Of a stretch of DNA of 40,769 nucleotides, positions 1 through 40,769 are shown one piece after another. This DNA is from a virus. The stretch lies in the IMG/VR virus record IMGVR_UViG_3300028573_000029, positions 1 through 40,769 of that record. One strand, written 5' to 3'. The translations under genes were made by a program, and so were the position numbers. Numbering within the stretch: position 1 is the stretch's first letter; the number at the start of each line of letters is the position of its first letter. Under the pieces are notes generated by a model. That model saw only the letters and a list, made by a program, of their open reading frames with translations. It was not told where the DNA came from and ran no database searches.

Positions 1-15
1 TTGCGCCCCACCCCC

Positions 16-139
16 CGCGCGCGCGCGCGCGCGCGAAGCTCTCTTTGGTGTCCGCAGTGTCCCGGTGTCCCGCGTGCATCGATTGTGCTGATATTTCCGG
101 CGCTTGGCCTCGGGACACCGCGCGCGATCAGGTGTCCCG
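16..139. repeat. Terminal direct repeat, left copy
   Basis: These 124 bases are identical to 40646-40769, an offset of 40630, so the sequence closes on itself. Bases 1-15 do not match the bases preceding the right copy. The mismatch falls exactly at a (CG)n tract, which points to an assembly fault there rather than biology. The repeat holds several GTGTCCC motifs. A packaged direct terminal repeat, as in T7, cannot be distinguished from an assembly overlap on sequence alone. Confidence 0.9.
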
Positions 140-350
140 TCGGTGTCCCACCCCGCGCCCGCCGCATGGCGCACTGGAGCCCGGCGACGCTGGCACGCCG
201 GCAAGCGCGTCAACCCATGCTCGCTATCGAAAATGCGTCGCGCCGCGATCAGCGGCGCGCCCGGTATTCTTTTCAAATCCGAACGGGCGCGGGCGCGGGC
301 CGATATATGCCCTCTTGACGTATACGTCATAAAGGCGTATATGCCATTTT
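132..350. promoter_or_regulatory. Intergenic control region left of the small HTH gene
   Basis: No gene is supported in the first 350 bases. GTGTCCC occurs at 132 and 143 and continues the array from the right end of the window. A hairpin with an 8-bp stem and 5-nt loop lies at 239-259 (CGCGCCGC/GCGGCGCG) and is followed by a T-rich stretch, so it could be a weak terminator. AT-rich partly palindromic sites (GGCCGATATATGCC at 299-312, TGACGTATACGTCA at 316-329, GGCGTATATGCC at 334-345) lie just upstream of and across the promoter of the 351-575 gene. Confidence 0.5.
315..343 (+). promoter_or_regulatory. Sigma70-type promoter with palindromic operator, likely leaderless transcript
   Basis: TTGACG (315-320), a 17-nt spacer and TATATG (338-343) make a strong housekeeping-type promoter. 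Transcription should start near 350, directly at the ATG at 351, so the mRNA would be leaderless; no Shine-Dalgarno is visible. A perfect 14-bp palindrome TGACGTATACGTCA (316-329) overlaps the -35 box, and a related imperfect site GGCGTATATGCC (334-345) overlaps the -10. Autorepression by the encoded HTH protein is the simple reading. Confidence 0.65.
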
Positions 351-575
351 ATGGCTCAGACGACCAAAAGCCCGAGCGCGACGATGACCGCGGAAGAATT
401 CCATGCGCTGGTTACCAAACGGCTCGGGCTTTCGATCTACGCTGCGCGCAAGGTGCTCGGCGTATCGCTCCGCCAGGCGCAACGCTATGACGCCGGCGAG
501 ACGGAAATTCCCGAGACGGTCGCCAAGCTGTTGCGGCTGATCGTGAAGCACAAGATCGATCCGCGGGAAATTTGA
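351..575 (+). CDS. Small XRE-type helix-turn-helix DNA-binding protein
   Basis: A 74-aa protein with one helix-turn-helix in residues about 28-60 (SIYAARKVLGVSLRQAQRYD, followed by a conserved-looking ETVAKLLRLI helix). No other domain is seen, so a transcription regulator or antitoxin-like fold is the natural call. It starts at an ATG sitting at the predicted transcription start. It diverges from the late operon across the GTGTCC array and converges on the end of the early operon. That makes it a candidate late-gene regulator, or a repressor of its own promoter. No partner toxin is adjacent. Confidence 0.7.
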   Translation: MAQTTKSPSATMTAEEFHALVTKRLGLSIYAARKVLGVSLRQAQRYDAGETEIPETVAKLLRLIVKHKIDPREI

Positions 576-577
576 TC

Positions 578-595
578 AGCTAATATTGATTAGCT
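578..595. terminator. Stem-loop between convergent genes
   Basis: AGCTAAT-ATTG-ATTAGCT forms a 7-bp stem with a 4-nt loop, located between the stop of the rightward HTH gene (575) and the stop of the leftward HNH gene (594). The placement suits a bidirectional terminator, but the stem is AT-rich and there is no clear U tract, so efficiency is doubtful. Confidence 0.35.
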
Positions 596-986
596 AATAC
601 GGGATTTCCGAGCCAGTCGCCGCGATCGGCACGGCGCGCACCCCACGCTGGTTCGCCATGTTCTCGGCCATCGTGAGCCAGCGCAATTGTTGCAGGCCGG
701 CGTCGTTGACGCGGCGATTGTCGAGCGCGTCGCCGTTTTCGTGGTCGACGAAATGCGTCTCGCTCGGCCGCACCAGGCCCATGCGCTCGATCACCACGCG
801 ATGCATCAGGATCGTGACGTTGCTGTCGCCGCAGCGGATCGAGCGGCGCGCGTAGATCAATTGGCCGTATTTGTGCGAGCGCGCGAACGTCCACGGCCAC
901 TGCATCAGAAAATCGTAGTCGCAGGCCGACACCTTGACGGCGTATTGCTCGCGCCGGCCGACGGTGATGGTGCGCCAGTCGTTCAT
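594..986 (-). CDS. HNH endonuclease
   Basis: A 130-aa protein of the phage HNH type. The nuclease core is H62 in MHRVV, the DHENGDALDNRR segment (residues 81-92, with H82 as general base and N90), and LRWLT..ENMANQ (101-113), a pattern typical of HNH/AP2-like homing-type nucleases. The ATG at 986 overlaps the preceding stop as ATGA, which fixes the start; a longer open frame upstream is out of coupling. It is the last gene of the early operon and lies near terS across the circle junction. In several phages HNH proteins near terminase help DNA packaging. That role, or simple homing, are both possible here. Confidence 0.85.
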   Translation of the reverse strand: MNDWRTITVGRREQYAVKVSACDYDFLMQWPWTFARSHKYGQLIYARRSIRCGDSNVTILMHRVVIERMGLVRPSETHFVDHENGDALDNRRVNDAGLQQLRWLTMAENMANQRGVRAVPIAATGSEIPY

Positions 987-1234
987 TGCTTCGGTGGAAT
1001 TTTGCCAAGTTCGATGATGGCGTTCTTGAAAGCGTCGGCGCAAATGTCGAGGAATGCCTCTCGATCACATCGAAGATTGACCGTAAGCAGCGCCGAAAGT
1101 TCGATCAACAATGCGACCTTCGCCGAGGTCATATCGAGTTCAGAGACGCCGTGCTTTTCAGCGATCACCGTCAATTCGCGCGCGGTCTCGCCGAAATGTT
1201 TCCGGCAAACGGCCGCGTAATGCTCGAAATCCAT
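983..1234 (-). CDS. Small acidic hypothetical protein
   Basis: An 83-aa protein of unknown function, predicted mostly helical (HYAAVCRKHFGETARELTVI, then SAKVALLIELSALLTV). It has no signal peptide, membrane segment or recognised motif. Its ATG at 1234 overlaps the stop of the helicase gene by one base (TGATG), and its own stop overlaps the HNH start (ATGA). It is therefore translationally coupled on both sides and surely expressed with the replication genes. Confidence 0.7.
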   Translation of the reverse strand: MDFEHYAAVCRKHFGETARELTVIAEKHGVSELDMTSAKVALLIELSALLTVNLRCDREAFLDICADAFKNAIIELGKIPPKQ

Positions 1235-3126
1235 CACCTTTCCGGCGCCTCGTGGAAATTTTTCAGCACGACCAGCGTGCAGCGCATGCGCACGCCGCCG
1301 ATCGGAACGCGGTTGATCTGCTTGTCGGTGATGACGATACTCGCCGGCGCCTGGCGCAGCGCGTCCTTCCACGGCCCGCCAGAGCCCGGCGAGCCGGCCC
1401 ATTGCGTGCCCTCGAACAATTTGCCGACCAGCGGCGACGAATTCGGCACGGCGAGCACATAGCTCGCATTCGAGATCGTGCCGGCCGCGCCGGGATCGAG
1501 CAGGCCGAGGCCGGTCAACGCCAATTCATTGCGCGCCATCGCGGCGTTGAATTGCTCATTGCGGCCGTCCCCGAGATCGGCGAGCAATTTGCCGACCGTC
1601 GTGCGCGCGCCGTTGCGCCATTGCTGCACCGGCGCCGTAAGCAGATAGGTGAGGCACGCGCGCCAGTTTGGCGCGGCGTCCTCGACCTCGGGCAGCTTGT
1701 CGGCGGCGAGCTCGTCGCGCCAGTAATCCAGATCCTCGGTCAGCGGCACGCCGAGCTGCTCGGCGAGCTCAGGCCCGAGCATCATGTCGGCGCAGGCGAG
1801 CAAGGTGCCGTAGGTTTTCTGGCCGCGGCCGTCGTGGCCGCCGGCGGACAGTGCCGACGCATAGGCCTCATAGGTTTCGGGGAAGCGCCTCCACTCCGCC
1901 ATCAGCCGGGCGAGGATTTTGCGCCCCGCGGTGTCGGCGTCGATCGGCGGCGGCATCGCCTGGTCCTTGTCGAGCGGGCGGAGCCGCAGGATGGCAACGC
2001 GCGACAAATCCTGCGACGATTGCAGCGGGTTGTTGATCGCCGAGAACAGAAACGCCGAACGCATCTGGAACTCGACAGCCTGGTGATCGGCGCTGCCGCG
2101 CGAGGCCATCGCGCCGGACGACGCTGCGCGCATCAGCCGCACCACGGCGTCGACTTTCCGATTGTCCGCGCCGGCCTCGAGCTCGTCGATCGCGACCGGC
2201 CGCGCATCGTGCGCCATCTTCTGATAGATGCCGGCGGCCGACGTGTCGGCGGAATGAAACAGCGCGTCGCCGAACAGATCTTCGAGGCCCTTTTGCAAGG
2301 TCGACTTGCCGGTGCCCTTGTCGCCGACCAGCACGATCGCCGGCCGCCAGTCGAGCGCGCCGCCGAGAAACGCCGCGCCGATCCAGCCGAGCAGCAGCAC
2401 CGGGTCGATCGCCGGCTTTTCGTAATTCCACTTGCGGAAGGTTTCGAGCAGCGCGCCGGCGGGATTGTCCGCGGCGCCGATCGGCTGATCATAGGGCGCG
2501 GGAATTTCCGGCAACAGCGGGTAGAGGTGGCCCTCGATCATGCCGGTTTCTTCGGCGCGGAAAAACGGCACGCCGTCGCGGACCTCGCAGCGCCACACTT
2601 CCTCGCCGGCATGGTAGATCAAACCGCCGCCGCGCAAGGTCCACGCGCCGCGGCCGCGCAGCTTGTTGTCGGCGGAAAATTGCCCGACCTCGCTGCACGC
2701 CTTCATCAGCATTTCGCGAATGTCGTCGTCCTGGAACGATTTGATCGGCGGCGGCTTCGGCGCTTCGCCGTCCTTCGGCGCCGGCGCGCGGCCGTAGCGC
2801 GGAAAGCACCATTTCGGCCAGTTCGGCGCGCGCGCAAACAAATCCTGAATGCCCGAGTGCGAGAAATCCGACGCCGTGAACGAGCGGAATTGTCCGGCGC
2901 TGTCCATCATGTGATAGAGCGGCCCCTCGCGGCCGAGCGGCACCACCGGGCACGGATCCTCGACCGGCATGCCGAGATCGTTCGGCTTCCATTTGCCCGG
3001 CCAGGCGTCGCCGCGTTGCAGGTGCGGCAGCGGATCGGCGAACTTGCGCCGCCGCGCCAGCTTCCGCCGCGCATCCGAGATCGACGCGGCGACCGCGCCC
3101 TTGCCATCTTCTTTCTTTGAAGCCAT
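1234..3126 (-). CDS. Replicative helicase-like P-loop ATPase
   Basis: A 630-aa protein. The P-loop is GDKGTGKST (residues about 268-276), Walker B is PVAIDELEAG (about 311-320), and a sensor-like FLFSAINN follows at about 358. The order and the hydrophobic lead-in (AIVLVG) match phage helicase ATPases that work with a separate Toprim primase, in the manner of D5/SF3-type or VirE-like ATPases. The N-terminal 200 residues have no firm assignment. It lies two small genes downstream of the primase in the same operon, so it most likely unwinds phage DNA at the fork. The ATG at 3126 is preferred; a GTG at 3132 would add two residues. Confidence 0.8.
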   Translation of the reverse strand: MASKKEDGKGAVAASISDARRKLARRRKFADPLPHLQRGDAWPGKWKPNDLGMPVEDPCPVVPLGREGPLYHMMDSAGQFRSFTASDFSHSGIQDLFARAPNWPKWCFPRYGRAPAPKDGEAPKPPPIKSFQDDDIREMLMKACSEVGQFSADNKLRGRGAWTLRGGGLIYHAGEEVWRCEVRDGVPFFRAEETGMIEGHLYPLLPEIPAPYDQPIGAADNPAGALLETFRKWNYEKPAIDPVLLLGWIGAAFLGGALDWRPAIVLVGDKGTGKSTLQKGLEDLFGDALFHSADTSAAGIYQKMAHDARPVAIDELEAGADNRKVDAVVRLMRAASSGAMASRGSADHQAVEFQMRSAFLFSAINNPLQSSQDLSRVAILRLRPLDKDQAMPPPIDADTAGRKILARLMAEWRRFPETYEAYASALSAGGHDGRGQKTYGTLLACADMMLGPELAEQLGVPLTEDLDYWRDELAADKLPEVEDAAPNWRACLTYLLTAPVQQWRNGARTTVGKLLADLGDGRNEQFNAAMARNELALTGLGLLDPGAAGTISNASYVLAVPNSSPLVGKLFEGTQWAGSPGSGGPWKDALRQAPASIVITDKQINRVPIGGVRMRCTLVVLKNFHEAPER

Positions 3127-3135
3127 CGGCACCGG

Positions 3136-3426
3136 CTAAATCGGGCAATCTGTTCGCGCGCAGGCGTCGGCGTGCGCTTTGTCGTTGATGATCTTGTTGC
3201 AGACAGCGCAGTTTTTCGGCCACGTCTCGCGTTTTATTTTTGGTACGGCCGTTCGCGAAGCGCCGCCCGCCAACCCGCTTTGCTCACGGCCGTCGGCGTC
3301 CGCCACCACCTGATAACCGGCGAGGCGCAATGCCAAGAGCGCAAGCGAGCCGGGCGGCATGCCCGGCGGCGCCATCGAAAGCGCGATGTCGATCGCTTCC
3401 TCGGGACTGATGTGGCGCGCGGTCAT
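3136..3426 (-). CDS. Small protein with C-terminal zinc-ribbon-like cysteines
   Basis: A 96-aa protein. The C-terminus holds CAVCNKIINDKAHADACARTDC (about residues 73-94 with four cysteines and a histidine), consistent with a small zinc-binding ribbon. The N-terminal half (ISPEEAIDIALSMAPPGMPP) is helical with no known match. The ATG at 3426 overlaps the upstream stop as ATGA. It sits between primase and helicase genes, so a nucleic-acid-binding accessory role is plausible but unproven. Confidence 0.7.
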   Translation of the reverse strand: MTARHISPEEAIDIALSMAPPGMPPGSLALLALRLAGYQVVADADGREQSGLAGGASRTAVPKIKRETWPKNCAVCNKIINDKAHADACARTDCPI

Positions 3427-3632
3427 TTTCGCGCGTCCGCGCTCGCGCCGCCCGCCAACCCGCTCGCGCGGACTGTCAGACGACGTAATTCCAGATCAAC
3501 TTCCGTAACCTCGCGCGCGTGGCCGAGCAAAATTAGACCGTCGGCATCGAACCACGGAACAGCGATCAATGCGCCCGCGGGGTACCAACGCCCACGAAAT
3601 GCGCCATCGCGCATCAAGACGACACTTTTCAT
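3423..3632 (-). CDS. Small hypothetical protein in the replication operon
   Basis: A 69-aa protein (MKSVVLMRDGAFRGRWYPAG at the start), predicted beta-rich in its first half, resembling small phage proteins that follow primases. No function is recognised. The start at 3632 shares one base with the primase stop (TGATG) and the stop overlaps the next start (ATGA). A longer upstream extension of this frame exists but only covers primase coding sequence in another frame and is not used. Confidence 0.65.
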   Translation of the reverse strand: MKSVVLMRDGAFRGRWYPAGALIAVPWFDADGLILLGHAREVTEVDLELRRLTVRASGLAGGASADARK

Positions 3633-4738
3633 CACGCTGCCGCCCCCCTCAAGGTGTCGTTGAGATCCTTGCCGATCGGCGCCGCGATCTCGGCGACCGG
3701 CCGGCCCTGCTTTTCCAGCGCCGCCTTGCCGCGCTCGAAGCTTTTGACCGCGGCGGCGTTGGCCCATTCGTTCTCGCGATGCAGTGCCACGCTGTCGACG
3801 CACTCCGGCAGCGTCACGTTCTGGAGATTGCCGAGCGAGATGAACGCCCAGGTGCGGAATTCCGGCGCAGCGATCGCCGCCGACAAAGCGGTCTCGATGC
3901 CCTCGGCGAGCACCAAAGTTTCGCGCAGGCCGTTGGCCGCGGCCTCGCGCACCGAAAGCCCGCTGGCGCCCCGCCACAGCGGGATGACCAGGCCGCGGAA
4001 ATCCGGGAACACTTTTTTGTTCGGCGTGACGTCGGCCTTGCCTTCGCAGTCCCGCCGCAACCATGTCCGGTGGACCGCGAGCGCCCGATGCGTTTCGCAA
4101 TCGGTGCAGCACGCGATCATGCAAGGCAGCGACAAGCCGCTTTCCCGATGATCATGCGCGATCGAAGATCGGATCGCGTGCGGGAGAACGAGCCCGCCAC
4201 GCGGGCCGCGCGGAAAAGTACCAAGGTCGATCCCTCGCGCCATGAGGTAGCGCCCCGCCGGCGAGCCCGGCCAGGTGTCTGTCAGCGGATACGCCTCGAT
4301 GAAAATTTGGAACGCGCGCGCCTGCTTGACCGCCAGATCCTCGGCGCGGGCCTTGGTCTCGCGCTGCGCCCGCGCGCGCGACCGTGCGGCGTCGGCGGCG
4401 CGCTGCTCGGCCGTGAGCCGTTGCAGGCCAAGATGATCGGCGAGCCAGCGGAGCGCCTCGCGGCGGCCTTTCTTTGGTCCAGCCGACCAGCCCTTGATAT
4501 AGGCGACGAGATCGATGATGTCGCCCTGGGCGAGGCCGCGATGGTCCTTGAACGCGCCGGTCGCGGCGCCTTTGATCCAGATCGTGAACGACGGATGGCG
4601 GTCCTTCTCGACCGGATTGCACATCGAGATGTAATTGCCGCGCGGCCGCTCGCGGATGCCGAGCGCGGCGATCACGTCGAGCACCCGCGCCTGCGCCGCG
4701 CCCTTGATTTCCTCGATCGAGGGGCCGGCGTGGGTCAT
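3632..4738 (-). CDS. Toprim-domain DNA primase
   Basis: A 368-aa primase of the phage/plasmid Toprim family. Residues 36-80 resemble a reduced zinc-binding primase entry domain (MCNPVEKDRHPSF, then the GAFKDHRGLAQGDIIDLVAY motif), but only one cysteine (C40) is in place, so zinc binding may be lost. A basic linker with coiled-coil character follows (110-140). The Toprim core is at 274-330: LVLAEGIETALSA with E279, then a degenerate acidic motif HRENEWAN in place of the usual DxD. It would make RNA primers for the phage fork with the ATPase encoded downstream. ATG 4738 overlaps the previous stop (ATGA). Confidence 0.85.
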   Translation of the reverse strand: MTHAGPSIEEIKGAAQARVLDVIAALGIRERPRGNYISMCNPVEKDRHPSFTIWIKGAATGAFKDHRGLAQGDIIDLVAYIKGWSAGPKKGRREALRWLADHLGLQRLTAEQRAADAARSRARAQRETKARAEDLAVKQARAFQIFIEAYPLTDTWPGSPAGRYLMARGIDLGTFPRGPRGGLVLPHAIRSSIAHDHRESGLSLPCMIACCTDCETHRALAVHRTWLRRDCEGKADVTPNKKVFPDFRGLVIPLWRGASGLSVREAAANGLRETLVLAEGIETALSAAIAAPEFRTWAFISLGNLQNVTLPECVDSVALHRENEWANAAAVKSFERGKAALEKQGRPVAEIAAPIGKDLNDTLRGAAA

Positions 4739-5163
4739 TCTTTGCGCCGCTCGCTCGCGCCGGCATCAGCGCGTCCACGCGCGTCGTCATCGCGCGATTG
4801 TTCCGGCTTCGGATTGAAAAGCTCATCGACCGCGCAGCGGTGACCGTTGCGGATCAGCCAGTGCTCGGAATAGTTGATCTTGCCGCGCGCGGTCATGTCG
4901 CCGTCGGCGGAGCGCGCCTGCAATGTCTTGTGGCGGATCAGCGCGCGATGGATGCCGATCAGATAAACGATCGGATCGATCGCATCGTCGATCAGGAGGC
5001 CGTGCCGCCGGCGGAACAACACCGCCATGCTCGTCGCCGTGCGCTCGTCGAACGCGGCAGTGATGTTGCCGTTGGCGTCCTCATTGGTCAGCGCGTACAT
5101 CAGCCGCAGCAATTCGGTCTGATAGGCGGCGTGGCGGACCAGGTCGACGGCGCGGATGGTCAT
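4735..5163 (-). CDS. Hypothetical protein of the replication operon
   Basis: A 142-aa protein without a recognised domain. The first 100 residues are helical (LTNEDANGNITAAFDERTAT, then a basic RRRHGL and a hydrophobic IDPIVYLIGIHRAL); the tail is charged and disordered. It is encoded between the putative initiator and the primase with ATGA overlaps on both sides. A helicase loader or initiator partner, as lambda P is to O, would fit the position but nothing in the sequence proves it. Confidence 0.65.
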   Translation of the reverse strand: MTIRAVDLVRHAAYQTELLRLMYALTNEDANGNITAAFDERTATSMAVLFRRRHGLLIDDAIDPIVYLIGIHRALIRHKTLQARSADGDMTARGKINYSEHWLIRNGHRCAVDELFNPKPEQSRDDDARGRADAGASERRKE

Positions 5164-5798
5164 GAGTGCATCGCCCCCGGCGCCGGCTGTTCGCGCAGAA
5201 ACACACCCCACCGCGTGAGGAGCAGTTCGGTCGCAGGATCGTCGCGCCATTGCTCGACCGCGTCGCGCGCCTGCTTGATGTTCTGCCGCGAGCAGCCGAT
5301 GGCGCGCGCCAGGTCGGCGTTGGGCACCTGCATTTCGACCGTGAGCAGATAGATCATGATGCGGCGCAGCCGCGCGAGCTTGAGCCATTCCGGGCTGTTC
5401 GGCTTTTCGACGGAAAAATCGAACAGCAACGGCGGCGCGTAGTCCAATTCCTGTTCGCGCGCGAGCATGGCAAAGGCGAAGCCGAAGAAGGCGCGCCAGA
5501 ACGGCGTTTTTTTCGGTGACAAAGCACCGCGCTCGATCGCGCGCAGCCCGCGATCGAGGCGCTGCAAGGTCGAGACCCGCAGGTTGGCGCCATCGCGCCG
5601 GCCACGCCACCAGCTCTTTTCGTTGATGCCGGCGACGCCGCACAAGCGCGCCACGCTGACACCGAGCCTGCGCCGGCGCCGCTCGATGTCAATGATTGAC
5701 AAAGCAGGGGACTTTTCGTCCGCAGCATCGATTGACAAAGCAGGGGACTTTTCGCCGACGCCTGTCGATTGACAAAGCAGGGGACTTTTCGCGCTCAT
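5160..5798 (-). CDS. Putative replication initiator with internal iterons
   Basis: A 212-aa protein with two helix-turn-helix-like segments: residues about 50-90 (RRRRLGVSVARLCGVAGINE, an XRE-like stretch) and about 160-190 (VPNADLARAIGCSRQNIKQA). The first 50 codons span three 25-bp direct repeats that are read in different frames (KSPALSI twice, KSPLLCQS once), so the repeats are kept as DNA, not as protein. A DNA-binding protein whose gene contains iterons, upstream of primase and helicase genes, closely parallels lambda O and its origin. ATG 5798 overlaps the previous stop (ATGA). A simple regulator with operators in its gene is the alternative. Confidence 0.6.
   Translation of the reverse strand: MSAKSPLLCQSTGVGEKSPALSIDAADEKSPALSIIDIERRRRRLGVSVARLCGVAGINEKSWWRGRRDGANLRVSTLQRLDRGLRAIERGALSPKKTPFWRAFFGFAFAMLAREQELDYAPPLLFDFSVEKPNSPEWLKLARLRRIMIYLLTVEMQVPNADLARAIGCSRQNIKQARDAVEQWRDDPATELLLTRWGVFLREQPAPGAMHS
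5694..5791. repeat. Three 25-bp iterons, candidate origin of replication
   Basis: Near-perfect direct repeats at 5694-5718, 5730-5754 and 5767-5791, each containing TTGACAAAGCAGGGGACTTT plus TCG. The spacing is 36 and 37 bp, about three and a half helical turns. The short segments between the repeats differ. The repeats lie inside the 5' end of the putative initiator gene. Iterons inside an initiator gene are the arrangement of the lambda origin. Confidence 0.6.
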
Positions 5799-6136
5799 CG
5801 CCGCCTCCCGTAATCCGGCTGCGCCTCGGCATCCGGCCGGCTGGCGATCGCGTGGCGTTCCTCGATCGCGCGGCCAAGCGCGGCGCGGACCATCGGCAGC
5901 AGCGCGCCGGCGACCATTCGCCACGGCAGGTTGTCGCGGCTCATATCGACGCGGCGCAACGCCGTGACCAGCATCGTCGCCTCGTCCTTGATGATGTGGC
6001 CTGGCGCAACGCGGTGCGCGGCGATCGCCGACGCGAGCGTGTCGAACTCGGGTTCGAGCAAGGCGTTGCGGTTGAGCACGCGCTCGGCGGTGTCGATCAA
6101 CCGGATCAGCAGCGTCGTGGCGTCGGGTTCGGCCAT
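5795..6136 (-). CDS. Hypothetical early protein
   Basis: A 113-aa, mostly helical protein (LLIRLIDTAERVLNRNALLE at the N-terminus; a hydrophobic WRMVAGALLPMVRAALGRAI helix later). No domain, signal or membrane call is safe. It is coupled by a one-base overlap (TGATG) to the tandem-repeat gene upstream and by ATGA to the initiator downstream, so it is part of the same early transcript. Confidence 0.65.
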   Translation of the reverse strand: MAEPDATTLLIRLIDTAERVLNRNALLEPEFDTLASAIAAHRVAPGHIIKDEATMLVTALRRVDMSRDNLPWRMVAGALLPMVRAALGRAIEERHAIASRPDAEAQPDYGRRR

Positions 6137-6726
6137 CAGCGCGCCTCCAAAATTGTCGCTGTTGATGTCGGAGAGCGCCGCCGGCGCAGGCCATGAGCGC
6201 GCGCAATATCGCCCACGTCAGCTTCGGTGATCAGCCAGTCTGCCGCGATGTCGATGTAACGCTCGCCGTCCGCTATCGCGGCGAGGATCGAGGAAATGCC
6301 ACTGTCATCCAATTCCAGGCGGCGTTTGATCGCCTTGACGTCGCTATGATACCGCTGCGCGTAGGCCCGCTGACGCTCCTTGTTCTCAGGTCGCTGCGCG
6401 TAGGCCCGCTGACGCTCCTTGTTCTCAGCGTACCATCGCTGCGCGTAGGCCCGCTTACGCTCCTTGTTCTCAGCGTACCATCGCTGCGCGTAGGCCCGCT
6501 TACGCTCCTTGTTCTCAGGTCGCTGCGCGTAGGCCCGCTGACGCTCCTTGTTCTCAGCGTACCATCGCTGCGCGTAGGCCCGCTGACGCTCCTTGTTCTC
6601 AGGTCGCTGCGCGTAGGCCCGCTTACGCTCCTTGTTCTCAGGTCGCTGCGCGTAGGCCCGCTTACGCTCCTTGTTCTCAGGTCGCTGCGCGTAGGCCCGC
6701 TTACGCTCCTTGTCTTTGTAAGGCAT
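6136..6726 (-). CDS. Tandem-repeat basic protein with C-terminal HTH-like region
   Basis: A 196-aa protein. After MPYKD come nine copies of a 13- or 15-residue unit (KERKRAYAQRPEN or KERQRAYAQRWYAEN) that would form a long, highly basic helix or coiled rod. The last 60 residues (IKRRLELDDSGISSILAAIA to ITEADVGDIARAHGLRRRR) look like a small globular, possibly HTH, domain. Similar RAYxxxNxExxR repeats accompany DNA-binding or HNH proteins in phages. Non-specific DNA or RNA binding is a fair inference. Start 6726 has GAGAGG eight bases upstream. Confidence 0.7.
   Translation of the reverse strand: MPYKDKERKRAYAQRPENKERKRAYAQRPENKERKRAYAQRPENKERQRAYAQRWYAENKERQRAYAQRPENKERKRAYAQRWYAENKERKRAYAQRWYAENKERQRAYAQRPENKERQRAYAQRYHSDVKAIKRRLELDDSGISSILAAIADGERYIDIAADWLITEADVGDIARAHGLRRRRSPTSTATILEAR
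6350..6716. repeat. Coding minisatellite of 39- and 45-bp units
   Basis: Nine tandem units, nearly identical in DNA, alternate between 39 bp and 45 bp (the longer form carries a six-base insertion coding for WY and A). The main substitution is a single base that switches Lys and Gln. Because unit lengths are multiples of three, all six frames stay open here. The uniformity indicates recent expansion or gene conversion. Confidence 0.9.
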
Positions 6727-6730
6727 CTGC

Positions 6731-7003
6731 TCAACCTCTCTGGACCGCGCGCGATGCGCGCGGCGTGGTGAAAAGGAGAGCGAGGCGCCGGCCGACAATG
6801 CTGAGACCAAAATACGGACCTTGCAGCGTGTCTTCGACCGCCTGGCGATACCAGATTTCGACGAGACCGCGCCGCCACAGCGACAAGGCAATGCTGCGAT
6901 AGGGACGGCTCACCGTAACCGCGCCGCCAAGGCCGCAGCGGATGGCGAGGTTTCGCAGCAGATTTATTTGACTGCTGTTCAACCGCGTATATCGCGCGCC
7001 CAT
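6731..7003 (-). CDS. Small winged-helix-like hypothetical protein
   Basis: A 90-aa protein. The pattern SSQINLLRNLAI, LWRRGLVEIWYRQ, then FGLSIVGRRLALLF resembles the helix, recognition helix and wing of small phage winged-helix proteins (the last part recalling an LTxxGxxLA motif). It is called as possible DNA-binding only by this pattern. It lies between two other small early genes with short gaps. Confidence 0.6.
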   Translation of the reverse strand: MGARYTRLNSSQINLLRNLAIRCGLGGAVTVSRPYRSIALSLWRRGLVEIWYRQAVEDTLQGPYFGLSIVGRRLALLFTTPRASRAVQRG

Positions 7004-7009
7004 AACCGC

Positions 7010-7354
7010 TCACCCCTTCGGCGAATGATGCAGGACCAGGATGCAGGCCTGCCGGCCGTCGCTTTTCTGTTTCGGCGCGGCGGCGGTCACCGCGCGCACC
7101 GCGCGGGTTTCGTTGGCGGCGAGCCAGCGTTCGAGCTCGCGCTCGACCAGCACGCGCACGGCCGCCGGCCAGGTCTCGAACCGCGTTCCGGCTTTCTCGT
7201 GCTCGTATAACGCGACCACGATTTCGGTGCGGTCGCAGCCGGCGATGTCGAGAGCTTTGGTTTCCCACGGATGCAGCTCGGTGCTTTCCGGCCGGCGCGG
7301 CAACGCGCAGGTTAGTCCGGCCGGCGCCGTCGGATCGTCTATTAGCTCGCTCAT
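7010..7354 (-). CDS. Hypothetical early protein
   Basis: A 114-aa protein, with a disordered N-terminus and a helical middle (FETWPAAVRVLVERELERWL). No function is recognised. The ATG at 7354 overlaps the stop of the 31-aa membrane peptide gene as ATGA, which decides the start against an upstream ATG at 7378. It belongs to the leftward early operon. Confidence 0.65.
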   Translation of the reverse strand: MSELIDDPTAPAGLTCALPRRPESTELHPWETKALDIAGCDRTEIVVALYEHEKAGTRFETWPAAVRVLVERELERWLAANETRAVRAVTAAAPKQKSDGRQACILVLHHSPKG

Positions 7355-7446
7355 GCGAACAGCCTTGCCAGCGCCCACAGCGCCGCGCCGTTCACCACCA
7401 CCGCGGCAATGAGGATGACGACGACCCAGAACATCGCCTCGATCAT
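7351..7446 (-). CDS. 31-aa single-pass membrane microprotein
   Basis: A 31-codon frame beginning MIEAMFWVVVILIAAVVV and ending ALARLFA. Residues 5-26 form one strongly hydrophobic helix. Both ends are coupled: its ATG overlaps the stop of the Cro-like gene (ATGA at 7443-7446), and its stop overlaps the start of the next gene (ATGA at 7351-7354). That double overlap is good evidence of translation despite the small size. Function is unknown; small early phage membrane peptides can act in exclusion or host modulation. Confidence 0.7.
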   Translation of the reverse strand: MIEAMFWVVVILIAAVVVNGAALWALARLFA

Positions 7447-7721
7447 GCTTTCCCCCCGCTGTTGAAAATTTCCATCTGCCGGCCGCCGCCTGAGCGTTCG
7501 ACCTCGCGCAGATGCCGGCGGACCTTGTCTTCCTGGCGCTCCAGCGCGCCGAGCAGCTTGTTCAATGTGGAGCGCCGCGTGTCGGTCTCGCCCTTGGCGC
7601 CCTTATAGGCGGTGGTCGGGTCGACGCCGGCCTTGCGCGCCAAATCCTTGAGGCTGAGGTTGATCGCCTCCGCGCGGGCCTTGATATGGTCAATTCCAAC
7701 GATTGGTAGCATAATAGCCAC
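7443..7721 (-). CDS. Cro-like transcription regulator
   Basis: A 92-aa protein from GTG 7721, or 89 aa from ATG 7712. An HTH lies in residues about 18-50 (NLSLKDLARKAGVDPTTAYK), followed by a basic helix (LERQEDKVRRHLREVE). It is the first gene of the leftward early operon and diverges from the repressor across a 106-bp operator region, exactly the position of Cro. It probably binds the GGTAG/CTACC sites to shut off the repressor. No Shine-Dalgarno separates the two candidate starts. Confidence 0.8.
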   Translation of the reverse strand: MAIMLPIVGIDHIKARAEAINLSLKDLARKAGVDPTTAYKGAKGETDTRRSTLNKLLGALERQEDKVRRHLREVERSGGGRQMEIFNSGGKA

Positions 7722-7827
7722 CGAAATCTGATTTGCGGAGTAGCGTCAAGTGGAATTGTTACCCGATGCGGTAGCGCGCGACGTATTCCATACTACCGGT
7801 AGGGTGTTCTCTACCGAGGAAAGTGTT
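7705..7827. promoter_or_regulatory. Immunity switch region with GGTAG/CTACC operators
   Basis: Between the divergent Cro-like and repressor genes, GGTAG occurs at 7705-7709 and 7770-7774, a perfect palindrome CTACCGGTAG at 7793-7802, and CTACC at 7811-7815. These are likely shared operators. No promoter of textbook quality is visible in either direction: TTGACG exists on the minus strand (7744-7749) but has a poor -10. Promoter positions are therefore left open. Confidence 0.55.
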
Positions 7828-8463
7828 TTGGCTGCCGACCGCTCGGTCGCTCAATTGCATCAGGACTGGCTCAAGAGCTTGCCCGAGCTCACCGGCAAGC
7901 CTCTCAGCAGGATCGCCGATGAGCTCGGCATCGCGCGGACCACCTTGACCAAAAAAGCCAAGGCGAAGCATGCCAACGGCACGCTGAACGCTGCGACCAT
8001 CGACAAGATCGTCAATTTCCACCGGGTCGCCGGGCCGGGCGGCCATCCGACGCCGATCGGCGTGCCGGCGCGAAGCTTCGCCGAAGATGCCGCGCCCTAC
8101 GAGGCGCAGTCAGGCAATAGCTCGCTGGAACGTGCGCTGGTGAGCCTAATCGCCGGACGCAAGGGCATCGACCCCTGGACGCTCAAGACGCGGGCGCTGG
8201 AGGGCGCGGGCTTCCTGCCCGGCGACATCGTGCTGGTCGACCTGAACGCTTCTCCACGGCCGGGAGAAGCCGTTTGCGCGCAGGTTTACGATTGGGCGAA
8301 GATGAAGGCCGAAACGGTCATGCGAGTATATCAGCCGGCTGGCGGCGTCGAATTGCTGCTCGCCCATTCGACCGATCCGGCGTTCGCCGAGCCGCTGGTG
8401 GTCGACGGCGAGCGCGTGGCGATCAAGGGCGTGCTGCTACCGCACCGCCTACGCCAACCCTAG
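7828..8463 (+). CDS. Phage repressor, HTH plus S24-like fold without catalytic serine
   Basis: A 211-aa repressor. The N-terminal HTH is at residues about 19-40 (PLSRIADELGIARTTLTKKA). The C-terminal LexA/CI-type fold is at about 110-205 (GFLPGDIVLVDLNASPRPGE). In LexA-type peptidases the first strand reads GDSM before the PGD motif; here it is RALEGAGFLPGD, so the serine nucleophile is missing while lysines (AKMKAE) remain. Start TTG 7828 is chosen because GAGGAAA lies five bases upstream; GTG 7750 would place the CTACCGGTAG operator inside the gene. Confidence 0.8.
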   Translation: MAADRSVAQLHQDWLKSLPELTGKPLSRIADELGIARTTLTKKAKAKHANGTLNAATIDKIVNFHRVAGPGGHPTPIGVPARSFAEDAAPYEAQSGNSSLERALVSLIAGRKGIDPWTLKTRALEGAGFLPGDIVLVDLNASPRPGEAVCAQVYDWAKMKAETVMRVYQPAGGVELLLAHSTDPAFAEPLVVDGERVAIKGVLLPHRLRQP

Positions 8464-8684
8464 CCGAGCCTCGCGTAGATCCAAATCAAGGCGAATGCGA
8501 TTGCGGCGCCGATCACCGCGCCGATCAAGGCGCCGGCGATCGCGAAATGGATGCGCCGCTTGATGGCATAACGCTCATGCGCGAGATCGCCCAACCGCCG
8601 ACCAGTTCGGCGCCATTGCCACCAGGCCCCGATCACGGCTGCTAAAGGCACCCACCACGAGGCATCGCTGATGATTTCGCGCAT
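8460..8684 (-). CDS. Two-pass small membrane protein
   Basis: A 74-aa protein with hydrophobic helices at about 9-24 (SWWVPLAAVIGAWWQW) and 46-70 (HFAIAGALIGAVIGAAIAFA), joined by a basic loop (RRTGRRLGDLAHERYAIKRR). Its stop overlaps the repressor stop tail to tail (CTAG). It is transcribed away from the parS-like palindrome and towards the repressor, so it may be antisense to it. Next to a repressor, such a protein is a candidate superinfection-exclusion factor; that is inference from position and topology. Confidence 0.65.
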   Translation of the reverse strand: MREIISDASWWVPLAAVIGAWWQWRRTGRRLGDLAHERYAIKRRIHFAIAGALIGAVIGAAIAFALIWIYARLG

Positions 8685-8709
8685 CGTCGAAGCTTGACAC
8701 CGGCGGCGC

Positions 8710-8727
8710 TTGTTTCACATGAAACAA
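8710..8727. promoter_or_regulatory. parS-like 18-bp palindrome
   Basis: TTGTTTCACATGAAACAA is an inverted repeat with 8-bp arms and a 2-base centre. Its inner 16 bases differ by one base from the bacterial chromosomal parS consensus TGTTTCACGTGAAACA. It lies in the divergent region between a membrane protein gene and the integration module. It could recruit host ParB, or be an operator for a phage regulator. Confidence 0.55.
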
Positions 8728-8765
8728 ATCTCCACTCCACAAGTGGCGTTTATGACACCGAACGG

Positions 8766-8794
8766 TTGATTTTTTACCCGACGCAGTTTATAGC
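8766..8794 (+). promoter_or_regulatory. Promoter for the integration module
   Basis: TTGATT (8766-8771), a 17-nt spacer and TATAGC (8789-8794) place a transcription start near 8801. That is 27 bases ahead of the ATG at 8828, with a GGAGG ribosome site between. It would drive the small gene at 8828, xis, the membrane peptide and int. The parS-like palindrome lies about 40 bases upstream of the -35. Confidence 0.6.
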
Positions 8795-8827
8795 CGCTTC
8801 GTGACCAACCATCACGGAGGGCATCAG

Positions 8828-9022
8828 ATGGGCGCCGGCGGCTCGAAGCGACCGAAGGTTTCGACCCCGCCGGCGCGTCCCTCCCGGATCGAAAGCATCG
8901 ACGTCGCGATCGTCGCGACCGCCCGTTTCTCCGATGGCCTTTCGATCAGCGTCGAGCGCGAAGATTTCGTCGCCGCGTATGACGCCATTCTTGTCGCGGC
9001 GCGCCGCGAATACGGGCCATGA
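8828..9022 (+). CDS. Small hypothetical protein preceding xis
   Basis: A 64-aa protein with a basic, proline-rich N-terminus and a short beta-alpha region (IESIDVAIVATARFSDGLSI, then FVAAYDAILVAARREYG). No function is recognised. GGAGG at 8816-8820 sits seven bases before ATG 8828, which is preferred over GTG 8801. Its stop overlaps the xis start as ATGA. Confidence 0.7.
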   Translation: MGAGGSKRPKVSTPPARPSRIESIDVAIVATARFSDGLSISVEREDFVAAYDAILVAARREYGP

Positions 9023-9291
9023 GCCATCGCCCCTACACCACGGCCGACGTCGCCGCGTTGCTCGGCGTTTCGGTCGACCGCTTCAACCGCTCCTATGCGC
9101 GGCGCGTGCGCGACGACGGCATGCCGCCGGCGCTGTCATCGTTCGGGCCGCGACGGTTCGCGCGGCGGCCGTTCGACGCCTGGCTCAATCGCGCCCGCGC
9201 GCTCGACCAGGCGCCGGCCAACGATGCCGAGGAATTATTGTCGCCGGATTGGACGCGCGTGCTGGCGGATGCCTACGGGGCGGGGCGATGA
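9019..9291 (+). CDS. xis: Excisionase-like MerR-type HTH protein
   Basis: A 90-aa protein. YTTADVAALLGVSVDRFNRS forms an AlpA/MerR-type winged HTH, and PRRFARRPFDAWL matches the wing and second helix of excisionase-family proteins. It lies just upstream of int in the same transcript, with only a membrane peptide gene between, as expected for a recombination directionality factor. It may bend attachment-site DNA and tip Int toward excision. Coupled by ATGA on both sides. Confidence 0.7.
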   Translation: MSHRPYTTADVAALLGVSVDRFNRSYARRVRDDGMPPALSSFGPRRFARRPFDAWLNRARALDQAPANDAEELLSPDWTRVLADAYGAGR

Positions 9292-9389
9292 TCGTCGCCA
9301 TCGCCATCGCGTTTTTGCTCGGGCTGTGGCTCGGCGCGATCGGCGGATACTTCGCCCGCGGGCTCGCCAAGGCCAGCAGTTCGCACTAG
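9288..9389 (+). CDS. 33-aa single-pass membrane microprotein
   Basis: A 33-codon frame starting MIVAIAIAFLLGLWLGAIGG, then YFARGLAKASSSH. One hydrophobic helix with a glycine-zipper look is followed by a basic tail. The ATG overlaps the xis stop (ATGA), supporting translation. It ends 34 bases before int. It is the second such membrane microprotein in this genome; the two are not obviously related in sequence. Function is unknown. Confidence 0.65.
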   Translation: MIVAIAIAFLLGLWLGAIGGYFARGLAKASSSH

Positions 9390-9423
9390 ACTTCCAGCCT
9401 GCCCTGCGGAACGGGGAGCAAAA

Positions 9424-10695
9424 ATGGCCAATCTCAAAATACCCTATGTCGCGCTGCGCGATGGTCGCCCGCGTTTCATTCCGAGCGCGCGTGAGCGCAA
9501 GCTCGGCTTTCGCGGCGAGGATCTTAAGCACCCGGACGGCCGCTGGTTCTCGCTCGACGAGGCGCGGGAATTTGCCGAGCGGCGGCTCGAAGCGATCAAG
9601 CAGGCGCGGCTCACCGGCAAAAAATTCAAGCCGCCGGCGGTGACGCGCAGCGGTGGCAGCGTCGGCGATCTGCTCGACGACTGGCTCGCGGCGCTCAAGG
9701 CCGACACCGATCCGACGACGGCGCTGTCGCCGGACAGCATCAGGTCATACGAGAAAGCCGCGAACGCGATCCGCTGGAAACCGGAAAGCCGCGGGCAGCG
9801 CAAGACGCGCATCGGCAAGGAGCGCGCCGCCGAAACACTCGGTCTCGACGCGCCGGCGCGCGCGGCCGAACCATTTGCTGCCGCTCCGGTCGCTGCGATC
9901 GACAAGATCGCGCTCAATGATTTCTTCCTTTATCTAAAAAAGGCCCGCGGCCATCACATGGCGCAGGCGGCGATCGCGGCGTTCTCGGCGGCGTACACCT
10001 GGGGCGGCCTCGATCGCCGCTGGCGGCTCGGCGCCAACCCGCGGCATCAGATCGAACTGCCGCGGCCCGAAGGGCGCATCGTGATCTATTCCGACGCCGA
10101 GATCCGCGCGCTGCTCGAAGCCGCCGACGCGATGGAGCGGTCCTCGATCGGCGACGCCGTCATGCTCGGCCTGTTCACCGCGCAGCGCCAGCGCGATCGC
10201 GTGTTCCTCAAAGACGAGGGCCTGGTCGATGGCCGCCGCCACTTCCGGCAGACCAAAACAAAAAAACTGGTCGCGGTGAAAGACGCGCCGCAGCTCGCCG
10301 CCAGGCTCGCCGAGGCGCGCGTCCGCACCGCGGCGATGGCGCTCAAGTTCGGCCACAAGGCAGAGCAGCGGCCGGCGACCATCATCGTCGATGAGCGAAC
10401 CGGCGATACCTACAAGCAGGACACCTATCGTCACGCCTTCGCCGAGGTCCGCGCCACCGCGGCCGCGGCGTTGCCGAGCCTCCTTGGCAAGCGCGATCAG
10501 GATCTCCGCGACACCGCGGTCACCTGGCTGGCGCGCGCCGGCTGCACCTTGCTGGAGATCTGCGCGATCTCCGGCCACTCGCCGCGCTCGGCGCAGACCA
10601 TCATCAAGCATTATCTTGGCTCGCAGGCCGAGCTCGCCGACGCCGGCGTCGACAAGCTGGTGGCCTGGATGGCGCGCGAGGGGATTGCGGTGTGA
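9424..10695 (+). CDS. int: Tyrosine integrase
   Basis: A 423-aa tyrosine recombinase. The N-terminal 1-70 is an arm-type binding domain (RDGRPRFIPSARERKLGF, HPDGRW). The core-binding region is about 78-200 and the catalytic domain about 220-423. Catalytic residues seen are Arg in AQRQRD (R255 or R257), the hairpin lysines near 278-281, DLR (360-362), GHS with H385, and Tyr Y397 in IIKHYLG. The usual HxxR is QDLR here. GGGGAG lies seven bases before ATG 9424. Integration most likely occurs at a tRNA gene, given the tRNA-like attP at 11757-11802. Confidence 0.93.
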   Translation: MANLKIPYVALRDGRPRFIPSARERKLGFRGEDLKHPDGRWFSLDEAREFAERRLEAIKQARLTGKKFKPPAVTRSGGSVGDLLDDWLAALKADTDPTTALSPDSIRSYEKAANAIRWKPESRGQRKTRIGKERAAETLGLDAPARAAEPFAAAPVAAIDKIALNDFFLYLKKARGHHMAQAAIAAFSAAYTWGGLDRRWRLGANPRHQIELPRPEGRIVIYSDAEIRALLEAADAMERSSIGDAVMLGLFTAQRQRDRVFLKDEGLVDGRRHFRQTKTKKLVAVKDAPQLAARLAEARVRTAAMALKFGHKAEQRPATIIVDERTGDTYKQDTYRHAFAEVRATAAAALPSLLGKRDQDLRDTAVTWLARAGCTLLEICAISGHSPRSAQTIIKHYLGSQAELADAGVDKLVAWMAREGIAV

Positions 10696-10944
10696 GCTTG
10701 ACAAATCGCCGGCACGCGCTCAGTTTTTGCAACGGAGCTTGACAACTCCAAATCACAGGGCGGGTGCCGGGCTTCCCGAAAGGCCCAACTTCCGTCACTA
10801 AACATCCGGGGTCCGCGCGCGTATGTCCAGGGCGTAAGCCTAAAGGCGCACGGGCACTTCTCTGTGAGTGTTGTCAAGCCCCGGAGCCGTTGCGGTTTGA
10901 CAACGCAGCGTCTCTGCAACCGCCAGCACAGAGGACGCGCAGCT
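10696..10944. repeat. Gene-free stretch with four TTGACAA sites
   Basis: No gene is supported in these 249 bases. TTGACAA occurs at 10698-10704, 10739-10745 and 10897-10903, and in inverse orientation at 10871-10877, mostly inside GCTTGACAAC. None has a matching -10 at the right distance, so they are unlikely to be promoters. They may be protein-binding sites, for example Int/Xis arm sites, or related to the TTGACAA core of the origin iterons. Confidence 0.5.
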
Positions 10945-11169
10945 ATGCCCGTCATTCCGTTTCCGCAACGAATACATGAAAAACTTGGGGAGCTTGAGTG
11001 CCTCCTGGTCGAAATCGAAGCGATCTCCGAAACGCTCGAATTGATCGACCAGGTACCGCCGAGCGGCCGCCAGCGCCGCCTTTGGGAAAACTGCATCGTT
11101 ATGCTTCACGGCTATGTCGCTAGGAACGCCGCGAAGGCGACGGAGCTTTGCGAGGATCTAAGGACGTGA
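10945..11169 (+). CDS. Small helical protein upstream of the GIY-YIG fusion
   Basis: A 74-aa protein, all helical (KLGELECLLVEIEAISETLE suggests a short coiled coil). No known domain. GAGGA lies nine bases before ATG 10945, which is preferred to an earlier ATG at 10864 that lies within the TTGACAA region. Its stop overlaps the next gene's GTG (GTGA), so the two are made together; it may partner the fusion protein. Confidence 0.65.
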   Translation: MPVIPFPQRIHEKLGELECLLVEIEAISETLELIDQVPPSGRQRRLWENCIVMLHGYVARNAAKATELCEDLRT

Positions 11170-11714
11170 CGTTGCGCTACATCACATGGCGTGCCGGGCG
11201 CCCGCGTTTCAATCCGTCATCGCGCGAGCGGGCGCTCGGCTTTAAAAGCCACGACCTAAAATATCCCGACGGCAGGTGGCTCACCTACGAAGAGGCCCAA
11301 GCCTACGGCGAAGCCATCTACACCGAGATCATTGCGAAGCGCGCAGAAAAGACGGGCAAAAAAATCGGCCACCGAGCGCGACCGAAACTCCAAAGCATCG
11401 ACCGCGGCGGCTACGTCTATTTTATGTTTTGCGGAGACGAAGTGAAGATCGGTTACTCGCTCGCGCCAATTCGACGGCAGGCCCAACTCATGACGGCCCT
11501 GCCGCGCGAACCGGACACCTTTTTTATGCGACGCGGTACGCGCGCACACGAGCGAGCAGCGCATCGCGAGCTTGCTCAATGGCGCGTTCGCGGCGAGTGG
11601 TTTCGACGAGTACCCGAACTCATCGCGCACGTGCAGCGATTGATGGATGATGACACGCCGCCGACGCCAGCGAACGTCTGGAAACGCCGTGACGAGGACA
11701 AAGCCGCCTCGTAA
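11166..11714 (+). CDS. Integrase N-terminal-like domain fused to GIY-YIG nuclease domain
   Basis: A 182-aa protein. Residues 1-66 align with the first 67 residues of the integrase in this same genome (GRPRF, RER.LGF, DLK.PDGRW; about 26 of 44 identical by eye). Residues 80-160 are a T5orf172/MUG113-type GIY-YIG domain: GYVYF (82-86), KIGYS (94-98), E129 and H133 in HERAAH, GEWF (143-146). The start GTG 11166 is fixed by overlap with the previous stop. Located between int and attP, the protein probably targets arm-type DNA sites for cutting. Biological role is unknown. Confidence 0.8.
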   Translation: MTLRYITWRAGRPRFNPSSRERALGFKSHDLKYPDGRWLTYEEAQAYGEAIYTEIIAKRAEKTGKKIGHRARPKLQSIDRGGYVYFMFCGDEVKIGYSLAPIRRQAQLMTALPREPDTFFMRRGTRAHERAAHRELAQWRVRGEWFRRVPELIAHVQRLMDDDTPPTPANVWKRRDEDKAAS

Positions 11715-11756
11715 AACGTCAACAATTTTGGGTAGTTAACATAAAAAATCGAGGTA

Positions 11757-11802
11757 TCTCTTAATCAGCGGGTCCTAGGTTCGAGCCCTAGTGCGCCCAC
11801 CA
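11757..11802 (+). other. attP: attP core: 3' half of a tRNA gene, probably tRNA-Lys
   Basis: From the anticodon loop onward the sequence reads as a tRNA: TTAATCAGCGGGTCC, then a T arm CTAGG-TTCGAGC-CCTAG, then acceptor strand TGCGCCC, discriminator A and CCA. The 5' half is absent, so this is not a functional gene but the phage copy of the tRNA 3' end that restores the host gene after integration. The anticodon-stem sequence fits tRNA-Lys best. The exact left edge of the core is uncertain by a few bases. Confidence 0.85.
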
Positions 11803-11840
11803 AACAAAATCAAAGGCTTGAGGCGGAACGATCGGGGAAC

Positions 11841-11893
11841 GTGAGACATCCGTGAGACTAGTCTCACGGATTTTGTGTCTCACGGTGTCTCAC
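11841..11893. repeat. GTGAGAC/GTCTCAC inverted repeats beside attP
   Basis: GTGAGAC at 11841-11847 and 11852-11858, and GTCTCAC at 11861-11867, 11877-11883 and 11887-11893. The central pair forms the perfect 20-bp palindrome CCGTGAGACTAGTCTCACGG (11850-11869). Lying 40-90 bases from the tRNA-like core, these are likely Int or Xis arm-type sites. As a stem-loop between convergent genes they might also terminate transcription. Confidence 0.65.
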
Positions 11894-11903
11894 GGCCGCC
11901 GCT

Positions 11904-12206
11904 TCACTTACCGAGCACTGCCTTGAAGCCGAGCCAGAGGGCGCCGGAGACGCCGCCAAGTAGCAAGGTGAAGAAAGCGATCATGCCGGCGCCGGAGGCC
12001 TGCTGCACCGCCTTGCGCCAGGCGCGCAGGTAGACGAGGTCGGCGCGAAATTCTTTCTGGTCATCTTCCTGGATGCCGAAGCCGACGAGGATCTGCGAGA
12101 TCGCCTTGAGCACGAGATCGTCGACCACGACCTGACGGAGCTCAGATGCGACCTCGCGCGCCACCTGGCGCGCGAGACGTTCGAATTCGTCTGGCTCCAG
12201 CGCCAT
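11904..12206 (-). CDS. Small C-terminally anchored protein of the lysis region
   Basis: A 100-aa protein. Residues 1-70 are a charged helical cytoplasmic part (ARQVAREVASELRQVVVDDL, DDQKEFRADLVYLRAWR). One membrane helix lies at about 74-95 (GMIAFFTLLLGGVSGALWLG). The layout resembles small phage proteins found next to holins and lysins. It is the last gene of the late leftward operon. A holin accessory role is inferred from location. Confidence 0.65.
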   Translation of the reverse strand: MALEPDEFERLARQVAREVASELRQVVVDDLVLKAISQILVGFGIQEDDQKEFRADLVYLRAWRKAVQQASGAGMIAFFTLLLGGVSGALWLGFKAVLGK

Positions 12207-12213
12207 CCGAATT

Positions 12214-13071
12214 TTATTTCGGCAGCGCGGCCGCGACGACCGCCGGCAGCGCCGTGGCGCCGGTCAGCATCGTTTGCAGGCCGGCGAGGATCGTCGCGGT
12301 TCCCGCCGGGCCGGTGGCGATGGCGCCGACGAGGGCGGTCCCGCCGGCGATGAAGGTGGCGTTGATCTTGTTGATCAGCGGCGCGCAGGCGACATTGAGC
12401 TGGTCGAGCGTGCCGTTCGGCGTCAGCCAGTTTGCCAGCAACAACTGGTCGTCGAGTGCCTTTTGGATCGCGCTGGCGACGCCGGACGTGCCGGGCACGA
12501 GCGATGACGCGGACGAGGGGCTCGCCTTCACGATGCCGAGCAGGAACGTCCAGCACGGAATGGACGTGATGTTCGGCGGCGTCTGCGCGTTGGCGTCATC
12601 GAGCGCCGCCTGTAGATCCGTGGCGCTGAACTGGCGCAGCCAGGACAGGGGGTCTAGCATCTTCTGCGCCGCCGCCGCGGGCTTGGCCGGTGCCGGCGCT
12701 ATGCCGATTTTCTTGAAGGTGATTTGTTGCTGCGCGCGCGCTGGCACAGGAAGCGACACCGCGAACGCCACCGCGATCGCGACGACGAGGAAGGCGAGCA
12801 GCGCCTTGACGCCGCCAAGCGGGGGCAGGGGTTTGTCGGCCTGGCCGGGATGCACGCCCTTGAGCTTGGCGAGCTCGGCGTCGACCAGCACCGTGCCATA
12901 GCGGTTCCAACCCTCGTAGAGAACTTCGGCGAGCACCATGCAGGCGCCGACGAAAGTCTCGGTGGTGACGCCGGTGCCGGCGAACAGTCCCTTGGTCGCG
13001 AGCCAGGTGCCGGCGATGGTGAAAACGCGGCGCGCGGCAAGCGCCAGCAAAGGCTTCAACGTGTCGCTCAT
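12214..13071 (-). CDS. Holin-like membrane protein with long C-terminal domain
   Basis: A 285-aa protein. Residues 1-60 resemble the small holin-like proteins of rhizobial phages (AARRVFTIAGTWLATKGLFA, then FVGACMVLAEVLYEGWNRYG). A second hydrophobic segment ending in a signal-like ARAQ lies at about 84-113. The remaining 170 residues are Ala-rich, contain two cysteines, and end in another hydrophobic stretch (FIAGGTALVGAIATG). The C-terminal part is unlike an ordinary holin, so this may be a fusion. AGAGGATC seven bases upstream supports ATG 13071; a longer 626-aa frame upstream covers the lysin in another frame. Confidence 0.6.
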   Translation of the reverse strand: MSDTLKPLLALAARRVFTIAGTWLATKGLFAGTGVTTETFVGACMVLAEVLYEGWNRYGTVLVDAELAKLKGVHPGQADKPLPPLGGVKALLAFLVVAIAVAFAVSLPVPARAQQQITFKKIGIAPAPAKPAAAAQKMLDPLSWLRQFSATDLQAALDDANAQTPPNITSIPCWTFLLGIVKASPSSASSLVPGTSGVASAIQKALDDQLLLANWLTPNGTLDQLNVACAPLINKINATFIAGGTALVGAIATGPAGTATILAGLQTMLTGATALPAVVAAALPK

Positions 13072-13082
13072 ATTTGATCCTC

Positions 13083-13352
13083 TCAGTTCAGCAAAAACGG
13101 CAGCACGAGCGCGCCGGTCGAGATCGAGCCGGCTGGGCACCAGTGCCAGAAGAAATGAACGGCGAGGCCGCCAGCGAACATTCCCATGATGAAGATCGAG
13201 AGCGGCCACTTGCTGCCGATCGTGTAGACGGCATGCGAAAGCGTATTCGCCCGATCGGGATGATTGAGCGCCTTGGTCTCGAAGATGGAAAAGAATGCGA
13301 TGGCGCCGAGCGCGCCAAGGATCCACGGCAGATCGCCGGCAAGCTCGGTCAT
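13083..13352 (-). CDS. Putative holin
   Basis: An 89-aa protein with two membrane helices, about 9-26 (PWILGALGAIAFFSIFETKA) and 49-70 (WPLSIFIMGMFAGGLAVHFF), and a short hydrophobic C-terminus. Size, topology and position directly after the endolysin gene (ATGA overlap) fit a class II-type holin. No sequence motif can prove it. Confidence 0.65.
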   Translation of the reverse strand: MTELAGDLPWILGALGAIAFFSIFETKALNHPDRANTLSHAVYTIGSKWPLSIFIMGMFAGGLAVHFFWHWCPAGSISTGALVLPFLLN

Positions 13353-14215
13353 GACACCGGCGCTCCGATCGCTTTGAGCTTTTCGTTGATCGCCGCCCAG
13401 GTCTCGTCGCCGGCGATGCCGTCGACGCCGATGCCGACGAGCTCTTGGAACGCGCGGACGGTTCGGATCGTCTTGCGGCCGTAATTGTTGTCGACCTCGA
13501 GCTGCGGATCGGCGCCGAGCATGTTGAGCACCGCCTGGAGCGCGGCCGCGTCGTGCACGCCGACCGGCGGCGCCGCCGGCACCAGCGGCACCGTGGCGCC
13601 CGCGATGACGGGGATGGCGCTGATCGTGAGGTCCGGTCTGATCTTGATGAGTTCAAGATAGAGCGGCACGGCGCCCGGCTGCACGTCGACTGCCGTCGAG
13701 CTCCACCTTTTGTCGGCGACGTACTTTCCGCCCTTGCCGTAACCGCCGTAGGCCGGCGTGTCGTAGACGTCCATGCAGGAGAACAAATAACCGCTGATGC
13801 GGCCGTAGGCCCGCGGCCCGAAACCGTTCCACCGCTCCCAGCAATAGCAGGCATAGGGCAGCGTCCATGCGGACACGCCGGGCTCCAGCACGTCGATGTG
13901 GTCGTAGTGCAGATAGAACTGATCCGCGGCCGCCTTCGATGCGAACGGCCCGTGGCCGGCCGGCACGTGCCGCGAGACCTGCCGCCACGGATCGCCCTGG
14001 CCGATGCCTGCGTTCGGGTTGCAGTCGTCCTCGCGACAGTCGGTCGGCCCGATCCATGCCGCGGGGATTTTCGTCGCGGCCGACGTCGCGACATAGCTGT
14101 CGATCACTTTCATGATCTCGGCGACGCCGGCATGCACCGGACCTGGCCGCGTGATCTTCGCAACCGACAGGAGATGGGCGTATTCCGGTTGGAGAGTGGC
14201 GAACGGATAGGCCAT
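13349..14215 (-). CDS. Endolysin with C-terminal peptidoglycan-binding domain
   Basis: A 288-aa protein. Residues 1-185 resemble the lysozyme-like domain of rhizobial phage lysins (GQGDPWRQVSRHVPAGHGPF, then CWERWNGFGPRAYGRISGYL and GGKYVADKRW). Residues about 220-285 are a PG-binding-1 repeat (ALQAVLNMLGADPQ, YGRKTIRTVRAFQELVGIGV, DGIAGDETWAAI). No signal peptide, so release depends on the holin. The start ATG 14215 shares a base with the preceding stop (TGATG). The catalytic residues of this lysin type are not certain to me; glutamate in DCRED is a candidate. Confidence 0.8.
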   Translation of the reverse strand: MAYPFATLQPEYAHLLSVAKITRPGPVHAGVAEIMKVIDSYVATSAATKIPAAWIGPTDCREDDCNPNAGIGQGDPWRQVSRHVPAGHGPFASKAAADQFYLHYDHIDVLEPGVSAWTLPYACYCWERWNGFGPRAYGRISGYLFSCMDVYDTPAYGGYGKGGKYVADKRWSSTAVDVQPGAVPLYLELIKIRPDLTISAIPVIAGATVPLVPAAPPVGVHDAAALQAVLNMLGADPQLEVDNNYGRKTIRTVRAFQELVGIGVDGIAGDETWAAINEKLKAIGAPVS

Positions 14216-14646
14216 CACGCACCCGCCCCCGGCAGAAAGCAGCGGATCTGCGTCGCGCCCTCGGCGTCGAGATAAGGCCACACGACGGCCGGCCCGAATT
14301 TGTTTGGTTCGGTGACGATGGCGCTGTCGGGGACGGTGATGATCTCGCCGTGCAGCGCGACCCAGAAGTGGCAATCTTCCGCCGAGCCCGCGGCGGGTGC
14401 CTGCTCGCAGCGGACGCCATACTCGACATCGGAAATCGTGAAGCCGTCGGCGAACGAACAACACAAGCCCTTGCCGCTGGCGAGCTGATCGAACCATTCG
14501 TGCAGGGGCTCGTTGGCGTAACGGCCATCGTCTCGGGCGGTCGCCGGGAGGGCCGCGGCGAGGACGATGGCCGCTACGGCGACGGCCGCAGTACGACTTA
14601 ACGGCCGCTGCCTTGAGGGGTGCTTGATCGTCATGCTCTGCCGCAT
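14215..14646 (-). CDS. Secreted hypothetical protein of the lysis cassette
   Basis: A 143-aa protein with a Sec signal peptide (RTAAVAVAAIVLAAALPATA, cleavage near residue 37). The mature part has paired cysteines (GLCCSFADG) and ends GPAVVWPYLDAEG then IRCFLPGAGA. I recall similar small periplasmic proteins in Bradyrhizobium-type genomes and prophages. Made just before the endolysin, it could act in the periplasm during lysis, but it has no spanin features (no lipobox, no membrane anchor beyond the signal). ATG 14634 is an alternative start. Confidence 0.65.
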   Translation of the reverse strand: MRQSMTIKHPSRQRPLSRTAAVAVAAIVLAAALPATARDDGRYANEPLHEWFDQLASGKGLCCSFADGFTISDVEYGVRCEQAPAAGSAEDCHFWVALHGEIITVPDSAIVTEPNKFGPAVVWPYLDAEGATQIRCFLPGAGA

Positions 14647-14723
14647 CGGCGTGTGTCCTGCATGACCGATGCCTGCGGCGACGCGCTACGCATTCCGCCG
14701 CAGGACTTGGGGTGTTGAACTCG

Positions 14724-15320
14724 TTACGGCGCGGTGGCGGTCAGGTAACCCTCGGCGGCGCAGGCGGCGTGCAGGTTGCCGGTGCCGAGCGAGGCCATCG
14801 TCACGGTGATGTTGGTGTTGACGGCCGATGCCGGCAGGCAAGGCGCATAGCTGACGTCGACCGGCGCGTTGATCGCGGTGGCGCCGGAGACGACGCCCAT
14901 GATGTAGATTTCCGAGGTGGTCGGCCCGGCCACGGTAATATCGGCGCCAACCGCGGTGGTGGCGCCGGTGCCGGTGCAGCGGAAGTGGCAGAGATAGGCG
15001 GTCTTGCTGGCGGCGCTGGTCAGCGTCGCGACAGCGGAGCCGGCGGCGACGTCGGCCGACGAGCCCTGCAAAGCGGTGGCGCCGGGCGGATAGCCGGGCA
15101 GGTTCGGCGTGCGGCCGGAATTGGTCGCGAGCGTGCCGATGTTGCTGCCGAGCGACGCGCCGACATTGGTGATCAGGGTCTCGAACTGCAGCAGGATCGC
15201 CGAGAGCACGTCGGCCTGGGCGCGGGCGGCTTGCGGCGCCGCGAAATAGCCGCCGGCGACGATGGCGGCGGCAAGCGCCGCAGCGCGGGCCAGTTTCGAT
15301 TGCAGCAATCTGCCGAGCAT
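14724..15320 (-). CDS. Signal-peptide-bearing beta-rich protein of the tail-appendage cluster
   Basis: A 198-aa protein. A signal peptide (ARAAALAAAIVAGGYFAAPQ, AARA cleavage) is followed by a low-complexity Ala/Thr/Gly body (SAASKTAYLCHFRCTGTGAT) typical of small phage surface proteins encoded beside fibres. The C-terminus (GNLHAACAAEGYLTATAP) is glycine/alanine-rich. Probably an accessory appendage or decoration protein. A secretion signal on a virion protein is unusual. Confidence 0.6.
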   Translation of the reverse strand: MLGRLLQSKLARAAALAAAIVAGGYFAAPQAARAQADVLSAILLQFETLITNVGASLGSNIGTLATNSGRTPNLPGYPPGATALQGSSADVAAGSAVATLTSAASKTAYLCHFRCTGTGATTAVGADITVAGPTTSEIYIMGVVSGATAINAPVDVSYAPCLPASAVNTNITVTMASLGTGNLHAACAAEGYLTATAP

Positions 15321-15400
15321 GACGGGATCTCCTGGTCGACCACAGCGGGTTGGTCCGAGGAAATCCTAAGCGGGCTGGCGGGGCGTCAACCGATCGAACA

Positions 15401-17317
15401 TCAGTGCCACACGTTCACATTCTGAATTGCGGTATATGTCGGCGCAGCGCCACTATCAAACATCAGGGACGTCCTTCCAGTTTCGGCGATGAACAAACAC
15501 CCGGCCGGGTTCGACGGCGAGCAAGCGATCGAGGGCGTACCCGCTGCGGTATACGTCAGCGTCATCGACGGCTGCAAAGTCCGGTCCAGATAATACTGCA
15601 CCTTGCCCGTTCCCGCGTTTTGCGTGCTCGGTATCCACAGCATCCCGTACAAGTGGAAATTCGGCGAGGAAGCCGTGACCGCCGCGGGCCAGTTAAGGAT
15701 TGATGCGTTGTAGTTGGTATAGCTCGGTAGCGTGCCGCAGTTGCCGTTGACGCAGGTCCAATCGCTCCATTGCGTGTTCGGCGTGCCGTTCGGTACGATG
15801 TCGATCTCGATGAACTCAAGCGCGGCGCCGTAGCCCGAGGAGCCCGCTGATAGGAGCCCGCCGATCGTTATGAGCCAGAAGTTCGGGAAGCCGGTGCCCC
15901 CCGTCCCCCATGCCATGCTGCTTTCGTAATAGCCGCCCGGCGCGAATGTCGTGCCAACATAGGACTGGCCGATCAGGTTTGCTGGCGAAGCTATTGTGGC
16001 CGAACCGCTGAGTTGACAAGTAAATGGCGTTGTTTGCGGCGACTGGCACGATACGATCTTCTGGCCCGAGAGCACGGCGTTACCAGCGACCGTCTGGCCG
16101 ACCAGCAGCGGCGCGATAGTCGGTTGCAGCACGCTCGACACCGTCATCGTGGTGTCGGAGATCGTCGCCACAAATTCCGATGTCGTGTCGCCCGCCGTGC
16201 TGAGCCGCGCCAACGTCGAGCAACCCATGATCACGTAGCCGGTCTGAGCCGCGTAACAGTTGGCGGCCGCGCCGCGCGTGCCGAAGAACGTCCAGTTTCC
16301 ATACCACCACGACGTGTAAAACTGATAGCCCGGATTGTCGGTCGAATTGACGTCGATGCCGTTCAAGCCCCGCGTCGCGAAATTGTAGGAGAATACGTTG
16401 CTGGTGAAACCGCGCGCCATCGCCGGCGGGAAGCCGCCATTTGGCGGAAAGGCCGCGAAGAACGCATTGAGATTGGTGATGTCTGTCGCGGTGAGTGGGC
16501 CGCCGATGTAAGCGCCTGTCACGGTGTCGGAAGAAAAATCGCCGAAACCATCGGTCAAGATCCAGATGGACTGGTCGGGAATTTTCGTCAGCGTGGCGGA
16601 GATCGTCGTGGTGCCGAGCAACGTCGCATTGCGGTAGAGACGAAACGTCGGATTGACCGCACCGCCAATTGTCGTGCCGGCCCAAAAGCCATCACCCTCG
16701 GTGATCGTGGTGTCCTGCGCCCAATTTGTGCCGGGGCCGGTCGCATAATAATTCACATTGGTCGCGACCTTCGTTTCACCCCAATTTTCCAGAAAGTCGA
16801 ATGTCGTGAATGTCGTGTCGTATCCGCCGAGCAGGACATTGTTGTTCTGGAAAACATGGCGCGGATTGCTGATAACCGCGCCCATCGAATTCGAGCCGAG
16901 CGCGTACTGATCGCTCGCCGTGCTCGGGACGAAATTCGTAACGATGTACCCGGTCGAGCCATCGCTGGTGAAACCGGCACCCGCACCAAAATAAACCGTG
17001 CCGGTCAGCGTCGCGTTATAGCTGTTCTTGATGATGTTGAGCAGCGCGGCCGTCTGACTTGGCGCGTCGAAAACGTAAAGGGCGGCGAGCTTGGCGAACG
17101 TGCCGCTCGTGACGAGCGCGCAGATCGCGGCGTCGTATTGATATTTTTGCGCGACCGAGAAACCGCTGGTGCGCGCGATGAAATTTGACGATTGCGTACA
17201 GGAAGCGGTGAAGGTCGGATTGTTGCCGGCGCCGGTCTGCGCGAGCTGCGCCTGGCCGGCGCCGGCGCTCGCGAGCACCAATGCGAGTGCAGCGGCGGCG
17301 CGACGCAAAGTGCGCAT
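15401..17317 (-). CDS. Large tail spike/receptor-binding protein with GH16/ConA-like lectin domain
   Basis: A 638-aa protein. Signal peptide 1-23; a LamG-like region at about 40-290 (ALYVFDAPSQTAALLNIIKN); and a GH16/concanavalin-like jelly roll at about 300-638 (EFIEIDIVPNGTPNTQWSDW, FHLYGMLWIP). The GH16 catalytic pattern ExDxxE reads E504-I-D506-I-V-P509, so the second glutamate is replaced by proline and the enzyme may only bind sugar. Residues 380-445 are an inserted beta module also found in the fibre encoded at 19267-20205. Start ATG 17317 is chosen as it gives the signal peptide. Confidence 0.7.
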   Translation of the reverse strand: MRTLRRAAAALALVLASAGAGQAQLAQTGAGNNPTFTASCTQSSNFIARTSGFSVAQKYQYDAAICALVTSGTFAKLAALYVFDAPSQTAALLNIIKNSYNATLTGTVYFGAGAGFTSDGSTGYIVTNFVPSTASDQYALGSNSMGAVISNPRHVFQNNNVLLGGYDTTFTTFDFLENWGETKVATNVNYYATGPGTNWAQDTTITEGDGFWAGTTIGGAVNPTFRLYRNATLLGTTTISATLTKIPDQSIWILTDGFGDFSSDTVTGAYIGGPLTATDITNLNAFFAAFPPNGGFPPAMARGFTSNVFSYNFATRGLNGIDVNSTDNPGYQFYTSWWYGNWTFFGTRGAAANCYAAQTGYVIMGCSTLARLSTAGDTTSEFVATISDTTMTVSSVLQPTIAPLLVGQTVAGNAVLSGQKIVSCQSPQTTPFTCQLSGSATIASPANLIGQSYVGTTFAPGGYYESSMAWGTGGTGFPNFWLITIGGLLSAGSSGYGAALEFIEIDIVPNGTPNTQWSDWTCVNGNCGTLPSYTNYNASILNWPAAVTASSPNFHLYGMLWIPSTQNAGTGKVQYYLDRTLQPSMTLTYTAAGTPSIACSPSNPAGCLFIAETGRTSLMFDSGAAPTYTAIQNVNVWH

Positions 17318-17319
17318 CG

Positions 17320-17769
17320 TTATTTGATCCGGTAGGAGAGACTGCCGGCCATGCCGACCGCGGCGCTGGTCACCGCGCACAGCGCATTGCCGGCCGGGAT
17401 CACCCAGATCGGGCCGAGGCCGTTGCCTTTGGCCAAGCCGACCTGCGCGGTCAGATTATAGTTGCCGGTGACGTTGCCCTGATTGGTGCCGCAATTGCTG
17501 CCGGTGCCATAAACAAACTGGATATTACCGGTGCCGGCGGCGATGACGTCGGCGGCGGTGACGAAGATCGATTGCGATCCGCCGCCGGGTTCGGTCCCGG
17601 TCGGCGCGGCAATGAGCTGCGTCGTCGTCGCGGTCGAGATCGCGATCGGCACCGAGGCATTGGCCAGCGCCGACGCGAGCTCGTAGAGCATATTGGACTG
17701 GGCGAAGGCCGGGGTCGCGAGTGCGATAGCCAGCAACCACGCGGCGAGCATCGAACGGATTTTGTTCAT
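17320..17769 (-). CDS. Small secreted tail-appendage accessory protein
   Basis: A 149-aa protein with signal peptide (SMLAAWLLAIALATPAFAQ). The mature part carries the pattern AGTGNIQFVYGTGSNCGTNQ, then GLGPIWVIPAGNALC and AGSLSYRI, which I recognise as a recurrent small phage protein found next to fibres in alphaproteobacterial phages; its function is unknown. It ends two bases before the spike start. ATG 17769 gives the signal peptide and is preferred to 17850. Confidence 0.65.
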   Translation of the reverse strand: MNKIRSMLAAWLLAIALATPAFAQSNMLYELASALANASVPIAISTATTTQLIAAPTGTEPGGGSQSIFVTAADVIAAGTGNIQFVYGTGSNCGTNQGNVTGNYNLTAQVGLAKGNGLGPIWVIPAGNALCAVTSAAVGMAGSLSYRIK

Positions 17770-17810
17770 GGATGTTGCCTTCTTGATCAAGCTGATAAGC
17801 GCGCGCCACA

Positions 17811-19283
17811 TCAGAAGCGCCCACTGATTGTCAGTGAATTTGCATTCCAATAATCGAAAGTATTGGCGTGCGATCCGTCGCCCGTCTCGTTAGCTGAAAT
17901 GACGTGGTAGCCGATTTGCGGGACGTAATTGCAAGTCGTGTTGATACCGGCAGCGATTGCAGCAGCAGCGGGCGTCTCGAACGTGGCAAACTGGCAATTG
18001 TAGCCAACCGTGCTGTCCTCTCCGACGCCCCAATTGCCGAGTGCGCCCGTATTTGCAGTAGTTGCCATTGTCGCGGTGTAACTCGCCGAGATGCCATCCT
18101 CGGCCAGGCCATAAACGAATGCGATCTGATTGCCGGATGACGCGCGAGCTTGCCGTGTAGTTGCGGTGGTATAAGTGTAACCAGTTCCGCTATCCGTAAC
18201 CGTGTTGGTCACGTAGACGCGATTGTACATATTCCAGAGGCCAAACAGTCCAGCAGTCCCACCAGATGCGGCCGCGCCGAAATTGTAGCTGATCTGGCCA
18301 GCGCCGCTGGTGTAGAACGTGCCGAGATAGGTTGCCTTGTTGGCGCTGATCGACCCCTCGTCGGTCGATCCGTTATAGCAATGCGTGATCGCGTTCGCGT
18401 TCGTGGGATAGGATCGCGTTGACCTGTCGATCTGGCTATAGCCCGAGCCGCGCGCCGTGTTTGAGCCGCCGGTATCAGAGGCCCAGCCGCCACCCGATCC
18501 GTTGGTGGGAACGCAGAGCGTGAGCGTACCGGAGACGCTGATCGCAAATACATCGAACACGCCAGCACTGTTAAGCACGCCGGTGCCGCTTGATTGCAGC
18601 GCGGTCGAGATTTCATTGGAGCCGATCGGCAGCATCACGTCGGCGGTGCCGTTGTAGACTGGCACATAGCCGTGGACGTAAGCGTCGTAATAGAGCGTCG
18701 ACTTGGCGCTCTGTGTCGTCGACATGACCGGCGTGTGCGATTGCAGCGTCAATCGACCGCCCGGCGCACTGATTGCGGCCGTTGGCAATTGCGAGGCGGA
18801 AGGATTGCCGGAAATATCGGAGAATGCCGGCTGGCCGCACGACCAGCTTCCACCGATCATGGCATTGAGCCAGTTATGCGTACCGCACGACGAGTTCGTC
18901 ACGCCGCCAAGCGTCGAGTTGGTCGGCGCCGGCAGCGCCGCCGGCGCAAGGGTGAAGCTGTGCGCAATGCTGTTCAGCGTGCCGAGGACGACACATTGCG
19001 CGCCATCGTAAACCTCGACATTGTTGCTCGTCACGCCGCCGGAAGTGTCGGTATAGATCTGGAAGTTCGACAGCCACGACGGGCAGGCGCCGCCCGACGC
19101 CATCCACGGCACCGCGTCAAAACCGCCATTATAATTTCCGGCGATCTGGCCCGGCGCGACGTAGCCGGGCGTTTGTGCATGCGCCGGCGCGATGGCGAGC
19201 ACAGCCGCGAATATCAAAGCGGCGAGCGCCTGGGTTGGCCGGCGGCTGGCGCGAGCCGCTAAAAAATCACCCTTCGATCGCAT
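17811..19283 (-). CDS. Tail fibre-like protein with signal peptide
   Basis: A 490-aa protein. Residues about 17-37 are a signal peptide (ALAALIFAAVLAIAPAHA). The body is Ser/Thr/Gly/Asn-rich and beta-structured, with GNYNGGFDAVPWMASGGA early and repeated YNG/SGTG motifs, as in phage fibre shafts and tips. No enzymatic motif seen. The gene start overlaps the end of the T7-type fibre gene by 17 bases, so the two are likely translated together and may assemble together. Confidence 0.65.
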   Translation of the reverse strand: MRSKGDFLAARASRRPTQALAALIFAAVLAIAPAHAQTPGYVAPGQIAGNYNGGFDAVPWMASGGACPSWLSNFQIYTDTSGGVTSNNVEVYDGAQCVVLGTLNSIAHSFTLAPAALPAPTNSTLGGVTNSSCGTHNWLNAMIGGSWSCGQPAFSDISGNPSASQLPTAAISAPGGRLTLQSHTPVMSTTQSAKSTLYYDAYVHGYVPVYNGTADVMLPIGSNEISTALQSSGTGVLNSAGVFDVFAISVSGTLTLCVPTNGSGGGWASDTGGSNTARGSGYSQIDRSTRSYPTNANAITHCYNGSTDEGSISANKATYLGTFYTSGAGQISYNFGAAASGGTAGLFGLWNMYNRVYVTNTVTDSGTGYTYTTATTRQARASSGNQIAFVYGLAEDGISASYTATMATTANTGALGNWGVGEDSTVGYNCQFATFETPAAAAIAAGINTTCNYVPQIGYHVISANETGDGSHANTFDYWNANSLTISGRF

Positions 19284-20205
19284 AGCCAGTGTTCACCCCA
19301 TCGTTGTAGGGAACGAGCGTCACGCTGGAGCCAGCGGCAAGCGGATAGGTCACCTGGCCGTCGAAGGTGTCGGCGCCGGTTCGCTCCAAGGTCTGCACGT
19401 GCGAGCCGGGCAGGTTCTTGAAGGTGAGCGGCGCGCCGTTCCTGGTCGAGGCCGCCGGCACCGCCGGCGTTAGATCGGTCGCGGCATTGATGTTGAGGAT
19501 GGCATCGGCGGCGACGATCGGCAGGTTCGCGGCGCTGGTAATCGATCGCTGCGTGCGGGTGCCGTAATTGAAACTCGGCGGCAGCACCGGCGCGCCGAAC
19601 GCGACCGCTTCGAGCGACGTGACCCGGCGCTTGAGCTCGGCAATGCCCATTTCGGCGCGGTCGAAATTCGCCGTCAGCGCGTCCTGCTGGTAGCTGTCGA
19701 GATTGTTGAACTGCGTCGATTGCGTCGCCGGCGTGTTGCGGGTGACGGTGACGACGCCGGGGCCGTTGTCGGGCATGGCGACCGGCACGATCGTCGCCAC
19801 GCTGGAGAGCGGATCGAGCGTGACGGTGTAGTGCACGCCGAGCGCCAGCGTTTCGGTCGGCGCGCTGGCGGTCATCGCCTCCAGGGCGACGTTCTGCGAC
19901 TGGTTGAGCGTATAGGTGCCGTTGCCGCCGCTACCGGAGCCTTCGGCGAGGACTTCGGTGCCAGCCGCGACGCCGGTGCCCGACAGCATCGAACCGGGGC
20001 CGAGCGCGCCCGCGGTCAGGTTTGAGACGGTGAGGACGGCGCCGGTGATGACGCCCTGGAAGCTGGCGGTCGCCGATGCCGGCGCGTATTGTACCAGGAG
20101 ATCGGTCGCTTCGAGCGCGGGAAAGCCGCAGGGGAACGAGGTCTGCACCCCGGTCCACTGGAATTGCGCCTGGCAGGCTTCCGTCGGCACGGTAAAGGCG
20201 GTCAT
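19267..20205 (-). CDS. Tail fibre with T7-type N-terminal domain
   Basis: A 312-aa fibre. Residues 1-43 and 116-195 form the T7 gp17-like virion-attachment domain (FPALEATDLLVQY, LALGVHYTVTLD, VTVTRNTPATQSTQFNNLD, DRAEMGIAELKRRVTSLE coiled coil). It is split by an insert at 45-114 rich in Gly/Thr (GVITGAVLTVSNLTAG, SGTGVAAGTEV, GTYTLNQSQNV). The C-terminus is a short beta domain (LERTGADTFDGQ). It likely adapts the appendages encoded downstream to the tail. Confidence 0.8.
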   Translation of the reverse strand: MTAFTVPTEACQAQFQWTGVQTSFPCGFPALEATDLLVQYAPASATASFQGVITGAVLTVSNLTAGALGPGSMLSGTGVAAGTEVLAEGSGSGGNGTYTLNQSQNVALEAMTASAPTETLALGVHYTVTLDPLSSVATIVPVAMPDNGPGVVTVTRNTPATQSTQFNNLDSYQQDALTANFDRAEMGIAELKRRVTSLEAVAFGAPVLPPSFNYGTRTQRSITSAANLPIVAADAILNINAATDLTPAVPAASTRNGAPLTFKNLPGSHVQTLERTGADTFDGQVTYPLAAGSSVTLVPYNDGVNTGYAIEG

Positions 20206-20270
20206 CGCGCCCCGGAAGTTAAAGCCCTGGCGCTGGTGTCAACCGATCGGCCGTGACAGAATGGCGGCCC
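20206..20270. promoter_or_regulatory. Divergent gap before fibre and lipoprotein genes
   Basis: Sixty-five bases separate the leftward fibre start from the rightward lipoprotein start, so a promoter for the lipoprotein gene must lie here or upstream. I do not see a convincing -35/-10 pair. Confidence 0.3.
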
Positions 20271-20615
20271 ATGAGGGCTTCGGTCGCGTTGGTCGCGGGA
20301 ATAGGGTTGGCGCTTGGCGCATGTGCCGGCCGCGACGCCCATCCGGTCTCGGTCGTTCAGCCGCAGGATACCCAGAGCGATTGCGCCATGATCCAGGCCG
20401 AGCTCGCGGCCAACAATGCGCAGGCCGAAAAGCTCGCCGACGAAAATCACGTCAAGATTGCGCAGAACGTCGCGGCGGGCGTGGTCGGGATCGTGGTCTG
20501 GCCGGTCTGGTTTGCGATGGACGCCAAAGGCGCGGCGGGCACCGAGATGGATGCGCTCAAATCGCGGCAGCAATATCTTGCCGCGCTGGCGGCACAACGC
20601 TGCTCGTCTCGCTAG
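20271..20615 (+). CDS. Lipoprotein, candidate lysogenic-conversion gene
   Basis: A 114-aa protein. Signal peptide with lipobox LALGAC (C18), so outer- or inner-membrane lipoprotein. The body has C-AMIQAELAANNAQAEKLADE, a hydrophobic QNVAAGVVGIVVWPVWFAMD segment, and a C-terminal cysteine. I recall similar lipoproteins on Bradyrhizobium-type chromosomes. It is the only rightward gene inside the 28-kb leftward late operon, and its stop overlaps the stop of the downstream ejection-protein gene. That is the profile of a moron expressed from the prophage. An o-spanin role is less likely because it is far from the lysis genes. Confidence 0.75.
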   Translation: MRASVALVAGIGLALGACAGRDAHPVSVVQPQDTQSDCAMIQAELAANNAQAEKLADENHVKIAQNVAAGVVGIVVWPVWFAMDAKGAAGTEMDALKSRQQYLAALAAQRCSSR

Positions 20616-23188
20616 GGCGTGCCCGCGATCGTCGGCATGCGGTCCGGCGACGTGCTGCCGAGGTGCCACCAGTACGACTGGTTCTTCTCCTGGCGCGCCT
20701 GGCTCTCGATATGCGCGAAACGCTCGCGGGCGCGATCGTCGGTCATCAAGGCGAGCTGATCGAGCACCGCGCGCTGTAGCGGCAGCTTGGCGTACCACAG
20801 CGACGAGCCCGGCATGTAGCGCGCTAAGAGCCACGCGGCATCGCCGCCGAAATGCGTCGGCTTCCCGGCGATCATCTTCTCGACGTTGCCGAGCAGAAAC
20901 CGGCCGCCGGCGTCCTCGGCGGCGCCGGCGATCGGGCCGGCAAAGGTCGAGGCCCAGCTATTGCCGTATTTCGTCTTGTCGACCTGGAGGATGTCGCCGA
21001 AGATACCGAGGCCGCCGCCCTGCAACAGGGCGGCGCCCCACGAATAGCGGCCCTCGGGCGTCGAGGGGTCGAGCGTGCGCGGATCGCGCCCGGCGGCGAT
21101 CTCCTTCATCTGCATCGACAGCGCGCCGAGCAAGGTGGTGACCACCATCGTCAGTCCGGCATGGCCGAGCCGCGAGCCGTCCCAGCCGCGCGCGAGCGCC
21201 TGCGCGCCGTGCATGTAGAGCATGCCGCCGGAGAAGAAACGGTACATCGCCACCGAGCGCATCAGCTCGCCCTGCGCGGTGCCAGCGCGCGTGCCGCCGA
21301 TGATCTTGGCGCGCAGCCGCGGCGTCGGCTCCAGCACCGCGTGATCGAGCACCGAGTTCAGATAAAGCGCGAGCTTCTCTGAGGCGAGCTGCGCTTCCTT
21401 GCCGCCGAGCGCGGCGACGTCGAGCGGCGTGAGAAAGCGCGCGTTCGGCCGCGGCATGCTCGGCGTCGCCTTCGCGAAGATTTTCCATTCCGCTTCGCCG
21501 ATGCCGTAGCGTTCCAGCCCGGCCTTCAGACGCAGCGCGAGCTCGGCGAACGGCGTCGTGCGCTCGGCCGCGAGCTCGGCCTGGGCGCCGAGCGCGAAAC
21601 CGTGCTTGAGACCTTCGGTCCACTTGCGCAGGCCGGAGGCGCGGATCACCGCGCCGCCGAGCTTCGCCGCCGTCCCGGTGCGGATGACATCGCCCATGAC
21701 GCTGTCGGCACCGCGCGCGGCGTGGGCCAGGGTGTCCATGATCAGCGCATTCTGCGCGGCGCGCGCTTCGGAGCCCGGACCGAGAATGTTGGCCACCGCT
21801 TCTTTCAGGATTTGCATTGCCGGCAGGCCGTTGAACCGCGCCGTCATCATCACCGTGCCGATATCGTTCATCGACGAGATCAGCGCGCTGCCGAGCTGCG
21901 AGGCGACCAGCACCGCGCGTGCGTCCGCCCAGCGCCGCGCGCTGATGCTGTTGACCGTCGCGCGGCTGGTGCCGCTGACTTCGCCGTAGAGGTTTTGCAG
22001 ATCGTTGATCTGCTTGCGATTGCGCGCGGTGACCCTTTCATTGACGGCCGCCGCCTCCGCGACGCCGCCGCGGGCGAGATCGTCGGCACTGACGGCGAGC
22101 TTTCCCGGATCGCGCTTGAGCACATCGAGCATGAAGCGGAGCGTCGCCGGCGGATTGGGACCGAGGATGCGCATCAGCGCGGTGTCGCGCGCCATCGCGT
22201 TGATGTGCTCGGTCGCGGCGTAGAACGGTGAATTGTGCTCGCCGATCGCGTCGGCGACCCGCATCCACGCCGCGGCGTCGCGCATCGCGAACAGCCGCGG
22301 CGCATCGCGCGCATTGGAGAGCAGCGGCTTGCCGGGGAACGCCGCCGATGGCGCTTCGTCGGTGATGCCGGCGATCGAGCGCCAGGCCTGGTCGAGCAGG
22401 CGCTCGAATTTATGATCGCCCATCGGCTGGTCGGTATTGAAATCGATGATCTTGTCGCGATCGACATTGTCGCGGATGAGCTGCTTGAAACGGGCTTCGC
22501 CGACGGCGCGCGCTTTGATTTCGCTGATCGCCGGGTTGGGAAAATATCGCTCGCGTTTCGCAAGCTGCCCGCCGGCGTCGATAAAGCCGTCGGCCAGCGC
22601 ACCCTCGGTCTTGAACCAGCCTTCGGCGTCTGCCTTGGCCGCGAGCGGCACGTCGGCCTCGCCGAGCGCGGCGCGGAGAAAATCGATTTCCAGCGGGCGC
22701 TGATCCTTGAAGCCAAGCCGTGTCGAGCGCATGCGCTCGATCGCGCCGCCGAACGTGGCGTGCGCGCGGCCGATGATGTCGCGCGTCAGCTTGGCGACGT
22801 TATTGTAGCTCGCGAGCTCGCGCGGATCGCTGTCGAGAAACGCCGATAGCGCGGTATAGGTGCCGGCGCGCGTTTCGTCCTTGAGGCCGACCGGCGCCTT
22901 GCCGGCGGCGCGCAGCCCGGCAAGCCTGTCCTCGACCGCCTTGACGCCGCGCAGGATGTCCGATTGCGCGCGGATGGTGCGATGGATCGTGTCGGCCTTG
23001 CGCGCCGCTTCCGCCAGCGCGTCGATCGACGCTTCCGACGCCGCGCGGCGCATCGCGGCGGCGCTGTCGCCAAGCCGCTGCCTGGCGTCGGCCTCGAAGG
23101 CATCGAGCATGCCGAGCAATTGCTTGCCGGCGCGTTCGGAAACCTTGCCGGCGGCGATCTTGGCGGTGAAGCAGCGGCGCGCGGTCAT
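20612..23188 (-). CDS. Large internal virion (ejection) protein
   Basis: An 858-aa protein, the last of three consecutive ejection-type proteins, analogous in place to T7 gp16. It is largely helical, with hydrophobic stretches near the C-terminus (GHAGLTMVVTTLLGALSMQM, GGGLGIFGDI) that could enter the host membrane. The N-terminal 60 residues form an amphipathic helix. Sequence similarity to T7 itself is not evident; the call rests on size, composition and order. Coupled by ATGA to the preceding gene. Confidence 0.7.
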   Translation of the reverse strand: MTARRCFTAKIAAGKVSERAGKQLLGMLDAFEADARQRLGDSAAAMRRAASEASIDALAEAARKADTIHRTIRAQSDILRGVKAVEDRLAGLRAAGKAPVGLKDETRAGTYTALSAFLDSDPRELASYNNVAKLTRDIIGRAHATFGGAIERMRSTRLGFKDQRPLEIDFLRAALGEADVPLAAKADAEGWFKTEGALADGFIDAGGQLAKRERYFPNPAISEIKARAVGEARFKQLIRDNVDRDKIIDFNTDQPMGDHKFERLLDQAWRSIAGITDEAPSAAFPGKPLLSNARDAPRLFAMRDAAAWMRVADAIGEHNSPFYAATEHINAMARDTALMRILGPNPPATLRFMLDVLKRDPGKLAVSADDLARGGVAEAAAVNERVTARNRKQINDLQNLYGEVSGTSRATVNSISARRWADARAVLVASQLGSALISSMNDIGTVMMTARFNGLPAMQILKEAVANILGPGSEARAAQNALIMDTLAHAARGADSVMGDVIRTGTAAKLGGAVIRASGLRKWTEGLKHGFALGAQAELAAERTTPFAELALRLKAGLERYGIGEAEWKIFAKATPSMPRPNARFLTPLDVAALGGKEAQLASEKLALYLNSVLDHAVLEPTPRLRAKIIGGTRAGTAQGELMRSVAMYRFFSGGMLYMHGAQALARGWDGSRLGHAGLTMVVTTLLGALSMQMKEIAAGRDPRTLDPSTPEGRYSWGAALLQGGGLGIFGDILQVDKTKYGNSWASTFAGPIAGAAEDAGGRFLLGNVEKMIAGKPTHFGGDAAWLLARYMPGSSLWYAKLPLQRAVLDQLALMTDDRARERFAHIESQARQEKNQSYWWHLGSTSPDRMPTIAGTP

Positions 23189-24384
23189 GGTTCCTCCAAG
23201 GTCCCGCCGACGCAGGCCGACAGTTCGCGCGCGGCGGTCGCATCTTCGTCGTTGGCGGCGAGCGCCTCACGCGCCGAGACCGCCGCTTCGCCATCGCCGA
23301 GATGAATTTTCAGATCGCCGCCGGCTTCGTCGAGCACGCGCGCGGCGTCCGCCGCGAGCTGCGGATCGCCGAGCGGCTTTGTTGATGGTTCGGGCTGCGC
23401 TGGCGCTGTGCCTTCCTCCACCTTGATCTTCGCTTCTTCCGGCAGCGGCAGATCGGAGATGGCCGGCGCGGGCGTTTCGGGCGCCGGCGGTACACGTTCC
23501 GTCTCGGCGAGCGGTGCGGCCGCGGCATCCGGTGGCCGCCCGGCCTCGATGTCGGTCGCGACGTTTTGCAGCCGCTCGCTGTCGGCGCCGGCGCTGACGA
23601 CATCGCGCGCCGCGACCTGCGCGGCGGCCTCGAAATCGCCCGGCGCGACCGGCGCATCGCGCGGCAGGACTTTACGCAGCACCGCACCGGCGCCATGAAA
23701 CAGCAGCGGCAGCGCGAAAGCGCCGGCCGCGGCGCCGCCGATATTCTCCGCGGCGCGGCCGACGCCGGCATCGAGGCCGAGGGCGGCGCGATTGCTTTCC
23801 AGCGCCGGCTCCTGGATGGCCTGCGTCGCCGCGGCGACGGCCGCCAGGCGGCCCGCGGTCATTAGCACGCCGCCGGCTTCCGGGCCGCCGATAAACATCG
23901 AGGCGAGATTGATCGGATCGGCAAACCAGCGCGCGGTGCCGGAGAGCCAGCCCATCGCGTGGCCGGTGAGACCATAGGTGCGGCCAGCGACGTCGGCAGC
24001 GTCGCTCTCGACCTTGGCGCCGGCCTCGGCCGCGCGGCGGCGCACGTCGAGCAGCGGCTCGATTTCCTTGCGCTGATCTTCCGGCAGGGTCGCGGCGATC
24101 TGGCCGAGCATGGCCGCCTTTTCGTCGATGCCGGCGGTGCCGTACCAGTCGAGCCCGCGATCGGCCGCCGCCTTGCCGACATTGCCGTCGACGCGCGCGC
24201 TGACGCCGTCGAGCAGATTTTGATAGGCATCGCGCAACGGCTGGCCCGAGCCGACCAGCGTGTCGAGGCCGGCGGACTGCCATTCGGTGCTCATGATCTC
24301 GCCGATCGTCGCCGGCGCGCCGGCGCCGCGGCGCGTTGCCAGTTCGGCGCCATAGGCGGCGCTGTCGGTTTCCCAATCCGCCAT
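23185..24384 (-). CDS. Internal virion protein
   Basis: A 399-aa protein. The middle holds Gly/Ala-rich hydrophobic segments (PEAGGVLMTAGRLAAVAAAT, GAAAGAFALPLLFHGAGAVL) suited to membrane insertion during ejection. The C-terminal 150 residues are Pro/Glu/Ala-rich and disordered. Its neighbours are the transglycosylase ejection protein and the large gp16-like protein, so it probably corresponds to T7 gp15 in role. Its stop overlaps the next start (ATGA). Confidence 0.65.
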   Translation of the reverse strand: MADWETDSAAYGAELATRRGAGAPATIGEIMSTEWQSAGLDTLVGSGQPLRDAYQNLLDGVSARVDGNVGKAAADRGLDWYGTAGIDEKAAMLGQIAATLPEDQRKEIEPLLDVRRRAAEAGAKVESDAADVAGRTYGLTGHAMGWLSGTARWFADPINLASMFIGGPEAGGVLMTAGRLAAVAAATQAIQEPALESNRAALGLDAGVGRAAENIGGAAAGAFALPLLFHGAGAVLRKVLPRDAPVAPGDFEAAAQVAARDVVSAGADSERLQNVATDIEAGRPPDAAAAPLAETERVPPAPETPAPAISDLPLPEEAKIKVEEGTAPAQPEPSTKPLGDPQLAADAARVLDEAGGDLKIHLGDGEAAVSAREALAANDEDATAARELSACVGGTLEEP

Positions 24385-27102
24385 TTACAGCGGTCCTCCG
24401 GCGACCGGATTGGTGCCCTCTCCCGGCGCGAACGTCATGGAGTACCAGCCCTCTTTCTTCACCGCGCGGCTGGCGAGCAAATCCATATCGAACACGAGGG
24501 GCTGCGGAATTTCGCCGGCGGTGAAGAACGGCTGAAAGCCGTCATGGGCGCCGGCGTCCTTCATGCCGACCCAATAGCGCGACGAGCCCGGCGCCGTTTG
24601 TTTGAGAATGCCGTAGCGGCCGATCGTGTCCGGCGGCACGTCGTTGCCGTTGCGGTCACGGGCGCCGCCGGCCAGGTCGACGTCGGCCTGGTCGAGGCGA
24701 TCCAGCACGCCGTGAAAGGTCCCGGCGCTCATGCTCCGCGGCGCTGCGACCTGCACGCCATGACGCGACGTCAGCGGCCCGGTCACATCTTCGAGCGCCT
24801 TGGCGACACCGGAAACATCGCCGGCGTCGTAGAGCGCGCCGCGCTGATTGCGGCGCGCCACGTCGAGATAGAGCGCCGCCTCGATCACGGCGTTCTGTTG
24901 CGCCGGTGTCGGATAAATCTGGCTCTTGAGCGACGTCGAAATCGCGTTTCGGAACGCCTGCTGATTGTCGGAGACTTCCTTGGTTTTCAGCAATTGCGCG
25001 CCCTGCAACATTTCGCCGGCAAGATCGGGCATCGCCCGCACGAACCGCGCCGCGATCTCGGCGCCCGGCGCATTGCCGACGACTTTCTGGACGGTGTCGG
25101 CCATCGCCGCATCGGGCAGCGTATCGGCCAGCGCGCGCAGGATTTTGAGTTGATCCTGCGGCGCCGACTGCTCGTAACGCTGTTTGAGGCTTTCCTGCTC
25201 GGCCGGCGTAAGCGCGAGCGCCGCGCCGCCATAGAGCCGCTGTGCCATGACCGCCTGCGCGCCGCGCTGGCTCAAGGCGGCGCGGAAATTCGGGTCGCCC
25301 GGATCGGCCCCGGTATCGAGCGGCACCGGCGCCACGATCTTGTTGTCGACCAGGAGGCCGACCGGATTGGTCATGCGCTTCGCGGCGATCGCGTCGCGCT
25401 TTTTGGCGAGCAGATCATTGGTGAACATTTCGTCCGGCGTCGCGCCGCTCGTCGCCATCTTGGCCTTGGCGGCGTTGACACTGGCGTCGAGCATCTCGAA
25501 AGGAATTTGGCCGGCGCGCTCGAGGATCGGCTGCGCCTTCATCGCCAGATCGAATTCATGAAGCCGGCGCGCCGCCTCGACGCTGCCGCCCTGCGCCGCC
25601 TGCAACTGCGCGCTGCGGTACGCGGCCGCCTGGTCGGGCGCGACGGCGACGCCGTCCTTCATCATCTTGACGACCGGATTGGAAACATCCTGCAGGCCGG
25701 CCATCTGGTCCAAAATGTGCTGGTCTCGGGTCTCCTGCGTTTGCAGCTCGGCGGCGACGACGGTGCCGAGCTGGAAACGGCGCGCCGGCGACACGCCGAA
25801 AGCGTCGCCGCGCGCTCCGGCCCTGCCGTAAATGCCGCCGATGTATTTTTGCGTTTCGGGAACGTCGATCACCGAGAGGATTTGCTCCGGCGTCGGGTTG
25901 GGACCGAATTGCTTTTCCGCGGCCGCACGCCAGCGATCGGCACGTTCCGGCCCCGCATTGTAGGCCGCGAGCGCCAGCACTGGATTGCCGCCATACTTCT
26001 CGGCGAGGGCATGAAAGCCGACCTTGCCGATCTCCTGCGACAGCTTCGGGTTTGCCATCAGCTTGTCGGTCAATTCCTGATCGGACAGTTTGCTGATGTC
26101 GCCGAGATCGGTGCGCTGGCCCGGCGACAGCCGCGCGGCATAATCGCGGGCGAAGCCCGGCGTGATCTGCGCCGGTCCGAACGCGCCCTTTTCGTTCGGC
26201 GGCATATTTCTGCCGCCGCTTTCCGACGGAACGACGCCCTGCTCGAACAGCTCGCCGACGTGCGCGCTGTTGACGAACTGTCCGGCGATCAGGCTGGCGA
26301 CATAGGGCTTGCCGGCGACGACGCCTCTGGCCTGCTCGACGCCGTTGAGGTCGAGCTTCTCCTGCGCCTGCTCGCGATAGGTTTCGCGCTGCGACGGCGT
26401 CAGCGTCCTGAAATTATTCGGATCGGCCAGTGCCGCGGCCGCATCGGTCGGATTGCTCGCGACCGCCCGCATCGCCCCCGCGTGATCGAGGCCGTTATTG
26501 AAGGCATGCTGCCGCTGCGCCGCCTCGGCCGGGCTGAACCAGCCGGCCGTGATGCCTGTCTGGATCAGCGCGTCGTTGCGATCGACAGCCATCTTCCGCG
26601 CCACCGGCGATCCGGCTGTCGCCGCGGCGTTTTGGTTGAATTCCGCGCTGGTTTCATAATCGGCATCGAACTGCGATTTACCGCGCGCGAACGATGTTTT
26701 TTGCACTTCGTCGCCGGCGGTGATGGTCGCGTGCGTCATGTGCAGGCGCAGCGTCGCCGCAGTCTGCGGATCGAAATTGTAGGAGCCGAGCGCATCGTTT
26801 TGCAGCCTGCCGGCCTGCGCGCTGAAATTCTTCGGCGCGTTCTGCCAATCCTGATCCTTGAGCGCGGCCATCTTGGCCTGATCGAGATTGGTCAAATAAG
26901 TGCTCAACGCATTGGTCGCGTTCGACGCCGTCTTGGCGACTTCAAGTTTGTCGGCGAATTCGGTGCCGGCCTCGCCGAGACGCGCGACGGCTTCTCCAGC
27001 CTGGTTCGGAAACGACGGCACCGCGATCGGCCCGATGCCGACGCGCGGGATGATGCCGATCTCCTGCGTCGAATTATAGGTGGGCGTTTTTTCTGCCATC
27101 AC
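24385..27102 (-). CDS. Ejection protein with lytic transglycosylase domain
   Basis: A 905-aa protein. The SLT-type domain is at about residues 280-420: catalytic E294 in VPSESGG, then GAFGPAQITPGFARDY (the GxxQ motif), and AYNAGPERADRW (380-391). The rest is helical. In T7 the equivalent domain sits in gp16; here it is on the first large ejection protein. It opens the peptidoglycan for DNA entry. ATG 27102 overlaps the previous stop (ATGA). Confidence 0.85.
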   Translation of the reverse strand: MMAEKTPTYNSTQEIGIIPRVGIGPIAVPSFPNQAGEAVARLGEAGTEFADKLEVAKTASNATNALSTYLTNLDQAKMAALKDQDWQNAPKNFSAQAGRLQNDALGSYNFDPQTAATLRLHMTHATITAGDEVQKTSFARGKSQFDADYETSAEFNQNAAATAGSPVARKMAVDRNDALIQTGITAGWFSPAEAAQRQHAFNNGLDHAGAMRAVASNPTDAAAALADPNNFRTLTPSQRETYREQAQEKLDLNGVEQARGVVAGKPYVASLIAGQFVNSAHVGELFEQGVVPSESGGRNMPPNEKGAFGPAQITPGFARDYAARLSPGQRTDLGDISKLSDQELTDKLMANPKLSQEIGKVGFHALAEKYGGNPVLALAAYNAGPERADRWRAAAEKQFGPNPTPEQILSVIDVPETQKYIGGIYGRAGARGDAFGVSPARRFQLGTVVAAELQTQETRDQHILDQMAGLQDVSNPVVKMMKDGVAVAPDQAAAYRSAQLQAAQGGSVEAARRLHEFDLAMKAQPILERAGQIPFEMLDASVNAAKAKMATSGATPDEMFTNDLLAKKRDAIAAKRMTNPVGLLVDNKIVAPVPLDTGADPGDPNFRAALSQRGAQAVMAQRLYGGAALALTPAEQESLKQRYEQSAPQDQLKILRALADTLPDAAMADTVQKVVGNAPGAEIAARFVRAMPDLAGEMLQGAQLLKTKEVSDNQQAFRNAISTSLKSQIYPTPAQQNAVIEAALYLDVARRNQRGALYDAGDVSGVAKALEDVTGPLTSRHGVQVAAPRSMSAGTFHGVLDRLDQADVDLAGGARDRNGNDVPPDTIGRYGILKQTAPGSSRYWVGMKDAGAHDGFQPFFTAGEIPQPLVFDMDLLASRAVKKEGWYSMTFAPGEGTNPVAGGPL

Positions 27103-27704
27103 GGTGACCAGGTGAACATGCTGCTACCGGGGACGCCTTGTCCGATGGCTTTGGCGGCGGCCGTCAGATTGCTCCACACCCCGTTCTTCGGGTTACCGAG
27201 GCCGTTCAACAACGCCGTGCCGGCGCCGACGATGCCAGTGAAAACATCGCTCGACGCCTGCGCGCCGAAGCCCGCGGCCTGGCCGGCCGAGCTCGCGGCC
27301 TGCGCCCTGGTGCCGGCCGCGGTGAGCAACGCATCGGCGTTGCCCATCTCGCCCTTGGCGCCGATCAGCGCCATGTCCATCGCGCCCTGGCTGGCGGAAA
27401 AGCCTTCGAGCAGTAAAGGCGAGCCGTAACTCGGGTCGAGATTGCGCGCGGTGAAGGAGCCGGTCTCCGCGCCGAGGGTGCGGTTGACTTGCAGCATGGT
27501 CCTACTTTGGTCGAGCGCGCTTTGATCGAACGACAGCTTGCCCTCGGCGGCCTCGTCGGACGCTTTCTGATTGAGCAAAGCCGTGTTCTGGTTGGCGATG
27601 CCTTCCTGCAGCTTCGCGATGCTGGAGCCGCCGAAGCCGCTCGCCAGCTTGCCGATCGAGGTTAGTGCCGTCGAGCCGAGCGCGAGGATTGTCAAAGGAT
27701 CCAT
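27099..27704 (-). CDS. Internal core protein, gp14-like
   Basis: A 201-aa protein. The N-terminus (LTILALGSTALTSIGKLASG) is hydrophobic and the rest is Ala/Gln/Gly helical (QNTALLNQKASDEAAEG, LDQSRTMLQVNRTLGAE). Composition and position between the nozzle gene and the transglycosylase match the small ejection protein gp14 of T7-like phages. Starts with a one-base overlap (TGATG). Confidence 0.7.
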   Translation of the reverse strand: MDPLTILALGSTALTSIGKLASGFGGSSIAKLQEGIANQNTALLNQKASDEAAEGKLSFDQSALDQSRTMLQVNRTLGAETGSFTARNLDPSYGSPLLLEGFSASQGAMDMALIGAKGEMGNADALLTAAGTRAQAASSAGQAAGFGAQASSDVFTGIVGAGTALLNGLGNPKNGVWSNLTAAAKAIGQGVPGSSMFTWSP

Positions 27705-30487
27705 CAGTCATCCTCGGAAATGATCACGTCGGGATCGACGCCGAGCAGCGTGAACGGCATGGTATCGTCGCCGGTGAGCTCGACGATGGTCTGGTCGGCG
27801 TGCGGCACGTCGAGGCCCGGCGTGCGGATAATCCCGGTGCGCAGCGGCACCGGCGCGCCGTAGGTCATGACGCCCGGTTCCTCCAGCGGCTCGGCGATGC
27901 CGCCTTCGTCGGGATTGACCGCGATCATGCCGCCGGCTGCGTACATCACGCGCAGGAACAGATGATTGGCTTTCTGTTTCTTGCCGACCGTCGAGCCTTT
28001 CTGCGTCGTGAGATCGAGCGGCAGGAGCCGCGCGCGATAGGGTTTCGGCAGGCCGACGACGGCATTCTGCGTCGGCCGCGACAAGGTGATTTCGCCCGAC
28101 GCATTGACCACCGGCAGCGAGCCGTCAGGATTGAGGTAGGTGCAGCCGTCGGCATGCACGCCGACCGATTGCCCGATGAGATGATTGAGCCCGCCGAGCG
28201 TCGTCACCGGCGCGCCGGAATATTGCAGCGCGCAGTCGAGGAACCAGGCGCCGGCGGCGGTCGGCGCGTCGGTGTCCGCCGGCTGGAAAAACGGCTGCAT
28301 CAGCTCGACGAATTGCGCCTGCGCGCCATTGATGGTGCGCGTGGTCAACAGATAGGTCCAGCTCACGCCTTCGTCGCTCGACGGAATGGTGACGATGCCG
28401 TTGACGCCGCTGTCGGTCGCCGCGTGCTGCGGATGCCGATGCCAGCCGTTGATCTGCTGTTCCTTCATCAGCGTGTTGCCGACCAGAAGGCCGTTGGCGC
28501 ACCAGAACCAGTTGATGCAGTTCGGATCCTGCTGGCGCGAGACGCCGAGCGCGCCACCGCCCTCGGGGCCGAGAATATGCCGCGCCGAGATGGTGAGCTC
28601 CTGCGGCTCGATCTGCGGCATGACGCCGTTGAAGGAAAGCGACATCAGCATGGCGCGATCGCGCGCGCGGTTGATCGTAACCAGGCCGCCCTCGGCCGCG
28701 GCGGGAATGTGCACCGCGGAGCCGGTCTGCCGCGACGGATAGGGGTCGAGATTTTCTACCGACAGCGCGCTGAACGGATCCTGCCCGGCGAACACCCATT
28801 CCTCGTCGCGGGTGCCGATGGCGAGAAACGACGTGTTGGCCATCGGCCACTCGACCCACGGCAGCGCGCCGATCGGCGAGATCAGACCGCCCTCGATGCC
28901 CGATTGCGCCGAGGTCGGATCGGGAATGTCCCAGTTGTTGAAGGTGCCGGGCTGGGTGCGCCAGAAGCGGTTTTTCAGAAACGCCCACAGCGAATTCTGG
29001 AAGATGAAACACCGATCCGGCCAGCCCTGCACGCCGTCCCAGGCCGACGGCCACCAGTTCGCCGTCGGCTGCGCGGCAATGCTGTCGGGCAGGCGTTCCA
29101 GCACGGTCGCCGTCGCCGTGGTCGAATTGGTCACCGCGGTGATCTGCACGAAGCCGTAGCCGCGGTTGCGGTAGAGCCACTGGATGCCGCCGATCCCCGA
29201 CAGTACCTGGCCCGAGGTGTGGACCGGCGGATTGGCGCCCGAGGTGCCGGAATTGAGGGCCTGATAGACATTGCCGTTCCAGCGCCGCAAGGTCGCCGCC
29301 GTCGTCGATGCTAGGCCCTCGAAATTGACTTCGGCGATCGAGATCGTGTTGCCGCCGAGGACACCGGCCCAGACGATCCAGAAGCTGGTGAATTGCGTGA
29401 GCTGGTCGTTTGACGTCAAAGTGATCGACTGGACAGTGCCGTCAGTGATGGAGCCGCTGGCAAGGACAATGCCGTCGGTCTGATTGGCCGGCGAACCCTT
29501 CTTGGCGTAAAGCACGAAAGAGATCGGATAGGCCTGCAAGACGAAATAGCCGGCGCCGCTCGGACAATTGACGGTGACGTTAAAGATCGACGCCGGAGTG
29601 GCCAGCGTGCAGCCGACCCATCCGGAAGCCGCTGTCTGAGAGGCGTAGGTAGCGAAATTGCCGTCGAAAACATTGGCCGGACTACTCATGCCGCCGAGAT
29701 AGGTCGATGACGACAGCCGCGTCGTCGACGGGCTGATGGTCTCGTCGGCGGTCCATTCCGGGGTCAAGGTCAGGCTGCTCTCGTCGAGCCGCCACACCGA
29801 GCCGACGTGACCCGCCTGAAAACCGTTCGGCACCGTGGCGGCGGCGCCGGCGAACGCCGCGGAAGCCGTCAGCGTGATCGAGCCTTGCGTCGCCGAGATG
29901 CCGATCGTCTCCAGCGGATCGATGTTCTCGTTCGCCACCGGCGCCAGGCAGCCGCCCTGCGGCGCCGGCACGGCCGGCTGGGTGATGTACGGCGTCAGCA
30001 CCCAGGAATTGTCGGCTTCGCGCGTGAGAGTTTGCGGCTGATAGCCATCGCAGAACAGATAGACCACGTTGCCCGACACCGCGTAACGCAGGTTCGAGAC
30101 ACCGGGCGTGGTCGCGCCGGCGCCGCCGAGATCGGCGTCGGTGTACGGCACCGCGACGGTGTAGGGATTGTTGTTGCCGCCGCCGATGACGACGACGCTG
30201 TTGCCCAAGATGAACTGCGCGACGCCGTTGCCGATGATGATCGCATAGGCGTTCGAGCCGGAGCCGGCGAAGCGGAACGGGATGCCGACGTAGGCGTGTC
30301 CCGGCGTGAGCTGGAGCACCATCTGGGTGCCGGGCGCGCGCGTGACGCCGCCTTCGAGCAGCACCACCATGTTTTCGAGGAACCAGAGGCCGCCTTGCTG
30401 TTTGGACAGGTCCGACCGCGCGCGCAGCGCCGGCGACACCTCGCCGGCGGAAAAGGCTGTTTTCGCTACCTCGACGTTAACGGCCAT
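27704..30487 (-). CDS. Tail nozzle protein (tail tubular protein B-like) with discoidin-like insert
   Basis: A 927-aa protein. The start FSAGEVSPALRARSDLSKQQ is the hallmark of podoviral nozzle proteins (FxxGxxSP.l..R.D), and WPNEFQ-type late motifs are replaced by GVQGWPDRCFIFQNSLWA. Residues about 268-391 look like an F5/8 (discoidin) sugar-binding domain inserted in the fold: SSPANVFDGNFATYASQTAA, then FTSFWIVWAGV and ISIAEVNFEG. It forms the distal tail tube. ATG 30487 overlaps the upstream TAA (TAATG); an apparent longer frame upstream lies in the gp11-like gene. Confidence 0.8.
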   Translation of the reverse strand: MAVNVEVAKTAFSAGEVSPALRARSDLSKQQGGLWFLENMVVLLEGGVTRAPGTQMVLQLTPGHAYVGIPFRFAGSGSNAYAIIIGNGVAQFILGNSVVVIGGGNNNPYTVAVPYTDADLGGAGATTPGVSNLRYAVSGNVVYLFCDGYQPQTLTREADNSWVLTPYITQPAVPAPQGGCLAPVANENIDPLETIGISATQGSITLTASAAFAGAAATVPNGFQAGHVGSVWRLDESSLTLTPEWTADETISPSTTRLSSSTYLGGMSSPANVFDGNFATYASQTAASGWVGCTLATPASIFNVTVNCPSGAGYFVLQAYPISFVLYAKKGSPANQTDGIVLASGSITDGTVQSITLTSNDQLTQFTSFWIVWAGVLGGNTISIAEVNFEGLASTTAATLRRWNGNVYQALNSGTSGANPPVHTSGQVLSGIGGIQWLYRNRGYGFVQITAVTNSTTATATVLERLPDSIAAQPTANWWPSAWDGVQGWPDRCFIFQNSLWAFLKNRFWRTQPGTFNNWDIPDPTSAQSGIEGGLISPIGALPWVEWPMANTSFLAIGTRDEEWVFAGQDPFSALSVENLDPYPSRQTGSAVHIPAAAEGGLVTINRARDRAMLMSLSFNGVMPQIEPQELTISARHILGPEGGGALGVSRQQDPNCINWFWCANGLLVGNTLMKEQQINGWHRHPQHAATDSGVNGIVTIPSSDEGVSWTYLLTTRTINGAQAQFVELMQPFFQPADTDAPTAAGAWFLDCALQYSGAPVTTLGGLNHLIGQSVGVHADGCTYLNPDGSLPVVNASGEITLSRPTQNAVVGLPKPYRARLLPLDLTTQKGSTVGKKQKANHLFLRVMYAAGGMIAVNPDEGGIAEPLEEPGVMTYGAPVPLRTGIIRTPGLDVPHADQTIVELTGDDTMPFTLLGVDPDVIISEDD

Positions 30488-31221
30488 TAGGGCAGATACC
30501 TTCCGCCGCGCCAGCCGTAGCCGATATAGCGCGAGCGCACCCACGAGGTTTCGCGCGAGACGTGGCGCGGCGATTGCTCGCGGCTGTCGGTGCGCGCGGC
30601 ATCGTCGGTGATTTCTTTCGCCTCGGCGTGCATCTTCGCGCCGGCGTCGATGTCCTTGGCGATGGTCGGCGACAGCGCGCCGGCGAGCTCTTTGACGAAC
30701 GCGGTCAGCGCCAGAGGATCCCAGAGCCGGATGATGTCGATGCGCCGGGTGTAATTCACCACCGGCTGGCTCATGTTGGTGACGACGATCTTCGCGGCAG
30801 GCGCGACGTCGCTCGGGCCGACGCTCGCGGCCTCGATGTCCCATTCACGATCGCCGAGCGGCTGTGAATTCAACGCCTCCAGCTTGGCGATGATGTTCGG
30901 ATCGGTGATGGAGATGCCGCCGTAATTCGGCTGCGCCGGCTGGTAGGGCCGCACGTCGCGGACCTTCAGGCAATCATCGGGCATGATGAAGCGGTTTTTC
31001 AGATAGCCGATCGCCGGCGTCGGGCTCATCGGCGGCACGATCCAGGCGGCGCAGAAGCCCCAATCGTGGGCTTGCAGGATCTCGTCGCGCTTGGTGCCGT
31101 ACCACTGGTTGACGCGGCGGCAGCGCGCCGAATTGTCCTGGAACGAACCGATCGGCGGCTCGCCGATTTCGGCGAGAGCTAAATTCGCGGCCTCCAGAGC
31201 AGTCTGCGCGCGGTAGGGCAT
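30487..31221 (-). CDS. Tail tubular protein A-like (gatekeeper)
   Basis: A 244-aa protein. TALEAANLALAEIGEPPIGS at the N-terminus and RRVNQWYGTKRDEILQAHDW are the classic motifs of the T7 gp11 family, which caps the portal and forms the first tail ring. The C-terminal 60 residues are charged and extend past the usual core. It precedes the nozzle gene with TAATG overlap. Confidence 0.85.
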   Translation of the reverse strand: MPYRAQTALEAANLALAEIGEPPIGSFQDNSARCRRVNQWYGTKRDEILQAHDWGFCAAWIVPPMSPTPAIGYLKNRFIMPDDCLKVRDVRPYQPAQPNYGGISITDPNIIAKLEALNSQPLGDREWDIEAASVGPSDVAPAAKIVVTNMSQPVVNYTRRIDIIRLWDPLALTAFVKELAGALSPTIAKDIDAGAKMHAEAKEITDDAARTDSREQSPRHVSRETSWVRSRYIGYGWRGGRYLP

Positions 31222-31265
31222 TGGCGGCTGGCTCCCGATGCTACGGAGGCTTTCAGATCAAGACG

Positions 31266-31304
31266 CGGTCCCGATGCTTGCCACTTGGCGAGATCGGGAC
31301 CGCT
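31266..31304. terminator. Strong stem-loop between the capsid-accessory and tail genes
   Basis: GCGGTCCCGAT (31266-31276) and ATCGGGACCGC (31294-31304) pair perfectly over 11 bp. The loop can add CTTGCC/GGCGAG with one G-U pair, giving about 17 bp in all. There is no U tract on the leftward side, so partial termination, mRNA processing or stabilisation are all possible. Confidence 0.5.
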
Positions 31305-31350
31305 GGTGACGCGCGAGCCGCAAACTCAGCGCCCGCACCAAGCGCCCCGT

Positions 31351-31944
31351 TTACTGCTTGTCGTAGTACTTCAAGAAAAACTGCAACGTGCCGCTGGCGC
31401 TCACGTTGTTGTTGACGGTGCAATAGACCGCGACGACGCCGCCGGGATCGAGCGTGAGGCCGGAGAGCAGTTGCCAGACCTGCTTGCCGTAGTTTGCTTC
31501 CGACAGATCGGCGGTCAGCGAGAACGAGGCGCCCGAATGCCAGTCCTCGGCGTTGACCAGGGCGGTCGGCGCCGCGGCCCAGGTGCCGAGCGGGTTGGCG
31601 ACCTGCGGGTTGGCGCCGAAGCCGCACGACATCGACGTCATTCCGGTGATGTTGTTCGACGAATAGACCAGCGACGACGGATCGATGACGGCGTTGGTCG
31701 GGATCCAGCCGATATTGTAGATCGAGGTGGCGCTGTCGCTCGATCCCACGCTGATCGTCGAGATGATCGCGTGGGCGTGCGGCGAGGCGAACTGCGCCGA
31801 CACCGCGACCGGATTGGTCGTCGTCGAATTCGGGTTGGCGTAGCCCTGGCCGTTTCTGGTGACCACACCGGCTTGCGCCGGCAGCGCCAGCGCCGACGCA
31901 AGCAGCGCGGCGGTGAGGCTTTTCAGAATGCTGCGTTTCCGCAT
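31351..31944 (-). CDS. Signal-peptide-bearing protein next to the capsid gene
   Basis: A 197-aa protein. Signal peptide LKSLTAALLASALALPAQA, cleavage near residue 25. The mature part is beta-rich (VTRNGQGYANPNS, SIYNIGWIPTNAVIDPSSLV, FSLTADLSEANYGKQVWQLL, ending FFLKYYDK). It is encoded directly after the major capsid gene, where head decoration proteins usually lie, yet it has a Sec signal. AGGAGA lies upstream of ATG 31944. Function unknown. Confidence 0.65.
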   Translation of the reverse strand: MRKRSILKSLTAALLASALALPAQAGVVTRNGQGYANPNSTTTNPVAVSAQFASPHAHAIISTISVGSSDSATSIYNIGWIPTNAVIDPSSLVYSSNNITGMTSMSCGFGANPQVANPLGTWAAAPTALVNAEDWHSGASFSLTADLSEANYGKQVWQLLSGLTLDPGGVVAVYCTVNNNVSASGTLQFFLKYYDKQ

Positions 31945-31978
31945 TTGCTTTCTCCTGATTTGGAAGTCTGAGGGTGAG

Positions 31979-32001
31979 CCCCGCGCGCGCCGCGCGCGGG
32001 G
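31979..32001. terminator. GC stem-loop after the major capsid gene
   Basis: CCCCGCGCG (31979-31987) pairs with CGCGCGGGG (31993-32001) around a 5-base loop, starting ten bases past the capsid stop in the leftward direction. No U tract follows. It likely tunes capsid mRNA level by partial termination or 3'-end protection. Confidence 0.5.
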
Positions 32002-32010
32002 GGAAAATCA

Positions 32011-32979
32011 TCAGCCGTTGATGCCTGCCGGGGTCTGGTTGTTGCCGATCTGCACGACCTTGGCGTCTTCCGAGCGGGTCGCGCCGAACCAGTTTTCCAT
32101 GTAGGTCTGGATGCGAAACTTCTTGCCCGGCGACGGATCGGCGAACGATTGCAGCGGATCGAAATCGCCGTAGTGCATGCCGGACTTGCACCACATCACG
32201 CCGATGTAATCGCTGCCGGTATCGTTCGGCACCGCCGGCACGGTCGGAACCGCCTCGTAGGTGACGATGTCGACCGCGGCGACGCGGTGCACTTCCTTGG
32301 CCTGTTCGTCGAGCACCGCCATCTTCCGGTAATCGGTGTTGATGGTGATGATGTCGTTGAACAGTTCCTCGTCGCCCTGCGCATTCAGCACGCAGGTGAA
32401 TTCCTCGTAGTCGGTCTCAACATATTGCTGCTTCATGATGCGCTTGGCCCGATTGAGCTTGCGCACATTCATGCCGGTCGAGGTCGCGCCGTCCGCCGAG
32501 CCGACGGTGTTGGGGACGTAGCGGTTCGAGGTGCCGCCGGCCTGGTTGACGAACGTGGTCGAGTAGGCCTGCGACGTGGTGCCGTCGAGACCGATGATGC
32601 GGTTGCCGAGCAAAGCCGTGGCGAAAACCAGATCGCGGCCGCGGACGATCGCCGCGGCGCCGCCCTGCACGTAGGGGCTCTCGTAGTCGGTGAGCGCCTT
32701 GATGTAATCTTCCTTCTCGATCAGCTTGCCCCACTCGATCTGGGTCGGCTGCACCCACACCGGCTCGTGGTTGGCGTCGATGTTCGGGGTGTCGCCGCCG
32801 CGGATGCCGTTGACGATGGCGGTGGTCGGCTCGACGAGATCGAGGATCATTTTCTGCCGGCCCTGGAGATCGGGCGCGTAGGAAAAATGTTCCTCGAAGC
32901 GGGACTTGCGCTGCTGGACCGCGAGCAGCACCAGCCGCGAATATTGCAGTTTGAAGGTGTCTGAAACGGGACCGGCCAT
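32011..32979 (-). CDS. Major capsid protein
   Basis: A 322-aa protein. DTFKLQYSRLVLLAVQQRKS, then VWVQPTQIEWGKLIEKEDYI, KLNRAKRIMKQQYVETDYEE and VMWCKSGMHYGDFDP are typical of HK97-fold capsid proteins of alphaproteobacterial podoviruses. It follows the scaffold gene and precedes the tail genes. GGAGG nine bases before ATG 32979 gives strong initiation, and structured gaps flank the gene on both sides. Confidence 0.85.
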   Translation of the reverse strand: MAGPVSDTFKLQYSRLVLLAVQQRKSRFEEHFSYAPDLQGRQKMILDLVEPTTAIVNGIRGGDTPNIDANHEPVWVQPTQIEWGKLIEKEDYIKALTDYESPYVQGGAAAIVRGRDLVFATALLGNRIIGLDGTTSQAYSTTFVNQAGGTSNRYVPNTVGSADGATSTGMNVRKLNRAKRIMKQQYVETDYEEFTCVLNAQGDEELFNDIITINTDYRKMAVLDEQAKEVHRVAAVDIVTYEAVPTVPAVPNDTGSDYIGVMWCKSGMHYGDFDPLQSFADPSPGKKFRIQTYMENWFGATRSEDAKVVQIGNNQTPAGING

Positions 32980-33289
32980 GTTGGCCTCCTTTCGAACGAG
33001 TTGACGGGATCGTTCGGCGGAGGGTGGCGGCCGGCATTCACCGGCGGGCCTCGCCTATCGTTTAGCCTGCGATCGGCGAGCGGACTTTCCGCTCAGAGCA
33101 GCCGGGCCGCGCGCGGTGCCGCGCGGGTGCGGGCAGATTTTGAGACGGCCCCGGTGGCGAAGCCGGGACCGTCCCGTTCCCTTCGTAAGGAAGCACCGAT
33201 GCCGCGAAAGCTACGCCGGCGCGGAAGGCGTCAACCGATGTTCCCGAAGGCTCGCACGTGCCGCCGGCCAACCCCACGCGCTCGCCACG
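32980..33289. promoter_or_regulatory. 310-bp structured leader upstream of the capsid gene
   Basis: No convincing gene lies here. Three hairpins occur in series: GAGCGGA-CTT-TCCGCTC at 33078-33094; CCGCGCG/CGCGCGG at 33107-33126; and GACGGCCCCGG/CCGGGACCGTC at 33144-33173 with one mismatch. Together with the GGAGG ribosome site they suggest a processed or regulated leader for the capsid mRNA, perhaps with an internal promoter that I cannot pinpoint. The only open frame (33062-33277, minus) crosses all three hairpins and looks fortuitous. Confidence 0.5.
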
Positions 33290-34246
33290 TTATTTTTGGG
33301 CTTTACCCTTCGCAGCGATTTCGGTGAGGCGCTGCCACTTGGCCTTGGCGTCCTTGTAGCCGGGATCGCGGCTATTGGTGAAAGCGCGCATGAAATCCTT
33401 GTCGGCTTCGATCCGGCGCAGTTCGGCTTCGGCCGACGCCGGCGTGAGCGCCCCGGTGCCACCGAGACCGTCATTCTGGACCAGGCCGCCTTCGCCGAGT
33501 TTGGCGCCGAGACCGTCGAGGAACTTCAGCAGCGCGGGGGCGCCGATGATTTTCTCCAGATCGGAGCTGGCGTCGGCGGTGAGGCCGAAGGCCTTCGCGG
33601 CCCGGATCGCGCCTTCGACCTTGACGTCGTAATCCGTGCCCCATTCCTTGTGCAGCTCGCCGTCGAGCTTTTCGCGCGCTTTGATGCCGTCGGATGCAAG
33701 CGCCGAAAGCCGCCCGTTGACGAAATCGCTCATCTTCTGGATCAGGCCCTCGGCGATCGCCGGCGGCGCCTTGAGCTCGTGGGCGAAGCCGACAAAGGCG
33801 TCGAACAGCGCGGCGTCGTGCGGCGCATCGTTTGGCAGCTTGGGCGGCTTGATGGTGGCGGCATATTTGTTCTTGTCGGGATCGAAGCCGAGCGCCGACC
33901 AGCCTTCCCACTCGCCGAGCTTGTCCTTGTTGGGCCGCGGAATGACGTTGCGGTCGCGCACCATCTTGTCGGCCAGCGCGCCGGATTTGAGCGCGTCGAT
34001 GTCGCTCGGAAATTTCTTACCGTCGAGCCAGGCCAAGGTTTCCTTGTCGAGCTTGCCCGAGGCGACGTGCGGCTGATACCACGGATCGCCGCCGCCATTC
34101 GCGCCGGCGCCATTTGCACCGGCGGCTGCCGCTGCGGCGGCCGCGGCCGCGGCGCCACCATCGCCAGCTCCCGCGCCGGCGCCCGTGCCGGCATCGACCG
34201 AACAAACAAACCGCTGCGCCGGATGGCGCCAGAATTTAATCCACAT
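33290..34246 (-). CDS. Scaffold (capsid assembly) protein
   Basis: A 318-aa protein. An alanine run (about residues 32-42) and Gly/Asn-rich linker precede DPWYQPHVASGKLDKETLAW. A charged helical body follows (AHELKAPPAIAEGLIQKMSD), with a basic C-terminal helix (DAKAKWQRLTEIAAKGKAQK) that probably binds the capsid protein. Content and order (portal, scaffold, capsid) fit a T7 gp9-like scaffold. Start ATG 34246 overlaps the previous gene by 11 bases. Confidence 0.75.
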   Translation of the reverse strand: MWIKFWRHPAQRFVCSVDAGTGAGAGAGDGGAAAAAAAAAAAGANGAGANGGGDPWYQPHVASGKLDKETLAWLDGKKFPSDIDALKSGALADKMVRDRNVIPRPNKDKLGEWEGWSALGFDPDKNKYAATIKPPKLPNDAPHDAALFDAFVGFAHELKAPPAIAEGLIQKMSDFVNGRLSALASDGIKAREKLDGELHKEWGTDYDVKVEGAIRAAKAFGLTADASSDLEKIIGAPALLKFLDGLGAKLGEGGLVQNDGLGGTGALTPASAEAELRRIEADKDFMRAFTNSRDPGYKDAKAKWQRLTEIAAKGKAQK

Positions 34247-34532
34247 CGTCGTTCTCCCGTTTTTGTTGTCGCGGCCGGATTTCGAGCGCCGCGATCTCGC
34301 GCGGATCGACGCGCGCCATGTCGAGAATTTCAAGCACGCAGCGCCGGCGACCTTCGGCGATCCCGGCCTCGCTGATCTCGCCGGCCGGCAGCGGCGCGAA
34401 AGCAAAATTACGCATCGCCAGGTCAGCCATGAGGTGCTGCGAATTGGTCAGCGCGGCATATTCGCCGGCGACGCGAAGCCGGCGCTGCTCTTCCCAGATC
34501 GGGAACCATACTCGCATCCAACGCTTGATCAT
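34236..34532 (-). CDS. Hypothetical small head-region protein
   Basis: A 98-aa protein (MIKRWMRVWFPIWEEQRRLR at the start), helical and basic, with the tail REIAALEIRPRQQKRENDD. No recognised domain. It lies between the 48-aa gene and the scaffold gene, two bases after the former's stop, so it may be made by re-initiation. Earlier ATG 34580 would overlap the small gene and is not preferred. Confidence 0.6.
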   Translation of the reverse strand: MIKRWMRVWFPIWEEQRRLRVAGEYAALTNSQHLMADLAMRNFAFAPLPAGEISEAGIAEGRRRCVLEILDMARVDPREIAALEIRPRQQKRENDDVD

Positions 34533-34534
34533 GC

Positions 34535-34681
34535 TCAATCGTCGTTCGGGACCGGTAGCGGCCCCCAAAATACATCCCACTGGGTGGGGCCAATCTGAAA
34601 GTGCCTGGAATGTGGTCCGCGAACGATCTGAAAAAACGGCGAGCCGTCGCGCGGATACCAGTGGAAATGAAACCTGATCAT
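34535..34681 (-). CDS. 48-aa microprotein coupled to the portal gene
   Basis: A 48-codon frame: starts MIRFHFHWYPRDGSPFFQIV and ends WGPLPVPNDD. It is rich in His, Phe, Trp and Pro. The ATG overlaps the portal stop (ATGA, 34678-34681), and the next gene begins two bases after its stop, so it fills the gap precisely. No function is recognised; the aromatic content suggests a small folded binding protein, not a random frame. Confidence 0.65.
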   Translation of the reverse strand: MIRFHFHWYPRDGSPFFQIVRGPHSRHFQIGPTQWDVFWGPLPVPNDD

Positions 34682-36300
34682 TGCATTCTCCCCTGCGCCA
34701 AAGTCTGCGCCTGGTCGGCGTGGGCGACCGTGGCGTGAATGTTTGCGGCCTGTTCGGCGGCCTGCAATTTGAGCATCGCCTGCTGCGCCGCGGCGCGGGC
34801 GGCGCGCTCGGCGTCGCGCTTGCGCGGATCCTTCATGATCGTCGGGTCCGACGAGAAGCCGTCATGGATGACCACGGCGAGCTGGTCCTCGTCGATATTG
34901 TCGAGGATCTCCGAATTCGGGTTGGCCTGCTTGATCGGCAACAGCGCGTTGACCCATTGCAGCGCGCCCTGCGCCTCGCCGACCTTGATCATCTGCGCCA
35001 GCGGCGACACGTAGCGGATCGACAGCGGCTTGCCGACCAGCTCCGGCGGCGGCGGATCGTCGTCGAACAGCCCGGCGCGCTCCATCATGTTGTAGCGCCG
35101 CGCCACGATGGTCGAGAGGCCTTCGTTCTGCACCCGCACCAGGCCGGGCGCGAACAGTTTCAGGTCCTCTTTCTGGAAGCCGAGGAATTCGGTCGCGGTC
35201 ATCTGCGGCCGTTGCAGCAATTGCGTCATGCCGAACCGGACGGCGCGGCGGATAATCTCGCGCTTCTGCGCCGAATAGGCGATCGGCAATTGCGCGTTCT
35301 GATGCCGGTCGAGCGTCTGCATCAGCGGCTTGCCGTTCTCGGCATTCATGGTGCCGTAGAGGATGGCGTTCGGCTCGATGTCGGCGGCCAGTACTTCGGC
35401 TTTTTCGTGCACCAGATAGGACGGCTCGGCGGCGAACTGGATCGCCACCAGGTTCGACCGCTCGATCTCGTTGAGCATCACCACGTCGGCGCGGATCTTG
35501 TGGCCGATGCCGGTCGGATAGGGCCGGCCCGATCGCCGTTTCCAGCACGGCACCGCGTAGGGAAATTCGTAATAGCCGTCCTGGAGATAAAAATCGCGCA
35601 CGTCGGGCGACACATAGCCCGAGGCGAACTGCATCCCCGCCGGCCCGAGCCGGCCGGGCTCGTATTCCGGGTTCGGCCACACCGCATGCACGAACACCGC
35701 GCGATCGGTGTCTTTGAGCCGCGTGAGCGCCGTCGAGCCCGCAAATTTCATCTTGGCCTGGTAGCCGGTGAGATTGAACTCGCGGTGCACGCGCACCACC
35801 GGGCCGTCAGCGGCGCGCTCGATGAACGCCTCGTTGACCGGGATGGCGACGTCGATGAAGCGGCCGAAGCCGAGCTTTTCCGCGGTGTAGAACGGCGACC
35901 AGCCGAAACAGCCGATATGGCCGTACCAGTCCGGCACCTCGGCGTAGAACGGCGACACCGAGGGCGAGAGGCTGGCGAGCAACTGGTTGGTCTTGCGCCA
36001 CAGCCACGCCTTCACCGGCTGCCACTTGTCGAGATCCTGATCGCCCGACGACAGCTCGTGCCAGCGGTTCATCGGGTTCGAGGCCTGGGTGAAAAAGCCG
36101 CCTTCGAAATCCTCCATCGCCAGGATCGGCTCGATGTCGAAGATCGGACTATCGTCGCGGCGGCGCTGCACGTGGGCGTCGAAGTCGCGATCGTCCGGGC
36201 GCAGGAACGCGGCGATCTCGCGATAATGCGGTTCCTCGATCGCCCGGATCTGCTTCATCCCGGCGTGGCGCTGGAGGATCTCGTCGCGGTATTCGTTCAT
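34678..36300 (-). CDS. Portal (head-to-tail connector) protein
   Basis: A 540-aa protein of the T7 gp8 connector family. Conserved stretches include HYREIAAFLRPDDRDF, FTQASNPMNRWHELSSGDQD, YAEVPDWYGHIGCFGWSPFY, GFGRFIDVAIPVNEAFIERA and PNPEYEPGRLG. The C-terminus is a long Ala/Gln-rich helix (AERAARAAAQQAMLKLQAAE), as in the crown of connectors. It forms the dodecameric packaging vertex on which the gp11- and gp12-like proteins assemble. Confidence 0.9.
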   Translation of the reverse strand: MNEYRDEILQRHAGMKQIRAIEEPHYREIAAFLRPDDRDFDAHVQRRRDDSPIFDIEPILAMEDFEGGFFTQASNPMNRWHELSSGDQDLDKWQPVKAWLWRKTNQLLASLSPSVSPFYAEVPDWYGHIGCFGWSPFYTAEKLGFGRFIDVAIPVNEAFIERAADGPVVRVHREFNLTGYQAKMKFAGSTALTRLKDTDRAVFVHAVWPNPEYEPGRLGPAGMQFASGYVSPDVRDFYLQDGYYEFPYAVPCWKRRSGRPYPTGIGHKIRADVVMLNEIERSNLVAIQFAAEPSYLVHEKAEVLAADIEPNAILYGTMNAENGKPLMQTLDRHQNAQLPIAYSAQKREIIRRAVRFGMTQLLQRPQMTATEFLGFQKEDLKLFAPGLVRVQNEGLSTIVARRYNMMERAGLFDDDPPPPELVGKPLSIRYVSPLAQMIKVGEAQGALQWVNALLPIKQANPNSEILDNIDEDQLAVVIHDGFSSDPTIMKDPRKRDAERAARAAAQQAMLKLQAAEQAANIHATVAHADQAQTLAQGRMQ

Positions 36301-36356
36301 TTGCTCCTACGGCGCTCGCAATCGCCGCCCACCAACCCGATTGCTCGCGCCGAAAA

Positions 36357-36644
36357 CTAATCGCGCGGCCACTGCCACCATTTCTTCTTGCCGGCGTCCT
36401 TCGGATCGAGCTCGGACTTGTGGCGCACGCGTTCGGCGTGGAAGCCGCCATGCGGCGCGAAGATTTGCAGCGACAAGCCGCCGACGTCGCGGAACGTCAC
36501 CATCGCCGCATACGGGCCGCCGCCCTGCTTGGAGTAATTCACCGCGCGCTGCTCGTCGTAAAAATGCACGATGTCGCCGACCGCCGGCTTGCGGTACGCC
36601 GGCGCGGTCGCGGCGGCCGCCGCGGCTTTGTTTGGTTCGGCCAT
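36357..36644 (-). CDS. Hypothetical small protein of the head module
   Basis: A 95-aa protein. After an Ala-rich start, the pattern VGDIVHFYDEQRAVNYSKQG, then GPYAAMVTFRDVGGLSLQIF resembles an SH3-like beta barrel seen in small phage head genes; the tail is basic (GKKKWWQWPRD). GGA lies eight bases before ATG 36644. No function can be assigned. Confidence 0.65.
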   Translation of the reverse strand: MAEPNKAAAAAATAPAYRKPAVGDIVHFYDEQRAVNYSKQGGGPYAAMVTFRDVGGLSLQIFAPHGGFHAERVRHKSELDPKDAGKKKWWQWPRD

Positions 36645-36645
36645 T

Positions 36646-36858
36646 TTATTTTCCTTCCGGCAATTGCGCTTTCGGCGCCGGCAGCGCCTCCTGCGGCAAT
36701 TGCTCGTTCTGATTGTTGATCTGGTCGAGCAGGCCGCGGGCGCCGACCAGCGTGAGGCCGGCGACGACGCGCTCCAGAAACGGCTTTTCGCCGTCCATCA
36801 CCGTGCGGTGCAAGTGCTCGGTCAGACCCTTGTCGACGTGCTCGAAGGCTTTCGGCAT
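36646..36858 (-). CDS. Hypothetical small protein
   Basis: A 70-aa protein (MPKAFEHVDKGLTEHLHRTV at the start) with a hydrophobic middle (FLERVVAGLTLVGARGLLDQ) and a Gln/Pro-rich end. AGGAG seven bases before ATG 36858 fixes the start; an upstream extension runs through the hairpin and is rejected. Function unknown. Confidence 0.65.
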   Translation of the reverse strand: MPKAFEHVDKGLTEHLHRTVMDGEKPFLERVVAGLTLVGARGLLDQINNQNEQLPQEALPAPKAQLPEGK

Positions 36859-36872
36859 TTTCAACTCCTGTT

Positions 36873-36904
36873 GCTCCGCGCGCGTATTTGCCCGCGCGCG
36901 GAGC
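36873..36904. terminator. 12-bp stem-loop between small head genes
   Basis: GCTCCGCGCGCG (36873-36884) and CGCGCGCGGAGC (36893-36904) are perfectly complementary around an 8-base loop, in a 53-bp gap. There is no U tract on the leftward side. A probable partial terminator or RNA-processing site within the late operon. Confidence 0.5.
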
Positions 36905-36911
36905 GGGGCGA

Positions 36912-37142
36912 TCAGTTTTTTGTTCGCGGGCCGGTCATGCCGCCGACGAAGCGGGGCGACTGCGACGGCGCGGCATCGACGGGATCGGTGCCGCTGGCTT
37001 CGTCCGCGCCGATCGCTTCGTCGAGTTTGGACTTGAACAGAACATGCGCGGCCCGGCACAGCGTCTCGAAGTAACTGCCGTGGATGTTGTCCAATTCCGC
37101 GAGCGCGGCCTTCAAAGCGTCTTTCGAGAATTCGCGAAACAT
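36912..37142 (-). CDS. Hypothetical small protein
   Basis: A 76-aa protein. The N-terminal half is helical (FREFSKDALKAALAELDNIH, YFETLCRAAHVLFKSKLDEA); the C-terminal half is disordered. GGAG lies upstream of ATG 37142. Small helical proteins of this kind are common between terminase and portal genes. Function unknown. Confidence 0.65.
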   Translation of the reverse strand: MFREFSKDALKAALAELDNIHGSYFETLCRAAHVLFKSKLDEAIGADEASGTDPVDAAPSQSPRFVGGMTGPRTKN

Positions 37143-37161
37143 CGTCGTCTCCGTTGTGAGG

Positions 37162-37467
37162 TTAAACGCCGAACAGGATCTTGGTCGCGACCGCCGGCGC
37201 CGCGGTCGGCGCATTGCCGAAACTCCAGGCCGCTCCCTGCGCGGCCATCAGCTTTTGTTGCTGCGCGCGTTGCGCGGCCAACGCGCTCGGATTGTCGGCC
37301 GCCGGCAGCGACGCCGCGGTCGCGTCGCTGATCGCCTTGGCGAGCGCCGCGCTCGCGGTGTTGGCGGAATTCTGCGCCGCGTTCTCCGCGTCGGTGAGCT
37401 GCGCCTGTTCGGCGCCGCTCGGCCCGATGCCGAAGGCCCGCGTGATGGCCTCGCCGATATTACACAT
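37162..37467 (-). CDS. Ala-rich small head-module protein
   Basis: A 101-aa protein from ATG 37467 (GTG 37470 would add one residue). It begins MCNIGEAITRAFGIGPSGAE, a start I recall from small podovirus proteins, followed by an Ala/Gln-rich helix (AENAAQNSANTASAALAKAI). It may be a minor virion component. The start overlaps the end of the probable frameshifted gene upstream. Confidence 0.65.
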   Translation of the reverse strand: MCNIGEAITRAFGIGPSGAEQAQLTDAENAAQNSANTASAALAKAISDATAASLPAADNPSALAAQRAQQQKLMAAQGAAWSFGNAPTAAPAVATKILFGV

Positions 37468-37613
37468 CACGGCACCGCCAGGCGTCGCGCTCCGCGATCG
37501 CGCGCGCCAGTTCGTCCGCTACCGCCTCGCCGCGTTCGAGCCGCGCCCGCAAATTCCACAGGCGCCGCGACAGGTCGCGGGCATAGGGGGGGGGTAGGAA
37601 GGCTGTCAGGCAT
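37460..37613 (-). pseudogene. ~50-aa gene interrupted at a nine-base G/C homopolymer
   Basis: The frame opens at ATG 37613, overlapping the preceding gene's stop. It runs MPDSLPTPP into nine Cs (plus-strand Gs 37586-37594), then becomes a low-quality Arg/Gly-rich peptide ending at 37467. With eight Cs it would instead read YARDLSRRLWNLRARLERGE and AVADELARAIAERDAWRC, ending at 37460: a well-formed charged helix. A sequencing or assembly error, slippage, or a real frameshift mutation are all possible; the shifted reading looks like the true gene. Confidence 0.55.
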
Positions 37614-38124
37614 GGATGCCGACCGTCCGATCGGGATTGAGCCAGGCACAGTGGATGAAATCCTCGCCGCGTTTGCCCTGACGGTAAGCCGTGCCTTCCT
37701 CGGTAAACCCTAGAACCTTGAGCCAGCGCCGCGACGCGGTGTCCGACGCCAGCGCGGTGAACTCGACGCGGCGATAGTGCTTTTTGAGCAGAATTCCGAT
37801 GAAATGCGACCGCCACCAGCGATGCGAGGCCATCGCGATCGACGGCCATTTCTCGGTCGCCGCCCAGACCATGCCGCCGAGCGACGGGCCGAACGGGATC
37901 ACGCCGACGATCGCGGATGGCGGATAAAGCAGCGCGCCGGCGTGGTTGCACAGCGCGAACACCGGCGCGAGGTCGCCTTTCACCGCGCGGATCGTCACCA
38001 GTTCCTCGGCCAGCACAGAAGCGTCGTCGTGAAACGCCGACGCCGTCATTTCGGCCGCCCGTTCCGCCGGCAGGCGGTTGAACACAAAGCGGATGTCGCC
38101 CTCGCTGGCGATGCGGACCATCAT
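37606..38124 (-). CDS. gp13-like GNAT-fold virion assembly protein
   Basis: A 172-aa protein. MVRIASEGDIRFVFNRLPAE at the start and WLKVLGFTEEGTAYRQGKRG near the end match the acetyltransferase-like fold of the T7 gp13 family (DUF2833-type). The acetyl-CoA loop is not clearly conserved, in line with a structural role. In T7-like phages gp13 is needed for assembly although it is not a stable virion part. Its start overlaps the terL stop (ATGA). Confidence 0.75.
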   Translation of the reverse strand: MMVRIASEGDIRFVFNRLPAERAAEMTASAFHDDASVLAEELVTIRAVKGDLAPVFALCNHAGALLYPPSAIVGVIPFGPSLGGMVWAATEKWPSIAMASHRWWRSHFIGILLKKHYRRVEFTALASDTASRRWLKVLGFTEEGTAYRQGKRGEDFIHCAWLNPDRTVGIHA

Positions 38125-39617
38125 GCGCGCCTCGCCAGCGGGTTATATCGGCCGCCTTGCCGGGCCTGGTCGCGCCGCGCGCGGCGCGCGCGCTGCGCTT
38201 CCGATTTGCGCCGCGACGCCGCATCGGTTCCGCCGAGCAGCGCGCCGTATTGCAGGCCGTCGTGCGGATGACTGTCAGGCGTCTTTTCGATCCGCGACAG
38301 ATCGTTGGTGCCGCGCGTTCGCGCGAAGTGGAACGTCTGATTGAAGCCGCGGCGCAGCGCGAGACACGACGGATCGAGCATCAGGCCCGGTCGGCCGCCG
38401 TCGAGCGTGCGCGTCAGATAGGATTTCACCGCCTCGATCCGGCGCGACACGTCGTTAGTCGGCGCGCACTCGACCTCGCGGCCGAGAAAGCCGGAGAGCC
38501 GCGCCCGGTCGGATTTTTCGTCCAGATCCTCGCCGGCCTCCATCGCCGGATCGCAGACGTCGTTGAATTCGCAATCGGGGAAGCGCCGCGCCTCGAATTC
38601 GAGCATCGCCTCGGCGAGCTCGGCCATGCCGCCGCGCTCGAGCACGACTTCGCCGAGGATCCGCAATTGCCGGCCGACGAACTGCATATAGATCGCCGAC
38701 GGCGTGAAACCACCGTCGATGCCGACGACGATCGGGAGCAATGTCGTCGCCTGGATTGTTTGTTTGCTCACATTGCGGTCGTCGTCGAATTCGCCGTAGA
38801 CGACATCGAGATCGCGCGTGAAGCCAGGCTTGGCGTCGACCATGCGCTTGACCCACCACGGCCGGTGCGCGTTCACCGCGGCGGAATTCTCGTAATAGCC
38901 GCGGCCGACCGCTTCGATATTCTCCGCGTTCGGCTCGCGGCCGCCGGGCTGGCGGAAAAGTTCATAGCCCGGCTTTTTTTGCTCGTAGAAATGCCGGTAG
39001 CAATAATTGGTCACGTCGGGCGCGTTGGCGTCGCCATAGATGCGGCCCGACCGCTTGATCACTTCGCGCGGCGGTTCGCGGCCGACGCGGTCGACAAGGC
39101 GGATCATCAGATCCTCGTCGAAGGTCGACATCTCGTTGAGCCAGGCGTCGGTGCACTCGATGCCGAGCAGATCGTCGGGATCCATCGTTTCGTTGAAGGC
39201 GCGAAACCGCGCGATCAGTTCGACGCGGCCATAGGCGTCGTCGAAATGGATCACGTGTTCGGCTGCCCGCGGCCGCGCGCCGGTCCACTTCGAGCCGGCG
39301 AGATCCTGCGGTAGAATTTTCCACCACTGCGGTATTGTGGCGGCCCAGAGATTGTCGTATTTCTGTCGCCAGACGCCGAGCACATAGCGGCGCACCCCGT
39401 CGGAACCGGGATAAATTCTTTGGGCCTCCAGCAGCGCCTTTTTGACCGACGCCGTCGTCTTGCCGGAGCCGCCTGGCCCGGTGATGAGGCTCACCGACGC
39501 GGTCGAAAGAATATACGCATCGCTGATCGGACCGGCCGAGCGCAGGATGCGCGGCACCGTCCGTTGCAGCGTCGCGTTCAGCGAACCGAAATCGAATTGT
39601 TTATCGAGCCCCGTCAC
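38121..39617 (-). CDS. terL: Terminase large subunit
   Basis: A 498-aa packaging motor. Walker A is GPGGSGKTT (47-55); Walker B with catalytic Glu is LLGIECTDAWLNEM (150-163, E162). The RNase H-like nuclease has D301 in VVGIDGGFTP, D356 in VCDPAM, and D453 in SHPHDGLQYG. It starts at GTG 39617 with GGAG nine bases upstream. It cuts concatemers and pumps DNA through the portal. Whether it makes fixed ends or headful cuts cannot be told from sequence alone. Confidence 0.92.
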   Translation of the reverse strand: MTGLDKQFDFGSLNATLQRTVPRILRSAGPISDAYILSTASVSLITGPGGSGKTTASVKKALLEAQRIYPGSDGVRRYVLGVWRQKYDNLWAATIPQWWKILPQDLAGSKWTGARPRAAEHVIHFDDAYGRVELIARFRAFNETMDPDDLLGIECTDAWLNEMSTFDEDLMIRLVDRVGREPPREVIKRSGRIYGDANAPDVTNYCYRHFYEQKKPGYELFRQPGGREPNAENIEAVGRGYYENSAAVNAHRPWWVKRMVDAKPGFTRDLDVVYGEFDDDRNVSKQTIQATTLLPIVVGIDGGFTPSAIYMQFVGRQLRILGEVVLERGGMAELAEAMLEFEARRFPDCEFNDVCDPAMEAGEDLDEKSDRARLSGFLGREVECAPTNDVSRRIEAVKSYLTRTLDGGRPGLMLDPSCLALRRGFNQTFHFARTRGTNDLSRIEKTPDSHPHDGLQYGALLGGTDAASRRKSEAQRARRARRDQARQGGRYNPLARRA

Positions 39618-39912
39618 GCCGCGCCACTCCGCGCCGCGTGATTTTTGTTTGTTTGCTCGCGCCGGTCCCCGCGCCCCTGTCGCGATTTTTTTTTGATCCG
39701 CGCCCTTTCACTTCCTCGGATCGGTCGAGACAATCTCAGGCAGGCCCCCTCGGGGGCGGGCGAGCGAGCCTTTGGGGGGTACGCCCCCCCGGCATGCCGG
39801 GGGGGCGCCATCGCCGGCCGAGCGGAACGGCCGATGGCGCGTCGAGGCCGCGCGCCAGGCCCTCGGGCCGGTGATTTCGGAATAGCTGGATGACAGCGCG
39901 GAAAGCCAGCAT
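39618..39912. repeat. Gap between terS and terL with extreme G/C-run palindromes
   Basis: No gene is seen in 295 bases. A perfect 26-bp palindrome lies at 39782-39807 (CGCCCCCCC, GGCATGCC, GGGGGGGCG). It overlaps a second possible hairpin GGGGGG-tacg-CCCCCC (39774-39789). A third, GCCCCC-TC-GGGGGC, is at 39744-39757. A nine-T run with little stem before it is near 39685. The cluster may be a terminase recognition site, a mobile palindromic element from the host, or an mRNA processing signal. Confidence 0.6.
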
Positions 39913-40491
39913 TCATGGGCGTTTCTCGCCCGCGTGAGACACCATGCCGTGCGACACGTCGTCGGACGGCGCGGGAAGTGCCTGATTTTGCTCGCTTTCC
40001 AGATAGGTCCACGGCGCCTTGCCGCCCTGCGCCGGCGCAGCGCCGAACAGGCCGAAATTCATCGCAAAGAACGGCACCGCGCGGCCCTGGTTGTCGACCG
40101 GCACCATTTTCGGCATGAAGTAGGGCGCCAGGCCTTCCCACACCGCGCGCAGCCGATCGAACGCTTCGAGCTTGGTGCAGCCGAGCTCGGCGGCGAGGCT
40201 TTCCGGCGTGTGCATCGCCCATTGCATCAACGCCGACAGCGGATTGACCCCGCGCGCCAGCAGATAGCGGCGCAGCTCCGCGGTCGATTTGTTGACCGCG
40301 CCAGGCGGCCGGCCGCGCTTGGCGTGCTCGATCGCGATCGCGCGCGCGCCGCGCGGATCCTCCGTGCGCCCCGGCAGCTCGAACAGCTCCAGCGCCTCGC
40401 CATCGGCCGCCGCGCGGTCGCTCGCAATCCTCTCAATAGCCCCAGTTATGGCCGCATCGGCGACCGCGGCGCGCCCGTTGTCGGTGCTCAT
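39913..40491 (-). CDS. terS: Putative terminase small subunit
   Basis: A 192-aa protein. KRGRPPGAVNKSTAELRRYL is a DNA-binding start common in TerS-like proteins. NPLSALMQWAMHTPESLAAE, ECTKLEAFD-type helices, then LAPYFMPKMVPVD recall the alphaproteobacterial phage TerS pattern in which a helical centre ends in the PYxxxKxP motif. It heads the late operon just before terL. The upstream GTGTCC array could be its packaging signal or the operator of its promoter. Confidence 0.7.
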   Translation of the reverse strand: MSTDNGRAAVADAAITGAIERIASDRAAADGEALELFELPGRTEDPRGARAIAIEHAKRGRPPGAVNKSTAELRRYLLARGVNPLSALMQWAMHTPESLAAELGCTKLEAFDRLRAVWEGLAPYFMPKMVPVDNQGRAVPFFAMNFGLFGAAPAQGGKAPWTYLESEQNQALPAPSDDVSHGMVSHAGEKRP

Positions 40492-40643
40492 GCCGCCCCT
40501 GCCGAATATCCAGGATTATTTAATTCGCTTCGGCGCGGTGTCCCGAGTGTCCCGCAAGGTGTCCGCAGCGAAAACGCTTGCGCCGCAGCACTTACTTGAT
40601 ACTCGGGACACTTAGGACACTTGGGACACCTGTAGTCTCGTAA

Positions 40644-40665
40644 CGCGCGCGCGCGCGCGCGCGCG
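40644..40665. repeat. (CG)11 dinucleotide tract
   Basis: An uninterrupted 22-base CG alternation, capable of forming Z-DNA or a fold-back hairpin. The left terminal copy has only 20 bases of it (16-35), preceded by a C run instead. It marks the point at which the two terminal copies stop matching. Confidence 0.85.
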
Positions 40666-40769
40666 AAGCTCTCTTTGGTGTCCGCAGTGTCCCGGTGTCC
40701 CGCGTGCATCGATTGTGCTGATATTTCCGGCGCTTGGCCTCGGGACACCGCGCGCGATCAGGTGTCCCG
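40646..40769. repeat. Terminal direct repeat, right copy
   Basis: Identical to 16-139. Upstream of it the sequence continues naturally from the late control region (TGTAGTCTCGTAACG), whereas bases 1-15 of the window do not. The right copy therefore gives the trustworthy junction. Confidence 0.9.

Follow-up and report, generated by a model that had tools for sequence, protein, structure and literature searches.

The closest described system in design is Odn (origin-directed nuclease, gp88) of Vibrio phage ICP1, which combines a RepA-type DNA-binding domain with a T5orf172 nuclease (Barth, Nguyen and Seed 2021, PMC8263062). The N-terminal domain of Odn resembles the replication initiator of a satellite, and Odn cuts the origin of that satellite only where the iterons occur (PMC8263062). 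Homing endonuclease is the usual interpretation of T5orf172 genes, which readily swap their DNA-binding domains; Zn-finger domains (CapR, DUF723 and others) occur in 87% of the T5orf172 homing endonucleases surveyed (PMC10448857). The gene described here joins a nuclease of this family to the N-terminal domain of a tyrosine integrase. Phage tyrosine integrases of the lambda Int type carry arm-binding domains at their N-terminus, and temperate phages commonly compete for a single attachment site. To our knowledge, no nuclease acting on the attachment site itself has been described. A paper on a GIY-YIG protein with an integrase domain was sought in the open literature and none was found. The first-pass annotation had supposed that no system of this form was described; this holds for an integrase-domain version within that literature search, but Odn is a described chimeric T5orf172 nuclease of the same logic.

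Like Odn, the present protein carries an N-terminal domain taken from the site-specific DNA-binding protein of a mobile element (42% identical in Odn, about 50% here) followed by a C-terminal T5orf172 nuclease, and its predicted target is the cis-acting repeat array of the N-domain's parent protein. Unlike Odn, its N-domain is that of an integrase and not RepA_N (Pfam gave no RepA_N match), its predicted target is att arm sites instead of an origin, its gene lies between int and attP of a temperate phage, and its carrier itself holds the family motif (five copies in attP). Because the DNA-binding domain comes from another family and cutting is only predicted, the fusion was not classed among the Odn-type nucleases. 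The N-domain of this integrase family resembles the arm-binding domains of lambda Int-type integrases in its position at the integrase N-terminus and in the short repeated motif beside the att core, whereas the fusion's copy is detached from the recombinase, joined to a nuclease and without a structural match to the solved ones. With the Zn-finger homing endonucleases the fusion shares the nuclease family, modular DNA-binding parts and a phage carrier, although none of those described in PMC10448857 has an integrase domain or a tie to int and att.

The window (the whole stretch of DNA analysed) is a 40,769-bp IMG/VR virus record of a temperate phage, with genes for an integrase, an S24-type repressor, an endolysin, a head-tail adaptor, a major head protein and tail proteins. 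The fusion gene (11166-11714, + strand) encodes 182 amino acids from a GTG start with AAGGA upstream, and this start overlaps the stop codon of a small upstream ORF (Table 1). A true relative of that ORF was sought in viral contigs and none was found; the sole match reads a different frame of another gene. Between int and the same ORF lie the TTGACAA repeats, and all three exact GCTTGACAA in the window fall within their span; the repeats may represent a second type of site, an operator or −35 boxes. Since the segment downstream of the fusion gene is identical to the 3' part of a chromosomal tRNA-Lys(CTT) gene, it is taken as the attP core, and the fusion gene therefore lies between int and attP. 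It had been correctly placed there before, to which we add that the 74-aa ORF shares the interval between int and the fusion gene.

Table 1. Features of the int-attP region of the window.
Feature	Position	Strand	Basis
HTH_17-type (excisionase-like) ORF upstream of int	9019..9291	+	Pfam HTH_17 E 2e-4 (below cutoff); PHROG excisionase E 0.003
Phage tyrosine integrase (N-domain, 9433-9627)	9424..10695	+	PHROG integrase 4e-18; N-domain matches fusion
Four TTGACAA repeats (10696, 10737, 10871 on −, 10895)	10696..10904	+	Repeat and pattern search
74-aa orphan ORF between int and fusion gene; stop overlaps fusion start (GTGA)	10946..11169	+	No match in Pfam or PHROG
Integrase-type N-terminal (putative arm-binding) domain, fusion residues 1-65	11166..11360	+	Homology to integrase N-terminus
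Flexible linker, fusion residues 66-80	11361..11405	+	AlphaFold pLDDT about 50
GIY-YIG nuclease domain, MUG113/T5orf172 type, fusion residues 81-162	11406..11651	+	Pfam, catalytic residues, Foldseek against viral models
attP core, tRNA-Lys(CTT) from its anticodon loop to CCA	11758..11803	+	Exact identity to chromosomal tRNA-Lys gene
Arm-type array, five CGTGAGAC (11840+, 11851+, 11861−, 11877−, 11887−)	11840..11894	.	Motif search

Structure prediction of both domains had been proposed in the first-pass annotation. The AlphaFold2 model, for which the alignment input consisted only of window sequences and loci from the collections, shows two well-defined domains (most blocks at pLDDT 90-98) joined by a disordered, floppy linker. 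The C-terminal part, residues 81-160, matches both MUG113 (PF13455; 31.1 bits, 3.5e-7) and T5orf172 (PF10544; 26.3 bits, 1.1e-5) above the Pfam gathering cut-offs of 22.3 and 20 bits respectively, and in a Foldseek structure search against viral models the fusion matched T5orf172/MUG113 proteins. Tyr, KIG, Arg, Glu, His and EWF of the core are unchanged across the four fusions that were found. The complete GIY-YIG core proposed earlier is thus borne out by the two Pfam matches and by the retained core residues. No match to Phage_integrase, the catalytic recombinase domain, was obtained with the fusion protein in Pfam. A fold search of the PDB with the two-domain model returned only weak GIY-YIG matches (6sei, 1zg2) and none for the N-domain, and a sequence search of the PDB gave no match. 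Close relatives of the whole protein were found neither in viral contigs nor in phages or plasmids, and a scan of genome contigs gave only an integrase. Taken together, the protein is a member of the MUG113/T5orf172 branch of GIY-YIG nucleases, with predicted nuclease activity.

The N-domain was compared by BLAST with the N-terminus of the window's own integrase, giving 51% identity over 67 aa (8e-17) and 50% over 76 aa (1.3e-19), values that exclude chance. The earlier claim that it is a diverged copy of that domain was confirmed, and the 26 of 44 identical positions counted then by eye were of the right order. With the protein or an N-domain alignment as query, the domain was located, GIY-YIG matches and the fusion aside, nowhere but at the N-terminal end of tyrosine integrases and in one integrase remnant; the integrases were in 11 viral contigs, one genome contig and, of 397 genomes of one alphaproteobacterial order, many of the 38 that gave any match. 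Because the matches are confined in this way, the domain is not generic; the first-pass annotation had named a generic domain of many unrelated proteins as fatal to its att-targeting idea. An apparent stand-alone copy on a Bradyrhizobium plasmid, labelled 'hypothetical protein' (L003, 5944-6291, +), proved to be the N-terminal stump of a broken, decayed integrase. All positions invariant in eight related integrases are kept in the fusion: R9, G11, R12, P13, R14, P17, R22, G25, D30, K32 and PDGRW at 34-38. In a tree of N-domains the fusion stands beside L185, L186 and L003 (94/77), and a sister relationship with its own integrase is not rejected (p 0.588); the tree supports neither a recent copy of the phage's own integrase nor an origin that is clearly a rival's. 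The model of the domain is confident, small and of beta-hairpin-plus-helix form, with no match among the solved arm-binding domains of the PDB. As it has no counterpart among solved structures, the term arm-binding rests on position, homology and motif association, and we regard the domain as a putative arm-binding domain that would bind DNA.

The five copies of CGTGAGAC lie to the right of the attP core, 125-180 bp past the fusion gene, and no other array of that motif is present in the window. The degenerate form CGTGNGAC was counted at 25 further loci whose integrase belongs to this N-domain family: the 31.9 kb downstream of int contain 40 copies and the other 157.6 kb contain 5, and 100 letter-permuted motifs gave a mean of 5.4 and a maximum of 18 copies in the same 31.9 kb. 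The sites are often 60-100 bp from the 3' end of tRNA-Lys and comprise closely spaced direct and inverted copies. Such a distribution is the expected behaviour of arm-type sites for this integrase family, to which Int and the fusion protein would bind. Since the motif is tied to the att sites of the family and occurs in five copies past the fusion gene, the predicted target of the fusion can be named. The motif has three versions, the window's own (CGTGAGAC), CGTGCGAC and CGTGTGAC; a residue code for the variable base was sought, and no column cleanly separates the A, C and T types. L185 and L186 have homologous arrays in which C replaces A (CGTGCGAC) next to the same tRNA-Lys(CTT), which means that there are rivals for this attB with slightly different arm sites. 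Two more CGTGNGAC sites (CGTGAGAC and CGTGCGAC, 15 bp apart) are present at 39933-39955, far from attP, and may be due to chance. Across 9424-11894 of the window, Int and the arm array are on opposite sides of the att core; in the relatives L185, L186 and L007, int is on the arm side.

A gene of the same make-up was found just downstream of int, beside a tRNA, in three further alphaproteobacterial prophages with two other integrase N-domain types. At locus B (G322) the order is integrase, a 185-aa fusion and, 14 bp away, tRNA-Glu. At locus C (G236) the fusion starts inside the int stop codon (ATGA) and is 35 bp from tRNA-Gly. At locus D (G228) integrase and fusion are followed, 129 bp away, by a 3' fragment of tRNA-Pro(CGG). 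The overlap at C means that integrase and nuclease are probably made together, and this probable co-translation fits an action around integration or excision. Independent prophage calls in IMG/VR likewise have the fusions of B and C as their terminal genes. The integrase adjoining the B fusion (L058, G322:C3, 9034-10154, −) is split over two frames by a frameshift or a sequencing error.

The N-domain of each fusion was compared with the N-terminus of the neighbouring integrase. The two matched at 1e-19 in the window phage (locus A), 5e-13 at C and 6e-14 at D, and the N-domain of the B fusion is closer to the C integrase (8e-5) than to its own broken integrase (0.03). Three mutually non-matching N-domain types can be distinguished (A; B and C; D). 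Identity to the other nuclease halves is no more than 22-32% for those of C and D. From Pseudomonadota samples, 61 GIY-YIG ORFs of this branch were collected; a same-strand integrase within 3 kb and an N-terminal part of sufficient length for comparison were present for six, and four of these six are integrase-N fusions; the sample was partly drawn with fusion queries, so 4/61 is a biased frequency, whereas the match between a nuclease's N-domain and the neighbouring integrase is independent of that. A search for other pairings of such an N-domain with GIY-YIG near att, suggested in the first-pass annotation, thus yielded three loci with other integrase N-domain types, but no close relative of the whole protein. 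A match in G124 with one stop was rejected as a further fusion, being due to chance and having neither GIY-YIG nor int.

Other GIY-YIG genes were noted near integrases or tRNA genes. In L059 (G362:C12, 6699-7487, −) an N-terminal part that looks by eye like an HTH DNA-binding domain precedes GIY-YIG; the gene is immediately upstream of xis and int, and the int end has a tRNA-Phe. In L100 (G239:C10, 5268-6705, +) a GIY-YIG ORF without an integrase-type N-domain overlaps the 3' end of an integrase gene. L097, L098, L099 and L101 are long GIY-YIG proteins with a repeated N-terminal region, which we take to be a homing-endonuclease-associated repeat; the first three are beside or overlap tRNA-Ser genes in different genomes, and L101 is without a tRNA.

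We propose that the gene encodes an att-directed chimeric endonuclease, aimed most likely at the attP of rivals with related integrases at the same tRNA, a proposal for and against which we consider the case about evenly balanced. The N-domain would dock on arm-type sites (CGTGNGAC in this integrase family), the tethered GIY-YIG domain would cut nearby, and the attP of other phages or satellites with related integrases at the same host tRNA gene would be destroyed or crippled, by the logic of Odn. Several sequence comparisons are consistent with this: an N-domain homologous to integrases and nothing else, with every invariant integrase position kept; a putative arm motif that tracks the integrase family, with near-identical arrays in presumed rivals at the same tRNA-Lys(CTT); and four loci of three integrase N-domain types at which the predicted nuclease matches its neighbour's type and lies between int and a tRNA or its fragment. 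The overlap of int and fusion at C, with its probable joint production of the two proteins, also counts in favour. By analogy, Odn offers a precedent for a borrowed DNA-binding domain with a T5orf172 nuclease that cuts the iterons of a satellite origin (PMC8263062). The idea of att targeting in the first-pass annotation therefore stands in so far as the domain is integrase-specific, its family has a definable arm-type motif that is present in the phage's own attP, and the pairing with GIY-YIG beside att recurs.

Against this proposal is the presence of the family motif in the carrier's own attP, so that self-cutting must be avoided by fine specificity, spacing or timing, or is not avoided at all. 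In G228 the carrier and a second prophage of the same integrase type share one tRNA-Pro, present as an intact copy and two 3' fragments, which means that the carrier does not exclude every relative. Exclusion would then not be absolute, and the two seem to differ in their repeats: CCGGACAG pairs flank att of the second prophage, and CGGAAC-type repeats are next to att of the carrier. L194 (G228:C68), L195 (G228:C62) and L105 (G228:C54) appear to be prophages in tandem at a single tRNA-Pro(CGG), of which one has the nuclease gene and one lacks it; their integrases are related. Also to be set against the proposal are the tree, which does not separate an own from a rival origin of the N-domain, and the lack of a match among solved arm-binding domains.

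The same evidence was weighed under other explanations. A free-standing homing endonuclease with a borrowed integrase domain would cut the int/att region of relatives lacking the gene and be copied in by repair, the int-att module spreading selfishly. T5orf172 genes are mostly so regarded and exchange their DNA-binding domains (PMC10448857), the gene adjoins its presumed site, and it is absent at the same place in the related elements L007, L008, L009 and L194, where no GIY-YIG is present between int and att; a related integrase without the gene, in the same genome as a carrier, ends 16 bp from att. We nevertheless regard this as unlikely, because the four positions beside att are unrelated and in each the integrase type is that of the neighbour, a pattern that resembles a link to att function more than the dispersal of a single selfish gene. 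In addition, the C and D nuclease halves share only 22-32% identity with the others, and among near-identical phages no pair differing in the presence of the gene came to light. The fusion might instead act on the att DNA of its carrier, cutting attP only when complete (in unintegrated or superinfecting homologous copies) and sparing attL and attR, or tuning integration and excision. The arm array in its own attP, the sister relationship with its own integrase that the tree permits and the likely co-expression with int at C would suit such a role. A nuclease acting on its own attP would be costly, however, and all arm sites seen in the window are on one side of the core, so that attP and one of attL and attR would be alike to a binder of single arrays; we judge this role quite unlikely.

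Two further explanations leave cutting of att aside. The N-domain could be a decoy or regulator that competes with the integrase for arm sites, or pairs with Int, while the GIY-YIG half cuts little or not at all. To judge from its homology, a copy of the domain must compete with Int if it binds the same sites, but four diverged fusions retain the full set of GIY-YIG core residues, which a passenger domain would not need, and we find this explanation improbable. The rarity of the gene and the failure to find a close homologue of the whole protein would suit a functionless chance fusion; repeated independent occurrence in the same order with intact catalytic sites makes this highly improbable.

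Recurrence of such chimeric genes beside att with at least two other integrase types suggests a recurring weapon against phage integration sites. Tentatively, and with rather more doubt than belief, we extend the proposal to a recurrent, undescribed class of phage weapons, 'att-directed nucleases', in which the N-domain of an integrase of the phage's own type is joined to a T5orf172/MUG113 nuclease, kept beside att and directed at the attachment modules of competitors for the same tRNA gene (or at any unintegrated attP). The predicted target, arrays of CGTGNGAC, makes binding, cutting and the discrimination of self from non-self directly testable. If the proposal is true, the trick by which Odn borrows the DNA-binding domain of a rival would extend from origins to integration sites and would have arisen several times, and a small, re-targetable class of sequence-specific nucleases would be added.
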